NCBI GenBank assembly: GCA_014155875.1
Contig: JACEFZ010001381.1
Location: 1,272,265 to 1,336,264, forward strand
DNA: 64,000 nucleotides
Source of the DNA: Cepaea nemoralis
Taxonomy: Eukaryota; Mollusca; Gastropoda; Stylommatophora; Helicidae
Direction of reading: 5' to 3'
Shown here one piece after another: positions 1 to 64,000 of this stretch. Every line of letters starts with the position of its first letter. Position 1 is the stretch's first letter. Below the pieces are notes generated by a model, which was not told the DNA's origin, did not search any database, and worked only from the letters and a program-made list of their open reading frames with translations. A program made the translations under genes and the position numbers.

Positions 1-439
1 TACCACTGTTTCTTAAATATCAGATATTCACATACAATTATGACAACACCAACTGAGAGACATCTTTGCCTATAATGAGCACACTGACAACAAGGCATTA
101 CTATTACTCTAATACTAGTAAGCAACAATAATTAAGGCATATAAAATTGTTAAATATGTACACATGAGGTCTGTTTACCAATGTTACTGTCATGAACTTC
201 TAAAACTGGAAGGCAAGTTACCCTCCATGACAACTGCTATTTCTGTCACAAGCAACATACTGATCACATATAAGGCTGCTTATGATGTAGCATCAAGAGA
301 AGCACAAGAAGGCAAAAGTAGATGGATGTATAATTGCTATAATTTATGTATACTTTGTTGTGAAGTGCTGAAAAGGAAATGGAGAATGATTTGACACTAC
401 TGAGCAATGTTCCAGTTCTGTTATAATATAAGGAGACCT

Positions 440-700
440 GGTTACACGCTTCACAGGTAGACGTCCACATTCTTTAGAAATGTCATGAGAAGGGAAAAGT
501 CCAATTATGTTGTGACAAATAGAAAGTTGCAGAGGAAGAGACACAAGGGATGATATAGTGAAGATGCTAGACAGCTTGGCACTGTGGTATGAAGAAAAGT
601 ATCAGGAATGAATGAGATACCAGAGACAGGATGCTGTGGACATCAGGGGGACAAATGTCACATGGCATGGTCTATGTGAGGAACACTGTTATAAAACTTT
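440..700 (+). mobile_element. RTE-like LINE 3' fragment, degenerate
   Basis: The stretch around CATGAGAAGGGAAAAG through the lysine/arginine-rich part and the CTTGGCACTGTGG region resembles the better copy at 51420-51650, whose translation includes LFGHFMRRNELENLE and KYLDGLATW. This copy is damaged and its ends are not defined. The rest of 1-1500, downstream of the DEPDC1 stop, shows no other gene or repeat that could be recognised. Confidence 0.5.
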
Positions 701-1509
701 GTCAAAGACATTTTAGACTAAAAGATTTAAACTGTCTTTTTTTTTTCCAATGATGTTTCTTGCTTTATAAAATACTTATTGTCAAGAGTTAGTCAGCAGG
801 TTATGGATTAAAAAACAAAAGTGTTTTGCTTGGCATGAAGTGCATCCACAATTCACTTTGATTGAAAGATCAGCGATACAGTACTGTTACACATTCGGAA
901 ATATTATTTTATTTAAGCAAAGAATTGTTTGTGTTCTGAACTTTCTTAGGTGCAGATTGTTGGGCCTACAGAACAATGGTTTGGACAGATTATGTTTATG
1001 CAGATGAATGAACTGTGATATCAATGTATATATTCATATCACTGCTACAGGTTTGCTTGTGATGAGTGAAAGGTCAATGACACAGAACTGGGAAAAACTG
1101 GGAAAAGCACAAAGCATTGGGAAAAACAGTATTTAATTTAAGCAAGGGTTTTTCGTGTTCTACACTTTCATAAGTTCAGATTATGTCTACATGTATTGTA
1201 AGTTTTCTCTCACAGCCCACATACTGAAGAGTGTACATATGTTAATGTATGCCGATTGTTAGAAAGCTTCCAGCCATTTGTGTTCAGTATTTTTTTCATT
1301 AAAATTGTTTGTTAAAAATTGTATTTGTTGTGTCCAATCCAACAGTCTCATATTGTCAAATGAATGGAGTCTGCACTATGAGTACAGCTGAGTAATGAGT
1401 AAATTAGTTAACATTTGAACTTAATAAACATCTTGTGTGTTATTTTTACTGTAAACAAATCATTAAATGACAGGTTGCTGAAAAGTAAATAATAATTGGC
1501 CTGAAGCTG

Positions 1510-1649
1510 TCACAGTCGAAGGCCCTTGAGCTTGTTCAGTGGTCTGGCAATCAAGGTTGTTTGACCTTGACTTTCAACATTAGAACTTTAGCTTCTGACT
1601 CAGCATCTGGGAAACGGTTGTGGTAAATTGTTGGGTACATCCTCTGAAA
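1510..1649 (-). CDS. DEPDC1: DEPDC1 last coding exon, tail frame uncertain
   Basis: Begins after TTTTGTCAG and reads FQRMYPTIYHNRFPDAESE, then a basic KVKVKQP run and TGA at 1553-1551. It matches FQKEYPLIYQKRFPTTESEA of vertebrate DEPDC1 and joins in phase 0 to RLKQ of the preceding exon. In another frame the DNA continues LIARPLNKLKGLRL to a TGA at 1512-1510, resembling the family's basic C-terminal tail (MLILRKPKFRSLR). One missing base in the AACC run at about 1555 would explain this. No polyadenylation signal was assigned. Confidence 0.83.
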
Positions 1650-1676
1650 CTGACAAAACCAATGATACATAGATAA

Positions 1677-2950
1677 CACATGGCTGTACGGTCAGCAGAG
1701 TGAAGACAAGATCAATGATATCAAGCTAACACATGGCTGTACGGTCAGCAGAGTGAAGACAAGATCAATGATATCAAGCTAACACATGGCTGTACGGTCA
1801 GCAGAGTGAAGACAAGATCAATGATATCAAGCTAACACATGGCTGTACGGTCAGCAGAGTGAAGACAAGATCAATGATATCAAGCTAACACATGGCTGTA
1901 CGGTCAGCAGAGTGAAGACAAGATCAATGATATCAAGCTAACACATGGCTGTACGGTCAGCAGAGTGAAAACAAGATCAATGATATCAAGCTAACACATG
2001 GCTGTACGGTCAGCAGAGTGAAGACTAGATCAATGATATCAAGCTAACATATGGCTGTACGGTCAGCAGAGTGAAGACAAGATCAATGATATCAAGCTAA
2101 CATATGGCTGTACGGTCAGCAGAGTGAAAACAAGATCAATGATATCAAGCTAACATATGGCTGTACGGTCAGCAGAGTGAAGACAAGATCAATGATATCA
2201 AGTTAACACATGGCTGTACGGTCAGCAGAGTGAAAACAAGATCAATGATATCAAGCTAACACATGGCTGTACGGTCAGCAGAGTGAAGACAAGATCAATG
2301 ATATCAAGCTAACATATGGCTGTACGGTCAGCAGAGTGAAAACAAGATCAATGATATCAAGCTAACATATGGCTGTACGGTCAGCAGAGTGAAGACAAGA
2401 TCAATGATATCAAGTTAACACATGGCTGTACGGTCAGCAGAGTGAAGACAAGATCAATGATATCAAGCTAACATATGGCTGTACGGTCAGCAGAGTGAAG
2501 ACAAGATCAATGATATCAAGTTAACACATGGCTGTACGGTCAGCAGAGTGAAGACATGAATCAATGATATCAAGCTAACATATGGCTGTACGGTCAGCAG
2601 AGTGAAAACAAGATCAATGATATCAAGCTAACATATGGCTGTACGGTCAGCAGAGTGAAGACAAGATCAATGATATCAAGTTAACACATGGCTGTACGGT
2701 CAGCAGAGTGAAGACAAGATCAATGATATCAAGCTAACATATGGCTGTACGGTCAGCAGAGTGAAAACAAGATCAATGATATCAAGCTAACATATGGCTG
2801 TACGGTCAGCAGAGTGAAAACAAGATCAATGATATCAAGCTAACATATGGCTGTACGGTCAGCAGAGTGAAGACAAGATCAATGATATCAAGCTAACATA
2901 TGGCTGTACGGTCAGCAGAGTGAAGACAAGATCAATGATATCAAGTTAAC
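1677..2950. repeat. 53-bp minisatellite, about 24 copies
   Basis: A head-to-tail array with unit start AACACATGGCTGTACGGTCA and unit end CAATGATATCAAGCT. Units vary mainly at three sites: ACACATGG/ACATATGG, GAAGAC/GAAAAC and AAGCT/AAGTT. The first five units are nearly identical; later ones alternate types. The array sits inside the last DEPDC1 intron and ends about 27 bp from that intron's acceptor on the gene strand. Confidence 0.95.
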
Positions 2951-3339
2951 TTATGACGATACCATCCCATAGCAAACTGAGGACACCAAGTGGGAAAACA
3001 CATTTCAAATAAAGCTGCAGAGTTGTGAAGTGACAGATTTACTGCACTTGTAGCTAAAAAGCCTCCTTTCATCTTGGTCGATGGAGTTATTTTCCTTTTC
3101 TTCAGGCTTATTCATGGTGGTTTATATTTGCAACTAAAGTTGTCTATACGATGAGGTACCCAGTCCCAGACCAACTCTTGTTAGTCACCTCATGCAACAT
3201 ACATGTAGGTTACAGTGTTACTATTCTTTGCTTTCCTTTTCAGTCCCAATGAATCAAGGACAATATTTAGTTAGTAATTAAGTAAAGGACATCTTTTTAC
3301 TCTATGGGGCATATTGGGCTTATGGTGCCAGCTCCATTT

Positions 3340-3930
3340 TTAGACCAATTTCATTACGACCCACTGAAAAGATTCTTGGTCCTTTGTCAGTTTCCCCTGC
3401 CCTATGTGTTTTCATGCTCAAGATGTCTGCAATGTCCTGTGGCCATCTTCATGCTGGCCAACCATGCCTCTTCTTCCAGGAACCATACCCTCCATCACTG
3501 TTCTTTCCTCATCACTCTGACATTTCATATGAACACAGTATTTCACCCTGCCACTACTAGCGACACAGTCAAGGACCACTTTGCTGGTAAGAAAGGACTC
3601 TAACCACTTTTTATTTCTTTTTCTGCCCTGTATCCACCATTGACGCCTAGACCCTCGACTACCTCACTGCAAGTCCTTCTATCTTTGCTATCTCCAGCAC
3701 TCACTCCATGTCCTCCCCATTTTATTCATCGCTGTCTCTAGTCCTCTTCTCTGTGTTTTTATTTTAGGTCTCCCTCTATTTCATTTGCTCTGTTGGTTCC
3801 TGGGGAAGAACTTTCTAGTTAAACTATTCTCAGATGTTCTCAAAGTGGGTCCTATCCTATCTTTCCCCCACCTTTTGATTCACTGGAATCTTGTCTAGTT
3901 CTTTTCCTAGCCTCCAAATTAGTGACTCTG
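3340..3930 (-). mobile_element. RTE-like LINE (family C) fragment
   Basis: Diverged copy of the sequence at 7260-7560: shared blocks include the TTTCTGCCCT stretch, TATCTTTGCTATCTCC and GATTCACTGGAATCTTGTCT. On the minus strand the better copy translates to a LINE C-terminal stretch (QELQEIAKDRTAWRGLVEV). No target duplication was found. It lies in the last DEPDC1 intron; the plus-strand 99-aa frame across it is not considered a gene. Confidence 0.5.
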
Positions 3931-4071
3931 CCACAGCAGTAACCACAACGACGACGACGACTACTACTACAACAGGTTGTTCACATCAATGTATGATTAT
4001 TTTCATGTAAAACCTTTACGAAATAGATGTAAACATGGACACAAAGAACACACACAACAATGAATAGATAC

Positions 4072-4246
4072 CTGCTTCAACCTCTTGGTTTTCTCCTTCA
4101 CATTCATATCCTGATTGACGATAATGTCCTCTAACAACTTCTCAAGAGCGGAGTGAGAGGTGGATATTCTTTGATTCTCAAAGTCTGTCGACACTTGTCT
4201 GCTGACAGAATCTCACAGTACGTTCTGGCTTCGGTGAGTACACAAT
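4072..4246 (-). CDS. DEPDC1: DEPDC1 exon: STSHSALEKLLEDII helix, one extra base
   Basis: The acceptor is TTGCCACAG at 4249-4247 and the donor GTATCT at 4071-4070. The first part reads IVYSPKPERTVRFCQQ. The second part, one frame over, reads STDFENQRISTSHSALEKL, then LEDIIVNQDMNVKEKTKRLKQ. Together they match YSYCKQISAQEFDEQKVSTSQAAI... of DEPDC1. The exon is 175 nt although both junctions are phase 0, so one base is surplus, near 4195-4210 (CAGCAGACAAGTGTCG). This is the second one-base surplus in the gene. Confidence 0.83.
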
Positions 4247-4814
4247 CTGTGGCAATATTGTTTCATATAAATATTTGTGAATGTAATCAATCATCTGCAC
4301 ATTGAATTGGCCCATCAATTGCCCACCATCTGTTCCTATCCAGACTTGTTTTCTTCAACTGAACCTATGTTGTTCAACTCTTTAGCAACCTTAAGCCTAT
4401 ACTATATTTCATCATTTTTTTTTATATTACAGGAAAATGTGCTTAAAATTTGACAAAATATGGCTGAAATTGCAGATGTACCTCTGAATGACAAGTGTAA
4501 ATAAAATTAAAGCTTTTTTTAAAATCCGGTACTTAATGAGTTAAATATTTTTTTCTCAATGATCTATTACCAAGATCAGTTGTCCAAGGCCTATCTTTTT
4601 CTTTGGATATAATCCTGACCATCATTAGCTGATCTTTTCCTAGCCCCAAGGATATTCTATCACTCCTCCCTGTCTAGCTTTGATTTTCATTTGATTAACT
4701 GCTTCTCTCTTAAATAAATTCTCTCTCAGAGTTAAAAAACAAATACAAGAAGGCAAACATAATTACATAGCAAATGCTGTCACAGGAGATATTACTTCAT
4801 ATGATTATAAATAT

Positions 4815-5065
4815 CTCGCCTGTTGGCCCAGTCATCTTGGGTTTGAATTCAGATCGAGGCCGATATTTTAAATTGACCTGAGCTCCCAGGTTGACCCAGC
4901 CTAAAATTGGCACCAAGACATGTCTTGAATAGTAAAGGCGGCCAGCAGGACACTGACCACACTGCCCCTTCAGTACTGATTGGTCGTTAGAAATGTGGGG
5001 TTAGCACCACATGCCCATTACACCTCAACGCATGTACAAGGAGTTAAGCAATTCCCTTTCCTTCC
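4815..5065 (+). mobile_element. Possible tRNA-derived SINE
   Basis: Contains TTGGCCCAGTCATCTTGGGT followed by TTGAATTC, which resembles a tRNA A-box region and a GGTTTGAATTC B box, followed by an unrelated body. It is in the intron between the exons at 5282 and 4246. No second clear copy or target duplication was found, so the call is tentative. Confidence 0.35.
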
Positions 5066-5281
5066 CAGAGAGATCTTTAGTGCTTATTCTGACAAGGCAT
5101 ATTAACATCATAGATGTCTGGTCCTCACCCACAGGGCACAATACATGCTGGGAAGCCAGATGTCTATCAGCTACACCACTGTAGATCCTCTTCCCATGTG
5201 TAATTTAAATTTATATTTCAAAAGTAGGTGATACTAACAATGATCACACTGAAACATCAACAATACAATTAAAACTGTTAC

Positions 5282-5458
5282 CTGTGGCCGCTGCAAAGCC
5301 TTAAGCCTGTCGCTGACCTGAGTTTTGATGCCTGAAGGAGGGGTGAAAATCTCATCGTAGCAGTCCAACATAAATGACACCAGCTGCAACTGTACAACTT
5401 CATCAAGTTCACAACCTTCAGGGGAGCGAATTATAGCCGGGCAGAAGGTGCCAATAAC
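5282..5458 (-). CDS. DEPDC1: DEPDC1 exon: ELDEVV / LVSFMLD segment
   Basis: 177 nt (59 codons), phase 0 at both ends, with acceptor TTGTCAG and donor GTAACAG. It encodes VIGTFCPAIIRSPEGCELD, then EVVQLQLVSFMLDCYDEIF, TPPSGIKTQVSDRLKALQ and RPQ. It aligns with HTFSRCVLCCAEEVDLDEL..RLVSFLMDHHQEIL..P of vertebrate DEPDC1. It is too short to appear as a stand-alone ORF and was read from the complementary strand. Confidence 0.87.
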
Positions 5459-5794
5459 CTGACAAGTGACAATGTAAACAGTTCACTGAGTAATACATAT
5501 TTACTGAAATATTTAACTTGGGGTAATATTAACAATGAATACTGGATATGCCCTTATTTCAGATCAGACCACTTAGCTACTAAAAGTGTTGCAGCAGTGC
5601 TGAGAGAACTCTTGGCTAGCTTCTGAAACTTATTTAGTACTATACTGCTAGTCAATTGAGACATAAACATTAGCTTGCAACTATCTGCTTTACCATCGAA
5701 ACACTCTTACATATTCTTTGCACTTGTCTTTATTCACGCTCTGCGACAAGCTAGTAGATCAACATCTAGTCCAATAGGTGCTGTAGGATTTAGC

Positions 5795-6812
5795 TTCACA
5801 GACAACAGGTAGATAAACTTGTGTACATGGCTGGTGTTTCACAGACAACAGGTGAATAAACATGTGTACATGGCTGGTTTTTCACAGACAACAGGTAGAT
5901 AAACATGTGTACATGGCTGGTGTTTCACAGACAACAGGTAGATTGTGTACATGGCTGGTGTTTCACAGACAACAGGTGAATAAACATGTGTACATGGCTG
6001 GTTTTTCACAGACAACAGGTAGATAAACATGTGTACATGGCTGGTGTTTCACAGACAACAGGTAGATTGTGTACATGGCTGGTGTTTCACAGACAAAAGG
6101 TAGATAAACATGTGTACATGGCTGGTGTTTCAGACAACAGGTAGATAAACATGTGTACATGGCTGGTGTTTCACAGACAACAGGTAGATAAACATGTGTA
6201 CAAGGCTGGTGTTTCACAGACAACAGGTAGATAAACATGTGTACACGGCTGGTGTTTCACAGACAACAGGTGGATAAACATGTGTACATGGCTGGTGCTT
6301 CACAGACAACAGGTGGATAAACATGTGTACATGGCTGGTGCTTCACAGACAACAGGTGGATAAACATGTGTACACGGCTGGTGTTTCACAGACAACAGGT
6401 AGATAAACATGTGTACACGGCTGGTGTTTCACAGACAACAGGTGGATAAACATGTGCACATGGCTGGTGTTTCACAAACAGGTGGATAAACATATGCACA
6501 TGGCTGGTGTTTCACAGACAACAGGTAGATAAACGTGTACATGGCTGGTGTTTCACAGACAACAGGTAGATAAACATGTGCACATGGCTGGTGTTTCACA
6601 GACAACAGGTAGATAAACATGTGCACATGGCTGGTGTTTCACAGACAACAGGTAGATAAACATGTGCACATGGCTGGTGTTTCACAGACAACAGGTGGAT
6701 AAACATATGCACATGGCTGGTGTTTCGCAGACAACAGGTAGATAAACATGTGTACATGGCTAGTGTTTCACAGACAACAGGTGGATAAACATGTGTACAT
6801 TGCTGGTGGACA
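5795..6812. repeat. 43-bp minisatellite, about 24 copies
   Basis: Unit TTCACAGACAACAGGTAGAT followed by AAACATGTGTACATGGCTGG and TGT. Variants include GTGGAT, ATGTGCAC and several shortened units lacking AAACAT. Minus-strand open frames of 60-90 codons across it are translations of the repeat. It lies in the DEPDC1 intron between the exons at 9251 and 5458. Confidence 0.95.
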
Positions 6813-7199
6813 TTGAATTAAGGACACAGAACACAGCTTGTGGCTCTACAATATCAAGCCATGCTGTTTCCACATCAACAGTTATGAGTGCTGTTCTGTT
6901 TGCTGCATCTTTAATTTACTGTGAGGTGAGTAGCCTGCCATAGAAGCCAATGGGTTTGCTCCCAATACAAGAATGGGAAATGTTATAAGAAAAATGGTTT
7001 CTAAAGCGACATGTCATCCTAATGTGTTGGATATTGAAGTTGGACACATGGCCTTGTCAGGTACAATTGAAAACCTGGAGACCTTGAGTGCTAATTGTGT
7101 GTGTTAAATTTAACAACTGGATGCCTTGAGTGCTAATTATGTGTGTTAAACATCCCATGGCAGATGGACATTGCAAAGAATAAGCAGTAAGGCCACCAC

Positions 7200-8330
7200 C
7201 CTGGTAAAATTGTTAGGGAGAAAGGGGTCTACCACGGGTAGATACTGTATATTGGACGAAATCTGTCTTGTTTTTTTCTGCCCTTTATCTTTGGCTGGGG
7301 CATTGTCCCTCACCTCGACCAAACCACGCCAAGCCGTCCTATCTTTTGCTATCTCCTGCAGCTCTTTCTGAGTCCTCCCAATATTATTAATCTCTATAAT
7401 TCTCTTCTTCAAATGTTTTAGGACTCTCACTTTTTCGTTTGGCTTGTGGATTCTAGTCAAGAGTGTCTAGTTATAATGTCTTCAGGTTTTCTCAGTGTGT
7501 GTCCTATCAGCGCCTTTCCTTTACCACTTGGTTCACTGGAATTTGTTTAGTTCTTTTCATAAGATCTACACGGGTGGTTGTCATATAATTTTATTCCCAT
7601 TATTCCGTGCAGGCACTAATTAAGGAATGTTTGTAGTTTATTTGTAATTCTGTTAGTTGTTATCCGTGTTTCCAGCTTAATATTTTCCCAGACAGTGACT
7701 ATAACATTATTCCTCTATAATTTTCGCACCCCTGTAGGTCCCCTTTCTTAGACAATTTCACCAGATAAACAGTCTGCTGGTATTTCTTCAGCCTCCCAGA
7801 CTCTACCAAATAATTTATGCAGCAGTTCAGTTGAAGTGTCTATATTGGATTAAATATCTTCTGCTGGGATACATCTGGGCATATTCTTAAGATGGTTTTT
7901 CACATTTGATATCCAACTCCACTTCAGCTGGCTGGATATCAGGAGAGCTGTTTGGAACTGGACTATTCAGAATATCCTTAATGTATTCAACCCAAGTTCA
8001 CTTGTTCTTCAATATTGATGACAACTTTCTCTTTACTGTTTTTGATAAGTTCACTTGGTTGATTATGTTTTTACCAATTTTATTGTGATGCTATATAGGT
8101 CTCTGAGGTTTCCTTTAGCTGATCTATCTTTTGCCCCTTGCAGAAATATATTTGTCTCTTATCCAAGTGCTTCTTAACTTCTTTGTATATTTTCCTTTGG
8201 CTCTCCTTTGCAGCTCTGGTTGTGCTATTAATTAAGTCTTCTCTTTTATGTTACCTATCTTCTATTTTCTTAAGGGTTTCTGGCTTTATGTTTTCTTCCC
8301 CTCCTCCCTAGGGCTCCCATACATGCATCA
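7200..8330 (-). mobile_element. RTE-like LINE (family C), reverse transcriptase remnant
   Basis: On the minus strand, 7460-7200 reads a LINE C-terminal segment (RIIEINNIGRTQKELQEI, AKDRTAWRGLVEV). Further upstream (about 7900-7680) broken frames read HKLFGRVWEAEEIPADC-like and KKGDLQGCENYRGI-like text typical of non-LTR reverse transcriptase fingers. Many stops and frame changes show it is dead. Ends are approximate. Confidence 0.6.
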
Positions 8331-8394
8331 CTTCAAATGCTTTTAACCTGGTTCCAACTGTTCTCCTCATCTACTAAGTGTTGCCAGTTAGTTG

Positions 8395-8600
8395 CATATC
8401 CTTTACATGATGTCGCAGTCAACCTCAGAATTTTTTTGCTATTTGTGATTTCTTGGCAAGTTTACATTCAGTAGTTTGATGCTTTCTGAATGACCGGCAT
8501 TCATACCTGTATTAAACCAAATTGAGGCAGCTGTGTTTTGAATGCAGTAAGCGGGATTGTGAATTGCATCCATAACCCCCTCACCAAAGTGTTGGTAGTG
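8395..8600 (-). mobile_element. tRNA-derived SINE, family S2
   Basis: Shares with 16205-16460, 30395-30600, 33745-33950, 40065-40315 and 45280-45410 the blocks CTTTACA-GATGT-GCAGTCAAC, GGCAAGTTTACATTCAGTAG and TTTCTGAATGACCGGC. On the minus strand the head holds a B-box-like GCATTCAAAAC. This copy is diverged; termini are approximate. Confidence 0.6.
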
Positions 8601-9250
8601 TTACAAGACTTATTACTTATTAGAGAATGTGACCATAGTTTCTTGGTTTCTGAGATATCCTACATTATATTGAATTCCATCTTTAATAGATGTTATATAT
8701 TTGTTGAGTTTTAACTTAATTTTACGAATCTACAGGTGGTAGATAAAAATTTACCGTTAAAGCCTATAAACATGAGTGTGGACAATCTAAAATCAAACAA
8801 TGGTAAAAGGCAAAAATGTGAAGATGTTGCTTGTCATGAACTCAACGAAGATTAGACTGAGAAATTTCTGTTTATGCCTAGCTGTAGGTGGTAAACCAGG
8901 TAAGAATGATATTGCATGACTTTTATAATTTTATAACATTGTGGCCCGCTTAATTACCGAAAATAGTAGATATGGCCCTCTGCTTAAGAGTTGGAGCACT
9001 TGACACATTTAGTTCAAATGAAGAACAAAGAATAATTGATAGCTCAATGCTGGCACCTTGTGTGATATCAGTGTCATTTCAACACTTTCCCCACTTTCTG
9101 TGCTGTAATGATGCTGCTAATCAAAATATCTGTTTCACCTCTAGATGCTCTGGGTGCATGGTGTTTACACCCCATGTCATTGTGTGACATATACCCATTT
9201 TTTATCTAATAAATATTTACGAAGATGAGGGAGGAAAGTCATTAACATAC

Positions 9251-9420
9251 CAAACTACGAGTCGTCTGTGATGGATCCAGGCACAGATTGGAGTTCAACG
9301 TCATCTTTGTCATCATCTTGAACAAAAAGTGAAGTTTGCGCCTGTTGGCCGGTGGAAGCAGAAGTGTAATCATCTGTAACGAGTTCTTTGCTCGATCTTC
9401 CGCCAGTCTAGTCTGAGGAT
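9251..9420 (-). CDS. DEPDC1: DEPDC1 exon: LLLPPANRRKL helix
   Basis: 170 nt. After a split Tyr codon it reads PQTRLAEDRAKNSLQMI, then TLLLPPANRRKLHFLFKMM and a segment ending TTRSL. The LLLPPxNRRKLxxLxxMxxxM motif is strongly conserved in DEPDC1A/B and anchors this exon. The acceptor is CTTCACCAG (9423-9421); the donor GTATGT is at 9250, phase 0. The next exon continues VIGTF, matching the GTRSLMIHTF junction of the vertebrate protein. Confidence 0.88.
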
Positions 9421-9554
9421 CTGGTGAAGACATGAATTCACATGCATAAATAAAGCTTTATGCCAAGATATTTCACAGAAAACTCAGTTACTTTATTACA
9501 TAAAAGCGGCTACAGTGATTTTATGATATAAAATAGAAGCATCACACAAGTTGA

Positions 9555-10335
9555 GCTAAAAACCAACATGACTGCACTCAGGACATTCCCATGCTCCATC
9601 CCCTCATTCAACAGCCAGCAAAGAGTCACACCACTAGTCATTTCCACCGCTATCTGATTGAAAGTTCTCCTGTCTTCCCTCTCAGTTTTGAGATTCTTTC
9701 AGAACCCCTGCCAATCCCCCAAAATTTCATTCTTTCCACATACGGGTCCTCAATCTATTCCCCAACGTTCTCCACCTGGTTCCACAGGCGCACGAGCACC
9801 TCTCACTTGTCCATAGGTAATCTACCACCAACAGGTGCATTCCCTGCCAGCCTATCAGCCTGTTCATTCCTCTGCACTCTTGCATGGCCAGGGCAAAAAT
9901 TCCATACAATTCTCACAATCTGTTACCTCTGAAGTGAGGTGAGCCATTCCACATGAAACATCCCTTACTCCACCTTACTAAGTATACTCTTTGAGTCCGT
10001 AATGAATATAATGTGTGTTGCAGAGGTCTCCTCTAACTAACAGAATGCTGCTGTTACTGCTTCCACCTCCATTCTCATGCTGGAGGTCGTAGTCTCATAT
10101 GCCACTCTCTACTTTTTCAAGAATCGTCCATTAGCCTTCGCGATGAAACCCAAACCACTAGATCTGTTTCTCATCACTGACCCATCAGTGTAGATCATTA
10201 TGTCACCTAGTGTTACTCTGGATCAGTTGTTGCACCTCAAACTTTGTGCAGCCCGCCACCCATTCTCTGCACTCAATGCCAAACAGATCAAGCAGGCAAT
10301 ACATTCTGTAAAATTAGAAGCATCCTTTGCAACAC
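9555..10335 (-). mobile_element. LINE family B fragment with RNase H domain
   Basis: On the minus strand it runs from an RNase H core with IYTDGS (about 10205-10190), LGFIAKANGR and RMEVEAVTAA, through IVRIVWNFCPGHA and NEQADRLAGNAP, to a tail like the one at 42600. The Asp of YTDGS and the NEQADRLA helix are RNase HI motifs. Stops and frame changes break it. Copies at 25735-26590 and 41946-42640 belong to the same family. It sits in the intron between exons 11351 and 9420. Confidence 0.7.
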
Positions 10336-10639
10336 ATTCAGGTGTGCTTGACCAGGATTATTTTCTCTGGCGAGTATGTCTCTAGGGTCAAACCAGTCTC
10401 ATAAAAATATAGCAGACAATTTTTGAAATTTCTGGAAATTGTCTAGGAGGGAAAGACAATAAGAGAGTAAATGGCCACCCCCATCTCATTATGTCACGAT
10501 TGTGAATATTAAAAGGCCTAACACTTCACACCCCCAATTCACAACAATGCACCCCCGGTGATGTTAATCATCCACATTGATGATCCTGTGCTAAGAGGCA
10601 AAAGAAGTGTCTGGGGTTCATAGCAAGAGTTAATGGATG

Positions 10640-10880
10640 GTGTTTAGTACAGGAGAGCCTGACATAAGATACCACGACATCTAGTCTAAGAACGGAGATG
10701 ATGGTAATCACAGCGATGTTCCATTGGCCACAGGACAAACAGCACACACGTCATGATTGTAATGGACCCACAGAGTATGCTCAGAAAGGTGAAGACAGGC
10801 ATGCTTCATACAGAGCTTCATACAGAGCTTCAATCAAGTGCTGTGATGTTGGTTCTTGATTGAACTCAGCTCAACCTCAT
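10640..10880 (+). mobile_element. LINE family B 3' scrap
   Basis: Plus-strand blocks CAGAGTATGCTCAGAAAGGT and GTGATGTTGGTTCTTGATTG match family B (42185 and 42605), with the intervening RNase H part missing. A short CTTCATACAGAGCTTCATA duplication lies between. It appears to be an internally deleted remnant. The stretch 10880-11350 has no recognisable gene. Confidence 0.5.
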
Positions 10881-11350
10881 ACCTCTACGTCAGTATCTGC
10901 CATGGAACTATCTTTACCTGTAAACAGTTCCTAATCTTACACATAATCACTTATATGGATATGAGCAACTTCTAAACAAGAATGACAAAGAGATGCAAAA
11001 ATAAAAACCATGGATATCTAAAAGCAAACACTGATTACAATATTCTTGGAAAGTTATTTTAAAAAAATGAAAAGAAAATAATTTTTTGGGGTTGTCATGA
11101 AAAGACGATAGCTAGCATAAAATTTAACAACCAACAGAATTCTATCATTGCATAAATTTAATAGAGTAAAATCCTAGAAAAATGTATATATTTTCAGGTA
11201 ATTCTCCTGGAGACTAAGAATAGGGAAGCCCGTATAAAAGGTAAAAGAAAGATAATTTTATAATTTATGTAACTATTCTCTAATCCACAAAATTAAACAT
11301 TTGTGCATGTGTGTATTTAACAATTAACAAGCAACACTATACCAACTTAC

Positions 11351-13046
11351 AACTAATAAACGAGCGCTGAACGCCTTTCCTATGAATGTGCGAGTTTCCG
11401 CTGTAAAAAGGTGTAATTCGAGAAACACTTGGACTTGAAACGAAGCCCTCTCTTGAAGCTATTGTATCATCATACTGAGGCACGTATGGTGTAGATGTCA
11501 TGCGATTTGCTGCCTCTCTAGTACATGATGGTGCATTGTGCAGGGAAGTTAGATTTATGCACGACTGTGCACTGTATTGTGAGGCTAGGTTGGTCCGGCC
11601 AACAACTGATTTGTTCTTGGAAGCATCTAAAACAACACTGTATTCTGTCTCTTGTTTTTCATTATCTTGACCACGTCTGCTGCCATTTAGTGAAGACACT
11701 TCTTCCAAAGGCACAGGATCGCACAATAGTTTCTGGGGTTGAAAGCGGTCAAGTGTGGGTAGTGGGCACGGACTCTTTGTAGCTCGAAGAGAAGGAATAT
11801 GTTCCTCAGAAAATGCACCAGGTTTACATTCAAGACCATAGACCCCAGCTGGATTTTTTGTAGGTGAGAAAGGGACATCTACATTCACAGTGGGATAAGA
11901 CTGACATTGAGACATCTGAAGTCCTCGAATGACACTGACTGGTGCTAACATTATCAGTGTGAGATGCTAAAGTCTCGCTTTCATGAGGATGTTTATCTTT
12001 TGGTGCTGCAGCAGACATTCTGGAAGTATTCTGTAAAGATGATGCAACTTCTATGTGGTCACAATCCACAACATTAAAGGCCTGTTGATGAGAAGGATCA
12101 TGATGTTCAGACTGCTGGGAACTGAAGCAAGGATCGTTATCAGCATCACATTCCACTCCATTATTTTGTGGACTGCTATGGTTATTGTTTAGCTGCCTGA
12201 GGCCGAAATTGTTTCCATTAAAACTTACACTTCTAGAAGAAACATTTCTGGGTCGTACTCTAGCAGCATTGCCGGAGACATTTTTCGTGTATTTGTTAAC
12301 ATCTGCAAATGACTTGCTTCTTGATACAGACTTTTCAACAAAGCAACTGTCTTTCTCTAACCGCTTATCATTATCATAAAGACAGACTTCTGACTTTGGT
12401 CTGTCTGCATTATTCTTTCGCTGAAGAAATGAACTCTCATCATCATCATCATGCCCAAAGTCTGTTGTCATTCCATTCTGATAAAAGACTCGTGTCACAG
12501 TTGTGTTGTCTGGCCCAAAAGCAGTCTCATATCGGGAGACTTTTAGATTAGGCACAGACCCATACTTTCTACTTATTCCAGACAGCCATTCGTCAGAAAG
12601 TTTGTTGGTGTCCGTGGCAGACTGTGTTGTTGAAAGCAAAGGAATAGACCCACTATTGTGTTGAGAGATGGACAAGGATTTACAGGATTCCTGAGTGGTC
12701 AAGCCATAAGACTGCTCAACAGAAACAGCTTTGTCTTCAGTGTGGTTCTGTCCATGCATGCTCATTCTATTACTGTTGAGAAAGGCACTTTGACAATAAC
12801 TTCCAGAGTTATGGTTACTATTGTCAGCAAACCGCAAATCTTCTCGAGTTCCAAACCAACTGGTGGAGTCCTGCAAGTCTTTAGTGCTTCCGTGTTGATA
12901 CCCTGTGCTGTCAAGCAGGCAGAACTTCTTTGTGAGATTCAGGATGATATTCTCCAGGGACATAGAAGACCACAAGGTGCTGGGAACATCTAACTCATTG
13001 TTACTGCAAGGTGATGAGTGACGTTGCTGGCTGTTCCCTGCCATTA
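11351..13046 (-). CDS. DEPDC1: DEPDC1 exon: large serine-rich central region, one frame break
   Basis: A 1,696-nt exon coding a long low-complexity segment rich in Ser, Asn, Asp and His, as in the poorly conserved middle of DEPDC1. It starts (V)MAGNSQQRHSS after TTTTTCAG and ends near RSFIS before GTAAGT at 11350. Reading frame 1 runs from 13046 to about 11830 and frame 2 from 11951 to 11351; they overlap around 11830-11951. With the flanking phases the exon should be a multiple of three, but it has one extra base. Either one base was inserted near 11950, or a 34-nt GT...AG stretch is an unusually short intron. No known domain is seen here. Confidence 0.75.
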
Positions 13047-13569
13047 CTGAAAAACATCAGAAGAATTTCACTTAGACAAAGTCAACAAAAGTATAAACAA
13101 AATGGCTATGATGACCAACAAATGAGGTAAAATGTAAAATGACCATTTTCTAAATTTAGGCATTAGAAAAATATGATCAGAGACATACATGTCATGACTA
13201 GCAAATGCCTAAATATGTTCAAACATAAAGTGTTATTAGCAAATAACAAATAACACTGCAGTTACTTGTTGTCATTAAAACCACAGGGTAATTTTCTCTA
13301 TAATCGTTTACCAGGTGGAAAATTAATTTCCGAATCCACACTTGCCATTAAGCATAGTTGTGGAAGAACAGATGAACTGCCTTGCCTGTAACGTACACAT
13401 GTTTTGTTTAGTGTATCCTTCAGGTTGTCTGAATATTGTTTTCTTGGTCTTTCTCTGGCTCTATATCTAGAACTTGTTTGATTGTCTGCTCTTGTCAGCA
13501 GTTGGATGGCTATGATTTTCTAAAGCGCATGGTAAAATATTTTACACTTACAATATATACTGTGTATGT

Positions 13570-13985
13570 TACACTTTTTTGTCTTCTGCTTTTCATCCCC
13601 CATGGGAGCACAGACAGTCAACAATATAATGCCAAGCCTGTCTATCCTTTGCTACCTCTCAGTCGCTTTCATGTTTTTCCCATGTTGCTTATCTGTCTTC
13701 AACTCTCTGTTCTGTGTTTTATGGTCTACCTACATTACAGACATTACACGTAGACAGTCACAATTTTTTGGGCATGTTATGAGAAGAAATGAATTGGAGA
13801 ACGTGGTGACAACTGGCAAGATCGAAGGGAAGAGACCAAGGGGAAGACTGAGAAGTAAATACCTGAATGACTTGGCCACGTGGCATAATCGAGACAGAAA
13901 TACAGAGCTGATCCACGACATCTGGAGTGAGATGGCAGAACATGACCACCCACGTTTATCAGCATGGCATATGATGGAAGGACAT
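13570..13985 (+). mobile_element. RTE-like LINE 3' fragment next to a family C scrap
   Basis: From 13741 the plus strand reads RRQSQFFGHVMRRNELENV, VTTGKIEGKRPRGRLRSKY and LNDLATWHNRD, the C-terminal signature of the RTE-like family D seen at 51420. The preceding 13570-13740 resembles the family C sequence at 7260. Both are old remnants in the intron between the exons at 14085 and 13046. The 177-aa frame covering both is not a host gene. Confidence 0.65.
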
Positions 13986-14084
13986 TTCTTTTTGCCTTTT
14001 GGTTTTGAGAGAAAAAAAAACTTTATAGCTGTGGTATTCCATGGCTTTATGCTACAACATACAACAAAACAGAATCCAGCTCAC

Positions 14085-14225
14085 CAAACACATTTGTAAC
14101 AATGTCGTATAGGCTGTAGGGCACAAGGGGCTGCTCTTGTCTGAGAAAGTAATCTTTGACAACACCAAACACATCTTTCTCAAACCCTGGATAGTTGGGC
14201 AGTCCTGGTTCTGGAGGTTCTGGCC
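14085..14225 (-). CDS. DEPDC1: DEPDC1 exon: RhoGAP-like region, YPGFEKDVF segment
   Basis: 141 nt. It encodes PEPPEPGLPNYPGFEKDVF, then VVKDYFL, a short QEQPLVPYSLYD stretch and IVTNVFG. It aligns with the Y-GFERDVF...IADYFL..PEPLL..YYELFVNIL block of vertebrate DEPDC1, which is the end of the RhoGAP-like fold. The acceptor is TTTTTTTCAG; the donor GTGAGC lies at 14084-14083, phase 1. A proline-glutamate PEPPEP insert precedes the conserved tyrosine. Confidence 0.9.
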
Positions 14226-14229
14226 CTGA

Positions 14230-16200
14230 AAAAAATATGGTTAAAACTGTTGATTTTTGCAACAGAAATCTGCCTGTTAACTTTTATAAAACAACATCTG
14301 TCATTTATCTTTTATGAAACAATCTTTTTGTAACATCTTACAAGAACAAAACATGCACCTGTATCATCAAACCACAGCACACTCCAGAGATCCAATCACA
14401 CAAACATTTACATCTCACTGTTGACCATCACTATTTTCAATACAGCAAATTAAATGAACATTCTTTTTTCTTTTCTTTCACTAAACACAGATAAACACAA
14501 AACTGAGTCAAAGGGCTGAAACAAAAACTGCATCAAGCATGTTTATAGCATTTCAATACCATCAATAATTTTTGTATTCTTAACATTTGGTATTTCTTTC
14601 TATCAGAAATTGTGCACGAAAAGCACTAGTATTAGATACTTTTAGTTGTTGCTCAATATTTTATTTTGCTATCATAACCAGCGTCAGTCTCTCAAATATA
14701 CTTTTCTCTTAGAGACATGAAATCCACATGAAGGGAGCGATATCTTTCAAGTAGGAAGGGCAATCCTTGACTCGATGGAACCCTAGCTAATTAAAGTGAC
14801 AATATAATGGAATCCCAGTAACAGCAACATACCAGGGAAATAAGAAAACTGGTAATAAACTGACCAAATGAGGAGTCCCAAAACAACAGAGAAGACTGAC
14901 TGAATAGATATGCAAAGGAAACAACAGCCAAACTCATTTTACTTGTGTCCAAACCAAAAGCCAATGATAAAATCAATGGTCTAAGCAGAAAAAAAAGAAT
15001 CCCCAGTGTAATGTTCTAGTTTTGAACAGTAGTTGTCAGAATTAATAGCCATTTAAACTATATGAATATAAAACATGAGATTACAGTCATTTCCCTCAAA
15101 CTTATGAAACAACCAGTTACCGTCTCATTGAGTGCCTAGCACTTTCAAACACCAGGGAAAACTCCTACAATTGACAACAGATAGTAATTTATTCTATGGC
15201 TTCCTGGAACAGCTGATCAGGACCTGCACCGTTAAAAGAAAGCCACTGGGGCTATCAAGAGTAGACAATTCAGCATCACTGGGATCAACAACAGACATAA
15301 AAGTCTGCTACTTATTTCTGCATCACTAAAAGTCTGTAACAATTGGTATTTGCTTTGTGCATATATGACACAATGTTTAGGTTTGCATATGTTTTTGCCA
15401 TCCTCTTGCACCAGTGATGAAAGTATGACACACATTTTGATATCTTACACAAGTCAATAGATTAAGTGACCACCAGATACTTTATGAATCCATGTTGTTA
15501 TGGTTTGTGCGTTAAATATTATTAGATCACTAGCAGAGCAGTCTACAAGAGCCAGTTACTGTAGGTTTTACACATCAAAGAATTACAACAGCTATTCTTA
15601 CAGGTTTTTTAATTAAAAGGGAACAAAGTAGGGCAGAAGTTATGCCAGGTTCATCTTATGGTCTTGACTGTTTGGATTTTCACAAAAATAAGAAAACATA
15701 CATTCTTCCTCTCGATGTAGAAAGACCTGTGTACATGTTAAAAATCCCTCAGTAGCTGGAAACTATAAAGAGCAGGCCAAATTTCTAAATTAAAGAATAG
15801 CAACCCACACAAGAAATATAGCATATTTGTGATTCTGCTGCACACACACATAGATGTGTGTGCACTGTGTTGCGATTCTGAGTGTGTGCTTTATGAGAGG
15901 AGACTGGAGCACTTATGGAGATATCAACTGTATTTGAATTTCTCAGCTCTTACATGTGACAGGGTCAGCCTGAGTGAACAGTATTACATGACACATATTA
16001 GCAATACTATATACATCTCAATGATAAAAGCCTACATTAAACAATGTCAATCACATACTTTTAACTGACACCAATATTTTCTTCAATTTAATTACTACAG
16101 CCAAGTCTACTTATTTTTCAACACTTCACTTATTGTAAGAATAATATTTTATTGAAAGAGAACTACTTTTTTTAAAAATCTTTCCTAAATTAGTCATTTT
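14230..16200. other. Intron sequence, nothing recognised
   Basis: AT-rich intron between the exons at 16889 and 14225. No open frame with family resemblance, no tandem array and no clear mobile element was recognised. A short CA/GT-rich patch lies near 15840. Confidence 0.5.
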
Positions 16201-16204
16201 TTTT

Positions 16205-16460
16205 TAAAATGTTGCATATCCCTTACAGGATGTTGCAGTCAGCACCAGCATTTTTCAGCTACTGTTGATGTACTAGGCAAGTTTTTACGTTCAGTAGTTT
16301 GCTATTGCTTTCTGAACGACAGGCTCCCATACCAACACATTATAACACAACACAACACTGTCTGCTGCACAAATCAGTCACAGCTGCGTTTCGAACGCCT
16401 GGTAGGTGGCTCACAAACCGCATTCGCAAGCCTTTGGCCGCGGAGACCAGCAAATTAGTC
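16205..16460 (-). mobile_element. tRNA-derived SINE, family S2
   Basis: On the minus strand it begins GCTGGTCTCCGCGGCCAAAG and carries a GGCGTTCGAAACGC B-box-like stretch, then the S2 body with ACTGAACGTAAAAACTTGCC and the GACTGCAACATCC end. It is one of the better-kept S2 copies and lies in the intron close to exon 16889. Confidence 0.65.
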
Positions 16461-16888
16461 AAACATTATCTAAATTTTAATGCTTAAATAATCAAATTTA
16501 ATGGTGATTTCAAAAGTACATCAGTATCAGAAGTGATTGGCAATATACGAGCCATAAGGCTGTGGACAGATACGATCACCAGTGCCACACTGCATGAACT
16601 AAAAAATCATTAACAAAGACATTGATGGGGGTTCTCTCACATATCGTATAGCTTAGAAAAAAAAGACATATACCATACTTTTAAAATTATACAATCCCAT
16701 ATTTTGACTTTAATGGCTGTGGTAAAAGTTGGTTCAATTATAGAACTCTATTATACAGTTTAAAAAAGGTTCAAATGCTTTTTAAGCCTTGCAAAACAGT
16801 ACTAAAACTGAACGAGCTGTATCACAAGAAACAGTGTCACATAGAAGAGAGAATGATACAGGTAGGTTACTGAAAATGTTATACTTAC

Positions 16889-17067
16889 AACGAGCCAAGC
16901 ATTTCATTGCAGACATGACCCAATGAGGAAGCTGCTCCTTGGCATCTATGTTGGTCACAACACCACTCTTGTTCAGATAAATGCAGTTATGCATCACATT
17001 ATAACCATCGACTAGATCAGTGCTAATGACATCGCCTAAGTTTGCCACTCCGAGAACTTGCTTGCAT
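16889..17067 (-). CDS. DEPDC1: DEPDC1 exon: start of RhoGAP-like region
   Basis: After the completed Arg codon it reads CKQVLGVANLGDVI, then a Tyr-Asn-Val-Met segment and LPHWVMSAMKCLAR. The LPHWV-SAMKCLA motif is nearly invariant in DEPDC1 proteins and makes this the most secure exon. The acceptor is TTGTAG and the donor GTAAGTAT at 16888. It leaves in phase 1 with T, completed by GG of the next exon to Trp, the residue expected after CLA-R/N. The RhoGAP-like domain of this family is usually considered to lack the catalytic arginine finger, and none is evident here. Confidence 0.9.
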
Positions 17068-17194
17068 CTACAACAGAGTTGTTACATTATTGCTTTCATG
17101 TCATCAGCAAATGCAGAAACATACACGCTGACTGCCAGAGTTGCAAAGAAATAATTTCACAATTAACCCACTACATTTTCTTTCCCATAAAAAC

Positions 17195-17440
17195 TTGCAA
17201 ATAGGGGCAGACATGGCTGAGAGGTATGGTGTCTGTCTCAGGCACAGATGGTATTGGGTTCAAACTCAATATAGGACTGGGAATTTTTCCTCTAAGAACA
17301 ACTGGTATTTAATGGTATCACATGTCCCCCTGAAAAGACAAAATAAAATGGTATCTAATGGTATCACACGTCCCCCTGATTTCTTGGGAAGTGAGCCTTC
17401 CGAAATAACGGCACGTTAAAAATCCCACAGAGCTGGAAAT
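17195..17440 (+). mobile_element. tRNA-derived SINE, family S3
   Basis: Begins GGGGCAGACATGGCTGAGAG and GTATGGTGTCTGTCTCAGG, then GGGTTCAAACTC. The A box (TGGCTGAGAGGT) and B box (GGGTTCAAACTC) spacing fits an RNA polymerase III promoter of tRNA origin. The head resembles family S1 at 24129-24050. It has a short internal duplication: the TGGTATCACATGTCCCCCTG block recurs at 17350. Confidence 0.65.
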
Positions 17441-17488
17441 CTCAACCAGTACGCTGTAACGCCACTGCCATAGATTTTTTAAAAAATT

Positions 17489-17492
<4 letters not shown>

Positions 17493-17528
<36 letters not shown>

Positions 17529-17543
17529 GGGGGGGGGGGGGGG
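17493..17543 (+). repeat. Poly(G) tract, about 50 nt
   Basis: An almost pure G run broken by one A, followed by a short GT run. Such a tract is hard to sequence and its length is unreliable. The proline-rich minus-strand frames here are artefacts of it. Confidence 0.9.
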
Positions 17544-17627
17544 TGTGTGTGTCCCATGGGTAGAGAGTCCAATACCTTGGATGGAATCTGTCAAAAGGAA
17601 GCAAACCTTACCAAATGCATGCCAACC

Positions 17628-17985
17628 CCAGACGTTTGAGGTGCATAGCTGGGTGTGTCGCACACCCCAGACACTGACGTTTGAGGTGCATAGCCAGGTG
17701 TGTCGCACACCCCCAGACACTAACATTTGAGGTGCACAGCTGGGTGTGTCGCACACCCCCAGACACTGACGTTTGAGGTGCATAGCTGAGTGTGTCACAC
17801 ACCTTAGACACTGAAGTTTGAGGTGCATAGCTGGGTGTGTCGCACCCCCAGACACTAACGTTTGAGGTGCATAGCTAGGTGTGTCGCACACCCCAGACAC
17901 TGACGTTTGAGGTGCATAGCTAGGTGTGTCGCACACCCCAGACAATGACGTTTGAGGTGCATAGCTAGGTGTGTTGCACACCCCT
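17628..17985. repeat. 45-46-bp minisatellite, 8 copies
   Basis: Unit GACGTTTGAGGTGCATAGCT followed by GGGTGTGTCGCACACCCCAG and ACACT. Each unit contains the small inverted repeat GGGTGTGTCGCACACCC, so transcripts could form a row of hairpins. Copies differ by a few bases. It lies upstream of exon 17067, in the 11-kb intron. Confidence 0.93.
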
Positions 17986-17999
17986 AAAAAGATGGACAC

Positions 18000-20900
18000 A
18001 GAAAAAGAAGAAAATATGCAAACTACAATAGAATGGTGATATGTCTAGATCACTGTGGTATACTGACTCACAAGCCGTTACTAGCTGTCAAGATCTCCTC
18101 AAATTAAAACTAAATTGTACTAGAATGTAAGCGACTGGTACAATTAAACTTGGGGGATGATGGAAAATCGACACCGCCCGGATTGGAAAACACACACTTC
18201 AGGAATCAAGAGTGGATATGGGGTAAAACTTCAACACGGAGAAAGCTGAGATATAAACAGCTACAATCAGTTTTCCGGCCTCAATGTACCAACAAACAGC
18301 GACTGGTAGCAAACCAAGATGTGCATGCAGAATGGTAGCTTTTAACTCGCCACGACTAAGTGAGAAAATTGTCTAAAGAGAAGAAGGACCATACATGCAG
18401 CAGCCAGTATTTGGAAACAACCAAATCTATGACCTTACTTCATGGTGATGTCAAATGTTGACACGTATTGTGAAGCTGTCGTGTTTTGATGAGGTGAATA
18501 TAATTTAGTTTAAATCTTAGTTAGTTGTGAGCCTATTTTCCCAGAAGAGAGTTGGTAAGTAGACTCGGTGAACACCTGTGGTGAACTAAGAAGTTAATTT
18601 AATTGTTATAGTTTATAGATAAACTATTAATTAAGAATACCCATATTGAATGTTATTTTCTCCCAAAAGTAAACACCTGACTTAATGTATAAAAAGCATT
18701 AATCCAAGTTGTACATTTAATTCTTAAGCAACTCAATCTACAATGATTTGGAATGGTGAGTTCTTAAAGAATTTAATTTAGTACAAACTGAATAATATTA
18801 TACTCAGTTATCATAGTCATAAGATAAACTGTACATTAGGAGAAAACTGCAGTGTTTATTTTCTCCCAGCTAAGCAACTTAGTTAATGTATAAAACATTA
18901 GACACATGTTATACATTTTATTTCTTAAGCATGAAACTGAATCTACAATGAATTAGAGTGACTTAAGGAACTTCAGAATTCTTAGTACAGTGGTAAGGAC
19001 ATAATGTATATGGCCCACTGGTAAGATTAAAAACTAGTTTACATGTGCCAGCACTAATAGAGAATTTAGTGGAATGTGTATAGTCAAGTAGATTGAGCAC
19101 ATTAGTCAGTAAATTTATTTTTTTACATGAGCACATGGACAACCAAATAGTTTTCTTTTAATTCATGAACCCATGAGAACCACCCAGAGTTCTACAGGTA
19201 TCATAATTTGTGTGATGGTACAGCCCACTTGGGGTAAGGCAAATATATAAACATGGCTGTTAACCATGGGCAATAATAATATTTGTGCCTCATAATAGTT
19301 CGTAACCAACCGCCATGCAAGAAGTATTTTAATTCATAATGCCTGAATATGAATTGGATATACCACCTAAATTGTATGTATTTTATGAGAACATGTGAAA
19401 ACTCCTGGATTTCCTATTGCTAAATCCTGGATGAATTGCCTAAGTGTGTCTAATGATCACAATGATCACTATGACATTGTTGATAACATGTCTGTGAGGA
19501 TTCATGTGTGATTTCATCATTGTTAAACAGATGTGAATGTATCATTTCATAAAACCCACCAGCATGCATGACTACAAGTTAGGTTGAAGGATGAGATTCC
19601 CTTGTAATGTCATTCTTGGTGAATCTGTGAATGTATTCTGTGTAAAGCACCTACATATGCATGATTGTCATCCATACAGATATGATTGTGTCTGAAGAAT
19701 GGGTGAGATCTCATTGTGATGCCATATGGTGTAAACATGTTATGTTGTCATTTGGAAATCACATAAGTACCCACCTTACATGACAGTATGAAGGATGTGT
19801 GATGAATGATTCCTATATGATTCCCCCTACCAATATGAATGTGTCTATGGACTGAGTGAAATTATCATACATACATATGAATGATGTCAGAGAGAGTGAA
19901 GTGACCTCACCTGCACAGAGGGAGATGTTGACTGATGCATGAGGAAATTGAGTGAGTGAGTGAAGTTACCTGCTGAGAGAGAGGGAGTATAAGCCAACAG
20001 TCAATCTCATGATAGCCGGCAACTTTGATGTGGAATGCCATGCCTATCAGAGAAATGCTTCGGTGTACCCCATAAACTAAAAAATAATTTAGTACACTCC
20101 GGCGCATAACACCACTTTGTATAAAGTATCATTCATATCCCTATCATCTAGTCTTGTGCGCTAAGCACGACACAAACCATATCATACATTACGCATAGCA
20201 CCAGCCTCTGTGTTTGGAATTTAAGCAAAATCCCACTTTGTAGTTCATGTTAACACATATGATCTATTGTGATGATAACAATGTACTACCAAAATAATGA
20301 TAATGATTGTAATGACAATGTAATAATTATGAAAATAATGATAATGATTTTAATTACAATGATTATAAAAACCATGATGATGTTGATAATAATCAATATT
20401 ACATCCATGAGAATGGAAGAAATCTTCTCACTTGAAGCATTTAATGAAGAAGAATACACCTGAATGCTATACAAGAATAATACCAGAATGTACTTATCTT
20501 GTTTATAAGCAAATACTCATGGAAATGGGAACTGATTTTTAAAAGCTCTTAATGTATAAGACCCTTTTTCTTGAATAGGAAAAGATGAAGTAGAGAACAA
20601 AACTAGATACAGAAGAGAATGGTCAACATAATTGTTAATTTCCCAATCACTCAAGGTATTACTTCTATAAACCTGAGGACAGGCATAGGTGATGATGAAA
20701 CTACACATCTGCTAGTTAAACCTTGAACCCCTGATAGTGGAAAATTGGATTGAGAGCCAACAACTATGTTGGTGATAACTACATGAAAACACCATGACTA
20801 TCTTTCTATGTTTATTTTATCTAAAGAACAGGATCCATTTTATTGTTTTCACTGGTTATGTTCTTAGGCTTTTACATGTAAATTCTAATGTCATATTTCT

Positions 20901-21450
20901 GATATTATTAGAATTATGTGATTGATGGAATTTCAGGTAGTGGTCTTATTCATGTCAATCCAGACCTGACTTGGTGAAGTTTGAATGCAGCACCTGTTGA
21001 GTGAGCACATGGTTGAGTGATGCCCTTGATAGAGTAGCGCAGAAACATATCTACCTGCAACCATTCCATTTGTCTCATAGGAGAGGTAATCTTTATTTAA
21101 ACAATTACCGGCTGTGAGAAAAGAAAACCAAGAGCCAACTTATGTTCTACTACGCCCAGGAACAATAATACTACAATTGATGATAGCCAGAGTGATTCCC
21201 AAAGCTGGAAGTGGAGAATCCTGATTGGAGACAGTTCTTTTTTTTCAGATCATCCAGACCAGTAAAAGATTAGCATTACATGCCACTAAAAAACAAATAT
21301 AACTGTTAATATCTACGTTATAATTGGCACATCAATTCTGTATAATTATGTATATGTATATGTCCTCATTTTATGACAGGAAATTGTAATTTTGAAAGCA
21401 ATTTACAAAATCCATATTGGTGTTTATTAACCCCACCCGGGGTCAAGGTT
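18000..21450. other. Intron sequence with diverged internal repeats
   Basis: No gene is seen. The 18640-18740 block (TATTTTCTCCCAAAAGTAAA ... TTAATGTATAAAAAGCATTA ... CTACAATGATTTGGA) recurs in diverged form at 18855-18965. At 19500-19890 another loose repeat has GTGAATGTATC- and ATGCATGA-type blocks. 20280-20400 is an AATGATAATGAT-rich microsatellite. The first two could be an old LTR or satellite remnant, but no termini were found. Confidence 0.45.
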
Positions 21451-21578
21451 AATGTATAAAAAAATTTATTTTCCGTCATACAGTTAATTACAGATGAAAA
21501 TTTTGGTTGGGGGCCCCAAAAAACCCTTTAGGGAAAAAATGGGGGTATAAAAAAAGGGAAAATAAAATTTCAGTATCC

Positions 21579-21643
<65 letters not shown>

Positions 21644-22135
21644 ATTCCTTTTTGGGGTTTTTTTTTTTAAAAAACTTTTTTTTTATTTCTTTTGTTTTTT
21701 TTTCCCCCAACAAAAAATTTTGGGAAAAAAAATTTTTTTGTAAAAAAACCCCAAAAAAAAAATAAATTAATTAAACGGGGCAAAGAATTTTTTTTTTTTA
21801 GGAAAGGGTTTTATAAAAAAATCCTTTTGTTTTTTTAAAGGGTCATGTAAATTTTTTTTTAAATTTCCCCTGAAGAATTTTTAAATTTAAAAGGGGAAAA
21901 ATTTTAAAAAAATTATAAAGGGAAAATTTTTTTTTTCCTAAAGGGTTTCCTTGGTTTTTTTTTTTTCCTAAAAATTTTGGCCCTTTAAAAAAAAAAAGGG
22001 GGTCACTTTGGGAAAAAATAATTTTTTTCTTTTTCTCTGGGGGGTGAGCCTCAATAAAACCCCGACAATCCCTGGGCCTTAAACCCAAATTAAAAATGGT
22101 TTGAAAAACAAAACAAAATAAAAGATGCTTAATTG
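21450..22135. other. Homopolymer-inflated block of suspect quality
   Basis: Almost every run is stretched: T26, A39, and repeated GGGG, CCCC, AAAA and TTTT runs of 4-10 with hardly any mixed sequence. It begins just after ordinary sequence at 21420 and ends just before a normal hAT element. The pattern looks like an uncorrected low-quality consensus. Frames of 78 and 108 codons across it are meaningless. Confidence 0.75.
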
Positions 22136-22143
22136 TGCTAGAC

Positions 22144-22863
22144 CAGGGGTGGGCAAACTTTTTGTGCATAGGGCCACATTGACAAATGTAAAGCTATTGG
22201 GGGGCCGCATATATATTATGTCCACTTTGTTTACAGCAACCTATCACAATAAGTAATTATGAATTATTTATAGGTTATTAAACAGTATAAATAAAAAATT
22301 TTCGCAATTTTATTTTACTTATACACTTATACATTATATTTTACAATATGGACAAAAAGTTTTACTAATTTGTTAACAAGATTTTACAATTTTTTTTATT
22401 ATAATAAAATTTTTTTATTATCTATCAATGGCTTTAATTTAGACACAAACGACTACATTGTCACTACAATTGTTGATTTCTAATGAGATGTATGTAACTG
22501 CTTGCAATTTGTGACAATATTCTTGAAATCTGGAGCAAGTTTACTTGTTGAAATTTGCATGACAGCATGCAAGGTGCAGTTTGACAATAAAGACCTATTC
22601 TTAGATTTGTTGATCTTCAAGCAAGAAAATGCTTGTTTGCAAATGTATGTTGATCCAAACAATGATAAAAGTTTACTAAATAGAAAATTAGAAAGAAATT
22701 TTATCAAAAATGTTAAAACAATCATAACGATAATGAAATTCTGTAAAATTAAAAAAAAAATAAAAACCAAGTAAAAATGTGTATTTCTAAATGCTCTCAG
22801 GGGCCGCATAATATCAGTTGTCAGGCTGCATGTGGCCCGTGGGCCATAGTTTTCCCACCCCTG
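22144..22863 (+). mobile_element. hAT-like non-autonomous element, 720 bp
   Basis: Terminal inverted repeats CAGGGGTGGGCAAACT and (reverse complement of the right end) CAGGGGTGGGAAAACT are flanked by the 8-bp direct repeat TGCTAGAC at 22136-22143 and 22864-22871. Eight-bp target duplications and CAGGGGTGG ends are hAT hallmarks. The AT-rich interior keeps a 90-codon plus-strand frame (22502-22774) with a KSGASLLVEICMTA stretch that may be a transposase remnant. Confidence 0.88.
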
Positions 22864-23720
22864 TGCTAGACTAATAATGAAAAGTAGCAGGAAAAAAACC
22901 TGGCCAAAAAAAAACATGCTGACAGGAGACAGATACACATGGCATAAATCGTATAGAATTAAACAAGGGATAGTGGGAGAAGGCAAACTGTCCTTCCTGT
23001 ACATGAAACAAGCTGTCTGGCTTATTTAGTAAATGAAACGAAAGCCATGTTGACACTGGGGATGTGGTACTAGGCCCATATTTTTAGACCAAAAGGCAAG
23101 CAATGGATGATGTAGTTAGTATCATGCTGGCCGCCTTTAACTCCCAAAACAATTTTCCAGTATCATTGTTATGAGGTCCCAGAGCCATATGATCATGTAA
23201 GAAATAATCCCCACCTCTTGGGGAATTTGTGTGAACCTGCAGCTCCAGGTGCACACTGCAGAGTAATATATTAAGTGAATAGATTAATTATATTTTGGCT
23301 GAAATACTCAACACGCAGTCACTAATACTGTTCAAATGTGGAGTATTTGTTATCCCCAAAGTAATAGCAGATTCACAATAAATTCTTTATGTCTGCACAA
23401 GATTGGTTAGAAACACCTAACTGCTAAGTCTCAGCATATATGAAATGCCTTTGCCTTGATAACTTTATGGCCACAATTTAAGTTGAGAGATGGCCGAACT
23501 TCAAATGGCATGGCCTAATGACTGTACAGGGTTGCAAAAGACAAACTCTCTTTACTACACATACTAGTATATGTTTGGTTACTCGATTTGCTAACTGTTA
23601 TCTGTTCATATGATATATAACTCTGCAATATGCACCTGATGAGATGGGCAAAATACGCCAGGCAACAAATTGTACAACACACTGTTAATTGTTTCTATGT
23701 TTAAATTCATTAAGGAACTA

Positions 23721-24129
23721 GTTTAGTTTAGTTTAGTCATTGGATCAACATCATGGCACACGGTTTAACCCATAAGTGCTCCGTTTTCCTCCTAACTCAA
23801 ACCTGAGTCTGGAGAAACTCAGCTCAATGCACGAACTCTGTTGCATCGGCGAGGATCCTGAAATACTTTGGGTAGATTTTTAACTCGAAATTTTGCCTGG
23901 GCAGTGCTGTTAGGCTACTCTTTTTCTATTTCCAACTGCCAAGGGATTTTTTTAAGTGCGCAACAATATACACGGGCGTCCGATCTCACTACTCAGAGAC
24001 CAGGGGAAATTTTTATTACTGGAAGTCCAGGTGGATTTTTAAAATAAATCCCGGTCCTCACCGGGGCCTGAACCTGGGACCTCCAGCACTCGAGGCAGAC
24101 ACCATACCTCGAGACCACTCAGTCCCCCC
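23721..24129 (-). mobile_element. Complete tRNA-derived SINE, family S1, 409 bp
   Basis: Flanked by imperfect 15-bp direct repeats TTCATTAAGGAACTA (23706-23720) and TTCACTAAGGAACTA (24130-24144). On the minus strand the head reads GGGGGACTGAGTGGTCTCGA then a CCAGGTTCAGGCCCC B box, a long conserved body, and an (AAACT)n tail at the 3' end. This is a full insertion and the reference for the copies at 41797 and 62701. Confidence 0.85.
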
Positions 24130-24179
24130 TTCACTAAGGAACTACATTTTTTAAAAGTTTCTAGCATACACTGACTGAG

Positions 24180-24470
24180 AAAGTCATACAAAAAACTAAA
24201 CAAATTAAAATAATAAAATTAATTAGAGAAATTAAATGTAGACAGCCAAGATTTATTGGGCACTTTATGAGGAGAAATAAACTTACAAGCTTAGTGACAA
24301 CTGGCAAACTTGATGGAAAAAGAACAAGGAAAGGCAATGAGACAAACACCTGGATAGCTTGGCCACATGCCATAACTGAGACCAGAACCTGATCCAAGAT
24401 TCTAGTGATCGTGTGAGATGGCAAACCATGGCTGTCCATGCTTCAGCATGGCACATGATGGTGAGCATGC
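24180..24470 (+). mobile_element. RTE-like LINE family D 3' fragment
   Basis: Plus-strand text resembles FIGHFMRRNKLTSLVTTGKL and LDSLATCHN, the family D C-terminal signature, with several frame breaks, ending near CAGCATGGCACATGATGG. It lies just downstream of the complete S1 SINE. Confidence 0.6.
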
Positions 24471-25734
24471 CTGTGTTTCTGTACATGATTTCAACAAGCA
24501 TTTCCCATAGGAAACAACTACACCAGATATTATTTTCCAGCACATTTACAATGACACAGCTAACAATGTGAACAATAACACAGCTAAGAATGTGAGTTTT
24601 TTTTTTTCAGTTTTACAGCTACACACAAGATTGAAGTAGTAAATGTTTGCCCCAATTTTACAAACTGAATAGAAAATCTACTCTGATATTACAAACCATA
24701 ATGAAAGTCTGCAGTCATGTTATGAGCTGTAGAAAAAGCTTGCCCGTGTGTTATCAGGGTCCACGAGGGAGGCAAAGAATAGTGACACTGAAACCTACCA
24801 TGGGATGACTAAAGGAGGGTTGGTGTAAAGCTGGCCATCCCATCCCATCCCATAGAAAGCTTTAGCTGATAAAATCCAACTAACTATGATAAAGTCCACA
24901 GAAAAGAAAACCCAGTCAACCAAGATGAAAGGAGGCTCTTTTAGAAGATGTATGATGCAATGTAGAGAAAGGAGGCTGGATAGTCAGCTTACTTCCCTTC
25001 ACCTAGGGAAATATCCAGAATTGGCACCTGAATTGGAAAATACAGCACTAGTGTAGGGGAACTGTATAAGATTTGCATTTTGGAATCATGCAAAACAAGA
25101 TGGAAGGGTGCTGGAAAAAAGCTTCTAAACAGGTGAAACAGTGCTGCTCTCAGGCCACACAGAGGAATACCCCTGACAGTGAAGGGAGTGGCCTGGATGC
25201 TATCTAGAGGCAGAGACATTATTTGAGTGGGAAGCAATGAGTTCTAGAATAATAACAAAATTTCGAACCACAAAATAGAAAGTAACCGTGAGTGAGATCT
25301 AGTGTTACACACTAACAATTGATAAGGATGAATGAATCATAGGGGAATCTTAAATTAAACTTCAAAGTTCTATAGGTAATCAAGGAAGTGGCAATATCAA
25401 AATGTGATGGGTGACCTGAATGTCAAGAAAGGATCAAATAACTTGGGTAATGAAGAGCTCATGAGGAAACATTTACTTTAAGTACTGAACAGACTTGGAA
25501 ATTCATCAATTTTTATGCAGTGAATCAATGTCATGGGAGAGATGTTTTCCCACATAAAAGAATACATAAATCAATATGGGCATCACTAGACCACAATAAA
25601 GAAAATCAAATTGATTTTATCTGCATTTACACAAAATTGAGATTATCTCTTCACCATCAGATCACCATCTGCTGATAAGTAAGAAAAAAAAAGTTCAAAC
25701 TCAAGAGATTCATAGCACCTTGAGTTGAGTTGAA

Positions 25735-26590
25735 AACTTACATCATTGCACTCAGGGCATTCCCATATGACTCTGTCCCCTTATTCAACAGCCAGCAAAG
25801 AGTCACACTACTAATCATTCCAAACGCTATCTGAATGAAAGTTCTCCTGGTCTTCCCTCTCCGTTTTGAGATTCTTCCAGAACCCCTGCCGATGCCTCGC
25901 AATCTAATTCTTTCCACATACGGGTTCTCAATCTGTTCCCCCACCTTCTCCATCTGGTCACACAGGCGCTCAACCACCTCTCCCTTGTCCATAGGTAATC
26001 TACAACCAAGAGGTGCATTCCCTGCCAGCCTATCAGCCTGTTCATTCCTCCCCACCCCTCCCACATGGCCAGGGCAAAAAATCCATACAATTCTCACAAT
26101 CTGTGACCTCTGAAGCAAGGTGAGCCATTCCACACAAAATATTCCTTTCTCCATTTTACTCAGCATACTCTTTGGGACGCAGAGGTGTTTCCAAGGCACC
26201 AGAGCCAGGATTTTATACTGGCCAAGACCTACTAACACATCCTAGTTGTGCGTCCTGGGCAACAGGTCCCTTCAGGGTCCTGGCTAACATAGTAGGATTG
26301 CTGATTATTCCGAAGTCGGAGAGTATCTCCCTGCACGGTGAGGAACCACCAGTCTGCACACCAATAAACCAGATATGGGACAACGGATACTCACGCAAAC
26401 CTCAGTCCGGTATGACATCATACTGATGTTGGACAACAGGAATGTCTTCATCCGACATACAGAACTTCATGCTGGAGTTCACAGCCAGCGAACGCAAGCA
26501 AGCAAGCATACTCTTTGAGTCCATAATGAATACAATGAGTGTTGCAGTGGTCATCTCTAACCAACATAATGCTACTGTTCAAAGCATTTT
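25735..26590 (-). mobile_element. LINE family B fragment, interrupted
   Basis: Minus-strand frames read VWIFCPGHVGGVGRNEQAD then RLAGNAPLG, RRGKTRRTFIQIAFGMIS and SVTLCWLLNKGTE, matching the RNase H end and tail of family B at 42240-42600. It is split by a 331-bp insertion at 26175-26505 and resumes at 26506 with GCATACTCTTTGAGTCC. Confidence 0.7.
26175..26505 (+). mobile_element. 331-bp retroposed insertion with 12-bp target duplication
   Basis: Inserted in the family B fragment and flanked by GCATACTCTTTG at 26163-26174 and 26506-26517. Its 3' end CAGCGAACGCAAGCAAGC resembles the GAACGCAGAAGAAG end of family A LINEs, so it may be a 5'-truncated LINE or a SINE using similar machinery. No coding motif was recognised. 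Confidence 0.7.
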
Positions 26591-26886
26591 ATAAACACAA
26601 AATTCTATGCATTATAGGATATCTCAGAAATCAAGAAACTAAGCAACAATTTATTATCAGTATCTAACATGTGCCAGGTCCTGCAAGTTAGTTGACAAGG
26701 TGAGTACAGAAGACAGTTGGCAGCTTTTAAAATGAATCTTGAATAGAAGGGAAAAGGCAACAAAAACATAAAGCTTAGATAACACCCTAAACCCTTTAAT
26801 ATGGAAAAATTAATTTTTTAAACCAGATTTACACAAACAGTAAACAAGAAAGAAAATCCCTCACAGGGACAGAAATGTGGGCAATT

Positions 26887-27760
26887 AGTTAGTTTGTTAG
26901 TCTTTCTTCTTGAGCCTAAGGCGGCGCATAGGGCAGAAGTCATGGCTCTCCATGTCCGGCGGTTCAGCTGATACCCGTTGTAGATCCTGGATGTTCACTT
27001 GGCCGTTGAATGAGCCTTCTCTGATGATGGTTCTACGCAAGGTCTCTCTTGGTCTTCCCCATTTTCTTTTCCCTACTGGTGACCATAAGAGGGCTTGGTT
27101 GGGGAGTCTTGTCTTGTCCATTCTGAGCTACATGGCTGATGTAGTTCCATACGGCGTTTTCTTATACAATTTGATACAATGTCTTGCTTAGTCTCTTGTC
27201 TTATTTGCGTATTGGTTCTGAAATCTGTCCAGTGGAGGTTTAGAATTTTTCTAAGACATTTGTTCTCTAAATTATCTAATTTGTTTATCTAAAGCTACCG
27301 TTGATTTCCAACTCTCACATCCATACGTTAGCACTGGAATCACACAAGAGTTGAAGATTTTAAATTTTTATGTTTGCTGAGTGTCTTTGACTTCCAGATG
27401 TTTGACAGTTTACTGAAGGCACCAGATGCCAGTGCGATTCTAGATAATAATTCTGGCGTTGAGTCCCCTGAGATGTCATTTTGCTTCCTAGGTATGTGAA
27501 GCTGTTGACTTTTTCAACATGGTTGTTTAATTAGGTGTCATCTGAACTGTTGGTAAGATCAATAGTTTTTGTTTTTGCAGGTTAATTTGGAGACCAATTT
27601 GTCCTGAAACATTTTGGAGATGGTTTATTTTCTCTTGGGGATCTGGGTGTGTTGAACTTAAAAGCACTATGTTGTCGGCAAAGTCCAGGTCTTCTAGAAT
27701 TTTGTCAACCCAATGGATACCCCTATTTGTGTTGTTTGGACAATGAGCTTGAATAATCTA
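26887..27760 (-). mobile_element. RTE-like LINE (family E) 3' fragment
   Basis: The minus-strand frame 27121-26897 reads DKTRLPNQALLWSPVGKRK then WGRPRETLRRTI and EPPDMESHDFCPMRR. The GKRKRGRPxxTWRRT motif is the usual C-terminus of RTE/CR1-like reverse transcriptases. Upstream (27200-27750) broken frames read reverse transcriptase text, including an ADD-like stretch near 27680. The 3' tail is TAAC-rich. Confidence 0.6.
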
Positions 27761-28102
27761 AATATTTTAAAACAGGTAAAGACTCAAAGTAAACATGACA
27801 GATATTATATGGAAATTGTCGACCACAAAATGATAAAAGCTATAAAAATGGTAACACTGGTATGATTAATGGAAAATGAGATAGTGGACAACAGTATAAG
27901 AAGATTCTAGAAAGCTTTGCATCATGACAAGGGCCAGATATCAGTACGTGAATGAACACATTCTGATAGAGATCGGGAGCTATGGATAACAATGATTGTT
28001 TAAACGCAGTTGGCAAGAAACTTTGTGATACATGAAAATGAAATTTTATAACAGAGCTTATGAAAAATGGTTACAATAATTATAATAAGAAAAAAAAAAT
28101 AC

Positions 28103-28432
28103 CTTAGAATGAAAGCTGCCTTCCATGTATCCTTTATCTCTTTTGTTGTAAGAACTCTTGTAACAAGATGACACTGAGTATAATTTTCCTCATCGCCTTT
28201 ATCTTCGTTTTCCTTCTTGTCTCTTTTCAGTGACATTTTTCTGATTAGCTTAGACTGCCTTTTTTCAGGAACATCAGGTTCAAGGTCAGCTTTCTGCTTC
28301 GTTGTCACAGGTGTTTCATCTTTAGACTGAGAGGATTTTAACTTTGGTAAAGGCCTGTTAACACCAATATCATTTCTCGGTGCTAACGGCAGACGTGTCA
28401 GTTTCATTTTGGAAGGAGAAATTGGCGAAAAC
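28103..28432 (-). CDS. DEPDC1: DEPDC1 exon: basic linker after DEP
   Basis: 330 nt. It starts FSPISPSKMKLTRLPLAP, matching the FPxTSP-LK-LP segment that follows the DEP domain in DEPDC1 proteins. It continues with a lysine/glutamate-rich linker and ends KEIKDTWKAAFILR, the counterpart of the EVWRYVILIYL helix. The acceptor follows GTTTCCAG and the donor is GTATTT at 28102. Phases are 1-nt in and 2-nt out (AG), completed by A in exon 17067. Its downstream intron (28102-17068) holds LINE, SINE and hAT insertions. Confidence 0.85.
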
Positions 28433-28869
28433 CTGGAAACAAAATAGACTATTATTAATAACATTTATAAATAATTACTATATTATTACAATAATTTAAA
28501 ATATATGAACACAGAGGCAGTATACAAAAAATGTTGACTTCTGGTCCTTGATATGGGGACATAAATTATTAGCACCTCAAAATTTTGAGGAGGTTTTCCA
28601 AATGGCAAGGAACACTAGTAATAGAGAAAGTTAACTCTCATGCAAAGATCAGTCTAGTACACTCACTAGCAGTGAGTAGAATACACTCGAGTTCAAATTG
28701 AGCAAGCGGGCAAACAAATTTAATTTCAAAAGGCAATAAGTATCAACATGTGTAAGTGTGGAACTCCAAACCTGTGACAGGGACATCACTATCAGTGATC
28801 ATTCTTCAGTGCTTTCATACATGAGGGTATTGAGTGAACTCAAGATGATCTCAGAGCAAAAGGATTTTT

Positions 28870-29130
28870 TAAAACAAAAGTGTAAAGGCTAGAGGGTCGA
28901 CTTCACTGCACCAAGTTTTATTTCATATGGCTCAATCTCTTTCTGACCGAAGGGCGGCCTGAAGAAGTGTTTCCAGAGCACAAATTCAGTAGATCCGGCA
29001 ATGATCTCCAGCAGTCTCTTAGAAAACTGCACTCGTAAACCGAATGTTGTACTCCAGAATGGAACCCTCAAACTTTTGAGCGCCAGGCAGGCGGTGTAAC
29101 TACTTGGCCACGGAGACTCGCTGATCTTCA
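28870..29130 (-). mobile_element. tRNA-derived SINE, family S4
   Basis: On the minus strand it starts GCGAGTCTCCGTGGCCAAGT, with TAGTTACACCGCCTGCCTGG and a GAGGGTTCCATTCTGG B-box region. The arrangement fits a Ser/Leu-type tRNA head. Only one copy was noticed here and no target duplication was found. Confidence 0.55.
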
Positions 29131-29267
29131 GAGATGCAATACCCAGAAACCATCAGATGATACCAGTTCTGGCACTAATTAATCCACTCGCAGGTCATGG
29201 GTCAAATTATAATCCTGCTGCTAAACACAATCTCACATATGACATGTCACTGACATTGCCAGTCCAC

Positions 29268-29370
29268 TGAGGTTTCATCCTGCCAACGGCACATCATTCT
29301 GACATCCTGGCAACGGCACTCATTCTGACGCACATCATTCTGACATCCTGGCAACGGCACTCATTCTGAC
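29268..29370. repeat. Short tandem repeat around CATCCTGGCAACGGCA
   Basis: About two to three copies of a unit containing CATTCTGACATCCTGGCAAC and GGCACTCATTCTGAC. The units are nearly identical, so this is a young local duplication. Nothing else is recognised between 29130 and 29790. Confidence 0.75.
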
Positions 29371-29803
29371 AATCTAAACACAATCCCAGCCAACTAAATT
29401 CACAATACATTGCTATGGAAATTCTACAAGACAAACAGAACATGTTGCTACAGGCTTAGATTGTTCAGACATGGCAATAAGATGATCATGCTGTAATCTA
29501 TGACTTTCAACCCATGGTACCAGTTAGCCAACATCAAAACAAATAAAACATCATCTGTCTATATAAAAATAAATGCTACGCTCACATGTTTTCCAGGTCA
29601 GAACTCTACCATAATTATGCTGTGTTGGTTATTCACAAGGAACCAGTTTTTATTTTACCTACTGTCATATCAGCCGGACATGACAGCTCAGTCGTCCTTT
29701 TCATGCCTATGTTTGTAACATATGAAAAGGAAAATGAAAACACGTTCTTGCTTCATTTACAGAGCTAGCAATCTACCAAAACCACATGCTCTGTGTGACT
29801 TTC

Positions 29804-29951
29804 TTCTTCTTCTTCTTCTGCGTTCATCCGGATTATTTTTTTCGGACGTGACTGCGTTGTGCCTGTTTACAGCAGAGCTGCGTTCTTGCGCCGTTAGGCC
29901 GACACATCCGACTTCTGCGGGCATTTGTTGACTGGGTTAACCTTCCCGGGG
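29804..29951 (-). mobile_element. Solo 148-bp SINE-like element (S5) with target duplication
   Basis: Flanked by the 13-bp direct repeat CTGTGTGACTTTC at 29791-29803 and 29952-29964. In its own orientation (minus) it begins CCCCGGGAAGGTTAACCC, contains GTCGGCCTAACGGCGCAAGA, and ends GAACGCAGAAGAAGAAG. The same sequence forms the 3' end of the family A LINEs at 31940, 35311 and 61820 and is solo again at 56152. The two solo copies begin at nearly the same base, which suggests a real SINE with a LINE-type tail rather than chance truncations. Confidence 0.85.
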
Positions 29952-30394
29952 CTGTGTGACTTTCAAAGCAAAGACTCTGAGCCTGGCAGCAGACATGTGC
30001 TCTGTGAGTTGCCACTTGAAGATCAACTTCACATCATTAACTTAAATCAGTCATCGAGCCTGAAAAACCTGTTTGCATCTAACAGGTCCCTAAAGGTGAA
30101 GGTTATAATGAAAAGGCAGCATCGTACATTTAAGAGAAACGAGTAGCCAAATGCAGCACATGATGATTCCCCAGATCCAGAGCACCATGTTTTGGCATTA
30201 CATTACTGGCAGTCTCCTTGATGTGCTGCTACTGCCTTTCCTTGAGGAATGAACATCACACATGAGGCTGGTTTTGAGGTGTACGGACAGGCAGCAAAGC
30301 CGCACAGAAAATCACTTGTTTATGAAAATGTCACCGTGAGAAATAATAGAGCATTGACTAACACAGCAAACAGCTCAACAGCCCTTTTTTTTTT

Positions 30395-30600
30395 TTTTGG
30401 TGGCATATCCCTTACAGAACATTGCAGTCAACATCAGCATTTTCCAGCTGCTATTGATATACTAGGCAAGATTACGCTCAATAGTTTGCCATTGCTTTAT
30501 GAGCAATTGTGAGACCGGCATTGGCTAACAACAGCCTTAGCTAACAAAAAAACAAAACGCAGACCTCAAAAACCTCTCTGTGGACACCAGCAATGGTAAA
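30395..30600 (-). mobile_element. tRNA-derived SINE, family S2 (unit 1)
   Basis: Contains CATATCCCTTACAGAACATT, GCAGTCAACATCAGCATTTT and the CTAGGCAAG body of family S2, preceded by a T-rich run. The tRNA-like head is eroded. Confidence 0.6.
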
Positions 30601-30634
30601 TAATCATCAATAAGAGAATTTCATCTAATGAATA

Positions 30635-31015
30635 ACAATAAAGACATCAATCAATCATGTGCCATGCCAGAAAGCGTGGGCGGTCATGACTCGCCATTTC
30701 ACTCGATCACCAGAGTCGTGGATCAGCTCAGTGTTCCTGTCTCGTCCATGCCATGTGGCGATGCCATCCAGGTATTTTCCTCTCGGTCATCCTCTTGGTC
30801 TGTTCCCTTGATCTTGCCAGTTGTCACTAAGTTCTCCAGTCCATTTCTTCTCATAATATGTCCAAAAAATTTTTACTGTCTACGTCTAATTTCTCTAATC
30901 AATTTACGATTTTCATTTGTCTCTTGTAGTACTTGGTCATTGGTTTTTCTGTCTGTCCATGGTATTCTTTGCATTTTCCTCAGAAACCACATTTCTGCAG
31001 CCATCAGATGTTTTA
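30635..31015 (-). mobile_element. RTE-like LINE family D 3' fragment (unit 1)
   Basis: Starts at the 3' end with an AATCAATCATGTGCCATGCC stretch and covers the C-terminal family D signature on the minus strand (GLIRRN-type and LDGIATWHG-type text, broken). It is the same sequence as the insertion at 47643 but shorter. Confidence 0.65.
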
Positions 31016-31219
31016 ATAAACATATACAAGAAAAAAAATTAAAATAAAACTACCCCATAAAACCTTGTCTATGTACCATTCCATTTCCATTCAAAAACAA
31101 AATCCAATTGGTCAATCTGTTTTATCAACATTGATTATAATATATAACATCTTTTCCCTCCCTATGTGGTTATTTCTTTGCCATGTTGCTTAATATAAAT
31201 GTTCAACCATGTGACTTAC

Positions 31220-31333
31220 TTATAGAGTCTATTTTCCTGCACATCTTGCTTGTGGCGCATGGTCTTGGAGACTCTCACTTCCTCAAATATGCCAGCTCTG
31301 TACAATTTGTTTAAGAGGGAAGTCGCTTTATCC
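31220..31333 (-). CDS. DEPDC1: DEPDC1 exon: second half of DEP domain (intact copy)
   Basis: 114 nt. After the split Arg codon it reads DKATSLLNKLYRAGIFEEV, then a SKTMRHKQDVQEN stretch ending LYK with the last codon split. This matches the C-terminal half of the DEP domain, where a leucine-rich helix is followed by a valine-rich strand and an Asn-Arg-Leu-Tyr end. The acceptor is AACACAG and the donor GTAAGT. Phase 1-nt in and 2-nt out fits both neighbours (41052 upstream, 28432 downstream). It lies in unit 1 of the 3.36-kb tandem duplication; the unit 2 copy at 34578-34692 is out of frame. Confidence 0.85.
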
Positions 31334-31939
31334 CTGTGTTAAATATTCATCAGTGTATTCATTGACACAGTTATATACTGATAGATACAGATGTCACATA
31401 CTGGGCATGAAAACATAAATTGTTCAGCAAATGGAGAATTTTAAATAAACAGACAACGGAAACATGAAATATATACAGGCGATCTTGTCCAATGTATTTC
31501 TAATTATTTCAGCAACAGATCATGAATAAAGTGCTATCTCCACAAATGAAGACTGCAAAAGGTATGTAACACTTTCTGCCTTGCTATGTTCGCCCATCTC
31601 TTAATGTTATCTTCTTACATAAATAATGGCCTATCGTATTTCTGGCTGCTGTTGACTTTTCCTTCCAGTATGGCATTTATAAGAGTAATTTTTTAACATG
31701 GCAAAAACATCCACAGATCATATTGTGTAGTTTATACTCAATTTTTCACATAGCTGAGAGAAAGATTGGCCGCCTAATTCTCCATTTATGCAGGCCCTCA
31801 CAATGCGATGGCCCTATTATGTGACACATAACAGGCTCATAGCGAAGAAACTGCTTAGGGACCATTTTTATTCCAAAATTTAAAAAAATTATTTACAATG
31901 CAAAACAGTTTCTGCATATATAAAACTATCCACATCCTA

Positions 31940-33679
31940 GCAATTCTTCTTCTGCTGCGTTCATCCGGAGTTTTTTTTTCCGGATGTGATTGCGTTGTGC
32001 CTGTTTACAGCAGAGCTGCGTTCTTGCGCCGTTAGGCCGACACATCCGACTTCTGCGGGCATTTGTTGACCGGGTTAACCTTCCCGGGGGTTTCTTAGGA
32101 CGTTTGACTCTCACTGTTGTGGTGTTATTCCCCATCCCAGCTGGCCCATATAGAACAGTCAAAGATCCTGGTCAGCCCTCAAGGGAAGGCAGGGGCAGAC
32201 CATGGGCATTCCCCGCCATCCAAGGAGGCTTCCATACTTGCAGAGCCGATACACAGCGCTCTGGTACTGGGCTCACCCAAGGAATCGTCACGTCCTGCAC
32301 ATGGCTGCTTAGCCTCACTTCCGTATATTGGGCCTTCCGTTCACCATAGGCTGTTCTTCTGGAAACCAGAAGTATGCAGTCTGCAGATGACATCCACACA
32401 GTGAGCTTTCAATTCGGACTTTCCATGTAATGGATTTGCTATCCAAGCAATATTCCATTTCGTGCCACTAGGACACTTTTCCACCTTTTATGAAGCCCAC
32501 ACAGTGGGCTTTTGATTCAGATTTTCCACGTAATGGATTTGCTATCCAAGCAATATTCCATTTCATGCCACTAGGACACTTTTCCACCTTTTATGAAGCC
32601 CACACAGTGGGCTTTTGATTCGGACTTTCCACGTAATGGATTTGCTATCCAAGCAATATTCCATTTCGTGCCACTAGGACACTTTTCCACCTTTTATGAA
32701 GCCCACACAGCGAGCTTTCGATTTGGACTTTCCACATAATGGATTTGCTATCCAAGCAATATTCCATTTCATGCCTCTGGGTTTTCATGCACCTTTAAAT
32801 GTCAACCTGTATGTAGTTAAAGTAAGCTGCGGTCAACTTGAGCTTGTTGATATCTCCATAGAGCTTGTCCTCAAATGAAGCAGGTGTGGGCCAAAATATC
32901 TTTCTCTGTTCTGCATACGTTGGGCAATCCTGCAGCAAATGTTTTGCTGTCATTTTTCCAGTTCTACAATTACATTCATCGGTATCTCCTATCTTTAGTT
33001 TATTGAACAAGTGGTATTTCAGCCTGTTATGTCCTGTGAGGAGTCTGAAGATTGCTACTTGTTCTCTTCGGTCGAGTTTGTAATATGCATCATCCTTCTG
33101 ATAGCCTGGATGCTCTGATTCCCATTTGGTTCTATAAGTGCTTTTTATCAACCTCTTTGCCTCATTATAGGTTATGTCTATGTCAGGCTGTGGTAGTCGT
33201 CCGCCCTCTTTTGCCAGTCTGTCAGCCTCTTCGTTTCCAGGTATACTGCAATGTGATGGGATCCACTGTATTACAACATTTTTGGATTTCTGGCATAGAC
33301 CATGGAGTGCTGCTCTTAGGTCAGCTAGTTCTGTGCTGTTATTGCTCTTCAGTATTGAGACAGCTGACTTTGCATCTGTGAAGATAGCTATTTGCTTCTC
33401 TTTATTTTCCTCCATCAGGAGCAATTCTGCTGCAGTTTTCAGAGCCTCTACCTCCGCTTTGAAGTTACTTGAAAATTTTCCAGTTGCCATTGAATGTTTT
33501 TTTTCCACTCCATTTTTTAAATTTAGGAGAATTCCTCCTCCTCCATTCTCTAATGAATTTTAGGCTGATCCATCTGTATATGCATGGGTCCAATTCCTGC
33601 TTGGGTAATGTTCTTTTATGTAGTTTAGGGTTATTTTTCTTCTTTCGGTTTCATGCTGAGTGTTATTTTTCTCAATACC
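31940..33679 (-). mobile_element. Family A LINE, 3' part (RNase H, zinc-finger-like tail, 3' UTR)
   Basis: The minus-strand frame 33508-32795 encodes an RNase H core: FTDAKSAVSILKS, VVIQWIPSHCSIPGNEEAD and RLAKEGGR. A Cys/His segment follows (DECNCRTGKMTAKHLLQDC), then LYGDINKL and the stop. The 3' UTR holds about four 103-bp tandem repeats (32395-32790) and the S5 end with CCGGATGAACGCAGCAGAAG. The element stops at the duplication junction (33679), so upstream domains are missing here. Confidence 0.85.
32395..32790 (-). repeat. 103-bp tandem repeats in LINE 3' UTR
   Basis: Unit CACACAGTGGGCTTTTGATT, then CGGACTTTCCACGTAATGGA, TTTGCTATCCAAGCAATATT, CCATTTCGTGCCACTAGGAC, ACTTTTCCACCTTTTATGAA and GCC. 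There are about four units here, about four at 35765-36150 (unit 2) and two in the family A copy at 61240-61380. Copy number varies between LINE copies. Confidence 0.85.
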
Positions 33680-33744
33680 AAAATGTCACCGTGAGAATAA
33701 TAGAGCATTGACTACACAGCAAACAGTCTCAACAGCCCTTTTTT

Positions 33745-33955
33745 TTTTTTTTGGTGGCATATCCCTTACAGAACATTTGCAGTCAACATCAGCATTTTCC
33801 AGCTGCTGTTGATATACTAGGCAAGATTACGCTCAATAGTTTGCCATTGCTTTATGAGCAATTGTGAGACCGGCATTGGCTAACAACAGCCTTAGCTAAC
33901 AAAAAACAAAACGCAGACCTCAAAACCTCTCTGTGGTACACCAGCAATGGTAAAT
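33745..33955 (-). mobile_element. tRNA-derived SINE, family S2 (unit 2)
   Basis: Duplicate of the S2 copy at 30395, with one- and two-base length differences. It belongs to unit 2 of the tandem duplication. Confidence 0.6.
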
Positions 33956-33989
33956 AAATCATCAATAAGAGAATTTCATCTAATGAATA

Positions 33990-34375
33990 ACAATAAAGAC
34001 ATCAATCATCATGTGCCATGCCAGAAAGCGTGGGCGGTCATGACTCGCCATTTCACTCGATCACCAGAGGTCGTGGGATCAGCTCAGTGTTCCTGTCTCG
34101 TCCATGCCATGTGGCGATGGCCATCCAGGTATTTTTCCTCTCGTCAATCCTCTTGGTCTGTTCCCCTTGATCTTGCCAGTTGTCACTAAGTTCTCCAGTC
34201 CATTTCTTCTCATAATATGTCAAAAAATTTTTACCTGTCTACGTCTAATTTCTCTAATCAATTTACGATTTTCATTTGTCTCTTGTAGTACTTGGTCATT
34301 GGTTTTTCTGTCTGTCCATGGTATTCTTTGCATTTTCCTCAGAAAACCACATTTCTGCAGCCATCAGATGTTTTA
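33990..34375 (-). mobile_element. RTE-like LINE family D 3' fragment (unit 2)
   Basis: Second copy of 30635-31015 within unit 2, with several single-base insertions and deletions that change its frames. It is 5'-truncated like its partner. Confidence 0.65.
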
Positions 34376-34577
34376 ATAAACATACACAAGAAAAAAATTA
34401 AAATAAAACTACCCCATAAAACCTTGTCTATGTACCATTCCATTTCCATCCAAAACAAATCCAATTGGTCAATCTGTTTTTATCAACATTGATTATAATA
34501 TATAACATCTTTTCCCTCCCGATGTGGTTATTTCTTTTGCCATGTTGCTTATATAAATGTTCAACTCCGTGACTTAC

Positions 34578-34692
34578 TTATAGAGTCTATTTTCCTGCAC
34601 ATCTTGCTTGTGGCGCATGGTCTTGGAGACTCTCACTTCCTCAATATGCCAGCTGCTGTACAATTTGTTTAAGAGGGGAAGTCGCTTTATCC
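34578..34692 (-). pseudogene. Duplicated, frame-broken copy of the second DEP exon
   Basis: A near-identical second copy of exon 31333-31220, carried by unit 2 of the tandem duplication. It is 115 nt instead of 114. Compared with the intact copy it has an extra C in a CCC run, an extra base near AGAGC and one T fewer in TTT, so the middle of the exon is read in another frame (KRLPLLNKLYSSWHIEEV instead of TSLLNKLYRAGIFEEV). Splice motifs are kept at both ends. It is either a decayed duplicate exon or a noisy assembly copy of the same locus. Confidence 0.8.
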
Positions 34693-35310
34693 CTGTGTTA
34701 AATAGTTTCATCAGTGTATTCATTGACACAGTTATATACTGATAGATACAGATGTCACCTACTGGGCATGAAAACATAAATTGTTCAGCAAATGGAGAAT
34801 TTTAAATAAACAGACAACGGAAACATGAAATATATACAGGCGATCTTGTCTGTAATTTTTCTAATTATTTCAGCAACAGATCATGAATAAAGTGCTATCT
34901 CCCAAATGAAAGACTGCAAAAGGTATGTAACACTTTCTGCCTTGCTATGTTCGCCCATCTCTTAATGTTATCTTCTTACATCAATAATGGCCTATCGTAT
35001 TTCTGGCTGCTGGTTGACTTTTCCTTCCAGTGGGCATTTATAAGAGTAATTTTTTTAACATGGCAAAAAACATCCACAGATCATATTGGTGTAGTTTATA
35101 CTCAATTTTTCACATAGCTGAGAGAAAGATTGGCCGCCTAATTCTCCATTTATGCAGGCCCTCACCATGCGATGGGCCCTATTATGTGACACATAACAGG
35201 CTCATAGCGAAGAAACTGCTTAGGGACCATTTTTATTCCAAAATTAAAAAAAATTATTTACAATGCAAAACAGTTTCTGCATATATAAAACTATCCACAT
35301 CCTAGCAATT

Positions 35311-38300
35311 CTTCTTTCTTCTTCGTTCATCCGGAGTTTTTTTTTTCCGGATGTGATTGCGTTGTGCCTGTTTACAGCAGAGCTGCGTTCTTGCGCCGTT
35401 AGGCCGACACATCCGACTTCTGCGGGCATTTGTTGACCGGGTTAACCTTCCCGGGGGTTTCTTAGGACGTTTGACTCTCACTGTGTGTGGTGTTATCCCC
35501 CATCCCAGCTGGCCCATATAGAACAGCCAAAGATCCTGGTCAGCCCTCAAGGGAAGGCAGGGGCAGACCATGGGCATTCCCCGCCATCCAAGGAGGCTTC
35601 CATACTTGCAGAGCCGATACAGTAGCGCTCTGGTACTGGGCTCACCCAAGGAATCGTCACGTCCTGCACATGGCTGCTTAGCCTCACTTCCAGTATATTG
35701 GGCCTTCCGTTCACCATAGGCTGTTCTTCCGGAAACCAGAAGTATGCAGTCTGCAGATGACATCCACACAGTGAGCTTTCAATTCGGACTTTCCATGTAA
35801 TGGATTTGCTATCCAAGCAATATTCCATTTCGTGCCACTAGGACACTTTTCCACCTTTATGAAGCCCACACAGTGGGCTTTCGATTCGGACTTTCCACGT
35901 AATGGATTTGCTATCCAAGCAATATTTCATTTCATGCCACTAGGACACTTTTCCACCTTTATGAAGCCCACACAATGGGCTTTTGATTCGGACTTTCCAC
36001 GTAATGGATTTGCTATCCAAGCAATATTCCATTTCGTGCCACTAGGACACTTTTCCACCTTTTATGAAGCCCACACAGCGAGCTTTCGATTGGACATTCC
36101 ACATAATGGATTTGCTATCCAAGCAATATTCCATTTCATGCCTCTGGGTTTTCATGCACCTTTAAATGTCAACCTGTATGTAGTTAAAGTAAGCTGCGGT
36201 CAATTTGAGCTTGTTGATATCTCCATAGAGCTTGCCCTCAAATGAAGCAGGTGTGGGCCAAAATATCTTTCTCTGTTCTGCATACGTTGGGCAATCCTGC
36301 AGCAAATGTTTTGCTGTCATTTTTCCAGTTCTACAATTACATTCATCGGTATCTCTTATCTTTAGTTTATTGAACAAGTGGTATTTCAGCCTGTTATGTC
36401 CTGTGCGGAGTCTGAAGATTGCTACTTGTTCTCTTCTGTCGAGTTTGTAATATGCATCATCCTTCTGATAGCCTGGATGCTCTGATTCCCATTTGGTTCT
36501 ATAAGTGCTTTTTATCAACCTCTTTGCCTCATTATAGGTTATGTCTATGTCAGGCTGTGGTAGTCGTCCGCCCTCTTTTGCCAGTCTGTCAGCCTCTTCG
36601 TTTCCAGGTATACTGCAATGTGATGGGATCCACTGTATTACAACTTTTTTGGATTTCTGGCATAGACCATGGAGTGCTGCTCTTAGGTCAGTTAGTTCTG
36701 TGCTGTTATTGCTCTTCAGTATTGAGACAGCTGACTTTGCATCTGTGAAGATAGCTATTTGCTTCTCTTTATTTTCCTCCATCAGGAGCATTTCTGCTGC
36801 AGTTTTCAGAGCCTCTACCTCCGCTTTGAAGTTACTTGAAAATTTTCCAGTTGCCATTGAATGTGTTTTTTTTCACTCCATTTTTTAAATTTAGGAGAAT
36901 TCCTCCTCCTCCATTCTCTATTGAATTTTTGGCTGATCCATCTGTATATGCATGGGTCCAATTCCTGCTTGGGTAATGTTCTTTTATAGTAGTTTAGGGT
37001 TATTTTTCTTCTTTCGGTTTCATGCTGAGTGTTATTTTTCTCAATACCAGGAATGTTTTCTATCATCTCAGGCAGTTGCTGCTGTCTCCAAGCTGGGAAC
37101 TTGTGTGCATTGTAAATGGGCTTGACTGTTGATATGTTAAGTATAGGATCTGCCTAATCCTTCGTTTTGCAGTTTCTACAAAGTTGCTACGCTTGAGTCT
37201 TCCCTTTCCAAAACCATTAAATCTGTTGTACATAGGGTGGTCTGTCAATCTTCTAAATTTTTCTGCTTGTTGCTGGGCTCTGCTATCTCTTCTATCCTGC
37301 ATTGGTTGTAAACAAGTGATCTTTTCTAGTTCATTAATAGGCGTTGTCTTCAGGCTTCCAGTTATGATTCGCATTCCTTGGTTTTGGACTCTACTTATTT
37401 TGTTAAAGTTTGACTTAGCTGCTGTTGCCCAAGCTGCAATGCCATATTCCAGTACTGGCCTCACCCGTCCAGTATATAACTTCTTGAGGACTTTCTCATC
37501 TGCTCCCCACGTTGTACCAGTAAGCTTTTTCATGATTGCCATTCTCTGCCTTGCTCTTGTTCGATTTTTCTCAACCTGTGTCTTCCATGTCAGGCGATGA
37601 TCAAAGGTGACTCCTAGATAGTTTGGATTTTCTTCATGGCGCAATATTTTTCCATTCAATACCAGCTTAGGTTACTGAGTTTTATTTGAGAGGGAGAACA
37701 CTGTGCATGTTGTTTTCTCCTCACTTATCTTCACTAGCCATGATTTTGACCAGTCCTCTAGCGCTAATAAGGCTTGCTGTATTCTGCTGTTAGCTGTACT
37801 AATATATTCTTCAGATGTCCATATGGCTAGGTCATCTGCAAAGGAGGATGTGTGTACTCTGGCTGGAAAATTTTCTGTGATGTCATTTATATATGCTAGG
37901 AATAATGTTGGTGAAAGAACTCCTCCTTGGAGGACACCTTGCTCCAACAGCATCATTTTGCTTGTTTGTCCTTTACTTTTGTCCTGGCAGTTCTGTTCTC
38001 AAGGTAGTGGCTGATCCATTTATACATTTTTCCACAAACATGCATTTTTTGCAGTTTTACTTTCAGTCCTTCCTTCCATACTTTATCAAATGCTTTTTCT
38101 AAATCTATCCAGACTGCTAGTGTGTGCTTTTTCTCTTGGAAGGCATCCTCTATTTCCTGAGCTATATAGGTTATTTGATCTTCAGTGGATCTGTACTTTC
38201 TGAATCCTGCTTGGTGTGGTGTTAAGAGTTTGTTTTCTTCCAGATGCCATGTTAGCCTGCCATTGATAATGCGTTCCATTAATTTTCCTACACAGCTAAG

Positions 38301-40025
38301 TAGACTGATAGGTCGATAGCCATTTGGTTCTTCCAGGTCTTTTCCTTTCTTTCGGACTGGTATTAGTATAGCTTCCTTCCATGCCTGTGGGACTATTCCT
38401 CTCTTCCAGCTGTTATTTAGGACTGCTAGTAGTTTCTTCTTTGCCTTGGTGCCTAGTCCTATTAGCATTTCATTTGTGATTCCATCCTTTCCTGGTGATT
38501 TCTTCTTTTTTAGGGTATTCATTGCCTGTTCCATTTCTTCCATTGTTAGATTTGCCATCATATATTCTGCTGCTGTCTCTGTATTTCTATGATGTATCTG
38601 TCTTTGATTGCTTTCATCTGTTCGGTTGTAATATCAATGTGGTTTGCATTTGCATAGTGTTCCATTAGTGCATTTGCAGCCTTTTTTCCTATAAGCAAGG
38701 CATGTCCTTGTTTAATTGTTATTTGTTTGTTTCTAGTCCTTGTTTGTTTCTAGGTCCTTCATTGTTCATGGCTTTCACTAGCTTCCATAGTTTGTTTCCA
38801 TCCCTGTCAAAATTCAGGTTTTCTGTTTTTTCCCTCAACAATCTCTTGTTGTTTGATTTACTGTTCTTTTATATTTTGCTGAGATGGCTTTGAGAGAGAT
38901 GTTCGCTTCAATTGTTTGTTCTCTCTCTGCTGTCTTCCTGGCATCTTCAACTTTGTCCTCCAAACTTTGTAGTTCTTCAGTCCAGTATGGTTTGTAATTT
39001 TTCCTCGCTCCTCTAGGAATGGACTCAGTGGCTGCCTGTATTATCGCTCTGTTTAGACTTTCCACCATTTGCTTTATGTTGCCATAACGTGTATTTATGT
39101 TTTCACAATATTTGTCTGTTAGTATGGCAAATCTGTCCCAATCTGCTCGTTTGTAATTCCAGCGGGGCAAGGGCTTTTGCTCCTGTGGAACATACTCCAT
39201 ATTCATTACAAGCTTGATTGGTCTGTGGTCACTACCTGCTATTTGGTCCAGCACGTGGCGATCGATTTTGTGGAGGATGTCTCCTGTGCAGAAAGCTAAG
39301 TCTGGAGTAGAAGTGGTAATCCATCTTCTGGAGTAGAAGCTCGGTGTGTCATCCGCTTTGTTGAGTAGATTGAGATTTGAGTCTATTTCCCAGTCCTCCA
39401 ATTCATCTCCTCTTTTGTCAGTATCTGGGTATCCCCATCTTTCTGAACGGCTATTAAAGTCTCCGACAATAATGCAGTTTGTGTCAGTTATTTTCATGTT
39501 TGAGAGTGTAAGGTCCTTATCTGCTGGGCTATACAGATTGTAGATTCTTATTTTCACGTCCTTTATCATTATAGCAACACCTATAATTTCCGTTTGGTTG
39601 TCAGAGATCACAGATACTTCGCTGCAAGGTATTGTATTTCGTGTAAGTATTAGAACTCCTCCTTTGTGTCCTTCGCGGTCGAAACGTGTGGCCTGATATC
39701 CTCTGACTGAGAATTTGTGATTGGCGTTGAGGTGTGTCTCTTGAATGCATGCCACATCTATTCTATCTTTATGAAGACACTGTGTTAGGGAGTCTTTCTT
39801 CTTGTAAACTCCTTCGGCATTCCACTGTAGTATGTTGAGTGTCCGGGGTATTTGGTCAATAGCTCTTAACCTACTCCTCTGTGCCTTGACTCCACAGCAC
39901 AGGGGAAGGTGACCACCAGTAGTCATGGGTGGACCCCCTCGAGGCAGGGGGCCCGGCACTATCGCCGCCTGATAGGACTTCACGGGATTAGCACCATAAC
40001 GATTAATTTTGATTTGTGACATCAT
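35311..40025 (-). mobile_element. Nearly complete family A LINE (I/Nimb-like), 4.7 kb
   Basis: Flanked by the 13-bp direct repeat CATCCTAGCAATT at 35298-35310 and 40026-40038. Order on the minus strand: endonuclease 39839-39215 (LNILQWNAEGV, IQETHLN, GDFNSRSERWG, SDHRP); reverse transcriptase 38561-37672 (GYRPISLLSCVGKLMERI, HQAGFRKYRSTEDQ, DLEKAFDKVW, FADD at about 37842-37831); RNase H 36857-36500 (FTDAKSAV, WIPSHCSIPGNEEADRLA); a Cys/His segment; a 3' UTR with 103-bp repeats; and the S5 end. The ORF is broken at several points, so this copy is inactive. No ORF1 is present. The clade name is an inference from the domain order and RNase H. Confidence 0.9.
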
Positions 40026-40059
40026 CATCCTAGCAATTAATTTGTATGATATAATTTTT

Positions 40060-40315
40060 TTTTTTTTTTGTCTATCCTGTTTACAGGACATCGCTGTCAA
40101 TACCAGCATTTTACTGCTGTTGTTGATGTCTTGGCAAGTTTACATTCAGTAGTTTGCCACTCCTTTCTGAATGACCGGCTCTCATACCAATTCGCTAATA
40201 CCCAGCTCAACGCAATATGCTGCCAAATGGGTCGCCGCTGTGTTTCGAATGCAGGTAAGTGGACTTATGAATCGCGTCTGTAAGCCCTTCGCCATGGAGA
40301 CCAGCGCATGATATA
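40060..40315 (-). mobile_element. tRNA-derived SINE, family S2 (best copy)
   Basis: On the minus strand it begins GCTGGTCTCCATGGCGAAGG, then GCTTACAGACGCG, CTGCATTCGAAACACAG (B box) and the common body ending at TGACAGCGATGTCCTGTAAA with an A-rich tail. The A/B box arrangement supports a tRNA origin. It lies just beyond the 5' flank of the family A LINE. Confidence 0.7.
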
Positions 40316-41051
40316 ATAGAAGATACTAATTTATTCATCACTCAGTGCTGCACTGTGAATCTGGTACTGTAAAATGTTAGTGAATGAATATGTTTCAAAA
40401 TCTATTTTTTGTTTACAATGTCCAGCGGAATGTAATAATTTATTGTGTCCCAAACAACTCATTATACAGTATGTTGATTCCATATATTGTGCGTTTTTTA
40501 AAACTTCTATCCTATCCAATTATTTCATGACATAACTCTATCCCAGATGTGTCTGTAACTTTTTCAGTCCAAAAATCGTATTATTTTTAAAATGCAGTTT
40601 CTTCCCAAAAATTGTGTTATTTTAACTCCTTCAGCCTCAAATATTTATTGGTTATCTGAAAATAATAAAAAGAATTCAAACTTAAAAGGTTGCTACATTG
40701 TAAGGTAGAGTTATTAACTGATTCAGCGCCAAACAAGAAGTATGTTTACACCAAGCATGGTACAACAAATGAACAAGTATTATCATGTAAATGTCCTGTT
40801 CACTGAGCATTGAAATTGTGGAAGATACCACGAAACAAAACAACACAATGAACCTAGTATGGCAGTATATCGTCCTTCTGTCCAAATGTGAGGTCACATG
40901 TGGTGATATATTATCCTTCAGCACTAAATCAGTTAAGTAGAAAGCTTGAATGGCAGTAGGTGTACCATGTTGTTTCTGACTTCACATTAATTTTGGTTTG
41001 ACACACTTATTACAGGAAATGTAAAACCTCAGAAACTATTTAAAACTGTAC

Positions 41052-41209
41052 CTTGAAATATCTGATCCAAAGTTCCCATTGACCTTCAGGTAATGCAGAA
41101 GCCATTCTGTAGCAGACGCCCCAGAGAAGCAATTGTCAAAAGTTTTCATATATCGTCTATGGCGGCCACATGGCAAATACTGACGAAACGCTAAAATTAC
41201 ATCATTCCA
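41052..41209 (-). CDS. DEPDC1: DEPDC1 exon: N-terminal half of DEP domain
   Basis: The exon encodes WNDVILAFRQYLP, then a basic RHRRYMKTF stretch, CFSGASATEWLLHYL and NFGSDISR. This is the first half of a DEP domain: Trp-Asn start, basic helix, Cys-Phe and the Trp-Leu helix. The acceptor follows TTATTTCAG at 41210-41212 and the donor is GT at 41051-41050. It enters in phase 0 and leaves in phase 2 with AG, so an Arg codon is completed by G in the next exon (31333). DEP domains in this family mediate membrane or partner binding. The preceding exon should hold a short N-terminus; no candidate was identified up to 64000. Confidence 0.88.
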
Positions 41210-41464
41210 CTGAAATAACAAAGGATGTTTATCAAACCTATTTTACTTTGAAAACTGTTAGGAACTTTAGCCTGTTCACACATTAATACAGGACAGTCAA
41301 AACATTGAAACAAATGTAAACATAGAAGTAAATATATCTGTATAGCTAACACAAAATATGTTTTAAAAGACATTTCAGTGATTTTATAAAAACATATAAT
41401 TTAACATTCGTCTTGTTACATTATCATGCATATATTGGACACTTGCATCACATGCTTAGCTGTA

Positions 41465-41790
41465 ATTTTACCGATTCCAGTTACATTCAGTGCTATCTCC
41501 TATCTTTAACTTGTTTAACAAGTGATATCTCAGTTGATTTTGTGTCTGAAGATTTCTACTTAATCGCTTCTATAAAGTTAGTAATGCACCATCTTTCCAT
41601 GTGGCCTGGATTCTCTGATTCCCACTTGGTTCTAGCGCCTGCTTCTTACAAACTTCTTAACCTCACTATAAGTTATGTGTGTATCAGACTGAGGTTAACT
41701 TCCACCTTCTTGTGCTAATTTGTCATCCTCATTGGATAAGATCCACAGAAACCTTTAGAATTTCTGACACACTACTACAGTTGTTTGAAG
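41465..41790 (-). mobile_element. Degenerate family A LINE fragment
   Basis: Nucleotide resemblance to 32970-33280: TATCTCCTATCTTTAACTTG, GGATTCTCTGATTCCCA and TTCTAGCGC-like blocks run in the same order, with many substitutions and indels. It covers the end of RNase H and the Cys/His segment. It is clearly older than the copy at 35311 and lies 5' of the DEP exon. Confidence 0.65.
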
Positions 41791-41796
41791 TTTTAC

Positions 41797-41945
41797 GTTT
41801 AGTTTAGTCAACGGATCAACATCATGGCACACGGGTGTAACCCATAAGTGCTCCATTCTTCTCCTAACTCAAGCCTGAGTCCGGAGAAACTCAGCTCAGT
41901 GCACAAACTCCATAGCACCGGCGAGGATCCTAAAATAATTTGGGC
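41797..41945 (-). mobile_element. SINE family S1, 3' part, split by a LINE
   Basis: Matches 23730-23880 (AGTTTAGTCAACGGATCAAC, GGCACACGGGTGTAACCC and the GGAGAAACTCAGCTCA blocks). It breaks at AATTTGGG, where family B LINE sequence begins, and resumes at 42640 with GGTAGATTTTTAACTAG, so the LINE fragment appears to be inserted in the SINE. The SINE middle is also deleted, between GCCCGG and ACACCATACC. Confidence 0.75.
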
Positions 41946-42640
41946 CGCACTGAGTTTGAAGTGCAACAGCTGATCCAGAGCAACATACATCAAGGTGACA
42001 TAGTCATCTACACCGATGGACGTAGTGGCTGGGGCTTTATTGCAAAGGCTAATGGGCAAGTCTTGAAAAAGGAGAGTCTGGCATTGAGACTACGACCTTC
42101 AGCATGAGAATGGAGGCAGTAACAGCGGCATTCCGGTGGCTAGAAAAGACTACTGCAACACACGTATTCATTACGGATTCAAAGAGTATGCTTAGCAAGG
42201 TGAAGAAAGAAATGTTTCGTGTGGAATGGCTCTCGTCACTTCAGAGGTCACAGATCGTGAGAACTGTATGGATATTTTGCCCTGGCCATGCGGGTGTACG
42301 AGGGAATTAACAGACTGATAGGCTAGCAGGGAAGGCACCTCTTGGTGGAATTTTGCCTATGGACAAGGGGGGAGGTGGTCGTGCGCTTGTGGAACCAGGT
42401 GTAGAAGGCAGGAGGAACAGATTGAGAACCCATATGTGGAAAGAATGAGATTGCGGGGGATCGGCAGGGGTTCTGGAAGAATCTCAAAACTGAGAGGGTA
42501 GACTAGGACAACTTTTAATCAGATAGCGGTGGGAACGATTAGTAGTGTGACTCTTTGCTGGCTGTTGAACGAAGGGACGGAGCACTATGGGAATGTCCTG
42601 AGTGCAGTGATGTCGGTTCTTAACTCAACTCAACTTGGTA
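41946..42640 (+). mobile_element. LINE family B 3' fragment with RNase H
   Basis: Plus-strand frames read DIVIYTDGRSGWGFIAKANG, then RMEAVTAAFRWLEKTTATHV, FITDSKSMLSKVKKE, IVRTVWIFCPGHAGVRGN and SVTLCWLLNEGTE. These are RNase H motifs (YTDG, ITDSK, NxQxDRLA after a stop). The 3' end is a CTTAACTCAACTCAACTT tail. It is interrupted by stops, so no product is expected. Confidence 0.75.
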
Positions 42641-43107
42641 GATTTTTAACTAGAAATTTTGCCCGGACACCATACCTCGAGACCACTGTATGGATATTTT
42701 GCCCTGGCCATGCGGGTGTACGAGGGAATTAACAGACTGATAGGCTAGCAGGGAAGGCACCTCTTGGTGGAATTTTGCCTATGGACAGGGGGGAGGTGGT
42801 CGTGCGCTTGTGGAACCAAGTGTAGAAGGCAGAGGAACAGATTGAGAACCCATATGTGGAAAGAATGAGATTGCGGGGGATCGGCAGGGGTTCTGGAAGA
42901 ATCTCAAAACTGAGAGGGTAGACTAGGACAACTTTTAATCAGATAGCGGTGGGAACGATTAGTAGTGTGACTCTTCGCTGGCTGTTGAACGAAGGGACGG
43001 AGCACTATGGGAATGTCCTGAGTGCAGTGATGTCGGTTCTTAACTCAACTCAACTTGGTAGATTTTTAACTAGAAATTTTGCCCGGACACCATACCTCGA
43101 GACCACT
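42264..43107 (+). repeat. 422-bp tandem duplication, two units
   Basis: 42264-42685 is repeated almost exactly as 42686-43107. Each unit runs from CTGTATGGATATTTTGCCCT in the LINE to GAGACCACT in the SINE remnant. Only a handful of differences are visible (for example CTTTGC/CTTCGC and GGACAAGG/GGACAGG). The junction shows CACTG microhomology. A poly(C) run of about 19 (43111-43129) and GCGCGCTGCGCAGCG follow. Confidence 0.92.
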
Positions 43108-43239
43108 CAGCCCCCCCCCCCCCCCCCCCGCGCGCTGCGCAGCGAAGTTTTAAGTTTTACAACTTCCCATATGCTAAACCAAAGCATTAGGACATCACTC
43201 CAATGTATTCCTTATCAGATCAATCTCTACCACTCATTT

Positions 43240-43440
43240 TATGAGGTTTGGTTGACTCCCAAAGCCAGTGGTTTGAAATAAATCCATTTCTGTCATCATT
43301 GGGAGTTGAACCTATGACCATGAACCTATACCATGGCTCATTGCACCACTCTCTGACAAATATTTGATATGTAAACTGGAGTACCAGTAACATCAGTGCC
43401 ATTCATATTGTTTGACATAAACAACCCGCCCATGTGGTTG
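43240..43440 (-). mobile_element. Possible tRNA-derived SINE
   Basis: On the minus strand GAGAGTGGTGCAATGAGCCA and TGGTATAGG precede a GGTTCAACTCCC B box. The arrangement is tRNA-like, but no second copy or target duplication was found. Confidence 0.4.
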
Positions 43441-43462
43441 ACTTAATTCACATGTGTTTTAA

Positions 43463-43992
43463 CCCTACCAGACCGCTGTACCAATTTTTCGGTAATTTCC
43501 TAATCTGCCACTATACCGATGTACCTAATTTTCAGTAATTTGCCTAGTACGTGAAAAAAATGCGTCACAAACTAAAAATAACCAACCAATCGTGGTCAAA
43601 CCTCATGGTTAGCCATTGCAAATGTCTGCCCCCCATAGGTTTGAATTGACTTTATGTGGTTTAATGCGAAAAAATTCTGAAAATTCACAATGAAACGAGC
43701 GGCTGATGAACCAAGCACTTCAACAAGAAAGCGAAGTAGGTCTAGGCTTTTCACAGTCCAACAGGTGATCGATACTTTGGTTTATTCAGACTGGATTGGC
43801 ACACAAAGGTGGAATATTGGCGCTAGATGAAAGGTAGACCTATTTTCTACAATGTCTCCAAGTTACATCTTATTCTAACCACTTGTTTGCATGTAACTAA
43901 CATTTTTCTATATCATGTTGGTTTTTTCTATTTAATGCTCAGGAGCCCAGGTAATAGGGACAGTTAGGTTCAGGGCCTCAGGTCTGGTAGGG
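43463..43992 (+). mobile_element. piggyBac-like deletion derivative, 530 bp
   Basis: Bounded by TTAA at 43459-43462 and 43993-43996, with inverted ends CCCTACCAGACC and GGTCTGGTAGGG. TTAA duplication and CCCT termini are the piggyBac signature. It keeps a short plus-strand ORF resembling a transposase N-terminus; the remaining transposase is deleted. Confidence 0.9.
43690..43830 (+). CDS. 46-codon ORF in piggyBac derivative
   Basis: Starts ATG and reads MKRAADEPSTSTRKRSRSRL, then FTVQQVIDTLVYSDW and a TGA. The acidic/Ser-Thr/basic N-terminus is typical of piggyBac-family transposases before the DDE core, none of which remains here. The ORF ends soon after the tryptophan. Whether it is expressed cannot be told. 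Confidence 0.55.
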   Translation: MKRAADEPSTSTRKRSRSRLFTVQQVIDTLVYSDWIGTQRWNIGAR

Positions 43993-43999
43993 TTAATTA

Positions 44000-46290
44000 T
44001 ATAATTATGCTACTTATAACTATGAACATTTAAGTCAACTCTCTAGTCATATAAATGAAGTTAGTTTAGGTTCCTCCTCTATATGTCAAATTAATTGTCA
44101 AATGCATGGACAATCCAGGGACATTAAGTTAGCATTGCTCAGTGTTGTAGTAGTATCCGTAATTGTTACTACATGTATTTTCCTAAACTACATGTAAAAC
44201 TACACTTACTTTCAGATATGCTGAAGATCTTATTGTTTTAGTAAGGTCCTTAGATGGCATTTTAAAATATAATTTCTTAAAACATAGTTATAATAGTGCC
44301 AACATAAATACCTCAATAAGGTGCTGAATTTCTTGTTCAGTTTTATCCAACATAATATATTGTAGTTTTTTTTTTTTTAATAATTACTGCAGCACCCAAA
44401 TCTAGTACTGAGAAAGAGACTTCAATGTGATATGAGTTAATGTTAGATCTTTCAGTGGAAACAGACACGATACTGAATAAAAAAGAGCTCATGAAAGAAC
44501 AAAATCCTTGTATAACAAAAACAACTGTATGCATATCCATCAATATCAGAGCCTCAGAACAGAAAGACTGAACATTTTATTATTGCCCAAAGATTCTGTG
44601 GGTTTGTAGTAAGTGATCTGAGTTGATGAAAGATGTGACGTCTGTTCCATCTACAAATTTATAATAAATATAATTTACTCATTTACACAGAAATGAACAC
44701 TGACACTGTCCATGAAGAATTATCTTGCTATAATAAAATGAAGTATTTCTAAGGTAATTCCATACAATTCTAGATATGAACATTTGTGAAAAGATGAGTT
44801 CAGATACCTTGAAACGAGATATGGATATCGAATTAACACAAAATATAACTAGGAACCTTGACTAAAGGGAAGACACGCAGACAACGGTGAGCAACTTCAA
44901 CCAGTCTTTATCACTGAACAAACAAGAATACTTAGATAGATAACTGAAATATCACAGATAAGTAATCCACATTTCAACAAATACACAAACAAAAATTGGT
45001 GAAAAGTGGATTACTTAACTTTGTGATTGTGTGATTTCAGTTTTTAACCTATGTATTCTGTTATTTTTCTTTTTCTGTTTTATTCATTGATAGACTTTGG
45101 TAGAAATGTTCGCTGGTATCTGTGTCTTACATCTTGTCATAGTTATATTTTGTGCGCAGTCGGTTTCCTGCATCAGCTCAACGGCAGTCACTTCTTTGAT
45201 AAGAGATGTATTGAGTTTCAGTGTAGCTATGGGGAAACTAATTCAGTCACGTGACAATATAGCTAGTATTAAAGATTGTTACATGTCCTTTACAGGACGC
45301 TACAATCAACCCCAGCAATTATTGACTGATTGTGATTTACTAGGCAATGTTTACGGTCAGTAGTTTGCCATTGTTTTCTGAATGACCGACGCGCATACCA
45401 TTGAAATCAATGCAAAGTGATCTGCTTCCAAATCAAATTTTGGAGATTTCAAGCCCTCTACCTGTCATGTCGAAGAATTGTGAAAATTTCTTCACTAACC
45501 CCTAAGTGTATGCTCTGAACTGTTTACCTCATAATTCATAACTGGTATGATCCAATTCTATTTATAATAGCCTATCATTGGAGCTATCCCAAGAATATCA
45601 TTTGGTAGAAAGAAACTTGTGAATCTTTATTAGTGGTGTGTGGAGAAGCAAATGGCAATGAAAAATATATGTTTTATTTACTACTTTGTTGTGTGCAGTA
45701 TAATACAACTTTCTTCTTGGCAATGGAATCATTGTTATCCACAGCCTTCAGTCACTCATGTTACATATTGTTTCCACTATAGATGTTTCCTCCATGCCAT
45801 GATGTCAAGCTGTCCAACATGTCTCTATGACTTCCCATGTTTCGCTTCCCCTCCAACCAGGGAGTAGAAAAACCCTAGCCAGATGGTCACCATGGTGCCT
45901 AAAAACTTTTACCTGGCACCTGAATTTTAAATTTGGTTCTAGAAATATTTTTTTAAAAATATTTCATGTCCCCTTTTAGTACATGTGCATTACTTGTTTT
46001 TAAAATGAGTACCGTACATGATTTTGTTGTTTTTATTTTTATTTTTTTATTCCTGTGTATCATGAAATCAGAATAACAAACATGCCATTATACATGTCTG
46101 CACCACTGCAAGCCGACTTGTGATTTCTGCAGCAACATGTTACCTTAACGTTAACCATAGAGGTCCCTGTAACTCTGATGACAAGAGTTAGTCATCCTTA
46201 TTCCTAAAGCAGCACTAGCATGTGCCTGAAACAACATGGGAACACCACGCATCATCAACTTTTGCATTCTGTTGTTTTACGCTGACTTAA
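44000..46290. other. No gene recognised; one S2 SINE fragment
   Basis: AT-rich sequence upstream of the DEP exon. At about 45280-45410 an S2 SINE fragment is seen (CATGTCCTTTACAGGACGCT, TTTTCTGAATGACCGACG). No conserved ORF was recognised in this stretch. Confidence 0.5.
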
Positions 46291-46419
46291 ATTGTATTAG
46301 GGACGTTCATTTGAAACCCGTTCCAATGGCTTTATTGCAAAAGCATGAAAGAAACATTAACAGGTGTGGTAGAATTAAACAAAGCATTCATTTTGAATGA
46401 ATTATGCACCATGGGTTGG

Positions 46420-47486
46420 TCAGAAGAAGTCACCGTAGGCATTCAGGCAAGCATCCCATTGCTTAGGTAGGCGGCGAATGCCTTCCGCAAAAAAGTATTG
46501 TGGTTGCTCACTGAACCAAGTGTTTACCGCGTTCATTACGTCTGCATCTGTGTGAAATCGTTGCCCCTTGAGAGTTTTATTTTAGAGGTCCAAACAAATG
46601 AAAATCACATGGTGACAAATCAGGACTATAGGCTGGATGTTGCAGAATTTCCCACGTCTTCCTTGCTAATGCTTCCTGCACAATCTTTGCGACATGCGGA
46701 CGAGCATTATCGTGCAAAAAAATCACACAGCGAGAAAGCATGCCTGGTCGTTTATTCTTGATGGCTTTTTGCAGCTTGTCTAGTGTTTGCAAGTAGTGGG
46801 TAGAGTTGATGTTGACACCAGGTTCTTTAAAGTCGGCCAACAATAGCCCTTCATGGTAAAAAAATGCACTCAGCATAACCTTACCAGCAAAAACCTGTAA
46901 CTTGAATTTTTTGGCTTTTGGTGATCCAGCATGCTTCCATTGCATGCTCTCTCTTTTGCTGCTCGGCTCAAAGTGGTGACACCATGATTCATCACCTGCC
47001 ACTATGCGGAAGAGAAATGCATCACCCTCCACTCTGTACGCAGCAAGTGGTTCAAATACCATCCCCATGCGTTCCTTTTTTTGGTGGTCGGTCAACATCC
47101 GTGGTACCCACTGTGAACACACCTTCCAATATTGCAGTTTCTTACGAACGACATTTTGAATTGTCCCAATTGATACATCAAATTATTTCGCTAGCTAACG
47201 TATGCTTCGACAATGGTTCATCTGTATTGCTGCATCAATTTTGGTGATGGTTTTCTCTGTTGCAACAATATGCGCTTGACCCGGCCGTCGAAGATCTGTC
47301 GTGAACTGACGTCCTTTCCGAAACATTCGTGCCCAGTCTGTCACTGTTGTCTTCGACACACATTTGTTACCGTACGCTGCCTGCATTCTTCGATGAATGT
47401 CCACTGGTCGACATCCTTCAAATGAAAAAAAACTGAATTACCGCTCTTTGAGCTTCTTTGGATGGATTTTGGATCAACCCAGCCAT
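46420..47486 (-). pseudogene. Mariner transposase, broken
   Basis: N-terminus (about 47486-47200) MAGLIQNPSKEAQR and a DIHRRMQAAYGNKCV helix-turn-helix, with frame breaks. The core frame 47122-46577 holds VAGDESWCHHFEP, IFLHDNARPHVA and HPAYSPDLSPCDFHLF, the D,D34D catalytic motifs with WVPRMLTDHQKKER upstream. The C-terminus continues in another frame near 46500 (QWDACLNAYGDFF-type text). All three catalytic aspartates are present, but several frameshifts disable it. Confidence 0.88.
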
Positions 47487-47642
47487 TTTCTCAACGGTCA
47501 GAAACAGAACCTATGCATCATGGGACGATAAGCATGTGCTCTTTTATTCATTAGTAATTATCACTTGACTATGACATGATCATGTTCAACGTACGCAATT
47601 ACGTGTAGTGCGGCACGAACAGATTTCAAATGAACGCCCCTT

Positions 47643-48491
47643 CAATCAATCAATCATGTGCCATGCCGGAAAGCGTGGGCAGTCATGACTCGCCATTTCA
47701 CTCAATCACCAGCGTCGTGGATCAGCTCAGTGTTCCTGTCTCATCCATGCCATTCAGGTATATTCCTCTCGGTCTTCCTCTTGGTCTGTTCCCTTTGATC
47801 CTGCCAGTTGTCACCAAGTTTTCCAATCCATTTCTTCTCATAACATATCCAAAATTTTTTGGCTGTCTACATCTAATTTCTCTAATCAATTTACGATTTT
47901 CATTTGTCTCCTTAGTACTTGGTCATTGGTTATTCTGTCTGTCCATGGTATTCTTTGCATTTTCCTCAGAAACCACGTTTCTGCAGCCATCAGATGTTTT
48001 TCAGCTTGTCTGCACATTGTCCAAGTTTCACACCCATACAAAAGAACAGGCTCTATGTATCCCCTCAACACTCTTTTTCTCATTTCAACTGACATCTTTT
48101 TATTGGTTTGTGCCTTAGGTTTGTGCCGGAATGCGATCGGCGTTGCCAGTAGTGGGTTGTGCTCAATATTTAAATTTCAAATCCCAAAACAACCAAATAA
48201 TCAATCTTTTTATTGGTCAGAATGTTTTTCATCTTGCTAAAGGCTACTTTTGCCATGGTGATTCTTGTTCTAATCTCTTCAAGGCATCTCCCATCAGATG
48301 TTGTGACTGTTCCGAGATAACATCAGATGTTGTGACTGGTCCGAGATAATTGTACCGATTCACTTGTTGAAGAATATTCCCATTTACTTGTATATTACAT
48401 TGTGGTACTTCGTTCTTCCTAGTGACGACCATAACCTGTGTCTTCTTACAATTTAATTCCAACCCCAGCTGCTCACTGTGTACAACAACCG
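47643..48491 (-). mobile_element. RTE-like LINE family D, 5'-truncated insertion
   Basis: Lies between 12-bp direct repeats TGAACGCCCCTT at 47631-47642 and 48492-48503. On the minus strand it reads MELNCKKTQVMVVTRKNEV, EMRKRVLRGYIEPVLLYGCE and TWTMCRQAEKHL, FLRKMQRIPWTDRI, then the FGYVMRRN-type C-terminus, ending in (TGAT)n. The tail and motif order identify a non-LTR element. It jumped into the right end of the mariner, so it is the younger of the two. Confidence 0.87.
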
Positions 48492-48509
48492 TGAACGCCC
48501 CTTATACAT

Positions 48510-51070
48510 AATGAAAAAATCAAATCTGTGTAAACTCACTGCTGCAAGTAAATAAAACAGTGTACGCCTATAAATTTCTTAAGCAGGCCCACTTCGCATG
48601 CAAATGTACCATGTAGCGACAAAGAAAAGAATGAAGGAGAGAAGCCAGCTGATCCAAGAGCCGTTTGTAATTGTCAAGATGATAATTATCTGCGTAAAAT
48701 GAGGAAGGTAGAGGAGGGGGGGGGGTGTGTTTGTGTAATATGGTGCAACATATGAATGTACATTTCATAGCACTGTATTGTAGTGCCAACATTTATAGAC
48801 CCTACATTTACTTTGAAGGTTTCATTGCATTGTTAACCAAGCTAAATGTGATTGATTTACAGATGTGAATGGGGGGAAAAGTTTGGAGAATTTTATACAT
48901 TGATTCATATATTCATGGAGATTTAATAAAGGAAATAAAGGAAAGCCTATATGTCAGCATCTTACTTGGTAGAGATACATTCAGATCTGATGATTAGAGT
49001 GTTATTATATATTCATTTTATCACAGAAGGGAAGGTGAATGAGACATTTCTTTCTATTGTGCCCCTGTAAGATGCAACATGGGCACTTGAAAGATCTAGA
49101 GTGTGAGTAACTTAAGTCATCTCATTATATCTTTGACTGGGCCTTGTGTTTTTCTTAGCCTGTGTGTTAAAAAAAATGCTGGCTCCTGAACCATGTTTAA
49201 ATTTTTCTACCCTTGCCTCCAGGCGCCCCCCCCCCTTTGGTCATATCTTCTAGTTAAGCCTTCTCATATGTCAAAAGAATGTGGATTGTCTATCTCCGAT
49301 TTGAGTAATCAGTTCTCTATATCACAAGTGAGTTGGTTTCCTTCAATACTTATGTTCGGAGCATGTTTCTATGGAACCACATTTTAGCAGCCTGCAAGTA
49401 ATTTCATACAAGTCTACAAACTGCCCATGCCTAATAAACTACAGTCATTAAAAAAAACTACTTTTAGTAGATTTTAATCCCTCTCAATTCAATTCCAAAT
49501 CTGATATTCGAATTCTGCAACCATCTTACCTCAAATATGAGATTTAATTAGTACTAGTATCTCCCAACAATGTATTTCAAAAGAGGTTGTTGTCATGTAA
49601 TAGTAACTGATAGGCTTTTCAATATTTGATTTGACTGGAAAAAAACTGTGAACAATGATTGGCCACCATGTAGTTCAAGTAGTCTCAATCTCTCATTTGA
49701 TCCAAACTGGCCCTGACTATAGTCTACACTGTGGTTCTTTTTCTTTTTAAAGGATTTAAGGCATCACAATTACTTAATAGTGACTACTGAACAGGACTTT
49801 TGTTTTCTTTCTTTCGATACATAATAATATTAATAATAATAAATGGCAACCCCTATTCACAAAATTTTGTGAATAGTAAGAGACACTAATCACAAAAATT
49901 TGTGTTTACTACCGCCGTCGATTGGCTTCAGAAGACTCTATAAGTCTCTCTTCTTGTCTGTCTTTTGTTTACAAGTTCTCTTTCTTCAAACCTCACAAAG
50001 ACGATATTTGTCGACAAGGACACACTCTACATACAGTGATATTTTATTTGGCAAATAAAATTCACATTAAACAAAGACATCTATATTGGATCCATCGATT
50101 CCGACACTTGATCACTCCGTCGCTGCCTGGGGGATGCACTAAGATACTCGACCTTTCCAACTATAACAACTTTCGGCACTCTTCCGACAGACGGGTCTAA
50201 ATAGTTCTGCAGTGAATAATTTTATATAACTAACACTAACCCTAATCACTTATTCACTGCAGAACTATTTGGGACCGGAACTCTGAAGAGTGCCAATGTT
50301 CTTTATTTTCTTTTTATTAATTTTCCAGAAACTAAATTCACCAAATAAATATCTGATTATATCCGCATTAAAAAAAATTAAAATTGGTTGCAATTGAATT
50401 TATGAATTATACTATACTATTTATACAATATAGAATTTTATTGAATATATAGTATTCAATATTGAGTTTATTTATAGTATACTCAATCGAATTACAGTAT
50501 ATTGAGTATAATCGGTGGGATGACAACACAATTGAATTTGACACAATTCGAATTTGTGAGTTCTAACAGTCCTGATCTATTATTATTATTTCTCAATTGA
50601 AGAAATGTACCTAGATTACTAGACGCTGGGTCTAGACACAATGTGGCAAGAGTGCGATGAGTGAGCAAAGTATTTTATATTAATTAATAATTTGCTACTA
50701 AACACTAAATAAATAAAAAAATAAGCAATTCAATTAATTACAATACATTAAATATTATTAATTAATTAATTGTTTTACACTTTCAGTTAACAAATGTATA
50801 TGTACCAAACGGGTGGCTCTGTAGGGTCCAACGCAAGTTGTATCTGCCATTTTCTAAATAAACTCCGCATTGGACAAATATTAAATATCGCCCTGGTAGT
50901 TAATCCACTATCGGGAGAACCATGTTCTCTTCGTGTAAACAATCTTCAAATAAACCTCCATCTTTTGACTGGTCATTCAACTTCGCTTTCATTGGTTCTT
51001 TGTTCAAACCGTAACTTCCTGTTCTTACATAACCCAGCTCAGCAGGAACACTCTTTCTTAGCGAAGCGAA
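48510..51070. other. AT-rich sequence, no gene recognised
   Basis: No conserved ORF. Notable small features are ATTCACAAAATTTTGTGAAT near 49856 (a perfect short palindrome) and the inverted repeat at 50175-50294. A run of ATT/TTA simple sequence lies at 50390-50780. Confidence 0.5.
50175..50294. repeat. 120-bp imperfect inverted repeat
   Basis: Left arm GGCACTCTTC ... AAATAGTTCTGCAGTGAATA; right arm TATTCACTGCAGAACTATTT ... GAAGAGTGCC, with a loop of about 32 nt containing CTAACACTAACCCTAA. It may be the end of a foldback/MITE element or a structured RNA. Only one copy was seen. Confidence 0.7.
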
Positions 51071-51074
51071 ATAC

Positions 51075-51650
51075 AATCATAACATCTGATGGGAGGTGCC
51101 TTGAGGAGACTAGAACAAGAATCGCTATGGCGAAGGTAGCCTTTCCTTTTGCCAGATGAAAAACATATTGACCAATGAAAAGATGTCATTTGCAACGAGA
51201 AAAAGAGTGTTGAGGTGCTACATATAACCTGTACTTGTGTATGGATGTGAATCGTGGACAATGAGCAGACAAGATGAAAAACACCTGCCTGATGGCTGTG
51301 GAAATGTGGTTTCTGAGGAAAATGCAAAGAATACAATGGACAGACAGAAAAATCAATGAACAAGACCTATAAGAAACAAATGAAAACCGTAAACTAATTA
51401 GAGAAATTAGACGTGGGCAGTCAAAATTGTTTGGGCATTTTATGAGAAGAAATGAATTGGAGAACTTGGAGACATCTCGCAAGATCGAGGGGAAGAGAAC
51501 AAGGGGAAGACAGAGAAGTAAATACCTGGATGGTTTGGCCACGTGGTATGGCCGAGGCAAGAATACTGAGCTGATCCATTACTCTGGTGATCGAATGAAA
51601 TGGCGAATCATGACCGCCCAGGCTTATCGGCATGCCACATGATGGATGGA
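51075..51650 (+). mobile_element. RTE-like LINE family D 3' fragment
   Basis: Plus-strand text: TSDGRCLEETRTRIAMAKV, RKRVLRCYI, YGCESWTMSRQDEKHL, then a full C-terminal frame 51427-51642 (FGHFMRRNELENLETSRKI, EGKRTRGRQRSKYLDGLATW, WRIMTAQAYRHAT stop). It is 5'-truncated with several upstream frameshifts. This is the best-preserved C-terminus of the family in the window. Confidence 0.75.
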
Positions 51651-51659
51651 TCGATTCAC

Positions 51660-52900
51660 CACCAAGTACTGTAGTTCTATGTCCTCGGGTGAACAGACAC
51701 GTTGAATAATGTCCTCTGGCCACCAAGACTCTACAAGATTTCCTTCTGTTTAACCTGCTGTCCTTTTTCTTCTTGATCTCATTGTGCAGTGGATGCTGTG
51801 TGTCGGCACTGATTCAGAGGTAGGTACATGCTTTGCAAATCATTGTTCCGTCTCCCATGGGGGTACCCCGCATGCTGTGTCTATTGTGCACCCTGGTATG
51901 ATACGAATGGACTTTTTCTGTATCTTCTCCAGTCTCCGCATCTGAGCCTGGGTGGTTGTGAATGTCTACAACCCCACGGCAGTTAAAAACTGCAATAAAT
52001 AGGCGCAAGAAAGGCGTCTTGGCAAAATGTTAGAACAGACAACCCCATCCACGGGTGGTTACCTTTGATGGAATCTATCTAGAGATCGCAAATCTTAAGC
52101 AAATGTATGTTGAAGTCCGACATGCTGACCTTTTTTATGGATAAAAAATAGGTGTGGTGCACTCCGCTTGAACGAGAAATGTAGAAGAGGAAAATGGGGG
52201 GGGGGGGGGGTGGAGAGAATAAAACACAGACATTTACTAGCACATATAGAAGACAAGGGATGAAAGCATAAGACAATTAAACCCCCTCTGCCGTGTGTCC
52301 ACCGTGACGAAATAGAGGGGCGTGCACGTTCCAGTAACCCCAAGAGCAATGCCGACGGTAGCACAGCTACTGGTAGGGTCATCGATGTCGGACAGGTCAA
52401 GGGAGAGGAACCAGACTAAGAGACTCACACACGCCTGCTGCCTTACTTGTAGGTAAACTGGGGACAGTTAAAGGCTAGGGAAAGCGCCCGGAACAATGCT
52501 TGTTGAAATCGGATGTACTGAGCCACAGGCTTGACAAAGCAGTGCAACGTAACTTAATCAATGCATGATACCACAGATGAAAATTAATCGTTATGGTACT
52601 AATCCAGTGAAGTCCTATCACTGATAGGACGGGTTCCAAATGTTGCTGTATGTAGCCGAGGCGCGGTGTTGGGGTGAGCGCCCAACATTGCTCAAATACC
52701 TCAATGGCTCGTGAATACATAACCTATGCAGCAAAAGTCCAACTCCTGGCCTTCACGTGGCGGACCTGTTTAAACTAACAGGAGAAGGGGCGACGGCGAG
52801 TCTCTGGCGCCGGAAAATAACCAGTATGCTCTAGATGTGTATGCACGTACATGCATGCGCAGACAGGTGTATGCGCGCGTACACATCTACACTCGAGTGA
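51660..52900. other. Sequence of unclear origin upstream of a LINE
   Basis: GC is higher than in surrounding DNA. A poly(G) run of 14 lies at 52197-52210. Minus-strand frames of 60-100 codons show no known motif. Part of 52430-52960 could be 5' UTR of the following family A LINE, since no earlier boundary was found. Confidence 0.4.
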
Positions 52901-52969
52901 GACCACAGTCTGCTCTAGCAAATAAAGGTGCTGAAGACGGAGGCAACCAGCCAAGAGGCGCACCACATA

Positions 52970-55375
52970 AATCAGGATGCCACGCAATCACGCAAAATGG
53001 AATATGTCGACTACTGCTAATCGTTATGGTGCTTTGGACCCCCAGGCAGGTGGAGTGCCGGGCCCTATGTCTCGAAAGGGTCCAACCCCAACTACTGGAG
53101 GTCCTTCTCAGATGTCCTGTGGAGCCAGGGGACATGAGAATAGGACGACTGGCCATACTAAACGAAGACTTAAAATAATGCACTGGAATGCGGAGGGAGT
53201 CAGCAACAAACAAATAGAATTAGAAAAAATCTTGGACCAAGAAAAAGTAAGCATATGTTGCTTGCAAGAAACTCACCTCAATGAAAATATAGCCTTCAAA
53301 ATCAGAGGCTACCAGTGTTACCGATCTGACCGAAAGAACAGGCGAAAAGGTGGGATACTGACCCTTGTAAGAAATAAACATCATGGCTTCCCAAATCAAA
53401 GTCTACATGGAAGGGGCTGAGTATCAGACACTTAAACTTAAGACAGGTAATACAGATCTACATCTGATCAATTACTACTGTCCAAGTGACCGCCCACAGG
53501 CACTGGACACTCTACCACTAAAAGAAAAAATGATTGTGTGTGGCGATTTCAACAGCCACTCGCAGAGCTGGGGCTATGATCACATGGACCAGAGAGGAGA
53601 GAGACTGGAAGACTGGCAGGATGAGAATAGATTCATGTTGATTAACAAGCCGTCCGACCCACATACTTTCTACTCGAGATCATGGCACTCTACAACTACA
53701 CCTGACCTGGCTTTTCATTCACCAGACCTGGAGTGGAACATTACACGAACTGTTGGGAAACAACTTGGTGGCAGTGACCATCGGCCAGTCTTTCTAACCG
53801 TAGAAAATGAGCTTGTAAGTGAAAGCAGCACCCTCTCGAGGTGGAACTACAAGAAAGCAGACTGGGCAATGTACAAGCATCGCACCAGCATACTGGTTAG
53901 AAACCTGAACACTGAGAAAGACATAAATAAAGCAGTTGAAGAGTTTGGGAAATGCATACTACAGGCAGCGCGAGAAACAGTACCAAGAGGAGCCCGTAAA
54001 CAATATAAACCCTACTGGAGTAGTGAACTGGAACAGTTGCATAATGATGTTGAAGTGTGTAGAAAGCAAGCAGAGGCCACACCCAGCCAAGAGCACCACA
54101 ATAAATTCCAGCATGCAAAAGCCAAATTTCAAAGGGCCAAGCTGCAGGCTAGACGGAAAATCTGGCAGGAGAAAACAGAGTCTCTGAACTTTGAAAGAGA
54201 CACAAGGAAATTGTGGAAGCTAATAAAACAGCTTAATGACGAGGGCACAGGGAGAAACTCAAAAATTGCACTACATAAAGATGGAAAAATCTTAACAAGA
54301 AAGCAAGCAGCTGACCATTTTGCGGACTCGTTCGCACAAGATAGCAATATCAAAATTAGTCCAGAGAAACAACAAGAGATTCGAGAGAAACGACAACATA
54401 CAGGACAGAAGGAAATAGTAGGCTTTCTGATCGTGATTTTCAAATTGATCATTTACTATTGGGAGAACCACAGATAGATAGGCCTTGAAAAACCAAATCT
54501 AACGGTACCTCAATGAGTTGTGTGTCTCAATTCTAAGCTGAGTTATGTAAATTTGAGTGTCGTGACCTTTTGACTAAAATTTTCACAAAAGAGTGCTCAC
54601 TGGAGGAATTTTTTGCGTCCTGGTCAAAATCTGGCCCAGATTATCAAAATTTTGGTGTTTTTTGAGACTATCTGTTTTGTTTATAAACGAACATCTTAGC
54701 AACCATACATCACTGCGATCGGGGTTGCAAGGCCTAACTGGTCATGTCAAAAAATAAATGACATGACCAGTTAGGCCTTGCAACCCCGATCGCAGTGATG
54801 TATGGTTGCTAAGATGTTCGTTTATAAACAAAACAGATAGTCTCAAAAAACACCAAAATTTTGATAATCTGGGCCAGATTTTGACCAGGACGCAAAAAAT
54901 TCCTCCAGTGAGCACTCTTTTGTGAAAATTTTAGTCAAAAGGTCACGACACTCAAATTTACATAACTCAGCTTAGAATTGAGACACACAACTCATTGAGG
55001 TACCGTTAGATTTGGTTTTTCAAGGCCTATCTATCTGTGGTTCTCCCAATAGTAAATGATCAATTTGAAAATCACGATCAGAAAGCCTATTATTCTGCGC
55101 CTCAGAACAGGACACAATAGATTACGCAACCACATGTATACAAAATTCAAGATTGGTGAAACAGCCATGTGCACATGTGGATTGGCGTCGCAGACAGCAG
55201 AGCACATACTCCAAGACTGCCCAAAATATAACATATCTAGGCAAACCTTCTGGCCTAGAGAGACGACAGTGGAAGATAAACTCTATGGACCACTGTGTGA
55301 ACTGAAAAAAACAGTTCAATTCATGCAAGAGACGACATTGCAGATATAGACATATTTCAAGCGAACGAAAGAAGA
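52970..55375 (+). mobile_element. Family A LINE, internally deleted, with palindromic insert
   Basis: Begins near the ATG at 52977 (MPRNHAKWNM). Endonuclease 53170-53800: LKIMHWNAEGV, LQETHLNENI, CGDFNSHSQSWGYD, GGSDHRPVFL. The frame changes at about 53390. A long linker follows to 54415. The reverse transcriptase and RNase H are absent. After the palindromic insert the sequence resumes at 55090 with LRLRTGHNRLRNHMYTKF, CTCGLASQTAEHILQDCPKY and a stop at about 55347. The 3' end is GCGAACGAAAGAAGAAGAAG. It is a different subfamily from the copy at 35311. Confidence 0.85.
54421..55087. repeat. Perfect 667-bp palindrome between TA dinucleotides
   Basis: Two 329-bp arms (54421-54749 and 54759-55087) appear to be exact reverse complements around a 9-bp loop AAAAATAAA. 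The outer ends are GGCTTTCTGATCG and its complement CGATCAGAAAGCC, each preceded or followed by TA (54419-54420, 55088-55089), as expected for a TA target duplication. It sits exactly where the host LINE lacks its reverse transcriptase. No coding potential was seen. Confidence 0.9.
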
Positions 55376-56151
55376 AGAAGAAAACTGATAGGACTTCACT
55401 GGATTAGTACCATAACGATTAATTCAGGCGGTGATAGTACCGGGCCTCCTGCCTCGAGGGAGTGTAACACAGCGGAATGCCGAAGGAGTTTATAACAAGA
55501 AAGTTTCCCTAACAAAGCGTCTTCATAAAGATAGAATAGATGTGGCATGCATTCAAGAGACACACCTCAACGCCAATCGCAAATTCTCAGTCAAAGGATA
55601 TCAAGCCACACTTTTCGACCGCGAAGGACAAACAGGAGGAGTTCTAATACTTACATGAAATACAATACCTTGCAGCGAAGTATAGGTGTTGATATAATGA
55701 TAAAGGACGTGAAAATAATAATTTACAATCTGCATAGCCCAGCAGATAAGGACCTTACACTCTTAAATATGAAAATAAAAGTCTCCATCTACTCAACAAA
55801 GCGGGTGACATACCGAGCTTCTACTCCAGAAGATGGTTTACTACTTTTACTCCAGACATTGGAGACATCCCCCACAAAATCGATCGCCATGTGCTTGGCC
55901 AATTAGCAGGTAGTGACCACAGACCAATCAAGCTTTGCAATGAATATGGAGTATGTTCCACAGGAGTAAAAGCCTTTGCCCCGCTGGAATTACAAATGGA
56001 CAGATTTGCCATGCTAACAGACAAATATTGTGAAAACATAAATACATGATATGGCAACATGAAGCAAATGGTGGAAAGTCTAACCAGAACAAGAATACAG
56101 GCGGCCACTGAGTCTATTCCAAGAGGAGCGAGGAAAAATTACAAACGATAC

Positions 56152-56297
56152 TTCTTCTTCCTCTTCTTCGTTCATCCGGAGTTTTTTTCGGATGTGCTTG
56201 CGTTGTGCCTGTTTACAGCAGAGCTGCGTTCTTGCGCCGTTAGGCCGACACATCCGACTTCTGCGGGCATTTGTTGACCGGGTTAACCTTCCCGGGG
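56152..56297 (-). mobile_element. Solo 146-bp S5 SINE-like element with target duplication
   Basis: Inserted antisense in the endonuclease-to-RT part of the family A LINE. The 11-bp direct repeats ACAAACGATAC flank it at 56141-56151 and 56298-56308. In its own orientation it starts CCCCGGGAAGGTTAACCC and ends in a GAA-rich tail. It is the same sequence as 29804-29951 and as the host LINE's own 3' end. Confidence 0.88.
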
Positions 56298-58773
56298 ACA
56301 AACGATACTGGACTGAAGAACTACAAATTTTGAAGGACAAAGTTGAAGATACTAGGAAGACAGCAGAGGGAGAACAAACAACTGAAGCGAACATGTCTCT
56401 CAAAGCCATCTCAGCAAAATATAAAAGAACAGTAAATCAAACAACAAGAGATTGGTGGAGGGGAAAAAATAGAAAGCCTGAACTTTGACAGGGATGGAAA
56501 CAAACTATGGAAACTAGTGAAAGCCATGAACAATGAAGGACCTAGAAACAAACAAATAACAATTAAACAAGGTAAAAAAGGCTGCAAATGCACTAACTGA
56601 ACACTAGGCCAGTGCAAACCACATTGATATTACAATCGAACAGAAGAAAGCAATCAAAGATAAACAGATACATCATAGTAATACAGAGACAGCAGCAGAA
56701 TATATGATGGCAAATCTAACAATGGAAGAAATGGAACAGGCTCCTAAAAAAGAAATCACCAGGAAAGGATGGAATCACAAATGAAATGCTAATAGGACTA
56801 GGCACTAAAGCAAAAAAAGAAACTACTAGCAGTCCTAAATTACAGCTGGAAGAGAGGAATAGTCCCTATACTAATACCAGTCCCAAACAAAGGAACAGAC
56901 CTGGAAGAACCAAATGGCTATCAACCTATCAGACTACTTAGCTGTGTAGGAAAATTAATGGAATGCATTATCAATGGCAGGCTAACATGGCACCTGGAAG
57001 AAAACCAACTCTTAACACCACACCAAGCAGGTTTCAGAAAGTACAGATCCACTTAAGATCAAATAACCTATATAGCTCAGAAAATAGATGATGCCTTCCA
57101 AGAAAAAAGCACACACTAGCGGTCTGGATAGATTTAGAAAAAGCATTTGATAAAGTATGGAAGGAAGGACTGAAAGTAAAACTGCAAAAAATGCATGTTT
57201 GCGGGAAAATGTACAAATGGATCAGCCACTACCTTCAGAACAGAACTGCCAGGACAAAAGTACAAGGACAAACCAGCAAACTAATGCTGTTGGAGCAAGG
57301 TGTCCCCCAAGTAGGAGATCTTTCACCAACATTATTCTTAGCATATACAAATGACATCACGGAAAATTTTCCAGCCAGAGTACACACAGCGTCCTTTGCA
57401 GATGACCTAGCCTTATGGACACCTGAAGAATATATTAGTACAGCTAACTGTAGAATACAGCAAGCCTTAATAGCGTTAGAAGACTGGTCAAAATCATGGC
57501 AAGTGAAGATAAGTGAGGAGAAAACAACATGCAAAGTGTTCTTCCTCTCAAATAAAACTCAGCAATCTAAGCTGGTATTGAATGGAAAAATATTGCACCA
57601 TGAAGAAAATCCAAACTATCTAGGAGTCACCTTTGATCGTCGCCTGACATGGAAGACACAGGTTGAGAAACATCGAACAAGAGCAAGGCAAAGAATGGCA
57701 ATCATGAAAAAGCTTGCTGGTACAACGTGGGGAGCAGATGAGAAAGTTCTCAAGAAGTTATATACTGGACGGGTGAGGCCAGTACTGGAATATGGCGTTG
57801 CAGCTTGGGCAACAGCAGCTAAGTCAAACTTTAACAAAATAAGTAGAGTCCAAAATCAAGGAATGCGAATCATAACTGGAAGCCTGAAGACAACGCGTAT
57901 TAACGAACTAGAAAAGATCACTTGCTTACAACCAATGCAGGACAGAAGAGATAGCAGCGCCCAGCAACAAGCAGAAAAATTTAGAAGATTGATAGACCAC
58001 CCTATGTATAACAGGTTTAATGGTTTTGGAAAGGGAAGACTGAAGCGTAGCAACTTTGTAGAAACTGCAAAACGAAAGATTAGGGCAGATCCTATACTTA
58101 ACATATCAACAGTCAAACCTATTTACAATGCACACAAGTTCCCAGCTTGGAGACAGCAGCAACTGCCTGAGACGATAAAAAACATTCCTGGTATTGAAGA
58201 AACGAACACTCAGAATGAAACTGAAAGAAGAAAAATAACTCTAAACTACATAAAAGAACATTACCCAAGCAGCAATTGGACCCATGCATATACAGATGAA
58301 TCACCAAAAAATTCAATAGAAAATGGAGGAGGAGGAATTCTCTTAAATTAAAAAAAAAATTAGTGAAAAATACAGTCATTGGCAACTGGAAAATTTTCAA
58401 GTAACTTCAAAGCAGAGGTAGAGGCTTTGAAAACTGCAGCAGAAATGCTCTTGCTAGAGGAAAATAAAGACAATCAAATAGCTATCCTCACAGATGCAAA
58501 GTCAGCTGTCTCAATACTGAAGAGCAAAAACAGCACAGAACTTACAGACCTAAGATCAGCACTGCGTGGATTATGTCAGAAATCCAAAAAAGTTGTAATA
58601 CAGTGGATCCTATCACATTGCAGTAGGCCTATACCTGGAAATGAAGAGGCTGACAGACTGGCAGAAGAGGGCGGACGACTACCTCAGCCTGACATAGACA
58701 TAACCTATAGTGATGAAAAGAGGTGTAAAAAGCACGTATAGAACCAAATGGGAATCAGAGCAGCCAGGCCACC

Positions 58774-60823
58774 TGTCACAAAATAAAACCTTGCGTTTAA
58801 CCAGTTGATTATTATAGAGGCTTTCTGATTAAACGGACTATCTGCCAGCGACAACTATTTTACTAACAGAGAAAAACAAATCGGATGTCAAAATCCCAGG
58901 ACAATATTAGTAGCGGCACGTGTTTACATCTGGTGGATAGAATGGGAACATTCGGAAGTGGGTGAGCTGAATCATACATCGCTTTGACAGTTTATAAACA
59001 GGTTGGATTGAGAGCGGAAGTACTCAGCTCGGAAGAAAACAGTCCATCTGTCATATAGTTTCCGGACATCACGCATATTGGCAGATTGCTATTGACAACT
59101 GTTGTTGGGATCATACAGTAACTCGTTAGTTTGTTGGGGGAGTCAAAACAGGTGATGACAACTTTGACAGTGACTAAGCCAGGGAAAATAGATTCTTGAC
59201 AATGGATGATATGCCCAAATAACACCTGCAGGACATCAACCATGTCACGTGACCAATTTTAGGTTTTGCCATAAACCATGATTGGGAGAAAGAGTGTTGA
59301 CCAAAACCGTGGATTATGATGGACGTGTTTGTGGGAGAGCTCTACAGTGTTAGATGAATTTAATGTTAACTAGCATGTGTCGTTATGGCAAAGTGTAGTA
59401 GCCATCCCGGAATGAGGATAGTTTGCATAAGGTAGAACCTATTATAATTAGTTCTAATTAATATAGGCTGTAGCCTTGTTAAAACTAAAGTGTGATGATT
59501 AGCACTGTTAGTGGAAAACTAGCTAGAGTAGGGAAGTGATACTTGGCTCTGTTAGTTGAAAATAGATTAGTGAAGTGTGATAAGCTTTACTAGTTGAGAA
59601 TTTAGTAATGAGGGATAATTGGGATATTCCCGTAGGTGTCCCTGGTGGGCGGGGTTCCGCATTCTGTTTGTTGATTTTTTTTTTCTTGTCTTGGCCTGAT
59701 GATAACCTATGTGTTCAGTCATCTGTCCATGACAGAGTAGGTTCATTATATTTTCTGAGCGAGGCCGATGGCCCACGATCATCTAATAGAGATCAGTGAC
59801 GGGGAGGCTATCACCGGTTGTCTGATTTATGTTACAGGTTCCCTCTGGTTGGAATGAAGAACCCGGAACCAATGAAAAATCCGATCCCGGATACATTATG
59901 ATGTAGAGAGATGGGCCAGCAACTTTCGCAACGGAAGAAGATAATACACATTGCTCGGTGGAGCCTAATGGTATATGTATCCTACATGAGTGAATACCAA
60001 TCGTTAACACACCTGAAGTGATGGAGGTTCAGCCCATGTGGAACTAGATCAGTAGGAACTGATGTTCACATTAGATGAAACCAAACATTGAAGTGTAGTG
60101 GTTCCACGTATCAAGGAAATCAGAACTTTCAGACTATATCTAGTGATTAAAGCAAGCCATTTTAGTCTAGATTATGACTGTTTAAGAGTGAAAATATAGA
60201 ACATTTCGCTAGAAGAAACCGTCATGTTCACGAGACAGCGTTCCATTATTTTTCACTGTGCAGAATTATGAGATCGTGGTTTCTCTAAAACTATTAGGAA
60301 CCGTTGTGTTAGGAACAATAATAGTATTTTCCACGGATTATATATTTACATGGGATTCAGATCTCATGGTCATCAGAGCTCCTGGAGGAGGACATGTCTG
60401 GAGAGAAGGATACGACTTCGGTGAGGTCTATTGTACGGACTCGTGTGATGTCGTGTGATCCTTGCCATGATGTGTGCACTATGATCCTGAACTTTGAAGG
60501 CTGACATACACATTTCTGTTATAATACACAACACACATTTTTCTTCGCATGCACGTCTCATATACGTTACACTTTTCTTTTAATAAATTAATCTTTATTA
60601 ATTTTTAGAAGCAAGAGTTGTTGAGTATGTTGCGTTGGGGAAGTATGAGAGGGGGCATAGTACGACAGTGAGAGAGTGATAGGAAAAGGTGTCCACGGGC
60701 TGATGGAGTGTGTTGGACGGAAGCTGGTGGATTCTCCAGGATATTGATAGGAAAGAAAAATATTATAATGTGGGTGTTGACTCTCCTCACTCCAGGGACG
60801 ACACTTTAAAGAAGGACACGACA
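58774..60823. mobile_element. Solo-LTR-like insert, 2,050 bp
   Basis: Begins TGTCACAAAATAAAACC and ends GGACACGACA, giving TG...CA termini with a TGTC/GACA inverted end, flanked by the 5-bp direct repeat CCACC (58769-58773 and 60824-60828). Deleting it together with one CCACC rejoins the family A LINE in frame. It has no long ORF. A TTTATAAAC box lies at about 58990 and AATAAA at about 60582, near the 3' end, as in an LTR. The orientation is inferred from these. Loss of internal genes by LTR-LTR recombination is the likely history. Confidence 0.82.
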
Positions 60824-61829
60824 CCACCAGAAAGATGATGCATATTACAAACTCGACCGAAGTGAACAAGTAGCAATCTTCAGACTCCGCACATGACATA
60901 ACAGGCTGAAATACCACTTGTTCAAAAAACTAAAGATAGGAGATACCGATGAGTTTAATCGTGGAACTGGTAAAATGACAGCTAGACATTTGCTGCAGGA
61001 GTGCCCAATATATGCAGAACAGAGAAAAATATTTTGGCCCACGCCTGCTTCATTTGAGGACAAGCTTTATGGAGATATCAACAAGCTCAAGTTGACAGCA
61101 GCTTACTTTAACTACATTCAGGTTGACATCTAAACGTGCATGAAGAAGTATTTAGACTGCCACACTTCATACCAAAGGTATGTCGGTTACAAAAGCGTCC
61201 CAGAGGCTTGAAATGGAAGCTTGGATAGCAATTCCATTACGTGGAAAGTCCGAATCAAAAGCTCATTGTGTGGGCGTCATCAAAGGTGGAAAAAGCGTCC
61301 CAGTGGCACGAAATTGAATATTGCTTGGATAGCAAATCCAGTACGTGGAAAGTCAGAATCAAAGCTCACTGTGTGGATGTCATCTGCAGACTTCATTCTT
61401 CTGGTTTCGGGAGGAACAACCTGTGGTGAACGGAAGGCCCAAAATACGGAAATGAGGCTAAGCAGTCGTGTGCAGGACGTTACGATCCCTTGGGTGAGCC
61501 CAGTACCAGAGCGCTGTGTGTCAGTTCTGCAATTATGGAAGCCTCCTTGGATGGCGGGGAATGCCCATGGTCTGCCCCTTTGAGGGCTGACCGGGATCTC
61601 TTCGGCTGTTCTAAATGCGCCAGCTGGGATGGGGGAATAACATCACAACAGTGAGAGTCAAATGTCCTACGAAACCCCCGGCAAGGTTAACCCGTTCAAC
61701 AAATGCCCACAGAAGTCGGATGTGTCGGCCTAACGGCGCAAGAACGTGGCTCTGCTGTAAACAGACACAACGCAATCACGTTCGAAAAACTCTCCAGATG
61801 AACGCAGAAGAAGAAGACGATATTGGAGG

Positions 61830-62690
61830 TCCTTTTACTACTTTTAGTTATTCTACAAACTCCAGTAGAGTGGTTTTGCTTTTTTTTGCATGTTATTTGC
61901 TTTAAAACAAAACAATCTAACATATAGTCAGGGGTTATCCGATTGGCGACAATTAGCTACTGATTTATCGTTTATTTTTCAAACGAGCGTAGAACATATG
62001 AATGGTTCGATGTGCAGTGGGGATAATATGACGACTAACAAACTAACTTATATTGCTGCAGATGCAGATAACAGCACTGCATCGGTGTTTTCGGCATACA
62101 TTGCTCTCTCTTAATCAATCTGATGAATTGCTGACGATGGGGAGTAGAGCAAACCGTCAATTTTGCTGTCATGGCAAATATCACCCCGTGCTGAGGAAAT
62201 ACAAACGTGGGGACAACAACCCAACAAAGAAAGTTGCAGCATGTAGTTTTCAAGGGATTTGCACTACACTAATTTCAGAAGAGGCGCCACAAAGGTAGAT
62301 TAGTTTTGGTGTTAAAAGTTCACAAAATGTGATACATCTGTGAACTGAATAAGCCGACCTGAAATAACATCTTTATCAAAACCATATGTCAGGTCTGGAG
62401 TATGACTTGTATGTTGCATTCTCTACCTGTTGTGCATTCTGTCTCAACGTGGTCAGCTCTGGGGCTGTTGATGTAGATTCCTAAACTCTTCTTACACGTG
62501 GCGGTTATCTTCTGTTGCATGTGTCTGCGCTGTCATGTCTCTACAAGTCCAGGTAACAACTGTGTTCCACTACCCTTTATGCATCATCAAGTATTTCAGC
62601 CTTTGGGCATCTCTTGAAGTTTCCCGATCATTCAATTCAGAGATGCCTCTCTTGTAGCACTCTCTTTCATTCCATTTATGTCCGTTTTAA
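61830..62690. other. No gene or repeat recognised
   Basis: Short open frames (up to 81 codons) on both strands show no family resemblance. This stretch lies between the 3' end of the family A LINE and an S1 SINE. Confidence 0.5.
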
Positions 62691-62700
62691 TGCTTCTATA

Positions 62701-63310
62701 GTTTAGTCGACGGATCAACATCACGGCACACGGGTATAACCCATAAGTGCTCCGTTCTACTCCTAACTCAATCCTGAGTCCGGAGAAACTCAGCTCAATG
62801 CACTAACTCCGTAGCACCGGCGAAGATCCTGAAATACTTTGGGTAGATTTTTAACTCGGAATTTTGCCCGGGCACCGCTGTTAGGCTACTCTTTTTCGAT
62901 TTCCAACTGCCAAGGGATTTTTTACGAGCGCAACAATACACACGGGCGTCTTATCTCACTACCCAGATATCAGGGTAAATTATGTTACTAGAAGTCTACG
63001 TGAAACAATTCCGGCCCTCATCGGGGCTTGAACCCGGAACCAGTGGCGTGCAAAGGGGGGGGGGGGGTTCGGGGGTGCGACGGTCCCGGGCATCCAGTCG
63101 GGAGGGGGGCATCCAATTAGGGAGAGGGGGCAGCACAGTGCAGTGGGAGGGGAGGAGGAATGAAACAAAGGGAAAAGAACGATAGGGAAAGAACAATTTA
63201 GGGGCATCCAATCAAGGGGTTGACCCCGGGCATCAAAGAACCTCCGCACGCCACTGCCCGGGACCTCCAGCACTCGAGGCGAACACCATAGCTCGAGACC
63301 ACCCAGCCAC
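62701..63310 (-). mobile_element. SINE family S1, split by a hAT MITE
   Basis: Matches 23721-24129 in order: GTTTAGTCGACGGATCAAC, the GGAGAAACTCAGCTCA block, GGTAGATTTTTAACTCGGAA, then GGGGCTTGAACCCGG. It is interrupted at 63041-63256 and ends CTCGAGACCACCCAGCCACC. Direct repeats near TAATGCTTCT (62689 and 63318) are the probable target duplication. Confidence 0.82.
63041..63256 (+). mobile_element. hAT-like MITE, 216 bp
   Basis: Ends CAGTGGCGTGC and GCACGCCACTG form an 11-bp terminal inverted repeat. The flanks CCCGGAAC (63033-63040) and CCCGGGAC (63257-63264) are an 8-bp target duplication with one mismatch. The interior is G-rich with AGGGGGGC and GGCATCCAATCA repeats. It inserted into the S1 SINE. 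Confidence 0.88.
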
Positions 63311-63565
63311 CTAAATATAATGCTTCTGTTAATGCCAGTTTTATACATAATTCCCTTGTCCATTTCCCTTGCATTTTGTCTTCTAATACTCTCCTTGGCA
63401 TTTCTTCATTACCTTAGAAGAATAAGACCAAGCTATGAAAGACTTCGAATGTCTTCTTCGTAAATCTTCAGAGATCTAAACACATGAGAAGAAGAGACAG
63501 CCATCTAATAATGTGGGGGAGTATGAAAGGAGCAGCAGGAGACAGTAACAAATATGAATTCATTG

Positions 63566-64000
63566 GTCTGGGTTGGTTGATGATCTCTTCTTCATTGGGA
63601 CATAAAAGACAAAAGATATGAAGGCTTGGTCTGGGTTGGTTGAGGATCTCTTCTTCATTGGGACATAAAAGACAAAAGATATGAAGGCTTGGTCTGGGTT
63701 GGTTGATGATCTCTTCTTCATTGGGACATAAAAGACAAAAGATATGAAGGCTTGGTCTGGGTTGGTGATGATCTCTTCTTCATTGGGACATAAAAGACAA
63801 AAGATATGAAGGCTTGGTCTGGGTTGGTGATGATATCTTCTTCATTGGGACATAAAAGACAAAAGATATGAAGGCTTGGTCTGGGTTGGTGATGATCTCT
63901 TCTTCATTGGGACATAAAAGACAAAAGATATGAAGGCTTGGTCTGGGTTGGTGATGATCTCTTCTTCATTGGGACATAAAAGACAAAAGATATGAAGGCT
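63566..64000. repeat. 62/63-bp minisatellite, continues past the window
   Basis: Unit GGTCTGGGTTGGTTGATGAT, then CTCTTCTTCATTGGGACATA, AAAGACAAAAGATATGAAGG and CTT. About seven copies are visible. The first units have GGTTGGTTGATG, later ones GGTTGGTGATG (one base shorter). The true array length is unknown. Confidence 0.93.

Follow-up and report, generated by a model that had tools for sequence, protein, structure and literature searches.

The window, that is, the whole stretch of 64,000 nucleotides of Cepaea nemoralis DNA analyzed here, contains a LINE interrupted by a palindrome of 671 bases with perfect arms. The features of the locus are the following, sites A and B being the seven bases immediately to the left and to the right of the palindrome:

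52971-54418, plus strand: host LINE, N-terminal part with the endonuclease domain, unbroken as far as the palindrome edge (open reading frames, Pfam, match to Candidula P0002)
54412-54418, plus strand: site A, GAAATAG, a canonical 7-bp transposon target present here in a single copy (target profiles; no matching 7-mer at 55090-55096)
54419-54749, plus strand: left arm, the left end of a transposon, TAGGCTTTC...GTCATGTCA (exact reverse complement of 54759-55089)
54741-54767, no strand: centre of the palindrome, GTCATGTCA, loop, TGACATGAC; its native form is an imperfect hairpin, GTCATGTCA-TTTATTTTT-TGATATGAT
54750-54758, no strand: loop of nine bases, AAAAATAAA, the native post-arm sequence on the opposite strand (39/39 native copies continue with TTTATTTTTTGATATGATG)
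54759-55089, minus strand: right arm, the same left end inverted, ...GAAAGCCTA (arm alignment, native copies)
55090-55096, plus strand: site B, TTATTCT, where the LINE resumes; a poor target (intact LINE copies, 15-base score)
55090-55346, plus strand: C-terminal reading frame of the host LINE, RLRTGHNRL... (translated frame)

The original prediction described exact reverse-complement arms around a 9-bp loop, and base-by-base alignment of the arms agrees with it. The inner arms without TA (54421-54749 and 54759-55087, 329 bp) are exact reverse complements, and the match extends to 331 bp (54419-54749 and 54759-55089) when the flanking TA is included. The first base outside is mismatched, with G at 54418 and T at 55090; the repeat search carried the arms past this outer mismatch to 336 nt and still printed 100%. 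A perfect inverted repeat of 331 bp is far beyond chance. BLAST of the arm against the 64-kb window gave no third copy, the other matches being of 21 bases at most, and the window gave no Rfam match.

A search of the 3.47-Gb assembly with the 329-bp arm scored 40 of 2,828 candidates and yielded 42 matches. Two of these lie in the window itself, 39 are near-full-length copies at other places, and the last is partial. All 39 other copies were read, 20 as long stretches and 19 as short ones; they are best matches and not a random sample. After the arm, each of these 39 native copies goes on into TTTATTTTTTGATATGATG, and never into the inverse of the arm. The arms thus derive from a longer DNA transposon (TAGGC...CCCTA), which is not palindromic and of which they are the left end. 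In the first eight loci aligned, the arm sequence continues into a tandem array, the unit of which is 163 bp in the three native copies tested. The right end, CCCTA or a close variant, was located in 19 of the 20 long stretches, which gives element lengths from 803 bp to 7,940 bp (at least 3,560 bp in 18 of the 19 copies with both ends). TAGG is the only terminal sequence common to both ends of the element. As for internal inverted repeats, three of five copies tested have one of 71 bp at 90-93% identity, one has 45 bp at 82% and one has none.

TA precedes GGCTTTC in 38 of the 39 native copies. In 15 of the 19 copies with both ends, the seven bases before TAGG are identical to the seven bases after the right end, so that TA belongs to the element and the target duplication is 7 bp long; over 8 bp, the same copies do not match. 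Among the imperfect duplications, those of L015 (6/7, inside a microsatellite) and L017 (5/7) are the milder cases; L020 and L023 have 3/7, and shorter registers give 5/6 and 5/5, respectively. Two native copies, L019 and L024, have identical flanks and appear to be a single locus that was assembled twice, in which case perfect duplications would amount to 14/18. They represent the same insertion on two contigs, probably two haplotypes or a duplicated piece of the assembly. The native target consensus is approximately [GC]TA[AT]TA[GT], at varied AT-rich sites. The TA said to flank both ends of the palindrome is therefore present, but as the element's own terminus and not as a target duplication. 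The termini had been placed at 54421 and 55087; the genome copies put TA inside the element, which moves them out to 54419 and 55089. The 329 bp of the arm are identical in 11 of the 39 other copies read, so the arm-to-arm conversion put forward for the perfect arms is not needed. The transposon family is young and uniform.

A genome search for the centre as GGTCATGTCA-N9-TGACATGACC, with exact arms and a free loop, found it at one place only. The left junction, searched with up to three mismatches, gave the window and, with three mismatches, one native copy elsewhere. GAAATAG to the left of the palindrome and TTATTCT to its right agree at 2/7 positions, and there is thus no target duplication around it. 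The palindrome results from a one-off event that rearranged a young transposon, and is not a mobile unit with further copies. We had also considered a family of palindromes sharing this centre, which was rejected because the centre occurs once in that search. Like palindromic MITEs, the palindrome is short, non-coding and made of inverted transposon ends; in contrast to them, it lacks many dispersed copies, and its flanks carry a deletion instead of a duplication.

This deletion lies in the host LINE. As predicted, the two flanks encode the N-terminal and C-terminal portions of a LINE protein of one kind, whose best named relatives belong to Candidula, a land snail, and Elysia, a sea slug, in keeping with a gastropod host. 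On the left, Exo_endo_phos_2 (PF14529) is found on 53371-54417 (E 2.8e-17), and an ungapped 297-residue match to Candidula P0002 reaches the palindrome edge. On the right, the C-terminal frame shares 45-47% identity with three further LINE copies of the window. A 26-base pattern from this right flank has 19,007 genome sites with up to three mismatches (9,442 + 9,565), and 20 intact LINE copies were fetched from the exact matches listed first. At site B, all 20 read GTCA followed by TTATTCTG; the LINE of the window thus resumes exactly after the end of the arm, where arm end and intact LINE share one base, A. Out of four longer LINE stretches, two (L050 and L052) span both sites, while nothing in L049 matches the left flank and L051 stops at the end of its contig. 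At site A, L050 reads GAAATAG followed by TACATG and L052 has GAAACAG; the distance from A to B is 2,105 bp in L050 and 2,057 bp in L052. About 2.1 kb of LINE have therefore been lost exactly between the outer ends of the arms, and this missing part should carry the reverse transcriptase. That the palindrome sits exactly at an internal deletion of the LINE, and that the two events are linked, had been proposed from the start and is borne out by the absence of this segment relative to intact copies.

A deletion upstream of the palindrome was also envisaged, on account of the likeness of GQKEIV to RREQVAIF of other LINEs, and was dropped in view of the gapless alignment of Candidula P0002 up to the edge and of L050 and L052. 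The host LINE is bracketed by a perfect 39-bp inverted repeat (52582-52620 and 55386-55424), each half of which is similar to 39970-40025, in the 5' part of another LINE copy. At 55386-58741 and 32800-40139 (minus strand) there are LINE copies from a distinct, though related, family, some with RVT_1 and RNase H domains.

The original prediction took the palindrome for a Tc1/mariner derivative, which would have been inserted whole with a TA duplication. Its origin from a DNA transposon holds. The TA at both ends would also suit a Tc1/mariner unit, but TA lies inside the element, native duplications are of 7 bp (perfect in 15/19) and not TA, and a Pfam search with three frames of L026 gave nothing at a curated cut-off. 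Moreover, the centre has no second genome copy with exact arms and a free loop, CA and not TA precedes TTATTCT in 20/20 intact LINE copies, and 2.1 kb of LINE are missing. We regard this explanation as extremely improbable.

At the centre of the palindrome, followed in the native orientation, native sequence extends through the right arm, the loop and three further bases (TGA), beyond which it turns back. Here, GTCATGTCA and TGATATGAT of the native strand can form a stem of seven Watson-Crick and two G-T pairs that encloses a loop of nine bases. Such nine-pair stems, with loops of 3-20 bases, occur in L012 at 7 of 4,648 positions, in L022 at 8 of 3,560 and in L026 at 9 of 7,940; from these counts, the centre would coincide with such a hairpin by chance in about 0.1-0.2% of cases. 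Ten shuffles of L012 gave 3-8 such stems, versus 7 in the real sequence, so that they are no commoner in the element. The hairpin is weak (-2.6 kcal/mol), 29/200 shuffles being as good (63/200 for the opposite strand).

We then compared sites A and B as transposon targets. With a profile of 38 native left flanks, GAAATAG is in the top 0.07% of the window 7-mers, and with a profile from 37 copies, site A is in the top 0.08-0.12% for 7, 9 and 11 bases. A two-sided 15-base profile from 14 native sites places the L050 site in the top 0.04-0.07% and the L052 site in the top 0.6%. These scores designate A as a true insertion site. The 15-base score of site B is -4.2, under all 14/14 native sites (lowest -1.0, leave-one-out), and 36-41% of background positions score as well. 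One-sided scores of site B are 0.1 with the 38-copy profile (10/38 native sites being lower) and 0.19, -1.46 and -1.87 for 7, 9 and 11 bases (10, 6 and 3 of 37 native sites being as low); they fall inside the native range and are uninformative. Site B is probably not a true insertion site.

These scores matter for a scenario in which two separate copies would have inserted in opposite orientations at A and B, forming a large inverted repeat, after which a hairpin-guided deletion or template switch would have removed their interiors together with 2.1 kb of LINE. Both outer edges would then be exact termini with no shared 7-bp duplication, without further assumptions, and fold-back and rearrangement of inverted repeats are on record in yeast (PMC6103520). 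The family is also uniform enough, with its 11/39 other copies identical to the arms, to provide two such copies; however, two random ones would both carry the commonest arm in only about 8% of cases ((11/39) squared, in a best-match-biased sample), unless one arose by a local hop. In addition, B is a poor target by the 15-base score, its one-sided score being uninformative, both insertions must fall within 2.1 kb, and the scenario gives no reason to expect the junction at a rare hairpin. We hold two insertions to be rather unlikely.

We favor a single insertion followed by fold-back copying and joining to the LINE, which would have left two left ends of one DNA transposon head to head, and we give this reading a probability of about one half. 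The source of the arms, their boundaries, the missing duplication, the LINE deletion and the hairpin at the centre form its observed basis. The full element would have sat at site A and been cut by its transposase, for instance upon excision from one sister chromatid. Repair would have copied the left end back over about 340 bases and then stopped. The new 3' end (...TTTTTTGA) could have folded back, its TGA priming on TCA within the native hairpin, and the folded end would have copied its own strand outwards to the terminus left by the transposase cut. This copied terminus would have been joined to a LINE eroded by about 2.1 kb, the joint falling at site B and sharing one base at most. In a variant, the folded left end may have formed on the excised element and been inserted at A by one end. 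Since native left ends run past the loop in 39/39 copies, the inverse arm would be the new part, and copying makes the arms identical with no need for chance.

In favor of fold-back copying stand the unique centre, the lack of a 7-bp duplication, the contrast between a good target at A and a poor one at B, the exact loss of LINE and the rare position of the hairpin. Against it, copying that halts precisely at the edge of the element requires a 5' end in that place, so that the left side would have stayed uneroded while the right side lost 2.1 kb; besides, the hairpin is weak and equally frequent in shuffled sequence, and the one-sided score of site B is within the native range. A stagger of the P-element type could place the 5' end of the flank at the element boundary, where fold-back copying would stop. 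The excerpts of PMC8951532 and PMC2895639 report that excision of the Drosophila P element leaves 17-base 3' overhangs (for the stagger, see also the excerpt of PMC7776569), and that copying from the sister often halts early and is finished by alternative end joining, often with templated inserts. Fold-back structures and rearrangement at inverted repeats are documented for yeast in PMC6103520, and PMC8277862 describes template switching in animal TIR transposons.

The P{wa} assay in Drosophila, as presented in the excerpts of PMC8951532 and PMC2895639, resembles the proposed course of events in its transposase break, partial end copying from the sister and alternative end joining, and templated inserts and flanking deletions occur there. 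On the other hand, these excerpts describe no perfect two-left-end palindrome, the flanking deletions after P-element excision are prominent in BLM or pol theta mutants, and the present transposon is not necessarily a P element.

An artefact, such as a chimeric inverted read or a collapsed repeat, must also be weighed. Inverted chimeras arise at short complementary stretches, the evidence used here is the assembly itself, and this assembly has near-duplicate contigs (identical flanks of L019 and L024). A fold-back read, however, would run into the inverted left flank, whereas another part of the LINE stands on the right, and both junctions fall exactly at transposon termini. We thus hold an artefact to be improbable.

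As to the transposon itself, its longest native copies are L026 (element of 7,940 bp) and L027 (7,234 bp), whose transposase-like frames are broken by a 43-bp minisatellite, itself read in frame. The three frames of L026 gave no Pfam match at the curated cut-off, and searches of Pfam, PDB sequences and proteins gave no named transposase relative. In low-confidence models (AlphaFold, mean pLDDT 49.7 and 55.9), the transposase is predicted to have an RNase H-like core nearest to Hermes; Foldseek of these models gave no match below E 0.001. C466xxH469 of P0123 is invariant in 5/5 aligned proteins. The target-site duplication of hAT elements is 8 bp long. The present transposon differs from hAT (Hermes) by its 7-bp duplication and the lack of a Pfam match, the predicted models being of low confidence.

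Galileo, a member of the P superfamily in Drosophila, makes 7-bp duplications at TA-rich palindromic targets (GTATTAC), as does this transposon; the trait given for the superfamily, 7- or 8-bp duplications at such targets, is found here as well (excerpt of PMC4168063). Tandem repeats near the ends and copies with rearranged ends are further likenesses, but Galileo has long terminal inverted repeats where the present element has only TAGG (excerpts of PMC4168063 and PMC3573991), and the transposase here has no Pfam match. With Dada, the element shares a 6-7-bp duplication and a C/DxxH motif after the second D, a motif common to Dada, hAT, Kolobok, MuDR and P; many Dada families target multicopy RNA genes, in contrast to the varied AT-rich sites seen here (excerpt of PMC8869645). 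A tentative and rather doubtful proposal would be that a two-left-end mini-transposon arose at this locus, when a cut end folded on the 9-pair hairpin was self-copied to its exact terminus in one step, giving a perfect palindrome in which both ends are complete, and that the transposon group, with its 7-bp duplication, Hermes-like predicted fold and no Pfam family, is perhaps an undescribed DDE superfamily.

An artefact, conversion or the insertion of a MITE is readily invoked when a long perfect palindrome is met. In the present case, the parts of one rearrangement can be read base by base, thanks to its unique centre, the native transposon copies and the intact copies of the target, and a young transposon family comes to light, with 7-bp duplications and a transposase without Pfam match. 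If fold-back copying is true, transposon cutting, hairpin-primed copying and flanking deletion would be tied together, which would offer a direct and testable route by which palindromic MITEs or mini-transposons begin. The rearrangement is of moderate interest in itself, which would grow if transposase-cut ends proved able to fold back in this way.

Other repeats occur in the window. A mariner-type transposase fragment (Transposase_1, PF01359, E 3.2e-16) lies at 46580-47182 on the minus strand and belongs to a different transposon from that of the palindrome. A 420-bp unit is tandemly duplicated at 42263-43107, its two copies being 99% alike. The stretches 1652-2950, 5795-6808, 17491-17543 and 63563-64000 hold minisatellites with units of 53, 43 and 62 bp (24.5, 24 and 7 copies), together with about 53 G in a row.
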